A stretch of 28,947 nucleotides of DNA from a virus. The stretch's first letter is position 1. Each line of letters begins with the position of its first letter. This document shows, in pieces, positions 1 through 28,947 of the stretch. The stretch is from IMG/VR virus record IMGVR_UViG_3300037264_000614, positions 1-28,947 of that record. The stretch is one strand, 5' to 3'. The notes under the pieces were generated by a model. The model was not told where the DNA came from. It ran no database searches and saw nothing but the letters and a program-made list of their open reading frames with translations. The position numbers and the translations under genes were made by a program.

Positions 1-794
1 CAGTCGATAAGGCCGGTAATGGTATCGCTATACTTCGGTTCCTACCTGCTCCACCGCAAGATGGTGAAGATGGTCTCCCATGGGTCCGCACATTCTCACA
101 TGGTTTCCAAGGACCAGGTGGATGGTTGATTGACCTGTGTTTGACCACACTCGACCAGAAGTGCCCGGTGTGCGAACAGAACACCGTGCTGTGGAATTCG
201 GGTGTCGAGGCCAACAAGACCATCGCCAGAGTCCGTAAGCGCAAGCTGTCGTATTTTGCGAACGTCTTGGTCGTGTCAGACCCCGCAAAGCCAGAGTTCG
301 ATGGTAAGGTCAAGCTGTATCGTTTTGGAAAGAAGATTTTCGACAAGATTTCTGAAAAGATGCATCCAGAGTTTGCCGATGAAAAGGCATTCAGCCCGTT
401 CGATTTGTGGGATGGAGCGAACTTCAAGCTCAAGATTCGACAAGTCGAGGGATATCGCAATTACGACAAGAGCGAGTTTGCCGCGCAAGCCCCGGTCTCG
501 ACCGATGACGCGGTGCTCGAAAAGCTCTGGCAGTCTGAATTCTCATTGAGGGAATTCGTGGCTCCGAAGCATTTCAAGACTCACGAACAACTCGCCGCTC
601 GCATGACCTTGGTCCTGGGTTCAGTCGCCATCAACACCTCAGCCGAGAAGTCGGTTGCAGCAGCCCTGTCGGATGCCACGGATGATGCTGATGTGGGAGT
701 GATTGCACCTGTTGGTCACCCCGGGTTATCTGGAGCGGGAGCACCGGAAGAGGACGACATGAGCTTCTTCCAAACGTTGGCCGAGGATAGGTGA
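1..794 (+). CDS. 32: gp32-type single-stranded DNA-binding protein (5' end outside the window)
   Basis: The frame is open from the left edge (first full codon at base 3) and 263 residues are visible. T4 gp32 coats single-stranded DNA cooperatively during replication, recombination and repair. The visible part begins with the family's RFLP segment. It then shows the four zinc ligands in T4 order: His in FSHGF, Cys in LIDLCL, and the CPVC pair. The later blocks KLYRFGKKIFDKI, DLWDGANFKLKIRQVEGYRNYDKS and the FKTHEQL region also align with remembered T4 gp32. The C-terminal tail is acidic (EEDDMSFF), as expected for the partner-binding A domain. Only the N-terminal cooperativity region is missing, because of the window edge. 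It is the only replication gene here; the rest of the window is virion structure. Identity is nearly certain. Confidence 0.95.
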   Translation, partial: VDKAGNGIAILRFLPAPPQDGEDGLPWVRTFSHGFQGPGGWLIDLCLTTLDQKCPVCEQNTVLWNSGVEANKTIARVRKRKLSYFANVLVVSDPAKPEFDGKVKLYRFGKKIFDKISEKMHPEFADEKAFSPFDLWDGANFKLKIRQVEGYRNYDKSEFAAQAPVSTDDAVLEKLWQSEFSLREFVAPKHFKTHEQLAARMTLVLGSVAINTSAEKSVAAALSDATDDADVGVIAPVGHPGLSGAGAPEEDDMSFFQTLAEDR

Positions 795-802
795 GGATAG
801 GT
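783..802 (+). repeat. Perfect 10-bp tandem duplication at the gp32 stop codon
   Basis: GAGGATAGGT occurs twice back to back (783-792 and 793-802). The first copy, with the next base pair, encodes the last residues and stop of gp32. The second lies just before the GTG start at 806 and contains GAGG, a usable ribosome binding site. The duplication may therefore have created or reinforced the initiation site of the following gene. Confidence 0.8.
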
Positions 803-805
803 AAC

Positions 806-1156
806 GTGAAAACGCTCATACTGACATTGAGCCTCTTGCTGTGCGCTGTGGGTATCTCCTACGCGCACGGCCAAAAAGAGCCCACATACCCACCCCATTG
901 CTGGGTCCAGCCTGGCGGTGAGTTGTGGTATCCCTGTGGTTCAGAGGAAGCGAAGTTGGCCCATTGTGTTCAGATTATGGACCTTGCTATGACGAACGTG
1001 GACCCCTACCTCAAATTCCTCCAAACGGGTATGCCCAATATTACACCCGAGGAGAAGGAACGGTTGGACCGTGCTTTGTATTCCTGGGAACGAATCAAGC
1101 ATGAGTGCTGGAAAGAGTTCGAGGCAGAACGCCAACAGGGCCAGCATATACACTAA
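806..1156 (+). CDS. Small exported protein of unknown function with signal peptide
   Basis: A 116-residue protein starting at GTG 806. This start is chosen because it gives a compact signal peptide (MKTLILTLSLLLCAVGISYA) with an S-Y-A cleavage site near residue 20, and because GAGG lies 9 bases upstream. A GTG at 791, overlapping the gp32 stop, would add five residues and cannot be excluded. The predicted mature part has four cysteines (in HCWV, YPCGS, AHCVQ and HECW), which suggests disulphides in the periplasm, and ends in a charged helix-like region with a His-rich tail. The LLLC in the leader is a poor lipobox, so a lipoprotein is unlikely. I do not recognise a family. It sits directly behind gp32 and before a terminator-like hairpin, so it is probably co-transcribed with gp32. 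An envelope role (lysis control or exclusion) is only a guess. Confidence 0.65.
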   Translation: MKTLILTLSLLLCAVGISYAHGQKEPTYPPHCWVQPGGELWYPCGSEEAKLAHCVQIMDLAMTNVDPYLKFLQTGMPNITPEEKERLDRALYSWERIKHECWKEFEAERQQGQHIH

Positions 1157-1187
1157 ATAATCCCTTTACGAGAGGGTTGTAAGACCA

Positions 1188-1222
1188 GAAAGCCTCGGAG
1201 TTTCAAAGACTTCGAGGCTTTC
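1188..1222. terminator. Long hairpin between convergent genes, probable bidirectional terminator
   Basis: Bases 1188-1203 pair with 1207-1222 around a 3-base loop (CAA), giving a 16-bp stem with two G-T pairs. The outer ten pairs (GAAAGCCTCG with CGAGGCTTTC) are perfect. It lies between the end of the plus-strand gp32 unit (1156) and the end of the minus-strand tape-measure unit (1312), where a shared terminator is expected. The U-tract is weak on both strands (TTTC only), so intrinsic termination is inferred. A smaller hairpin at 1162-1176 (CCCTTT, loop ACG, AGAGGG) precedes it. Confidence 0.6.
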
Positions 1223-1234
1223 GTCGGCCTAAAT

Positions 1235-1270
1235 GGGGTCACAGAGGGGCCTAGGAGGGTCCAGGAGGGG
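1235..1270 (+). other. Four-run G tract matching a G-quadruplex pattern
   Basis: Plus-strand G runs at 1235-1238, 1246-1249, 1257-1259 and 1267-1270 are separated by three loops of exactly seven bases (TCACAGA, CCTAGGA, TCCAGGA), with another GGG at 1278-1280. This fits the G3+N1-7 pattern. It lies in the 155-base non-coding gap just after the hairpin, and no gene is seen in that gap. Folding and function are inference. Confidence 0.5.
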
Positions 1271-1311
1271 TCGATATGGGTATACCTATGTCAGTGTATT
1301 GGTGTACCAGA

Positions 1312-3258
1312 TTAGGCTGGGGAGTATTCCCGGTCTCTCGACCTGAGATAGCTGGACTCCCCGCTGCGTGGCGAAGGCATATTCTGGTGGATAGAAGAGG
1401 AGTTTCTGTTGTTGTGGACTGTGTTGTTTACCACGGTTGGCGCTGAGATCGAGGCTCCACCCGGACCTGTCGCGTTGCGTTGCATATCGTTTGCCTGTGA
1501 GAGGTTTTGTCCTGTCATAGGCGCCGGGGCTGGTAACTCGGTGGGTGGAACCGCATTGGTTAACGCTGCTAATTGCTGAGGTACATTAGGTGCTGCGGTT
1601 GGAACTTGTCCGTAAGCTGTTGGGGTCATTGCTGGTGCTGCTGTAGCTGTCCCAGTTTGTGCTCCAACAATCGCATCCAATTTTGCTGCATCGCTCTCGT
1701 TGCTGACCTGTGTAGGGCTGTCTGATTTCGCCTTGGATTCTCCAGTGAGCCAATCTGACACTGATTCTTTGGCCATCGTCATGAGGCTTGGCAGCCGCTC
1801 TTTATTCAACGGATCGGTGAATGGGTCGGCATTATAAATTTCCATGTATGCGTCACGGACCAAGGAAGCGACCAGGGATGGAATCGCAGCACCCGGTATT
1901 GGAAGTGCTCCAGCCGCGTCAATACCCGCTCCGATCAAATCCCCTTGGAGTAAGCGACTCGCTGCGAACGCAAGACCCACAGCAGACCCGACAATGGGAA
2001 TCATTGTCGCAGCTTTGGACTTGAGTAACTTTGGTGCCAGTTTTCCGAGAACACCTGCGATCTTTCCCTTATCAGCTATTTTTGCAGCACCCTCGGCGAC
2101 GGTTCCAGCCCCCTTTGCGATCTTTGACGCCGCCCCCAGTTCTTTAGCCGCGACCGTGCCGCCGGTTGCTGCGGCCGCCTTCCCCACTCCACCCACAACC
2201 TTTTCAGCAATACCCTTGATACCACCAATGATGGATTTTCCACCTTTGAGGATTGCAGACCCTCCAGCTTTTGCAGCACCAACCACCCCACCAGCTAATG
2301 CCTTGATTCCAGCAGTGAGACCCATGGTGCCAGCCATTCTTCCGAGGAGCCCAGTAAAGATCGAAAAGGGGTTCAAGACTTTGCTTAGTATTCCAGCAAA
2401 TGCCAGCGCAGCAAGACCGAGTTTTTTCAACCAACCCATGATGGTTTCCAACCAACTTTTTCCAGGTTCTTTTTTCTCTTCTCCGGCTTTGGTGACTGGG
2501 GTGGGTTCTTTCTTCTTGATCTTGGCTCTCTCAAGGGCAGCTTCATCGTGCATTCGTTCCATGCTGATTGCTTGCCGTTCAGCAAGTTCGGTGCTTTCTT
2601 TTTCAAACTCCCTTATCTTTTCAACGTCACCCGACATGTTGGTGAGTTTGTCGAGAATCTTAACAAGGGTCACAGACATTTGCTGAAGGAGATTGGTGGA
2701 TTCCCCACCGGTGACCTGAGTTGGACTATCTGTTTGATCTAGCGTAGCCGGAGTTGGTGCCTGTGTGTCCATTCCTGGCAAACCCGCAGCGGTTCGTATG
2801 GATTTCTCTGAACGACCCATAGCACGACCAGCAAGTGCGGTTGCAAGCTTTGAGCCACCGGTCATGCGGTGTATGATGTTGAGGGGATCAAATTTCTTTT
2901 TGAATGCGGTCTTGGCTTTCTCCGCCTTGAATGACAGGGCTCCTTTGGCCGCTCCAGCTAGACTTCCGCCACCCGCAAGAATGTCGGCCGCGACCCCGCC
3001 CGCCGTAGTCTCGCGGTGTGTGGTCGGAGCGATCTGTGCTTTGATATTTTTTAGGGCGTCAAGAATCTGTTTTTTGGTTTCTTTTCCAAGTTCAATCTGG
3101 GCAGCCTGGGCCCTGGGTGGAGTGGTTTTGTGGGCATGGCTGATCTCTGCCTTGGCCACTCTTGCTACAGGTTCGGTATTCTCGACGATTTTGTCGAGGC
3201 TTTTGTGCATCTCACCGAATTGGTCTTTGAGGTCTTGGAGTGGGTCTTGCTCTGCCAT
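1312..3258 (-). CDS. Probable tail tape measure protein (gp29 position)
   Basis: A 648-residue protein. AAGGAA lies upstream of the ATG at 3258, and the ATG overlaps the preceding stop (TAATG). The N-terminal ~110 residues are charged and helical. Residues ~190-260 look like a coiled coil rich in K, E and R. From ~275 to ~485 there are long Ala/Gly-rich hydrophobic segments, including a run around LAALAFAGILSKVL. The C-terminal ~130 residues are Pro/Ala/Thr-rich and polar. Helical rods with hydrophobic stretches are typical of tape measures, which set tail length and are ejected with the DNA. T4 gp29 is of similar size (about 590 residues). The strongest argument is position: it directly follows the gp26 and frameshift genes, where tail-assembly chaperones precede the tape measure in many phages. 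I see no specific family motif, so this is inferred from composition and context. Confidence 0.65.
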   Translation of the reverse strand: MAEQDPLQDLKDQFGEMHKSLDKIVENTEPVARVAKAEISHAHKTTPPRAQAAQIELGKETKKQILDALKNIKAQIAPTTHRETTAGGVAADILAGGGSLAGAAKGALSFKAEKAKTAFKKKFDPLNIIHRMTGGSKLATALAGRAMGRSEKSIRTAAGLPGMDTQAPTPATLDQTDSPTQVTGGESTNLLQQMSVTLVKILDKLTNMSGDVEKIREFEKESTELAERQAISMERMHDEAALERAKIKKKEPTPVTKAGEEKKEPGKSWLETIMGWLKKLGLAALAFAGILSKVLNPFSIFTGLLGRMAGTMGLTAGIKALAGGVVGAAKAGGSAILKGGKSIIGGIKGIAEKVVGGVGKAAAATGGTVAAKELGAASKIAKGAGTVAEGAAKIADKGKIAGVLGKLAPKLLKSKAATMIPIVGSAVGLAFAASRLLQGDLIGAGIDAAGALPIPGAAIPSLVASLVRDAYMEIYNADPFTDPLNKERLPSLMTMAKESVSDWLTGESKAKSDSPTQVSNESDAAKLDAIVGAQTGTATAAPAMTPTAYGQVPTAAPNVPQQLAALTNAVPPTELPAPAPMTGQNLSQANDMQRNATGPGGASISAPTVVNNTVHNNRNSSSIHQNMPSPRSGESSYLRSRDREYSPA

Positions 3259-3530
3259 TAGCGTTTCCTTTGTGCGTTCAAAGCCTTGATTCTCGCGTTT
3301 TCCTTTTCCACACGTTGCTGGACAAGAGCCAAATAGATCAAGCGTTCCCAGGGCAAGAGGTTTTCAAGCTCGGAAATCGTAAATTTATGATCCTGAACCA
3401 AAGCGAATGTTGTTGTGTAGTAATTCGCTAGGTTATCGTGGCTCAGGACGATCCGAAAAAATGGTCTAGCCCACTCACTACAATTTCCTCTTGGTGACCA
3501 CACTTTGGGCACTTGAACGCGATGGGGCAT
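3258..3530 (-). CDS. 51: gp51-like small chaperone frame, probably made only as a -1 frameshift extension of gp26
   Basis: The open frame runs from 3530 to the stop at 3260-3258, but its first ~88 bases lie inside gp26 in another frame. The residues encoded there (MPHRVQVPKVWSPRG...) look like meaningless read-through. The plausible protein is the last 65 residues, from CGG at 3455, beginning RIVLSHDNLANYY and continuing with HKFTISELENLLPWER and a charged helical tail. The FxLxxHxKxSxxELENLxPWER style matches my memory of short gp51 or hub-assembly proteins of distant T4-type phages. No ATG and no ribosome-binding site precede the conserved part. Instead a slippery T TTT TTC in gp26 leads into this frame (see 3455-3461), giving a 312-residue fusion. 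Its stop overlaps the tape-measure start. The gp51 name is by position and resemblance only. Confidence 0.65.
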   Translation of the reverse strand: MPHRVQVPKVWSPRGNCSEWARPFFRIVLSHDNLANYYTTTFALVQDHKFTISELENLLPWERLIYLALVQQRVEKENARIKALNAQRKR

Positions 3531-4195
3531 TCAATCTTCGGCATCGTGTCGAAAAAGTGGTCCATCTTTTCGACTTGTTCATGGTTTAGGTCATTGACAA
3601 ACTCAACCACCTCTTCCACAGGAACGTCCTTGGTCAGCACCACGTTGTTGGTGTCGTTGATCGACTCGATGCACTGTACCAAGAATGCGAATGCTTCGTC
3701 AGCGGGAAGGTCCTTTCGCGCAATGGTGCGGAACGCCTTGAAGGTCGGATACCTGAGCGTGATGCCTACTGCATCTGTTAATTGGATGTATTTGTTGTGC
3801 CCCTCGCCAAACTTAGGCTTGATTTCCAACAGATCAATTGGATACTCTGAAATCGTACCACAGACCGAGGTATTACCTGTGTTCGCATCTGTGACCTGCT
3901 GATTACACTTGTACCGTAGGTTGATTTTCTCCCCGATACTTCGCGCTCGAATGTTCAGGAACAAAAACTCCACATCGAACAGTGGCAGCTTGTCAATGTC
4001 GATGCGCGACACTGAGCCCACACAGTTCTCAAGAATTTGCTTGGCGGTCGTGACAATCGACTCCGTATCATCCGATTGCATCGCAATCAGAAGTAACTTT
4101 TCTTCCTTGACGAGAAAGGGTCTGAACGAGACCTTTGTACCAGATGGGCACACCACGTCATAGAATGGAACATTGAGTTTGGGTAACGTAGACAT
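3443..4195 (-). CDS. 26: gp26-like baseplate hub protein / tail-assembly chaperone
   Basis: A 250-residue protein starting at ATG 4195, with GGAG six bases upstream. It resembles the T4 gp26 baseplate family (PF12322-type): an N-terminal LPKLNVPFYDV and VSFRPFLVKEEKLLL block, then a helical segment, then KYIQLTDAVGITLRYPT. Four cysteines (in YKCN, SVCG and KCPKCGH) could form a split zinc ribbon. In T4, gp26 is needed to assemble the baseplate hub. Here it lies between gp48 and the tape measure on the minus strand. It carries a slippery heptamer three codons before its stop, so two products are expected: this one, ending HFFGSS, and a longer fusion (residues 1-247 plus 65). That pair looks like the G/GT tail-assembly chaperones of other tailed phages, which suggests a chaperone role rather than a stable hub part. 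Confidence 0.8.
   Translation of the reverse strand: MSTLPKLNVPFYDVVCPSGTKVSFRPFLVKEEKLLLIAMQSDDTESIVTTAKQILENCVGSVSRIDIDKLPLFDVEFLFLNIRARSIGEKINLRYKCNQQVTDANTGNTSVCGTISEYPIDLLEIKPKFGEGHNKYIQLTDAVGITLRYPTFKAFRTIARKDLPADEAFAFLVQCIESINDTNNVVLTKDVPVEEVVEFVNDLNHEQVEKMDHFFDTMPKIECPIAFKCPKCGHQEEIVVSGLDHFFGSS
3455..3461 (-). promoter_or_regulatory. Canonical -1 ribosomal frameshift heptamer T TTT TTC
   Basis: On the minus strand gp26 reads CAT TTT TTC GGA TCG TCC TGA, so the heptamer T TTT TTC sits in the X XXY YYZ register three codons before the stop. Slipping back one base gives TTT TTT CGG ATC GTC, the exact frame of the downstream 65-residue segment. A weak hairpin follows: ATCGT (3452-3448) can pair with ACGAT (3439-3435), closed by two further G-C pairs across an AA bulge. 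Slippage efficiency cannot be judged from sequence. Confidence 0.75.
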
Positions 4196-4214
4196 AATTT
4201 ACTCCATTATTAGG

Positions 4215-5273
4215 TTAGTATCCATCGGCAACAAGTTCCTTGGTGATGAATTCGAGTTCTCTGAATCGTAGGGTCAGGCGCGTGGCCACGGGTTGGTCGT
4301 TCGCATAGAACGCCGCACTTCCACCGGCTGCGTAGTCAATAGCAATGTCGTGAAGCACACAGGTCGATATTTTTCCCATGGTGTTCACTGAAAATTCAAT
4401 ATCAAATTCCGATGGTGGAACGAAGTAGCGTCCAACCCCCTGGTTGAGCAATTCCGGTGCTGAATGGAATTTGAACAGCCAAATGATTCGGGCGATGTCA
4501 CCAGCCTCTTTTGCGTTTCGTGGAGCCAGCATAAAATCAAACACAAATTCTCTGAGAGTTGGTGATTGGTAGATCACGTCGATTTGTGGGTTCACAGCGA
4601 TACCGATTGCGCTGGTCAAGAGACCTGGGGTGAATCCAAGAAGACCCTCCGCCCCCTCCGCTGCTGCACCCCCAGCCGACCTGTTCTTTTTGGACAGGAG
4701 GCTGGCCAGCAATTGAGTGGGGCTTCCGGCTTGCCAGGCATCGACGACTGAATCCGCAAGAGCCGGTAGAGCCGTGACGATGTTGACGAACTTTGTCAGG
4801 GGTTGAGCGGATATGTGAACATCACTGAACTGGTTCTGGAAATTCCAACTGAGTGTGTCAGGCATGAACAGTCTGATTGCCGCCTTGGTTCGGTGTGTCT
4901 TTCGACCAAACCCGATGGATTGTTTGTTGGTGTTTATATTTTTCGCCAGGGTGCGCGTGGATCGTGCATTGATATCGACGGTCGAGAGCGGACCCGGGCC
5001 CTTTGAGCTAGGCGTATTGAATTTTGAGAGGTCCTGAGTGGCAATGTAGAACGTCATCCAGTAGGGTCGTCTGGTGCCCTCTCCAGCCAAGTCGGAGGGG
5101 TAACTCACATACTCATACTTATAGTTGTTTTGTTCGTCTATTCGTTTTCCCCGCTGTTCCTGGCTTTCGGGCGAAGACCACGAGTTCAACGCTTTCTCAA
5201 GGTCTTTTGAGGCCTTGACGAGTTGATCCTTACTGGGAATTCCAATGCTACCAAGGCCCGGAACATCAGGCAT
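4215..5273 (-). CDS. 48: gp48-like baseplate tail-tube cap protein
   Basis: A 352-residue protein. The start is placed at ATG 5273 rather than at 5285 because GGAGG (5283-5279) is spaced five bases from 5273, and because the predicted late-transcript start (~5291) leaves almost no leader for 5285. The C-terminal part carries the T4 gp48 pattern: a 'FVFDFMLAPRNAKEAGDI' helix-strand block, PPSEFDIEF, and a final LTLRFRELEFITKE strand that parallels FTLEITMREIITL in T4. In T4, gp48 joins gp54 on top of the hub to start tail-tube polymerisation. It is the first gene of the minus-strand operon gp48, gp26, frameshift frame, tape measure. A Gly/Ala-rich linker (~205-215) sits in the middle. A general gp19/tail-tube-fold protein is the alternative. 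Confidence 0.75.
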   Translation of the reverse strand: MPDVPGLGSIGIPSKDQLVKASKDLEKALNSWSSPESQEQRGKRIDEQNNYKYEYVSYPSDLAGEGTRRPYWMTFYIATQDLSKFNTPSSKGPGPLSTVDINARSTRTLAKNINTNKQSIGFGRKTHRTKAAIRLFMPDTLSWNFQNQFSDVHISAQPLTKFVNIVTALPALADSVVDAWQAGSPTQLLASLLSKKNRSAGGAAAEGAEGLLGFTPGLLTSAIGIAVNPQIDVIYQSPTLREFVFDFMLAPRNAKEAGDIARIIWLFKFHSAPELLNQGVGRYFVPPSEFDIEFSVNTMGKISTCVLHDIAIDYAAGGSAAFYANDQPVATRLTLRFRELEFITKELVADGY

Positions 5274-5278
5274 AAATA
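5271..5278 (+). promoter_or_regulatory. T4-type late promoter CATAAATA driving gp4
   Basis: CATAAATA matches the T4 late consensus TATAAATA at seven of eight positions. With the element at -13 to -6, transcription would start near 5284, leaving a 37-base leader with GGGGAG before the gp4 GTG at 5321. The first three bases are also the complement of the gp48 start codon on the other strand. Confidence 0.7.
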
Positions 5279-5296
5279 CCTCCATTAGTCTAATGT

Positions 5297-5304
5297 TATT
5301 TATG
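5297..5304 (-). promoter_or_regulatory. T4-type late promoter CATAAATA driving the gp48-tape-measure operon
   Basis: The plus strand reads TATTTATG, so the minus strand reads CATAAATA. The predicted start near 5291 gives an 18-base leader containing GGAGG before the gp48 ATG at 5273. It faces the plus-strand promoter at 5271-5278, with 18 bases between the two elements. Confidence 0.7.
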
Positions 5305-5320
5305 TCGCATGGGGAGACAG

Positions 5321-5761
5321 GTGAGCAAATACTACCAAGGGCGCTACAAACCCCTCAACCCTCAAAAGTATGCCGGGAATCCAAGCCAGATTATCTATCG
5401 GTCGTCGTGGGAACTTCAACTCATGAGGAAGTTCGACACCACCGAAACTGTGGTCTATTGGAATTCTGAGGGTCTGGTCATACCCTATCTCTCACCCATT
5501 GATGGAAAGAGGCACCGGTACTTCCCTGATTTTCTCATCAAGGTGAGGTCCAAGGATGGGAACGTAAGGGTGTGGTTACTTGAGGTGAAACCACACGCGC
5601 AGACCACTCTCCGCAACACCAAGCGCAATACACGAAAGTTCATCAATGAGGCGGCGACATATCTGGTCAATCAAGCCAAGTGGGAAGCTGCTGAGGAATT
5701 CTGTAAGGACCAGGGCTGGACATTTCAGGTGATCACCGAGAAGAACCATTCGTTTTTGTAG
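5321..5761 (+). CDS. 4: gp4 head-completion protein with PD-(D/E)XK nuclease-like motif
   Basis: A 146-residue protein from GTG 5321, preceded by GGGGAG. An ATG at 5309 in the same frame has no ribosome binding site, and T4 gp4 also begins close to its KxxQGRF-type segment. The family blocks are all present: YYQGRYKPLNPQKY, QIIYRSSWEL, IPYLSPIDGKRHRYFPDF, LLEVKPHAQT and YLVNQAKWEAAEEFC. In T4, gp4 acts on filled heads before tails attach. The PDF...LEVK arrangement (residues ~72-95) is a PD-(D/E)XK nuclease signature like that of TnsA-type enzymes, so it may trim DNA at the portal. It is the first gene of the plus-strand operon under the late promoter at 5271-5278, and it ends one base before the next late-promoter element. 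Confidence 0.93.
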   Translation: MSKYYQGRYKPLNPQKYAGNPSQIIYRSSWELQLMRKFDTTETVVYWNSEGLVIPYLSPIDGKRHRYFPDFLIKVRSKDGNVRVWLLEVKPHAQTTLRNTKRNTRKFINEAATYLVNQAKWEAAEEFCKDQGWTFQVITEKNHSFL

Positions 5762-5769
5762 CATAAATA
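5762..5769 (+). promoter_or_regulatory. T4-type late promoter CATAAATA immediately before the 5775 gene
   Basis: CATAAATA begins right after the gp4 stop. Standard T4 spacing puts the transcript start on the A of the ATG at 5775, so this promoter would make a leaderless mRNA for the next gene and serve the genes further downstream normally. Confidence 0.65.
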
Positions 5770-5774
5770 AGTTT

Positions 5775-6362
5775 ATGGCCACACTTATCGAGAAAATCAA
5801 GGAACAAGTAGACACCAAGCATGTTGATACCTCGACCGCCGTCGGGCGATCCTGGCTCCTCCAAAAGGTGTCGAACCTGACTCCATCTGCTAAAAACAGA
5901 ATGGAGATTCTGAAGGACCGCGAGGCCCAACGCACTCGCACGATGATTGGGAGAATGTACTTCTTTTTCTACTCCCCGAAGGGACACGAAACCCTCCCCT
6001 ACTGGGATCGTTTTCCGCTGACTATACCGATCATGCGGTACAATGATGGGTTCCTTGGATTGAACTTGCATTACATTTATCCCAAGGACCGATTGATTTT
6101 ATTGACACAACTGAAACGCTTTGCGACCGGTTCCATGAATGACGAACGAACGAGACTGCGATTATCGTATCCGTTATTGAAAGCCACACATCAGGCGTAT
6201 CGAGCAACCCCCTGCATCAAGCGATACATCGGGAGCTTCGTGCGCTCCAGGTTCATTGAGATTCCGACTTCAGAATGGGATATTGCAGCAACAATTCCGG
6301 TTCAGAGTTTCGCGCAAGCCAAGAAACAGGAAGTGTGGGCAGATTCAAAGGAGCAGTACTAA
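5775..6362 (+). CDS. Unassigned T4-type phage protein between gp4 and the tail-tube-fold gene
   Basis: A 195-residue basic, mostly soluble protein. An N-terminal helical region (~1-60) leads to a compact core containing GRMYFFFYSPKG, LPYWDRFPLTIPI, a FLGLNLHYI segment and IYPKDRLILL. I associate similar segments with conserved proteins of marine T4-type phages but cannot place a function. In T4 the neighbour of gene 4 on this strand is gene 2 (DNA-end protector) or gene 53, so a role in head completion or neck joining is possible. No signal peptide, membrane segment or catalytic motif is evident. There is no ribosome binding site upstream and the predicted late transcript starts on the start codon, so initiation may be leaderless. 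It ends one base before the next gene. Confidence 0.75.
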   Translation: MATLIEKIKEQVDTKHVDTSTAVGRSWLLQKVSNLTPSAKNRMEILKDREAQRTRTMIGRMYFFFYSPKGHETLPYWDRFPLTIPIMRYNDGFLGLNLHYIYPKDRLILLTQLKRFATGSMNDERTRLRLSYPLLKATHQAYRATPCIKRYIGSFVRSRFIEIPTSEWDIAATIPVQSFAQAKKQEVWADSKEQY

Positions 6363-6363
6363 A

Positions 6364-7005
6364 ATGGCCGGACAATACCTAGAATTCATATCCTCTATCA
6401 ATCGCTACGGTGTGGCTAAGACCTCGCACTTCGAGTTGGTGGTACCGCGGGTGTTCAGTGGAAAGAAATTCGACCGTTTCTTTTATATCGGCAAGGTGAT
6501 GTCGTTTCGCTGTGAGGCCGCCGAATTCCCTGGGCGACAACTGGTCACGAATGATAACAAGACCTATGGGCCCACCTACAAGACCCCCTATCAATCGCTA
6601 TACCAGGAGTTGACGCTGACGTTTGTTGAAACGACCGACCTTTTGATTCGTGATTTCTTTGAACAGTGGATTGACGGTATCTGGAATGCCACGACCAACA
6701 AACTGAGGTACCCGAACGAGTATCGCTATGACGTTGACCTCCATCAATTTGATGCGGCGGTTGATACGACACAGGACAGATTGGCCAGCCTCGTAAAAAC
6801 GGCGACCTGGAGACTTCGCAACGCATTCCCCACAGCGGTCAACCAGATGCCGCTATCATGGTCCGAGGATGGATTGCATCGTGTAACCGTGACGATGGCC
6901 TACGAATGGTATGATCTTACAGCCAGTCTCTCGGCGAGAGCAAGCGACAGTCGAGACAAGAACAGTTCACCGCAAGAGCCGCCAAAAGGTAGTGCTCGTA
7001 CCTAA
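6364..7005 (+). CDS. Tail-tube-fold protein, probably gp54-like tube initiator
   Basis: A 213-residue protein from ATG 6364, with AAGGAG upstream inside the end of the previous gene. The same frame is open further left, but that part lies within the previous gene. It has the gp19 or tail-tube layout: an N-terminal ligand-like segment (SINRYGVAKTSHFEL), a 'VMSFRCEAAEFPGRQ' strand pair near residues 40-60, a middle block on displacement of strands (LTFVETTDLLIRDFF), and a terminal VTVTMAYEWYDLT strand like the DVTLALDYWE end of T4 gp19. Its place among baseplate genes, with gp48 nearby, suggests the baseplate tube initiator gp54 rather than the major tube subunit. It is shorter than T4 gp54 (320 residues), and a duplicated tube protein is an alternative. 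Confidence 0.65.
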   Translation: MAGQYLEFISSINRYGVAKTSHFELVVPRVFSGKKFDRFFYIGKVMSFRCEAAEFPGRQLVTNDNKTYGPTYKTPYQSLYQELTLTFVETTDLLIRDFFEQWIDGIWNATTNKLRYPNEYRYDVDLHQFDAAVDTTQDRLASLVKTATWRLRNAFPTAVNQMPLSWSEDGLHRVTVTMAYEWYDLTASLSARASDSRDKNSSPQEPPKGSART

Positions 7006-7016
7006 AGAGGAATTTC

Positions 7017-7637
7017 ATGCCAGCAGGATACTTCGATAATTTTCCCTACGTGGGATACGACCTCAACTCTTCTCCCCAACCTGGAGAGTTGGTGTGGGTC
7101 ACGGACATTTTCCGTAGAACTGCTCCGATTCAGAATCTCCTGAAGAACAAGCAGCTATTCTATAACTATCATATCAACGAGGGCGAAACGCCCGAGATGA
7201 TTGCGGATAGGACCTATGGTTCGTCAAAGTATCATTGGGTGGTGAACCTGATCAACAACATCACTGATCCATTGCTAGACTGGCCCAAAGACTATGCGAA
7301 TCTTGTGGCGTATATCAACGACACCTATGGATCAGTAGCGAACGCCGCCAGTGGTATTCACCATTATACCATGACGCAATCAAAGGTGGATTCTCTAGGC
7401 AACTCAAGCGAGGCGACCTTTATTATTGACCTCACGAAATACAATACATTGACTGGTTTGGTGCCCGTTGTGACCATATTCAGTGGTGGGGCGACGGTGA
7501 CGGTGACCACCACGCGATCCACTGTGGATAACTACACCTACGAAATTGAGGCTAACGAAGCCAAGCGAGAGATTATTCTTCTCAAAGAATCATACCTCCC
7601 ACAAATCACCTCCGAACTTGAGAGCTTATCGACATAA
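7017..7637 (+). CDS. 53: gp53 baseplate wedge protein
   Basis: A 206-residue protein from ATG 7017, with AGAGG six bases upstream. The N-terminal half matches gp53: YFDNFPYVGYDL, VTDIFRRTAPIQNLLKN, then the LysM-like stretch YNYHINEGETPEMIADRTYG and KYHWVVNLINNITDP, comparable to the 'PEELANAIYGNPQLYWVLLMCN' block of T4. Gp53 clamps neighbouring wedges together during baseplate assembly. The second half (from ~115) is Thr/Val/Ser-rich and unlike T4, which is common among distant relatives. It lies in a tight operon and ends one base before gp27. Confidence 0.85.
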   Translation: MPAGYFDNFPYVGYDLNSSPQPGELVWVTDIFRRTAPIQNLLKNKQLFYNYHINEGETPEMIADRTYGSSKYHWVVNLINNITDPLLDWPKDYANLVAYINDTYGSVANAASGIHHYTMTQSKVDSLGNSSEATFIIDLTKYNTLTGLVPVVTIFSGGATVTVTTTRSTVDNYTYEIEANEAKREIILLKESYLPQITSELESLST

Positions 7638-7638
7638 T

Positions 7639-8952
7639 ATGCCTACACAAGATGGTATTGGATATGCAATTGATTTTCAGATAGATTCTCTGATGATCGT
7701 GAGTTCAAACGGAGAAGCGGTGGACCTGCGTCAAGTCATGGGTGAGTTGAACCTCTATGAGGATTTGTTTGGAAATGCCATGACGGGCTCTTTGCTTATC
7801 AATGATACACAAAATCTTATCAATGTGCTCCCGATCATTGGCGTTGAATACCTGCATGTGGTACTCATCAAGCCTTCGACACCCTGGAAAATCAGTAAGA
7901 CCTTTCGTGTCTACAAAATCACAGACAGGAGAAAGCACAGCCCCAATTCAGAGGATTATGTGCTGCACTTCTGTTCTGAGGAATTGATCCTCGACCAAGC
8001 GTTGAAGATTTCCAAGTCTTATAAGGGCATGACGATTTCATCCATTATCAAGGATATCACAACAAACTATTTGAAGATTGATTCGGCTAAATTTCCCATC
8101 ACATCGTTGACCGGCACGGTAGGGAATTTTGACGTCGTCATTCCCTATTGGTCTCCATTCAAGGCAATCAACTGGTTGTCGCGCATGGGCAGGACAGGAA
8201 AGAGTACCGGCTGTTCGTTTGTATTTTTCGAAGATGGGCAGGGGTTCCACTTCGATTCCCTGGAGAATCTTTCTCAGCAACAACCTCTCCAGGAAATCAA
8301 TTTTTCTCCCATGAATCTCGCTGGTTTTACGGGCGAAAAGAATGATAAATCAGACACACAAATACGATTAGAGTCAGCGGAGGAGTTTGACCTCAGTCAA
8401 GCCCCAGACCTATTGAGGTCTATTTCCAGTGGGTTGTATTCCAGCAAGCTCATCCGTGTCAATCCGATAAGTCAGCAAGTCAAGACGGACGTGCAGAACG
8501 GAATAGATTTTTTCGACAAGACCAAGCACGGCAACAAAAACCCATTCCTGCAAACAGGACAAGATCGAACGAACGTCATCCTACCCAAACACCACGATGC
8601 CTTTTACCGTGTGACGGTCGATAACCTGAACGCGGAGACATGGGTGCTCCAACGAAATGCGTATCTGTCGGCGATGCATGGGTTTCAAGTCAAGGTCTCG
8701 ATTCCTGGAAATATGAATTTTCGTGTGGGACGGATGGTGCAAATGAATCTCCCCGCGGCGACGGTGGGACGCAAGGACGAGAAAACACTCGATAGTCTCT
8801 TCACCGGAAACTATATGATCACCGCAATCCGGCACAAGGTTGACCGAGCGAAGTATGCGTGTATTTTAGAATTATCCAAGGACTCTCTGCAGGTACATTT
8901 ACCGGCGCCACTTGAAGGCAATGCTGGCATGAAGAAATTGAGGAAGTCATAA
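7639..8952 (+). CDS. 27: gp27-like baseplate hub protein
   Basis: A 437-residue protein. ATG 7639 is chosen because it abuts the gp53 stop; the frame is open further left but only within gp53. It shows the hub layout: an N-terminal tube-like beta domain (MGELNLYEDLFGNAMTGSLLI), a KTFRVYKITDRR strand, and a middle SIIKDITTNYL block. A later tube domain contains FQVKVSIPGNMNFRVGRMVQM and ends GNYMITAIRHKVDRAKYACILELSKD, like the C-terminal 'NFNLTPGVKIIF...YVDEVIHEL' of T4 gp27. Gp27 trimers join the tail tube to the gp5 needle. The next gene is gp5 (start overlapping this stop), which agrees with that role. Sequence similarity to T4 is low, so the call rests on domain pattern and context. Confidence 0.75.
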   Translation: MPTQDGIGYAIDFQIDSLMIVSSNGEAVDLRQVMGELNLYEDLFGNAMTGSLLINDTQNLINVLPIIGVEYLHVVLIKPSTPWKISKTFRVYKITDRRKHSPNSEDYVLHFCSEELILDQALKISKSYKGMTISSIIKDITTNYLKIDSAKFPITSLTGTVGNFDVVIPYWSPFKAINWLSRMGRTGKSTGCSFVFFEDGQGFHFDSLENLSQQQPLQEINFSPMNLAGFTGEKNDKSDTQIRLESAEEFDLSQAPDLLRSISSGLYSSKLIRVNPISQQVKTDVQNGIDFFDKTKHGNKNPFLQTGQDRTNVILPKHHDAFYRVTVDNLNAETWVLQRNAYLSAMHGFQVKVSIPGNMNFRVGRMVQMNLPAATVGRKDEKTLDSLFTGNYMITAIRHKVDRAKYACILELSKDSLQVHLPAPLEGNAGMKKLRKS

Positions 8953-9869
8953 TGGAATCCTATCTTGGGTCTCAGTTCATTTGGTGGGTGGGTGTGGTTG
9001 AAAGTCGCCAGGACCCCAAGAGGGTGGGTCGCTGCCAGGTGCGTATCGTGGGCTCTCATACGGATTTGAAGTCGGTGATCCCCACCGCGGACCTACCCTG
9101 GGCACAGCCATTGCTTCCAGTGAATGATAGCGCGTCATTGCAGATCAAAGAGGGAGATTATGTTGTTGGGTTTTACTTGGATGGACTCGATTCTCAGGTG
9201 CCTATCATCATGGGTATCTTGCCCGGTATTCCCGTTGCGCTTCCATCTATCACAGAGGGTTTCGCAGACCCCAGAACGGGTGCTGAGTTATCGTCTGCCC
9301 CAAGACAGCCTGGTGCTTCCAGAGGAGTTCGGTACCCAGCGCGACTGAACGAATCCACACTATCGCGCCTGGCACGTAACCAAAATATTAGTGGAACAAT
9401 TGTTCCCGCGAAAAAGTCAGAGGTAGCTACAGTTTCCGTTGCTGGTGGTGGTTCTTGGACTGAACCCGCAACGAAATACGCCGCGGTATATCCATACAAT
9501 AGAGTTATGGAAACCGAATCAGGTCATGTCTTAGAGTTTGACGATACACCTGGAGCCGAGCGCATACATATTTACCACCGTTCTGGAACATTCCAGGAGA
9601 TGCATCCCGATGGTTCGATGGTCACCCACATCGACAAGGATGCCTATGAGATTGTGATTTCTGATAAAAATGTCTATGTCAAGGGTTCCCTCAATATCAC
9701 CGCGGACCAGGATATCACATTGAAAGCTGGAACAAGCGTGACCATCGAAGCTGGAACTGACGTAAAGATCAAAGCCGGAACAACGTTCAGTAGCGAAGCG
9801 GGTGCGACACAAGAGCACAAGTCGGGTGGGCCCATGATCTTGAAGGGTATCCCCATGAATCTTAATTAG
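8952..9869 (+). CDS. 5: gp5-like central spike protein without a lysozyme domain
   Basis: A 305-residue protein whose ATG overlaps the gp27 stop (TAATG). The N-terminal ~100 residues form an OB-fold domain: WWVGVVESRQDP, VGRCQVRIVGSH, LPWAQPLLPVND, GDYVVGFYLDG and VPIIMGILPG. A linker (~100-190) leads to 'VMETESGHVLEFDDTPGAER' and IHIYHRSGTFQEMHPDGSM, typical of the VgrG/gp5 base. A beta-prism with clear eight-residue repeats follows (~245-285): DITLKAGT, SVTIEAGT, DVKIKAGT. In T4 a lysozyme domain lies between the OB fold and the prism; here there is no room for one, as the linker is ~90 Pro/Ser-rich residues. The trimeric needle punctures the outer membrane, and the next gene encodes its tip. 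Confidence 0.88.
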   Translation: MESYLGSQFIWWVGVVESRQDPKRVGRCQVRIVGSHTDLKSVIPTADLPWAQPLLPVNDSASLQIKEGDYVVGFYLDGLDSQVPIIMGILPGIPVALPSITEGFADPRTGAELSSAPRQPGASRGVRYPARLNESTLSRLARNQNISGTIVPAKKSEVATVSVAGGGSWTEPATKYAAVYPYNRVMETESGHVLEFDDTPGAERIHIYHRSGTFQEMHPDGSMVTHIDKDAYEIVISDKNVYVKGSLNITADQDITLKAGTSVTIEAGTDVKIKAGTTFSSEAGATQEHKSGGPMILKGIPMNLN

Positions 9870-9877
9870 AGGTGGGT

Positions 9878-10183
9878 ATGGGACTTCCAGTTGCGAGAAT
9901 CGGCATCGACTTGTGCAGTGGTCACCCAGCGGGGCCAACATATTTTCCACCACGACCAGCGGTCGTCGGATCGCCCACGGTGTTCGCCGATGGCATTCCG
10001 GTCGTGCGAGCCGGTATCGACCTATGGGCGATGCACACAAACCTCATCAATGTGCATCCCGGCATGGGTGTGGCCGGGTCGCCTACGGTATTCGTTGAGG
10101 GGATGCCCTTGATGCGTTTGACAGACCCCATTAACTGCGGTTCTATAGTAGCGATGGGTTCCCCTACGGTATTTGCAGGATAA
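9878..10183 (+). CDS. 5.4: PAAR-type spike tip protein (gp5.4-like)
   Basis: A 101-residue protein. ATG 9878 is chosen because AGAGG (9868-9872) is five bases upstream; a GTG at 9872 adds only two residues. It has the PAAR layout with three similar strand-loop units, each containing a G-SPTVFA/VEG or PTVFADGIPV type segment: VVGSPTVFADGIPVVRAGID, VAGSPTVFVEGMPLMRLTD and MGSPTVFAG. Candidate metal ligands are C11 and H14 near the N-terminus, H49 and H56 in the middle, and the late Cys in PINCGS. PAAR proteins sharpen and cap the trimeric needle of phages and type VI systems. Its position right after gp5 fits this exactly. Confidence 0.9.
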   Translation: MGLPVARIGIDLCSGHPAGPTYFPPRPAVVGSPTVFADGIPVVRAGIDLWAMHTNLINVHPGMGVAGSPTVFVEGMPLMRLTDPINCGSIVAMGSPTVFAG

Positions 10184-10192
10184 GGAGTTATT

Positions 10193-10972
10193 ATGGCGTT
10201 TAATCTGGACTTTGCCCATATCCCTTCGGGTCTTGGATTACCCAATGTTCTACCAACCCCGAATGGACTCACAGACGTTTCAAAAAGTCTTATGGACAAG
10301 ATCACCACCGATCCTGGAAGTCTCTTCTCCAACCCCATGGTCGGTTCAGTTAATTTCCTGGGCGACAGCACCACCCGGCTTGAAACGACCCTCCAGAGTA
10401 TTGCCTCGGGCGACCTGCTCAATTCTGGGATTTCACAGGCCCAGGCTGCCGATTATCTGTCGCTGGACCCCCTGCAGGACGTGCGTACTTCAATGGGTAA
10501 CTTCATGATGCACACCGACAGACTCTCTGGATTGCTCAAGAGTCAGGGTATTCAAGCCCCTGGGCTACAACAGATTCTTTCAATAGGGCTACAGATGCAG
10601 GGCATGATGTCGATCATTCAAGCGGGCTCTGAGTGCCTCCCGGTGATCGGTGGGTGCACCGGTTTATTCTCGGCGGAGGATTTCAATGGTTTCACCAACG
10701 ACCTGAATAATATTCTGGCGAAGATCGAACGGGGTGCTGCGACCATTGCTGATATTACAGATACGGTGGTGGGAGTCTCCAACCTCATTAGGGGTATCAT
10801 GGACAAGGATAGCCAGTTCTTACAGAACTGCGTAAATCAGCTACAGGCCGCGGGGGTTGGACTGGTGCTTGAGGCCCTAAATTCGAACCCCTGTGCTCAT
10901 TTTGTGCTGGAAACTATAAGCAATAAAAACCCAGGCGGTTTGCTCAACGTTCTGTCCAAGCCCATTCTCTAA
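10193..10972 (+). CDS. Unassigned protein between the spike tip and gp25
   Basis: A 259-residue protein from ATG 10193, with AAGGAG five bases upstream. The N-terminal ~60 residues are Pro/Gly-rich (HIPSGLGLPNVLPTPNGL). The rest is predominantly helical with amphipathic stretches (around LQSIASGDLL, LNNILAKIERGAATIADI and TVVGVSNLIRGIMD). Four cysteines appear (SECLPVIGGCTG, NCVN, NPCAH). No signal peptide or membrane span is convincing, although residues 110-140 are fairly hydrophobic. I do not recognise the family. Its position inside the hub and wedge operon and its helical nature would suit a baseplate assembly factor or a protein lodged in the hub, but that is inference. Confidence 0.8.
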   Translation: MAFNLDFAHIPSGLGLPNVLPTPNGLTDVSKSLMDKITTDPGSLFSNPMVGSVNFLGDSTTRLETTLQSIASGDLLNSGISQAQAADYLSLDPLQDVRTSMGNFMMHTDRLSGLLKSQGIQAPGLQQILSIGLQMQGMMSIIQAGSECLPVIGGCTGLFSAEDFNGFTNDLNNILAKIERGAATIADITDTVVGVSNLIRGIMDKDSQFLQNCVNQLQAAGVGLVLEALNSNPCAHFVLETISNKNPGGLLNVLSKPIL

Positions 10973-10977
10973 CAGCA

Positions 10978-10985
10978 CATAAATA
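10978..10985 (+). promoter_or_regulatory. T4-type late promoter CATAAATA before gp25
   Basis: CATAAATA lies in the 20-base gap before gp25. Standard spacing puts the transcript start at ~10991, two bases before the ATG at 10993, so the wedge operon transcript would be almost leaderless. No Shine-Dalgarno sequence is visible upstream of that ATG. Confidence 0.65.
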
Positions 10986-10992
10986 ACACATT

Positions 10993-11382
10993 ATGCCAAC
11001 ACCTACAATCTATCAAGATTTCACGCTCGATTTTACTGTTCACCCGGTCAGGAAAGACCTTGTCCTGAAATCAAACGAGGACGCGGTGATCCGGTCCATC
11101 ATGAACCTCTTGAGGACCAATCACTATGAGTATCCCTTTCATCCTGAGGTTGGGTGCAACATACGCAAGCTTTTGTTTGAAAACGTGTCCGAGTTCACGG
11201 CCCGAGACATTTCTCGTTTTATTCAGGAGACCATTGAGAACTTTGAACCCCGCTGCACGATTCAATCGCTGGCCGTATCGCCCAACGAGGATTTGAATTC
11301 GTATAGTGTGAGACTTCGCGTGTTCGTGACAACCACACAAAATCCATTGGACGTTGACTTTCTGTTAGAAAGAATCAGGTAA
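10993..11382 (+). CDS. 25: gp25 baseplate wedge protein (TssE/gp25 family)
   Basis: A 129-residue protein, similar in length to T4 gp25 (132). It shows family features: an N-terminal YQDFTLDFTVHP segment, DAVIRSIMNLLRTNHYEYPF, the HPEVGCNIRKLLFEN block, a helix ending in ENFEPR (the EPR motif conserved across gp25 and TssE), and final strands SYSVRLRVFV. In the baseplate, gp25 sits at the sheath-wedge junction and starts sheath assembly. It begins a gp25, gp6, gp7 run with gaps of 3-5 bases under the late promoter at 10978-10985. Identity is secure. Confidence 0.93.
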   Translation: MPTPTIYQDFTLDFTVHPVRKDLVLKSNEDAVIRSIMNLLRTNHYEYPFHPEVGCNIRKLLFENVSEFTARDISRFIQETIENFEPRCTIQSLAVSPNEDLNSYSVRLRVFVTTTQNPLDVDFLLERIR

Positions 11383-11385
11383 CAT

Positions 11386-13425
11386 ATGCCAGAAAAACTA
11401 ATCATCACGGACATAGAGTTTGAAAATATCAAGACCAACCTCAAGGACTTCCTCAGTTCCCAGAGTACCTTTCTGGACTATAACTTCGAGGGTTCGGCTC
11501 TGTCGATCTTGATCAACTTGTTGGCCTACAATACCTATTACAATGCCTACTACACCAACATGGTCGCCAACGAATTGTTCATTGATTCGGCTCAAGTTCG
11601 CAATTCCCTGTTGTCCCTTTCCAAGTCTCTCAATTACACTCCGGTCTCTCGACGTGCAGCAACAGCCAACGTAAATATTGTGGTGACGCCTCCAGGTGGA
11701 AACACTCAGTCGGTGTTGACACTGGACCGATTCACCGAATTCCAATCACAGGCTATCGACGGGGTGAACTATACCTTCGTGCCTGTTTCCGCCGAGTCGG
11801 TCTACAAAGAAAACGGTGTATTCTCATTTCTTGGAACCGAACTGAAAGCGGGTACTCCGCAATTGGCGACATTCACGTTCAACGCCTCCTCCAACCCCGC
11901 TTCGCGGTTTGAACTCCCCAATGACGACATCGACACCAGCACACTGTTGGTCACCGTTCAGGTCTCAGGGATCAACACTTCCTCACAGGTCTTTGCGCTG
12001 TCAACCGATGTGACAGAGGTTGAGGAAGACACCGCCGTCTATTACTTGAGCACTTCCACCGACAACAAATACCAGTTGACGTTTGGTGACGGGGCGATCT
12101 CGCTGGCGCTGTCCAACGGAAACATCGTAATCGCAAGTTACCTCTCAACGACAGGGGATGCTGCAAACAAAGCGAATTCGTTTGCGACAGGGTCCATTGG
12201 TGGATTCTCAAATGTCGCAATTACCCCAGTTGCTGCTGCAGCGGGTGGTGCTGAACGAGAAGATGATGAATCTATTCGTGTCAATGCTCCTAGAGCTTAC
12301 ACGTCCCAGAATCGCGCTGTCACGCAACGGGATTATGAGTCGCTGATCAAGTCGCTGTACCCCAATATCCAGAGCATCTTTGTCTGGGGCGGAGAGGATA
12401 ACATTCCACCCGTGTATGGAAAGGTATTCATCTCTATCGCACCCAAAGAGGGTGTGATTATCAATGACGCCGAAAAGGTCAGGATTGCCTCTGAAATTCT
12501 TGGACCCATTTCAATCCTCACTATTACCCCTGAGCTTGTGGACCCAGACTATGTGTATCTCAAGTTTGATACCACCGCTGAGGTGGATGGAAAACAAACA
12601 CTCCTCACGGCCGCCCAGATTGCCACCACGATTCGCACGGACATTGTGGACTATTGCGATGAAACGTTCAACAGATTCGGTTCAATCTTTACGATTTCGA
12701 AATTTAGCCGAGCCGTTGACGATTCGTTGACCGCGATCATCGGATCAGATACCACGGTGCGCCTGGAGAAACGTTTCACTCCTACGCTGAACACAACCAC
12801 CACCTATACGGTGAGCTTCGGAACACCGATCAATCATGCTTCGATTCAAAGTGGTCTCAAGTCAACCGCCTTTACGGCGTATGACGGATCGTCCGTCTTA
12901 CGCACCGCCTATATTGAGGAGGTATTCAATTCCTCAACTGGTGTGGACTCCATCACCATCACGAATCCAGGATTCAATTATGTTGAGGCGCCCACCATCA
13001 CAATCACCGGAGATGGGTCGGGTGCGAATGCCGTAGCAACGATTGTGAACGGACGTATTGAAACGATTACCATGACTCAACGCGGAACATTATATACCTC
13101 AGCGATTGTGACAATCTCTGGAGGCGGGGGACAGGGTGGGGAGGCTTCAGCAGTTGTTCAATCGAAGTTCGGGACCTTGCGCTTGTTCTATTACAACAGC
13201 AATTCGGAAAAAGTTGACATTGATCCCGAAGTGGGGACGATTGACTATACAGCGGGAGAAATTCAGATTTCGGATTTGACTGTTGAGGAGTCACTGACAG
13301 ACACAGAGGACATACGCATTGATGTGGAGCCCCAAGAATCCATTATCGAAACACAACAGAATCAACTACTCTTGCTGGATTCTGATGATGCCACGGCTAT
13401 CAATATCTCTGTGATTGTGCGGTAA
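11386..13425 (+). CDS. 6: gp6 baseplate wedge protein (baseplate J-like)
   Basis: A 679-residue protein, close to T4 gp6 (660). The N-terminus is diagnostic: FENIKTNLKDFLSSQSTFLDYNFEGSAL, ILINLLAYNTYYNAYY and MVANELFIDSAQVRNSL. The core has the baseplate-J pattern: RFTEFQS, LTFGDGAISLALSNGNI, RVNAPRAYTSQNRAVTQRDYE and PNIQSIFVWGGEDN. Gp6 dimers make the continuous ring around the hub. An apparent insertion near residues 517-595 carries ITNPGFNYVEAPTITITG and GDGSGANA, a module also found in gp7, gp8 and the large downstream protein but not one I recall from T4 gp6. The C-terminal strand region LDSDDATAINISVIVR is gp6-like. Confidence 0.93.
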   Translation: MPEKLIITDIEFENIKTNLKDFLSSQSTFLDYNFEGSALSILINLLAYNTYYNAYYTNMVANELFIDSAQVRNSLLSLSKSLNYTPVSRRAATANVNIVVTPPGGNTQSVLTLDRFTEFQSQAIDGVNYTFVPVSAESVYKENGVFSFLGTELKAGTPQLATFTFNASSNPASRFELPNDDIDTSTLLVTVQVSGINTSSQVFALSTDVTEVEEDTAVYYLSTSTDNKYQLTFGDGAISLALSNGNIVIASYLSTTGDAANKANSFATGSIGGFSNVAITPVAAAAGGAEREDDESIRVNAPRAYTSQNRAVTQRDYESLIKSLYPNIQSIFVWGGEDNIPPVYGKVFISIAPKEGVIINDAEKVRIASEILGPISILTITPELVDPDYVYLKFDTTAEVDGKQTLLTAAQIATTIRTDIVDYCDETFNRFGSIFTISKFSRAVDDSLTAIIGSDTTVRLEKRFTPTLNTTTTYTVSFGTPINHASIQSGLKSTAFTAYDGSSVLRTAYIEEVFNSSTGVDSITITNPGFNYVEAPTITITGDGSGANAVATIVNGRIETITMTQRGTLYTSAIVTISGGGGQGGEASAVVQSKFGTLRLFYYNSNSEKVDIDPEVGTIDYTAGEIQISDLTVEESLTDTEDIRIDVEPQESIIETQQNQLLLLDSDDATAINISVIVR

Positions 13426-13430
13426 ATTTT

Positions 13431-15776
13431 ATGGCGAATACAGTTTCCCTGCTCATACGACAACAATTGCCGGAGTATATCAGAAGCGACTACGACACGT
13501 TTGTTGCATTTGTGGAAAGTTATTACGAATGGATGGACCAGTCGGGAAACGCCATTGATCTCAGCAAAAAACTTCCCGAATACATGGACCTCGACACCAG
13601 CCTGAACGATTTCACTACATATTTCATCAAACAATTTCTCCCGTTGTTTCCACCTGATTTGCTGTCGAACCCCACGTTCTTTATCCAGCACGCCAAGGAA
13701 TTCTATCGCAGCAAGGGTACCACCAAATCAGTGAGGTTGCTCTTCCGGCTCCTCTACAACCAAGACATTGACGTGTTCTTTCCAAAAGAGAGCGTATTGA
13801 GGGCCTCGTCAAGTGGTTGGACCAACACCCCCTCTCTCAGAATGGACCCTACGATGTGGACCATTCAACTGGGTGACGGTGCGAACACTCGCTTTAGAGC
13901 CTTGGATACTTCTATCGGTGCCGCGGTTGTGGTCTACCTCAATGGGGTGCTACAATCCTCCGGGTACAGTCACAGCCCCAACGAACCGTTCATCATTTTC
14001 ACCGCGGCACCTGGATCGGGAGTTGAGGTCAAGGTCGAATACATCGGCGAGGAACTGACCGACCTGTTCAACACGAATCAAATTGTCGTGCGTTGGGTGG
14101 GTCAAGTATCGGGTGCGAGTGGTATTTCAGAAACACTCCAGGAGGTTATTAGCGAAGGCATTACACAGATGGACATGCGGGTATCAAAGCCCCAAGGCAC
14201 GTTCACGCAGTTTGAATTGGTCAAGGGCACATGGACGTATGATATTGACGGGGGCTTGTCTATCGACATCTATGGTCGCCTCATCTCCTATCTCATTTAC
14301 ATACAGATCGTTGAGGGTGGGCTGAACTACAATGTGGGAGACCCTGTTATTGTGGTGGGTGGGAACCCCGCGAATACCGCAACGGCTGTGGTGGACTCCA
14401 TTTTCTCCGCGCTCATTTCCAACATCACGGTTCTTCGTGGCGGCGCGGGGTATCAGCCAGGACAGCAAGCGTATATCACCTCGACACCGAACACGGGTCT
14501 CAATGTGTTTGTTCATACCGTCGATACCTCTGGCAACGTTCACCCCAACTCATATCCTATCAATCAAGACGTGATCAATCTCTGGGCGAACACTGTCATG
14601 TCCGATGCGGATTTTTACTTTACTCCTGGAGTCATGGAGAACGTCGATACGCTCATGTCGATTGCGTTTACGGATATGATTTTCGGAGAGCAGGGTCCAG
14701 AGCGCCTGGGTCCCATCACCTCCATGACCATCACCAGCAGCACACAAGTTTTCAATCCAGCACCCACATTGAATGTGGATTCCCCAATTGTCTATGTCAG
14801 TGGAATCAATGCGAACGGCAACGTCCTCACCGCGAATGTTCCATTGGACTACTTTGGGATCATTGGGCGCATGAACGTGGTCAGCGGAGGCAATGGATAC
14901 GTTGGAGGCGACGAGATTTCCTTCGTGAATATCCCAGGGGTCGGATTGGGTATTGGCGCAGCAGCCGAGGTCATCTCAACGCACACCGCGAATTCCGGTA
15001 TCAAGGAAGTGCGTTTCAGACCCTCGCGTGTCGATGGGAACGTCAACGTCAACATCTCCGTGTCGAACACGCAAGTCGTGGGAACAGGTACCTTCTTTAC
15101 AACACAATTGTTTGCGAACGACCGTATCGAAATCAACAGTGAATCCTCTTATGTCACTACGATTATCAATGCCACACACCTCACGGTGAACACGGCGTTT
15201 ACCAAGAACTCCACTTCACGAAAGATGGGAGTCTATGGACGCCACTTTATCGGGGGGCAGAATTATCGACAGGACAAACGCCCAACATGTACCGTCAGTT
15301 CAATCAATCCATTGGCCTTTGGTGCGAACATTGAGGCGGAACTGGTCATATCGAATGGTGCGATGTTCTTGCTGGAGCCTCAGACTGAGGAGCCATTTGG
15401 CAAGATCAGGTCTATTAGAATCACCAATCATGGTTATGGATACCAAACAGTGCCGACGATCAATCTCACTGGAAGTGGCAACGGTCGGGCCAATGCAGTG
15501 GCGATCATGCTGAGTAACTTGTTCTCTGCGCCTGGAAGGTTCCAGACGACTGAGGGTTTCCTCAGTTCTGACCAGAGGCTCCAGAATAAAGATTATTACA
15601 TGACTTTTGCTTATGTGGTGAGGTCTGAAACGGAACTTGACAAATACAAGGCCATTCTCAAAGACCTGGTGCATCCAGCGGGCGTCAAGCTTTGGGGAGA
15701 GTATCTGGTTGAGTCCATTATTCCAGTTTCGGGCAACACGGTGAACATTGCCAATACTTACCAAACGTCCAGTTAG
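13431..15776 (+). CDS. 7: gp7-like baseplate wedge protein, lacking the N-terminal half of T4 gp7
   Basis: A 781-residue protein from ATG 13431. Residues 1-130 (LPEYIRSDYDTFVAFVESYY ... FYRSKGTTKSVRLLFRLLYN) correspond to the late part of T4 gp7 (AFCEAYIQYL ... FYSTKGIEASYKFLFKVLYN). The end, YKAILKDLVHPAGVKLWGEY, corresponds to the RFVHPVGFGF region. T4 gp7 (1,032 residues) has ~700 residues in front of this block; here the protein starts at it. Between the two conserved ends lie beta-rich stretches with three GxGY or GSGNGRANA modules (~289-357, 479-530, 657-696). Gp7 joins gp8 and gp10 at the wedge edge. The order 6-7-8 supports the call. No strong ribosome binding site is visible, and the start follows the gp6 stop by five bases. 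Confidence 0.82.
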   Translation: MANTVSLLIRQQLPEYIRSDYDTFVAFVESYYEWMDQSGNAIDLSKKLPEYMDLDTSLNDFTTYFIKQFLPLFPPDLLSNPTFFIQHAKEFYRSKGTTKSVRLLFRLLYNQDIDVFFPKESVLRASSSGWTNTPSLRMDPTMWTIQLGDGANTRFRALDTSIGAAVVVYLNGVLQSSGYSHSPNEPFIIFTAAPGSGVEVKVEYIGEELTDLFNTNQIVVRWVGQVSGASGISETLQEVISEGITQMDMRVSKPQGTFTQFELVKGTWTYDIDGGLSIDIYGRLISYLIYIQIVEGGLNYNVGDPVIVVGGNPANTATAVVDSIFSALISNITVLRGGAGYQPGQQAYITSTPNTGLNVFVHTVDTSGNVHPNSYPINQDVINLWANTVMSDADFYFTPGVMENVDTLMSIAFTDMIFGEQGPERLGPITSMTITSSTQVFNPAPTLNVDSPIVYVSGINANGNVLTANVPLDYFGIIGRMNVVSGGNGYVGGDEISFVNIPGVGLGIGAAAEVISTHTANSGIKEVRFRPSRVDGNVNVNISVSNTQVVGTGTFFTTQLFANDRIEINSESSYVTTIINATHLTVNTAFTKNSTSRKMGVYGRHFIGGQNYRQDKRPTCTVSSINPLAFGANIEAELVISNGAMFLLEPQTEEPFGKIRSIRITNHGYGYQTVPTINLTGSGNGRANAVAIMLSNLFSAPGRFQTTEGFLSSDQRLQNKDYYMTFAYVVRSETELDKYKAILKDLVHPAGVKLWGEYLVESIIPVSGNTVNIANTYQTSS

Positions 15777-15780
15777 ATCA

Positions 15781-15788
15781 TATAAATA
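15781..15788 (+). promoter_or_regulatory. Perfect T4-type late promoter TATAAATA before gp8
   Basis: TATAAATA is an exact match to the T4 late consensus. The expected start at ~15794 leaves a 17-base leader containing AAGGAA (15801-15806) before the gp8 ATG at 15811. It is the most canonical of the five late promoters in the window. Confidence 0.85.
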
Positions 15789-15810
15789 AGTCAATTGGAC
15801 AAGGAACCCT

Positions 15811-17151
15811 ATGGCTAATAATTACTCAAATGTCTCCAGGCGCCTCGGGTATGAGAGAGCCTTCACTTTCTATGATAGCTTTGTCACGTCTGCGAATGAT
15901 GCAGCCGTTGGCTATATCATGTTGGGCCGCAATATCTCCTGGAACGTTACTGACGACCCCCAACCCATCTATGATACCGAGAACACGCTCTTTGATACCT
16001 ACAATAACTTCTTGGGTGGAAAGAAAATAACGGGCAATGACGTATTCCCCGTTCTCCCCAGGGTCAATTGGGTGGCGAACACAGTCTGGACTCAATACGA
16101 CGATGACAGCAACACCCAATTCACCTCGGCCAACGCCATGTATGTGTATGCTTCGGGAGGAAACGTTTACAAGTGCCTGAACAACGCCAACAATGGGCTT
16201 TCGACTATCGAGCCAGCGAATAACTATTCAAGTGCCAACGGTTTCGCCGCCCCAGGCGACGGGTACCTCTGGAAGTACATGTATAAGGTGCCAAGTACCA
16301 GCAAGTTCTTGACCGCCAATTGGATTCCCGTACCATTGACCCAAACGGGAGCGTATTTCGGATTTGCAAACAACATTGTGGTGGGAGCGATCTCTCGGGT
16401 TGTGCTCACGGCCGGGGGAGCGGGGTATTCCAATACCAATACCACCGTATCAGTGACAGGTTCTGGGACTTCTGGGAACGTAACCGCCAACGTCAACGCC
16501 AATGGTAATGTGATTGCGATAACGCTCAATGACAAGGGCGTGGGCTACCTCAGAAACAACACCAGAATGCGGGTGGTGGGTTCGGGAACGGGCGCCAACA
16601 TTCGCTACATACTCTCGCCCTACGGTGGACATGGATATAACCCAGCCCGCGAATTAGGGGCGAATGCTGTGATGTTGTCGGTGAAGATTGGAGAGGTTGA
16701 CTCGACCGAAGGCCTCAAGATTACAGCCAACAACGATTTCAGGCAGATTGGGCTCCTCATGCGACCCAATCGTTTTGGTGAGAACACCGCGGTCTCCCAT
16801 GCGAATGCGAATATCGCCGTGACTATGGTCACCCAGATTATCCTGACCTCGGGGTCATCGTACCTCAAGGATGAGTTGGTATACCAGGGTAACAGTGCAG
16901 CGAATGCGGTGTTTTCGGGGAATGTCTCAGAGGTGTTTACGAATGCCATCGAAACTACCCATCGCCGCGGGACTCCTATCCCAGGTGACCTGCTGATCGG
17001 TGCGACCTCGGGCATTTCACGGACTTTGGTGGCCTATTACAACCCGGACCTTGACGAAGAATCGGGGGACCTGGTCTACACGGAGAACCGATCACCGGTG
17101 GCACGGTCAGCGGGTCAGGCCGAGTGGGTGAAAATCGTATTGTCATTCTAG
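15811..17151 (+). CDS. 8: gp8 baseplate wedge protein
   Basis: A 446-residue protein from ATG 15811, with AAGGAA just upstream. It matches the T4 gp8 architecture: NFYxS-like FTFYDSF and 'YIMLGRNISWN' at the start, VFPVLPRVNWVANTVW, a YKCLNN block, GDGYLWKYMYKVP, then FRQIGLLMRPN and the end YTENRSPV...EWVKIVLSF (T4: FRQISIITNP, YMENRPPI, EEINILFTF). T4 gp8 has 334 residues. The extra ~80 residues here (190-270) are a GGAGY...GSGTSGN / GVGY...GSGTGAN double module inserted between the conserved halves. Gp8 dimers link gp7 to gp10 in the wedge. It has its own late promoter. Confidence 0.92.
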   Translation: MANNYSNVSRRLGYERAFTFYDSFVTSANDAAVGYIMLGRNISWNVTDDPQPIYDTENTLFDTYNNFLGGKKITGNDVFPVLPRVNWVANTVWTQYDDDSNTQFTSANAMYVYASGGNVYKCLNNANNGLSTIEPANNYSSANGFAAPGDGYLWKYMYKVPSTSKFLTANWIPVPLTQTGAYFGFANNIVVGAISRVVLTAGGAGYSNTNTTVSVTGSGTSGNVTANVNANGNVIAITLNDKGVGYLRNNTRMRVVGSGTGANIRYILSPYGGHGYNPARELGANAVMLSVKIGEVDSTEGLKITANNDFRQIGLLMRPNRFGENTAVSHANANIAVTMVTQIILTSGSSYLKDELVYQGNSAANAVFSGNVSEVFTNAIETTHRRGTPIPGDLLIGATSGISRTLVAYYNPDLDEESGDLVYTENRSPVARSAGQAEWVKIVLSF

Positions 17152-17157
17152 ATACAC

Positions 17158-17637
17158 ATGCTTTATAAACACCATATGATTCCTAGACATGCTGGTGGCA
17201 CAGATGAACCCTCCAATATCAAGATGGTGACTCGTGAAGAACATGCAGAGGCGCATAGGTTACTTTATGAGGAGCATGGACGCTGGCAAGATAAGGTGGC
17301 TTGGTTAGGATGGGCTGGACTTGCAGGTAAAGAGGAAATATCTTTCTTGAAGAATAGCCTCGCTCATAAGGGGAAGATGCCTTGGCTTGGAAAGCATCTA
17401 TCAGAAGAGACAAAGTTGAAGATTTCAAAGGCTAATAAAGGGAAAACACCAAGATTGGGGGCTGTTCTTTCAGAAGAAACCAAGAGAAAAATTGGTAATG
17501 CTAACCGAGGTGGTCATTCAAATTTGGGTTCGAAGTGGAGCATAAATAGTAGAAAACAGCATAGCACAACAATGAGCCGCATAATGATGGGAAAGAAGCG
17601 CGGCCCGTATCATAAGAGTAAATTAGGAGAGTTTTAA
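17158..17637 (+). CDS. Free-standing HNH homing endonuclease with NUMOD3 DNA-binding motifs
   Basis: A 159-residue basic protein. Residues 3-45 form an HNH-type nuclease domain: YKHHMIPRHAGGTDEPSN, MVTREEHAEAHRLLYEEHG (candidate catalytic His in HH, Asn in PSN, His in EEHAEAH). Two NUMOD3 repeats follow: GKHLSEETKLKISKANKGK and LGAVLSEETKRKIGNANRGG. A third, degraded unit contains WSINSRKQHSTTMSRIMMGK. Such enzymes cut relatives lacking the gene and spread by repair. The gene sits between gp8 and the next structural gene, and its stop overlaps the next ATG (TAATG). It has no clear ribosome binding site, and base use differs: two sampled 60-base lines are 42% and 38% G+C, against 60% just upstream in gp8. 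It looks intact. Confidence 0.9.
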   Translation: MLYKHHMIPRHAGGTDEPSNIKMVTREEHAEAHRLLYEEHGRWQDKVAWLGWAGLAGKEEISFLKNSLAHKGKMPWLGKHLSEETKLKISKANKGKTPRLGAVLSEETKRKIGNANRGGHSNLGSKWSINSRKQHSTTMSRIMMGKKRGPYHKSKLGEF

Positions 17638-20600
17638 TGGCCATAGATTTGACCCAGAATCCATACTTTGACGACTTTGACGAGACCAAGAACTATCACA
17701 AGATACTTTTCCGTCCAAGCTTCGCCGTCCAGGCCCGCGAACTGACACAATCACAGACCATCGTTCAAGACCAAATCAAGAAGTTTGGCACTCACATTTT
17801 CCAAAATGGCTCCATTGTCACGGGCGGACAGTCCATGCTCGAAATCACCGCGACCAGGTATGTGTGTATCGAGGACACGGACCCCTCTGGTAACGAAATC
17901 AACGTAGACAATTTTATTGGAAGTTTCGTCGTTGACACGGCGAACACGGGCATTCGTGCCTATGTCATTGCGGCCGCCGAATCAACCCTCACAGCACCCA
18001 CCGTGCTGGTGATCAAATACACCTCAGGGCAAACCTTCAATATCGCCAACACGATGCCGCTTCGCACAGAAGATGGTGTCTACTCGGCTAACATTCGTTC
18101 AAACGTTGTCAGTTTGACGGACGTTGTAAGTGGTGTGGCTGTTGGAAACTCCTCGATTTGCAGCGTGGACGAGGGGGTGTTCTTTGTCGATGGGTACTTT
18201 GTTCAGGTGTCACCACAAACCACTATTCTCGATGCGTTCAACAACGTTCCAACCTATCGTATCGGATTACAAATCGACGAGGAAATTGTCGATGCAACTG
18301 AGGACGCGTCGTTACTCGATCCCGCACAGGAAGCCACAAACTTTCAGGCTCCTGGTGCTGACCGCTACCAAATCAATTTGACATTGGTCAAGCGAGCACT
18401 CGATTCGACCGATGATACGAAGTTCATTGAGTTGATCCGCGTGACGAATGGTACATTGACAAAGAAGGTCGTGTACCCGGTTTACTCCGCATTGGAGGAA
18501 ACACTCGCCAGACGCACCAACGATGCTTCAGGATCATTCACCGTTCGCCCGTTCAAGATTGCCACAGTGCCTCACGCGACGTATGCGAATGCGTATAATA
18601 TTATTGTCGAACCAGGAAAGGCCTATGTTCAGGGATACGAGTTTGAAACCATTGGTCCCACCACGATCAAGGCTGAACGCGCACGAACCGCAGCGAACGT
18701 GACGAACTACAATACGACCATTGATTATCAGAACTGGTTGGAAGTCACAAAGCTTGCCGGTCCAATCCCCTACAAGACACTCCAAGCCGGAGTCATCCAT
18801 TGCGTCAACACCGCCAGCATTGCGGTGTCCAACGCAGCGGTTGCATCCAACACCATCAGCGGAACGTTGCGTATCCGTGCGCTCGATTTTCAGAGTGGGG
18901 CCAACGCCTCCTCAATCAGCACCGCTGTATGGCGCGCCTATACGTTTGATGCTGATATTGGAGAAAGTGTCACGGCAAACAGTGGCGCAACAGGCTCCGC
19001 GAATACCATATACTTTGCTCCTCTATTCTCAGCCGTGGCGAATGCGTATGCGGGTGTCAAGTTTACCGTGGTGAATCATGCAGGTACCGTGCTTGACGAA
19101 ACGCACACCGTTGGACGTTATGACGGGGCTAATAACCTTGCGACCCTACAGGGCACAGAAACCTTCGCATTTGGAATACCATCCACCGCGACACGATTCA
19201 GACTTGATTATGAATTCAAGGATACTGAATCTATCGTCTACGCGAACACGACAACGAACCAACACCTATTCTCGACTGTCATGGATGTGGCTTCATCCAG
19301 CAAAGAATCCGTGCTGATCGATCAGTATGAGGGTGCGTACCTTTCCGATACAGACTTTAATCGTGCGATCATCGAATTGCCTTATCCGACGATTGCTGAC
19401 CAGTCAGTAGTGGGCGGCCTCCCTCTCACCAACACCGAATACTTTGGTCGCAAGGCGTTCACAGGACAGAGCTTCACTGCGAACGTGACGTCAATCACCA
19501 GTGCAGCAGGTATCACCTCCGCAGTCAATGGGTCACTATCAGGTTCCGATGCTGTAGACAATATCCTCGTCGTGGTGAGAAACGCTACGGGAACTCCGCT
19601 GGCAAACAACCAAGTGATCAACTTTTCTTCTGGCAACCCAGGAGGAAACACCGTCTCAGTGACCACCGTCAGTAATACCTCTACGTGGATCATCACGGTG
19701 CCTGATATGAACAGTGCTGCATCGGCGGACGTGTACGTGAAGGTCAAGCTGCCGTATTCGCACGTCATTGGAAACTTGCTCCGTAGCAAGACTGCAAGAA
19801 TTGCCAACGTCGCCAGCGGGTTGAACTCTGGTGGCATCCAGATACCTGACGCCACAGGATTGGTCCAGTGGTACTCGCAGGGTTCTGGTACTCTCGGTGC
19901 CCAGATCACGATCTACGCGAATTCCGCAGCATGGCTGAACCTCAAGGACCCTGCGCGGTCACAGTCGCTATTCACTTCGGACGTCTCAACACTCCGCAAG
20001 GTCATCGACGTCGGCACGAACCTTATTGAAGACGGCAACGTCGCCATTGCGGCGGATATCACCAACAGATACACCCTCGACAGTGGACAGCGCGACAATT
20101 CCTATGACCACGCAACGATCACCTTGAAACCACAATCACAGGGACCAACGGGCAACGTGGTGATCTATGTGGACTACTACGCGCACTCAGGATTGGGATA
20201 CCTCACGGTTGATTCCTATATCTCAGCGAACATCACCTATGCGAACATTCCAACCTACACGTCAGCGACCACAGGACAAGTGTTCCTGTTGCGCGATTGT
20301 GTCGATTTCCGTCCTCGACGCCAGGATGGTGACTTTTTGGGTATCTTCGATGAGGAAGTCTTTGGTCTATCTGGATTGACATTCGAGACCGATTTCTCCT
20401 ACTATCTCGCACGTATTGACAAGATCGTGTTGACCAAGGATCGTGTGTTCGAGGTGTTGTCTGGCGTCCCTTCGCTGTTCCCGGTGTCACCGGCTGACAA
20501 GGACAACGCGATGACGCTCTACACGCTCGTCTTGCCTCCATACACCGCGACGACCAAGGAAATACGTCAACGCTACAATGACAACCGCCGCTACACGATG

Positions 20601-23600
20601 CGTGACATTGGCACACTCGAAAAGCGTATCTCGAACCTGGAATACTACACGTCCCTGAACTTGCTTGAGCAAGCCGCAAAGAACCAGGAGATCACGGACG
20701 ATGTGGGTGGCAATCGCTTCAAGAACGGTATTCTCGTCGATCCATTCAAAGGTCACTCGATTGGTGACGTGCTCAATGTCGATCATACATGTTCCGTTGA
20801 TCCACAGAACGGCGAATTGAGACCCCCATTCCTTCCACGTAGTTTATTCTTAGCTTTAGTACCAACGAACTCAACGAATTATGCGCGAAAGGGAGCATTC
20901 CTCACGTTGCCATACACCGTTCGTACATTGATCGACCAGTCATTTTCCTCACAGGCGATCAATGTCAATCCATTCAATACAGTTTCGTTCATTGGACAGT
21001 TACAGCTTGACCCAACTTCAGATATCTGGGTTGACAGAGACCAAGCTCCTGATGTGAATGTGAACCTTGAAGGAGATGCCGATGCCTGGGAAGCTCTAGC
21101 CTTCACGGTCAACAAACAAGCCGCAAATGGTACATTCGGCGCGACCACATTCGGAACTGTTTGGAATGATTGGAACACCACATTCTACGGAGAACAGAAG
21201 CAACCAGACAAAGTTGTTACTCCTGCATGGAGAGGTTGGCTGGGACCATTGGGACACTATGTTCCTGTCTATGGTAACGTCGTGAATCGCAGCACAACTG
21301 AAATTACTCAGAAAAGTAGCCGTTCGGGGGTGACGTCCAAGTTCTCAACGGAAGTCGTTACTGAGTCCATTGGCAACAAAGTCAAAGACGTGTCGGTCAT
21401 TCCGTATATCCGTTCACGCGGCGTGTTGTTTGTTGGAAAGATGTTCGCGCCGAACACGAATATCTATGCCTTCTTCGACGAAACAGCGGTCACTAACTAC
21501 TGCAACAGGCCAAACATTGTCAAGGTATTTGATCCGGCCGCAGACTATCAGGACGATTATCAGGATACGGAAACTGTTCGTGTATATGACCCTGCGCGAG
21601 GCGCGAACGCCGCGTTCGGTATCGTGGTCCTCAGTCGCAACGAACCGGATTATACCAACGTCAGTATCGTCAATGTAACGGGTGGAGATGATGCAAATAT
21701 CGCCAACGCCTACTTTGTTCACTCCACCAACTCAACGTTCTTGATTGGAATGACCAGTGGTGCGAACGTTCGCATTTCTGGATACTATCATAACGCTGGG
21801 TTCGTGACGAATCCTAATGTGTCCAGCATCCTCTTGCAGCATGATATTGCCAATTCCAACAACGGTATTTCCAATACCACGATTGTCGGGCAGACCATTT
21901 ACTTTACCTCGGGTCTTGGATTGGGGCAGTCATCGGTCATTACGTCATATAATTACATCACGCGCAACGTGGCGTTCAGTCCATCTGTGACGGTGTCTCC
22001 GAATACTTCGACGTCGTACTCGATTGGACAATTCCAAAGCGACTACCGCGGTGAATTCTGTGGTATCTTTGTCATTCCGTCCAACGACGACACACGCTTC
22101 AGAACGGGGGATAGACAATTTACGTTTGTGGATTCCTTCTCTGGAAACCTAGAAGGTTCTGGAACCAACGGTTCCGTCACCTATCAAGCATCGGGTCTCT
22201 TGCAGACTTTAGAGAACACTCTCATATCAACTCGTGTACCCGTTGTCCAGCGCACCGTTCTCGGTGAATCGAAAACTACTGTCACCACGAAGATCACCGA
22301 TACGGTTATTGGTCAGATACAGGTTGGATATTGGGACCCTCTCGCACAAACGTTCTTGGTGGATCAGACGTTCCATCCGTCTGGTGTTATGATTACGGGT
22401 ATCCGCTTACTCATCAAGAGCGCAGACCCTAACATTCCGATGGAGGTTCAGTTGCGCCCAGTGGTCAACGGATTCCCACACTCCTCGGCCGTTATCCCAG
22501 GCTCGGACGTTGTGGTCAACGCCAGCGATTGTAACTTGTGTTCCGAGGAATCTCTTGCAGCGGTCAATGCTGCGGGCGACAATCCTCTGGATGATGCCAC
22601 ACTCTACACGCAAGTAGACTTCAGCGGACCCGTGTTCCTCCAGCAAGGCGCGGAGTACTGCGTGGTCCTCATGGCCAACTCAGTCAAATACCAAGTTTAT
22701 GTGTCGCGCATGGGGGACAAGCTCCTAGGCACCGAACGACTCATTTCATCGCAGCCATACCTTGGAGTCTTGTTCAAGTCACAGAACTCGACCACATGGA
22801 ACCCAATTCAAGAAGAGGACCTGACGTTTCGAATACTTTATGCGGATTTCGACATCAGCGAAGATGCCAATATCGAATTCCAATTGTCTGCGTCGAATGC
22901 GATTAGCGCCAACGTGCCATTGGACACATTCTATATCTCATCGGGTAACCTCTTGTTACCAAACACCAGTGTTGATGCGCTCTTTGCCACCACGACTTCT
23001 ACGGGTGTCAAAGAAGGAAATAAAGTCATTCCGTTGGACCAGAATATCTACTTTGACGATACGTTGGGTCGACGAGTGGCCACAAGTACCGCGTCATCCT
23101 TCAAGCTCAGACTGTTATTGTCGTCGTTGAATCGGGACATTTCTCCCGTCATTGACATGGATCGTTTGTCGTTATTGGCGATTGAAAACCTTGTCAACAA
23201 TTTGCCATTGTCTAACAGTTCGTTGGTCGTGGTCAGTTCGAGCAACAACTGGATTACTGCAGCGAACTTGACCGTCACGATTTCGGGTGGAGGTGGCAGC
23301 GGGGCCAACGCATACATCGCCAATACCCAGATTGACAGCAACAACAGAGTCCTAGCGAATGTTGTGGTCGACCTGGGTGGCAGCGGATACACCACCACAC
23401 CAACAGTCACGATCACCGGAAACAACACCATCACCGCGAACGTTCAGGTTATTGGCGAGGATCGATCATCAGGTGGACCAGCTTGGGGGCGTTATGTGAC
23501 ACGAAAAGTCACACTAGCCGATGGGCTCGATGCCGGGGACTTCCGCGTGTTCTTTGAGGCGTACAAACCATCGAACGCGGGTATCTATGTCTACTATAAG

Positions 23601-23876
23601 ATTCTTTCGGCTGATGACGCTGATGTATTCGACAACAAGGGTTACCAACTTATGACCATTGTCCGAGGTGCCACCAACGTTTCATTGAACCAGGACGATT
23701 GGAAAGACTTTGTTCATGCCCCTGGAACCGGCAACGTTGCTGCGGACCGTGTGCAGTATGGTTCGTTCGTCAGTTTCAAGAACTTTGCAATCAAGATCGT
23801 CATGACATCAACTGACACCACGAAGGTGCCACGAATCCGAGATTTCAGAGTCGTCGCTCTGCCTTCGCTATCATAA
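17637..23876 (+). CDS. Giant baseplate / fibre-connector structural protein (DUF4815-like N-terminus)
   Basis: A 2,079-residue protein whose AGGAG lies inside the endonuclease gene end. The N-terminal ~450 residues (PYFDDFDETKNYHKILFRPS, VQARELTQSQTIVQDQIKKFG, then EPGKAYVQGYEFE) resemble, from memory, the DUF4815 domain of large virion proteins in marine T4-type phages. Beta-rich segments fill the middle, with a helical block near 960-1000 (RYTMRDIGTLEKRISNLEYY). Later sections show IGQIQVGYWDPLAQTFLVDQ and a jelly-roll-like region (~1560-1700). A GSGANA / GGSGYTT module lies at ~1877-1948. A C-terminal domain (~1950-2079) ends VPRIRDFRVVAL. It occupies the gp9/gp10 position, so it probably links the wedge edge to the fibres. 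No enzymatic motif was found. An adhesion role is possible. Confidence 0.75.
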   Translation: MAIDLTQNPYFDDFDETKNYHKILFRPSFAVQARELTQSQTIVQDQIKKFGTHIFQNGSIVTGGQSMLEITATRYVCIEDTDPSGNEINVDNFIGSFVVDTANTGIRAYVIAAAESTLTAPTVLVIKYTSGQTFNIANTMPLRTEDGVYSANIRSNVVSLTDVVSGVAVGNSSICSVDEGVFFVDGYFVQVSPQTTILDAFNNVPTYRIGLQIDEEIVDATEDASLLDPAQEATNFQAPGADRYQINLTLVKRALDSTDDTKFIELIRVTNGTLTKKVVYPVYSALEETLARRTNDASGSFTVRPFKIATVPHATYANAYNIIVEPGKAYVQGYEFETIGPTTIKAERARTAANVTNYNTTIDYQNWLEVTKLAGPIPYKTLQAGVIHCVNTASIAVSNAAVASNTISGTLRIRALDFQSGANASSISTAVWRAYTFDADIGESVTANSGATGSANTIYFAPLFSAVANAYAGVKFTVVNHAGTVLDETHTVGRYDGANNLATLQGTETFAFGIPSTATRFRLDYEFKDTESIVYANTTTNQHLFSTVMDVASSSKESVLIDQYEGAYLSDTDFNRAIIELPYPTIADQSVVGGLPLTNTEYFGRKAFTGQSFTANVTSITSAAGITSAVNGSLSGSDAVDNILVVVRNATGTPLANNQVINFSSGNPGGNTVSVTTVSNTSTWIITVPDMNSAASADVYVKVKLPYSHVIGNLLRSKTARIANVASGLNSGGIQIPDATGLVQWYSQGSGTLGAQITIYANSAAWLNLKDPARSQSLFTSDVSTLRKVIDVGTNLIEDGNVAIAADITNRYTLDSGQRDNSYDHATITLKPQSQGPTGNVVIYVDYYAHSGLGYLTVDSYISANITYANIPTYTSATTGQVFLLRDCVDFRPRRQDGDFLGIFDEEVFGLSGLTFETDFSYYLARIDKIVLTKDRVFEVLSGVPSLFPVSPADKDNAMTLYTLVLPPYTATTKEIRQRYNDNRRYTMRDIGTLEKRISNLEYYTSLNLLEQAAKNQEITDDVGGNRFKNGILVDPFKGHSIGDVLNVDHTCSVDPQNGELRPPFLPRSLFLALVPTNSTNYARKGAFLTLPYTVRTLIDQSFSSQAINVNPFNTVSFIGQLQLDPTSDIWVDRDQAPDVNVNLEGDADAWEALAFTVNKQAANGTFGATTFGTVWNDWNTTFYGEQKQPDKVVTPAWRGWLGPLGHYVPVYGNVVNRSTTEITQKSSRSGVTSKFSTEVVTESIGNKVKDVSVIPYIRSRGVLFVGKMFAPNTNIYAFFDETAVTNYCNRPNIVKVFDPAADYQDDYQDTETVRVYDPARGANAAFGIVVLSRNEPDYTNVSIVNVTGGDDANIANAYFVHSTNSTFLIGMTSGANVRISGYYHNAGFVTNPNVSSILLQHDIANSNNGISNTTIVGQTIYFTSGLGLGQSSVITSYNYITRNVAFSPSVTVSPNTSTSYSIGQFQSDYRGEFCGIFVIPSNDDTRFRTGDRQFTFVDSFSGNLEGSGTNGSVTYQASGLLQTLENTLISTRVPVVQRTVLGESKTTVTTKITDTVIGQIQVGYWDPLAQTFLVDQTFHPSGVMITGIRLLIKSADPNIPMEVQLRPVVNGFPHSSAVIPGSDVVVNASDCNLCSEESLAAVNAAGDNPLDDATLYTQVDFSGPVFLQQGAEYCVVLMANSVKYQVYVSRMGDKLLGTERLISSQPYLGVLFKSQNSTTWNPIQEEDLTFRILYADFDISEDANIEFQLSASNAISANVPLDTFYISSGNLLLPNTSVDALFATTTSTGVKEGNKVIPLDQNIYFDDTLGRRVATSTASSFKLRLLLSSLNRDISPVIDMDRLSLLAIENLVNNLPLSNSSLVVVSSSNNWITAANLTVTISGGGGSGANAYIANTQIDSNNRVLANVVVDLGGSGYTTTPTVTITGNNTITANVQVIGEDRSSGGPAWGRYVTRKVTLADGLDAGDFRVFFEAYKPSNAGIYVYYKILSADDADVFDNKGYQLMTIVRGATNVSLNQDDWKDFVHAPGTGNVAADRVQYGSFVSFKNFAIKIVMTSTDTTKVPRIRDFRVVALPSLS

Positions 23877-23889
23877 GGACCTGAGGACC

Positions 23890-24129
23890 ATGCTAAATAA
23901 CGTAGTGCAGATTGATAATAACCCCGACCTCGTGCGGGACATGGCTTCAAAGGCCGTAGTGAGTGTGGACGTGCAGGGATTGTCACGCTACAAGGAAACA
24001 CGTAAGCGTACCCTTATGACCAAGCAAGAGATGTCGGAGACCAAGGCTCGCCTGGAACAAATCGAGCGAGAGATGAGTTCACTAAGGCAGATTGTGAACG
24101 ACCTAGCTGTACTGAGGAATGGGAAATAA
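23890..24129 (+). CDS. Small coiled-coil phage protein preceding the fibre genes
   Basis: A 79-residue protein from ATG 23890, with GAGG just upstream. The first part (NPDLVRDMASKAVVSVDVQG) matches a motif I recall in small proteins next to fibre genes of T4-type phages: 'NLVRDxxSKAxxNxD', then a Lys/Arg-rich stretch. Residues ~45-75 (MSETKARLEQIEREMSSLRQ) form a heptad-patterned coiled coil. Function is unknown; a structural linker or a scaffold for the fibre cluster is plausible. It abuts the next gene (stop at 24127-24129, ATG at 24130), so it is co-translated with the fibre. Confidence 0.75.
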   Translation: MLNNVVQIDNNPDLVRDMASKAVVSVDVQGLSRYKETRKRTLMTKQEMSETKARLEQIEREMSSLRQIVNDLAVLRNGK

Positions 24130-25458
24130 ATGTCTATCAATCAAATTACCACATCGAACACGTTCGGTCAACTGATTACCACCACTTCAGCATTGGTCGC
24201 TGTGGCCAATAACTTCACGGATGGCCCTCAGAGCCAGACAGGATCGACCTGGACATTCACCAATGCGGGTGTGGGTGTCAATGTCATTGGTACGCTTCTA
24301 TCCACCACCGCAAACATCATTACACTGAATAATTCTACTGCAAATATTTCAAACGCCACCATCGCAACGATGAACACTTCGTTTGCGAATATCACCACCG
24401 CAAACATCATTACACTGAATAATTCTACTGCAAATATTTCAAACGCCACCATCGCAACGATGAACACTTCGTTTGCGAATATCACGTCAGGTATCGCTGT
24501 TCTCTCTAACCTAACTACAACTGTGGCGAACGTCAACAGCGGAACATTCGGAGTTCTAAACGTCTCTAGTGCCAACATCGTTTTTGGTACGGCCGTGTTG
24601 TCAACTTTAAGTGTTTCAGTCGCTAACGCCACCGTGGCCAATGTCAACAGCGGAACATTCGGAGTTCTCAATGCCTCTGTCGCTAACGCCACCGTGGCCA
24701 ATGTCAACAGCGGAACATTTGGCGTCTTGAATGCTTCTACGGCAAATGCGACCGTGGCCAATGTCAACAGCGGAACATTTGGCGTCTTGAATGCTTCTAC
24801 GGCAAATGCGACCGTGGCCAATGTCAACAGCGGAACATTCGGAGTTCTCAATGCCTCGGTCGCCAATGCTACTGTTGCGAACGTGAACAGTGGAACATTC
24901 GATGTCCTGAATGCCTCCGTGGCCAATGCGACCGTGGCCAACATAGTGAGTGTTACGGTATCTTCACAACTTAACGCCGAGCGAGCGAATGCCACGGTAG
25001 CGAATTTGGCGAGCGCAACTATACCTGTGCTGAACTCATCTAGTGCAAATTTAACTTTGGCACTCGTCACAACGGGAAACACTATTACGATCAATTCAAA
25101 TTCCGCCAATCTTGTGAACCTTCGCGTAGTGTCTTTAATCACTTGTGGAACCACTTTCGTTGCAGGAGCGAATACAGGCGACATTATTATTACCCATGAT
25201 ACTGGGTTGCGGGCTGTCAATGTGGCAGGCACAGGATTCATCACCCTTATAGGTTCTGTCAGTGGTCTTGATAATGTCTATCTCTCTCCAGAAGGGCACG
25301 ATATTCGTTGGGGCGCAAATCTTATTGCTCTCGGCGGCGGCGCCTCAGCAACCCTTGGGACTATTGGAGCAACTGGTCCTGCCACAGCTACTCAAAATAC
25401 CTGGATGCGTGTCCTAGACGCTAACGGTGTACCATTCTGGGTACCTGCCTGGAAGTAA
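24130..25458 (+). CDS. Repeat-rich tail fibre (shaft) protein
   Basis: A 442-residue protein. The N-terminus (MSINQITTSNTFGQLITTTS, AVANNFTDG) resembles the attachment segment shared by fibre proteins of marine T4-type phages. Residues ~58-118 hold a 30-residue unit repeated twice exactly (containing TANIITLNNSTANISNATIA). Residues ~167-267 hold a 20-residue unit (NATVANVNSGTFGVLNAS) in five clean copies plus worn ones on either side. Short Asn/Ser/Thr/Val repeats of this kind form trimeric beta shafts. The C-terminal ~100 residues (ISPEG-like LSPEGHDIRWGANL, GTIGATGPATATQ, FWVPAWK) form a small head with a short Gly-x-y stretch. It is co-operonic with the larger fibre downstream, which starts four bases after its stop. 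Confidence 0.85.
   Translation: MSINQITTSNTFGQLITTTSALVAVANNFTDGPQSQTGSTWTFTNAGVGVNVIGTLLSTTANIITLNNSTANISNATIATMNTSFANITTANIITLNNSTANISNATIATMNTSFANITSGIAVLSNLTTTVANVNSGTFGVLNVSSANIVFGTAVLSTLSVSVANATVANVNSGTFGVLNASVANATVANVNSGTFGVLNASTANATVANVNSGTFGVLNASTANATVANVNSGTFGVLNASVANATVANVNSGTFDVLNASVANATVANIVSVTVSSQLNAERANATVANLASATIPVLNSSSANLTLALVTTGNTITINSNSANLVNLRVVSLITCGTTFVAGANTGDIIITHDTGLRAVNVAGTGFITLIGSVSGLDNVYLSPEGHDIRWGANLIALGGGASATLGTIGATGPATATQNTWMRVLDANGVPFWVPAWK
24303..24482 (+). repeat. Exact 90-bp tandem direct repeat (two copies) in the fibre gene
   Basis: Bases 24303-24392 and 24393-24482 are identical, and identity runs three bases beyond. Each copy encodes 30 residues of the fibre shaft, so gain or loss of a copy keeps the frame. 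Perfect identity at third codon positions suggests a recent duplication. Confidence 0.9.
24631..24930 (+). repeat. 60-bp tandem repeats (five copies) in the fibre gene
   Basis: The unit starting ACCGTGGCCAATGTCAACAG begins at 24631, 24691, 24751, 24811 and 24871. The line-length segments 24721-24780 and 24781-24840 differ only at the last base. A related copy lies at 24529 and a truncated one at 24931. Each unit encodes 20 residues (NSGTFGVLNAS core). Confidence 0.9.
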
Positions 25459-25462
25459 TAAC

Positions 25463-28400
25463 ATGCCCTTCATATGGAATCCGACTCCTCAAATACCCGC
25501 ACCAACTCCGCCAGAGCCTATTCCAGAAACGGCCACCACTTTCAAAGTGCATGTGGTCGCCAATACTGTTAATGCCGGCGGAACGGTTCTCTACAACACA
25601 AGCCCGGCACAATATGATGTAATTTACGAGTTTCCCTCCTTGAATGTAGGACTGTTGGTCGCCAGGTCTCTTAACACGTCTTTCGCCAACATCACGTCAG
25701 CGAATATCACAAGACTCAATTCTTCCTTCGCCAATATCACGTCAGCGAATATCACGTCACTAAATCTTATCACTGGGACGATCCTCACCGCACCCAGTGG
25801 CAACCTTGACATCGTTAATAAACTCTATGTCACCCAAGCACTCGCTAATGTCAACGGTGGCAGCGGCGGCCCAATTGTCGTGAATGCCTCTGTCATATTC
25901 TCAAATTCTGCTAATGGCTCTATTCTTATCAGTAACACCGTATCTGGAAAATTCGATGAGAGAAGAATAAATGTTCATCCGAGCATTCTTATAGAAAATG
26001 GAATGGGAAGAATTACTCTAACTGCGACCGGTGATCCTATTCTTTCTGGACATCGCTATGGAAGCGCCTGGATATCAACTTTGGATCAGCTTCCTTCTGC
26101 TAATTTTGCACATTTAACAAGTGTTGCCTTTGGTGGCGCTGGCGCCGGCCGCTATGTGGCTGTGGGAATAAATGAACTTGAGCCAGGCAACTCTGGTTTT
26201 TCTATAATCAGTTTTGATGCCGTCAATTGGTCCAACAGGATCTTCATGCCAGCAAACTTACTTAAATTGGTATGGACTGGCTATCTCTTTGTGGGAGTTG
26301 GAGAGAGTGGTCTTGTCATGACCAGTGCTGATGGTGTTATTTGGACTCAAAGAGTAGGAACATCTGGGGATTGGTACGGACTTGTCTGGAATGGGTCCAC
26401 CCTTGTGGCTGTGGGACCTGGTGCTAATGTCATGACCAGTCCCGATGGCATCACCTGGACAATTAGAACGCATAGTGGCGGTAGTGGATGGAAAGATGTT
26501 ACTTGGTTTGCTGGCCTCTTCGTGGCTGTTGGTGACGGTGGAAAGATGATGACAAGTCCCAATGGCATCACCTGGACGGCCAGACCCACAGGCGGTGACC
26601 CATTTTCGCCCGCAACCGCCCTTGCTTGTGTTACGGCCGGTAGTACCGTTGTGGTGGCCGCTGGAATAGGATTTATTCAGTATAGCGCAAATGGAATAGT
26701 GTACACTGGCACCCCGTATCCTGGCACGTTTACTGGTACAGCAGAAGCTTTGACTTTTGGTTCGGGCACCTATGTTGGGGTTGGGACTGATGTTATGACC
26801 AGTGCCGATGGTATTACTTGGGTTGATAGAACTCCAGCAGTATCCACTCAGATGTCCGATGTTATCTATGCGGGGGGTCTCTTTGTTGCGGTGGGACGTT
26901 GGGTGATGACCAGTCCCGATGGCATCACCTGGACTGATAGATATGTACCCCCCATTGGCAGACAAGCGATTGCTTGGAATGGAAGCACCTTTGCCGCAGT
27001 CAGCGGTGATGGTGTTAGAACCAGTCCTAATGGAGTAGTGTGGACGCTCAATAGTGCTATCGCAAGTGACTGGCGTAGTGTTGCATGGAGTGGCACCGTC
27101 TTTGCGGCTGTAGGTACAAGTAGTGTTATGACTAGCCCTGATGGTGTGGTCTGGACCTCTAGAACTTCGGTGGCTGGTTCTTGGCAAAGCATTGCATGGA
27201 ACGGCACGGTGTTTGCTGCCGTGGGTCCAGGCATTGTCCAAACCAGTCCCGATGGAATCACCTGGACATCTAGAAGCTCAGTTGGTGGTTCCTGGAATGG
27301 CATTACATGGAACGGCATCGTGTTCGTGGCAGTCGGTCCAAGCATTGTCCAAACCAGTCCTGATGGAATTACTTGGACATCTAGAACGGCCGCGGTCGGG
27401 GCTTGGATTGATGTTGCCTGGAACAACAATGTCTTTGCCGCCATAGGTACAAATGTGGCCATGACCAGTCCAGATGGAAATGTCTGGACTTCACGAACTG
27501 CCGCCAATGGTTCTTGGGTTGCAATTGAATGGGATGGAAGTGTCTTTGCGGCAGTAGGTAGCGATAGCCGTGTCATGACGAGTCCTGACGGGGTGCATTG
27601 GACACGACGAACCAATGCACCTTCCGGCATCTGGCAAGACCTTGCATGGAGTGGAAATGTCTTTGCTGTAGTGAGCGGTGATGCTAATACTAATACCGCC
27701 ATTATGACTAATCATTATGATGCTGTAACATCTGTGGTTGGTCGCGTTGGTCGAGTTATTCTGAACACTAATGATGTTTCCGAAAATGCCATAGGTCCAT
27801 TATATTTTACTAATGAAAGAGCACGACTTGCTCTTAGCAGCATTTTCCCAATTAGCTACGATTCTCTTACGGGTATTTTTAGTCATGCGAATTCCGGTGT
27901 TGTGGCCGCCACCTATGGCAATGCGTCATTTGTTCCAGTCACCACAGTCGATGTGCAGGGGCATGTCACTTCCGTAGTTAATACTTCGATAAGTGTTTCG
28001 GCTGCACAAATCACTTCAGGTATACTTGCGGTTGCTCGCGGAGGAACTGGGAAAGATGCCACCGGCCTTGTCAACGGGGCAATCCTTATTGGGAATACAA
28101 TAAATACAGGCTACGACATTGCTCCTATTACACAAACTGCGCCTATCATTGTCACCAACAGTCAGGGTGGTATACGGCTTTCCCATGCGGCATCAGGTGT
28201 GGTCGCCAGCACATATGGGAATGCAATCGCCATCCCCGTTGTAACTGTGGACGGCAACGGACACCTTACAACCGTGACAACAGTTCCTATTACGGGGGTG
28301 CCAGCGGCCACAGCCAATGGTCAACTCCTGATTGGAAATACGGTCTCTGGTGGGTTTGATGTTTCGACCATTGCACAGACGACCCCCATCATTGTTACAT

Positions 28401-28849
28401 TAGGACAGGGCACCATACGACTCTCTCATGCTGCGTCAGGTGTTACTGCCGGGGTCTATGGAAATGCCACTCTCATCCCATCTATCACCGTAGATGCTAA
28501 TGGTCACTTGACCGCGGTGACAAATACAGCGGTCAGCACCCTTCCACCAGCCACCGCGAATGGGCAACTTCTCATTGGTAACACAGTATCGGGGGGATTC
28601 GATGTCAACACCCTCACGGCTGGAAATAATATCATTGTTGCAAATGGCATGGGCACAATAACAATCTCTGTTCCCGCACTCATGCCCACAGGAAATGGGA
28701 ATAACAGAATGTTCTACGAAAACGATCAAAACGTGACGGGCAACTACACAATCACGACAGGTAAATCAGCAATGTCTACTGGACCAGTCACCATCAACCC
28801 AGGCGTCTTTGTCACCCTTCCACCGGGATCGCGTTGGGTACTTGTATAA
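25463..28849 (+). CDS. Large tail fibre / adhesin with Asp-box beta-propeller-like block
   Basis: A 1,128-residue protein. ATG 25463 is chosen because GGAAG precedes it by eight bases and it follows the previous stop; the open frame extends left only into that gene. Order of parts: a Pro-rich start (IPAPTPPEPIPE); two 15-residue shaft repeats (~70-99); a partial fibre repeat (NGSILISNTVSGKFDERR, ~151-170); twelve or so MTSPDGITWTSR units spaced 38-40 residues apart (~285-716), an Asp-box-like pattern seen in sialidase-type beta-propellers; and the widespread fibre motif VTSVVGRVGRVILNTNDVSE with LYFTNERARLALS. Long C-terminal repeats follow (YGNATLIPSITVDANGHLTA and ANGQLLIGNTVSGGFDV). It probably recognises a surface glycan or protein on the host. 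Enzyme activity is not implied, since no sialidase catalytic set was identified. Confidence 0.88.
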   Translation: MPFIWNPTPQIPAPTPPEPIPETATTFKVHVVANTVNAGGTVLYNTSPAQYDVIYEFPSLNVGLLVARSLNTSFANITSANITRLNSSFANITSANITSLNLITGTILTAPSGNLDIVNKLYVTQALANVNGGSGGPIVVNASVIFSNSANGSILISNTVSGKFDERRINVHPSILIENGMGRITLTATGDPILSGHRYGSAWISTLDQLPSANFAHLTSVAFGGAGAGRYVAVGINELEPGNSGFSIISFDAVNWSNRIFMPANLLKLVWTGYLFVGVGESGLVMTSADGVIWTQRVGTSGDWYGLVWNGSTLVAVGPGANVMTSPDGITWTIRTHSGGSGWKDVTWFAGLFVAVGDGGKMMTSPNGITWTARPTGGDPFSPATALACVTAGSTVVVAAGIGFIQYSANGIVYTGTPYPGTFTGTAEALTFGSGTYVGVGTDVMTSADGITWVDRTPAVSTQMSDVIYAGGLFVAVGRWVMTSPDGITWTDRYVPPIGRQAIAWNGSTFAAVSGDGVRTSPNGVVWTLNSAIASDWRSVAWSGTVFAAVGTSSVMTSPDGVVWTSRTSVAGSWQSIAWNGTVFAAVGPGIVQTSPDGITWTSRSSVGGSWNGITWNGIVFVAVGPSIVQTSPDGITWTSRTAAVGAWIDVAWNNNVFAAIGTNVAMTSPDGNVWTSRTAANGSWVAIEWDGSVFAAVGSDSRVMTSPDGVHWTRRTNAPSGIWQDLAWSGNVFAVVSGDANTNTAIMTNHYDAVTSVVGRVGRVILNTNDVSENAIGPLYFTNERARLALSSIFPISYDSLTGIFSHANSGVVAATYGNASFVPVTTVDVQGHVTSVVNTSISVSAAQITSGILAVARGGTGKDATGLVNGAILIGNTINTGYDIAPITQTAPIIVTNSQGGIRLSHAASGVVASTYGNAIAIPVVTVDGNGHLTTVTTVPITGVPAATANGQLLIGNTVSGGFDVSTIAQTTPIIVTLGQGTIRLSHAASGVTAGVYGNATLIPSITVDANGHLTAVTNTAVSTLPPATANGQLLIGNTVSGGFDVNTLTAGNNIIVANGMGTITISVPALMPTGNGNNRMFYENDQNVTGNYTITTGKSAMSTGPVTINPGVFVTLPPGSRWVLV
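25670..25759 (+). repeat. Two 45-bp shaft repeats near the start of the large fibre
   Basis: Units 25670-25714 and 25715-25759 encode LNTSFANITSANITR and LNSSFANITSANITS. The same NTSFANIT wording occurs in the 90-bp repeats of the preceding fibre gene, which shows that the two genes share shaft sequence. Confidence 0.85.
26315..27613 (+). repeat. Array of Asp-box-like propeller units in the large fibre
   Basis: About a dozen degenerate units of ~114-120 bases each contain (M/Q)TSPDGxxWTxR and an upstream GxxFVAVG or WNGSxFAAVG strand. The units of the 27,100-27,500 stretch are the most alike. The motif S-P-D-G-x-x-W is one residue shorter than the textbook Asp box. The number of units suggests either one large or two six- to seven-bladed propellers. 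Confidence 0.75.
28187..28672 (+). repeat. Two 243-bp fibre repeats at the end of the large fibre
   Basis: Copies starting at 28187 and 28430 encode 81-residue units, AASGVxAxxYGNA ... ANGQLLIGNTVSGGFDV ... RLSH. A longer, more diverged copy precedes them from ~27,890, with an inserted segment including ARGGTG. They are probably trimeric fibre repeats. Confidence 0.8.
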
Positions 28850-28863
28850 AGGAGTAATTGACC

Positions 28864-28947
28864 ATGTCTGTGTTAAGACTTAGTGGAGATATTTCGGGAC
28901 ACTGTGATGTTGCGGCTGCCAACACTGCTGGTTCCGTGTCCGTGACG
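28864..28947 (+). CDS. Start of another fibre-type structural gene (3' end outside the window)
   Basis: ATG 28864 follows GGAG (28851-28854) by nine bases, and the frame stays open to the right edge (28 residues). The visible MSVLRLSGDISGHCDV ... TAGSVSVT resembles the 'LxGSTSGYVTLxAPxTAGSNTLTLP' opening common in phage fibre and tail proteins. It probably continues the fibre operon. Too little is visible for a firm identity. Confidence 0.65.
   Translation, partial: MSVLRLSGDISGHCDVAAANTAGSVSVT

What the first reader, a model, noticed from the sequence alone, without database searches (positions are those of the whole stretch)
3258..4195. Programmed -1 frameshift joining gp26 to the gp51-like frame, upstream of the tape measure
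Seen directly: T TTT TTC in the correct X XXY YYZ register at 3461-3455, three codons before the gp26 stop. The -1 frame continues for 65 residues with sensible sequence (HKFTISELENLLPWER) and ends at TAATG with the tape measure. No ATG or ribosome binding site serves that segment independently. Established: lambda G/GT and P2 E/E' make tail-assembly chaperones by exactly this kind of shift, just before the tape measure. Inference: in this T4-type phage the 'hub' proteins gp26 and gp51 are really a G/GT-like chaperone pair (250 and 312 residues). I do not know of this being described for T4-type phages.
Basis: partly seen in the sequence, partly recalled or inferred. Interest (0 to 1): 0.85.

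Follow-up and report, generated by a model that had tools for sequence, protein, structure and literature searches.

The report
Frameshifted tail chaperone in T4-like phages
In this T4-type phage and about a hundred diverse relatives, the end of gene 26 carries a conserved ribosome 'slip' signal that should fuse gp26 to the short gp51-like segment, making it a lambda-style tail-assembly chaperone pair in the one phage group that reviews name as the exception to that rule.

Summary
Confirmed and extended. The T TTT TTC heptamer (3461-3455, minus strand) is in slip register near the end of gp26, and a 65-codon -1 frame follows. Of 98 nonredundant relatives (IMG/VR contigs, cyanophages, phages of Vibrio, Aeromonas, Rhizobium, Caulobacter, Pelagibacter and others), 96 have T TTT TTN there; other Phe-Phe pairs in the same genes show it 3/105 times. 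The -1 segment is under purifying selection (dN/dS 0.14). Its first residue, read before any possible ATG, is Arg in 60/66 loci while the gp26-frame residue varies. A third of loci have no start codon for the segment. The predicted gp26 N-domain best matches the HK97 tail-assembly chaperone and YqbN. T4's gp26 and gp51 are paralogues: gp51 is a gp26-like domain plus the T segment, so T-evens probably replaced one frameshifting gene with two genes. No earlier description was found in the open-access library. Neither frameshifting nor chaperone activity was measured.

The parts
3443..4195 (-). gp26 (250 aa), the 0-frame, G-like product
   Evidence: PF12322 4.9e-59, phrog_150 4.1e-67; AlphaFold2 pLDDT 92.7
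3455..3461 (-). slippery heptamer T TTT TTC, X XXY YYZ register
   Evidence: read directly; TTTTTTN in 96/98 nonredundant relatives against 3/105 control FF pairs
3471..3476 (-). position of the upstream SD-like element (GAGTGG here, weak, -2.2 kcal/mol; strong in most relatives)
   Evidence: anti-SD pairing peak for the 6-mer ending 9 nt upstream of the heptamer
3443..3445 (-). 0-frame stop TGA of gp26, inside the hairpin stem
3390..3449 (-). predicted downstream hairpin (11-bp outer stem, 7-bp inner stem), 5 nt after the heptamer
   Evidence: MFE -20.9 kcal/mol, z -6.57, 0 of 200 shuffles; folding peak at the same offset in relatives; covariation not significant
3258..3455 (-). gp51-like T segment in the -1 frame (65 residues plus stop)
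   Evidence: phrog_634 1.3e-22, phrog_150 positions 230-278; dN/dS 0.14
3258..4195 (-). predicted 312-aa gp26-gp51 fusion (GT-like product)
   Evidence: inference from the parts above
1312..3258 (-). next gene, 648 aa, presumed tape measure (TAATG overlap with the T segment)
   Evidence: position and size only; no family match; relatives in L007-L011

Best explanation
Gene 26 of this T4-type phage makes two proteins from one start. Most ribosomes stop at 3443 and make gp26 (250 aa, G-like). A minority, held by the downstream hairpin and in most relatives by an SD-like element, slip back one base on U UUU UUC and read on to 3258, making a 312-aa gp26-gp51 fusion (GT-like). By analogy with lambda G/GT, many copies of the short form coat the tape measure and the few long ones recruit tail-tube subunits through the T segment; both leave before the tail is finished. 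In T-even phages the same two products come from two separate paralogous genes, 26 and 51. Shown here: site, register, conservation, selection on the -1 frame, paralogy in T4. Inferred: actual slippage, its rate, and the chaperone role.
For: Heptamer in register in 96/98 nonredundant relatives against 3/105 control FF pairs in the same genes. T segment in the -1 frame in every relative with a readable junction. dN/dS 0.14 in the -1 frame; ORF 58-82 codons in 99/99. Arg after FF in the -1 frame in 60/66, also 22/24 where an ATG sits at the stop. No start codon for the segment in 33/92 loci. SD-like peak 9 nt upstream, above synonymous shuffles. Hairpin z -6.57 in the window and a folding peak at the same offset in relatives. 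N-domain matches YqbN (Z 7.0) and the HK97 tail assembly chaperone (Z 6.8), next row Z 3.0. T4 gp26 and gp51 both PF12322, gp51 also carrying the T segment.
Against: No expression data. In this window the SD-like element is weak. Hairpin covariation is not above shuffles. Sequence profiles detect no kinship of G or T to HK97 or lambda, and Z about 7 is below the level the tool calls safe. Four Ackermannviridae-type relatives lack the heptamer. The tape measure identity of the next gene is by position only; in L006 the unit is not beside the tape-measure homologue.
Confidence: 0.88

Rival explanations
1. The T segment is a separate small gene (gp51) translated by re-initiation at a start codon overlapping the gp26 stop (TAATG/TGATG), as public records annotate it in many phages.
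For: An ATG lies near the junction in 38 of 92 complete loci, often overlapping the stop, e.g. L093, L095, L098, L103, L105.
Against: 33 of 92 loci have no ATG/GTG/TTG there, and only 6 have an ATG with an SD-like sequence. The -1 frame is constrained upstream of the ATG (Arg in 22/24 such loci), and the slip heptamer persists in them. This window has no ATG at the overlap.
Confidence: 0.06
2. The polymerase rather than the ribosome slips on the T6/T7 run (transcriptional slippage), giving a mixed mRNA population that encodes the fusion.
For: 27 of 98 loci have T7 or more at the site.
Against: 66 of 98 have only six T then C, short for known polymerase slippage (general knowledge). The SD-like element and the hairpin at ribosomal spacing have no role in it.
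Confidence: 0.04
3. The fusion is real but gp26 and gp51 are structural hub proteins rather than a tail-assembly chaperone pair.
For: Older T4 genetics placed gp26 in the hub, as cited by PMC3004832; database names call the family 'baseplate hub'.
Against: The same review lists both as hub assembly chaperones, says gp51 is not in the particle and that its function is unknown. The fold matches of the N-domain are tail-assembly chaperones.
Confidence: 0.12

Closest known systems
Phage lambda G/GT and HK97 gp13/gp14 tail-assembly chaperones (-1 frameshift)
   Same: Short product plus -1-frame extension near the tape measure gene; slippery heptamer just before the 0-frame stop; N-domain of gp26 matches HK97 gp13 in predicted fold
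   Different: gp26 is larger (about 250 aa against 140 and 128) with an extra C-terminal half; U UUU UUY site instead of G GGA AAG; no detectable sequence similarity of G or T
T4 gp26 and gp51
   Same: Same protein family (PF12322); T4 gp51 carries the same T segment
   Different: In T4, Aes012, 44RR and CIP9 they are two separate genes on opposite strands and the heptamer is absent (T4); here one gene with a frameshift
E. coli dnaX-type -1 frameshift cassette
   Same: Upstream SD-like element, slippery heptamer, downstream hairpin at short spacing
   Different: U UUU UUY rather than A AAA AAG; product is a phage assembly protein (dnaX features from general knowledge)

Membership tests
lambda-type G/GT tail-assembly chaperone with -1 frameshift | slippery heptamer in X XXY YYZ register close to the 3' end of G | tested here: met
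   window 3461-3455 and 96/98 nonredundant relatives
lambda-type G/GT tail-assembly chaperone with -1 frameshift | conserved -1 ORF without an independent start that extends G | tested here: met
lambda-type G/GT tail-assembly chaperone with -1 frameshift | G has the tail-assembly chaperone fold | tested here: met
   top two of 964 chains are 3klu (Z 7.0) and 2ob9 (Z 6.8), next 3.0; predicted model, moderate Z, residues 1-89 only
lambda-type G/GT tail-assembly chaperone with -1 frameshift | located just upstream of the tape measure gene | tested here: inconclusive
   next gene is of tape-measure size with TAATG overlap but has no family match; in HTVC008M and Cr30 the tape measure follows after one small ORF; in L006 it does not follow
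lambda-type G/GT tail-assembly chaperone with -1 frameshift | T segment homologous to lambda or HK97 T | tested here: inconclusive
   hhalign finds nothing; T parts are short and fast-evolving
lambda-type G/GT tail-assembly chaperone with -1 frameshift | both products made at a fixed ratio, bind the tape measure and tube protein, absent from virions | not testable with these tools
   needs reporters, proteomics and binding assays
T4 gp26/gp51 family (PF12322) | profile match above the curated cut-off for gp26; T part matching gp51's C-terminus | tested here: met
   PF12322 200 bits against cut-off 24.5; T part phrog_634 1.3e-22, which also matches T4 gp51 at 1.2e-23

The most novel reading that the evidence does not exclude
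The T4 superfamily is not the exception to G/GT frameshifting. [quoted passage not shown]
Probability: 0.7. Interest if true: 0.88.

Novelty: new member of a known kind. Interest (0 to 1): 0.8.

Why it matters
A standard review says the G/GT frameshift is widely conserved in long-tailed phages 'except T4' (PMC5009743). These data place it in most non-T-even T4-type lineages sampled, marine cyanophages included, and explain two open puzzles. Cyanophage gp51 looks truncated to about 20% of T4's length (PMC3037559) because it is only the T part of a fusion. [quoted passage not shown] It would also correct the annotation of gp26/gp51 in hundreds of phage records.

Tried and rejected
Internal start at the -1-frame ATG (3530): no SD-like sequence and not conserved. 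Re-initiation as the sole route: rejected for most loci. Covariation proof of the hairpin: not obtained. Pfam hits for the T segment: none meaningful. Sequence homology of G or T to HK97 and lambda: none. Homologue among solved structures by sequence: none. Family match for the window's presumed tape measure: none. Foldseek alone against the PDB: no significant hit, though HK97 gp13 had the highest probability (0.51) of the listed rows. Tree of the G domain: T-even gp26 and gp51 are each monophyletic (100/100) but on long branches and not sisters, so the timing of the duplication and the ancestral state are not settled. Literature: ten searches of the open-access library found no report of this frameshift; subscription papers and preprints were not searchable.

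Full report
What is there. On the minus strand of the window, gp26 runs 4195-3443 and a gp51-like segment follows in the -1 frame to 3258. The heptamer T TTT TTC at 3461-3455 is in X XXY YYZ register, nine bases before the TGA. gp26 is a clear PF12322 / phrog_150 protein. The -1 segment matches phrog_634 ('baseplate hub assembly catalyst', gp51) and also positions 230-278 of the 282-position phrog_150 profile, so in-frame fused forms exist in nature.

Conservation of the site. tblastn found gp26 relatives in 1,481 phage records and the T segment in 639. I fetched 86 IMG/VR loci and cultured cyanophages and phages of Vibrio, Aeromonas, Rhizobium, Caulobacter, Desulfovibrio, Pelagibacter, Delftia, Stenotrophomonas and Pseudomonas. 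In every relative with a readable junction the T segment is in the -1 frame. After removal of near-duplicates, 96 of 98 have T TTT TTN in slip register: C 66, T 27, A 2, G 1. There is an internal control: the same dipeptide Phe-Phe elsewhere in the same genes is T TTT TT in 3 of 105 cases (Fisher p = 1e-51; the sequences are related, so the p-value is nominal). The codon before Phe-Phe always ends in T (AGT, GAT, AAT, TCT, GCT, CAT, GGT).

The -1 frame is a protein. In the window's own clade dN/dS is 0.14 in the -1 frame and about 1 or more in the other two frames, which contain stops. The -1 ORF is 58-82 codons in all 99 loci that hold it complete. The clearest test against re-initiation is the short overlap before the gp26 stop. 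There the -1 residue after FF is Arg in 60 of 66 TTTTTTC loci and the next is I/L/V/M in nearly all, while the gp26-frame residue varies (G, A, V, E); this holds even where an ATG sits at the stop (22 of 24). In 33 of 92 loci there is no start codon at all for the segment, and in 21 more only GTG or TTG.

Across the set, pairing to the anti-Shine-Dalgarno sequence peaks sharply for the hexamer ending 9 nt upstream of the heptamer (mean -5.3 kcal/mol, falling to near zero at 3 and 14 nt) and exceeds synonymous-codon shuffles. In this window the element is weak (GAGTGG, -2.2). Downstream, the window can form an 11-bp plus 7-bp hairpin starting 5 nt after the heptamer (-20.9 kcal/mol, z -6.57). 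Over 93 relatives the folding z-score peaks at this offset (mean -1.52; -0.75 and -0.80 in the two overlapping flanking windows; -0.62 or weaker everywhere else from -300 to +180). The hairpin sequence differs among lineages. Compensatory change within the window clade is not above shuffles, so I treat the hairpin as likely, not proven.

What the protein is. AlphaFold2 with 79 sequences gives gp26 at pLDDT 92.7. Re-alignment of Foldseek's top chains puts two structures first, both over residues 1-89: YqbN (3klu, Z 7.0) and the HK97 tail assembly chaperone (2ob9, Z 6.8); the next row is Z 3.0. HK97 gp13 is the short product of a -1 frameshift pair in its GenBank record. That YqbN belongs to the XkdN-type chaperones is from general knowledge. 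Sequence profiles do not detect this relationship. The T segment is predicted helical at moderate confidence (pLDDT 79).

T4 itself. T4 gp26 (208 aa) and gp51 (249 aa) are paralogues: both are PF12322 (8.8e-64 and 3.9e-52), they match each other by BLASTP (2e-6), and gp51 also carries the T segment (phrog_150 to position 280 of 282, phrog_634 1.2e-23). They are separate genes on opposite strands in T4, Aes012, 44RR and CIP9, and the heptamer is absent from both T4 genes at the junction. So T-evens make the short and the long form from two genes where the other lineages use one frameshifting gene. The gene tree cannot date the change because the T-even branches are long.

Exceptions. Ackermannviridae-type relatives (SJ2, ZQ1, D507, V1244) lack the full heptamer. 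They keep the T segment in the -1 frame, with ATT TTC or CTT TTY at the place; in three of four an ATG overlaps the stop, in SJ2 none does. They may slip at a weaker site or re-initiate.

Known or new. The mechanism is known (lambda, HK97, P2 and others). Its presence here is, as far as the held literature shows, not described. Atkins et al. [quoted passage not shown] Sullivan et al. [quoted passage not shown] The T4 tail review lists gp26 and gp51 as hub assembly chaperones and calls gp51 essential and of unknown function (PMC3004832). Subscription papers and preprints were out of reach.

Limits. Everything is comparative or predictive. No expression, ratio, binding or virion data were available. 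The identity of the window's tape measure rests on position.

Noticed in passing
L102:3205-3300, L104:3034-3120, L110:2762-2850, L111:2588-2680: Ackermannviridae-type relatives lack T TTT TTN at the gp26 end (ATT TTC or CTT TTY instead) but keep the T segment in the -1 frame; in SJ2 (L102) no ATG overlaps the stop, so how it is expressed is open.
   Followed up: partly
L006:9-239 and L006:3941-4537: In the closest relative L006 the tape-measure homologue's start lies elsewhere on the opposite strand and another gene follows the T segment; the frameshift unit is kept although the gene order changed.
   Followed up: partly
window 3446-4195, residues 97-112 and 227-241: gp26 has zinc-ribbon-like CxxC pairs (CPKC near residue 229) in this phage that are lost in many cyanophage relatives; weak Zn-ribbon hits only.
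   Followed up: no
L114:484-846 and window 3258-3455: By eye HK97 T (LALRMGRTLSELRQNMTASELLMWIEY) resembles this T segment (FALVQDHKFTISELENLLPWERLIYLAL), but profile comparison gives no support.
   Followed up: yes
L106:1762-2367 and L108:1258-1872: The Aeromonas T-even gp26 proteins sit on a very long branch of the gp26 tree, and Aes012 gp26 has lost the GL..FF tail, as if released from the constraint of the slip site.
   Followed up: no
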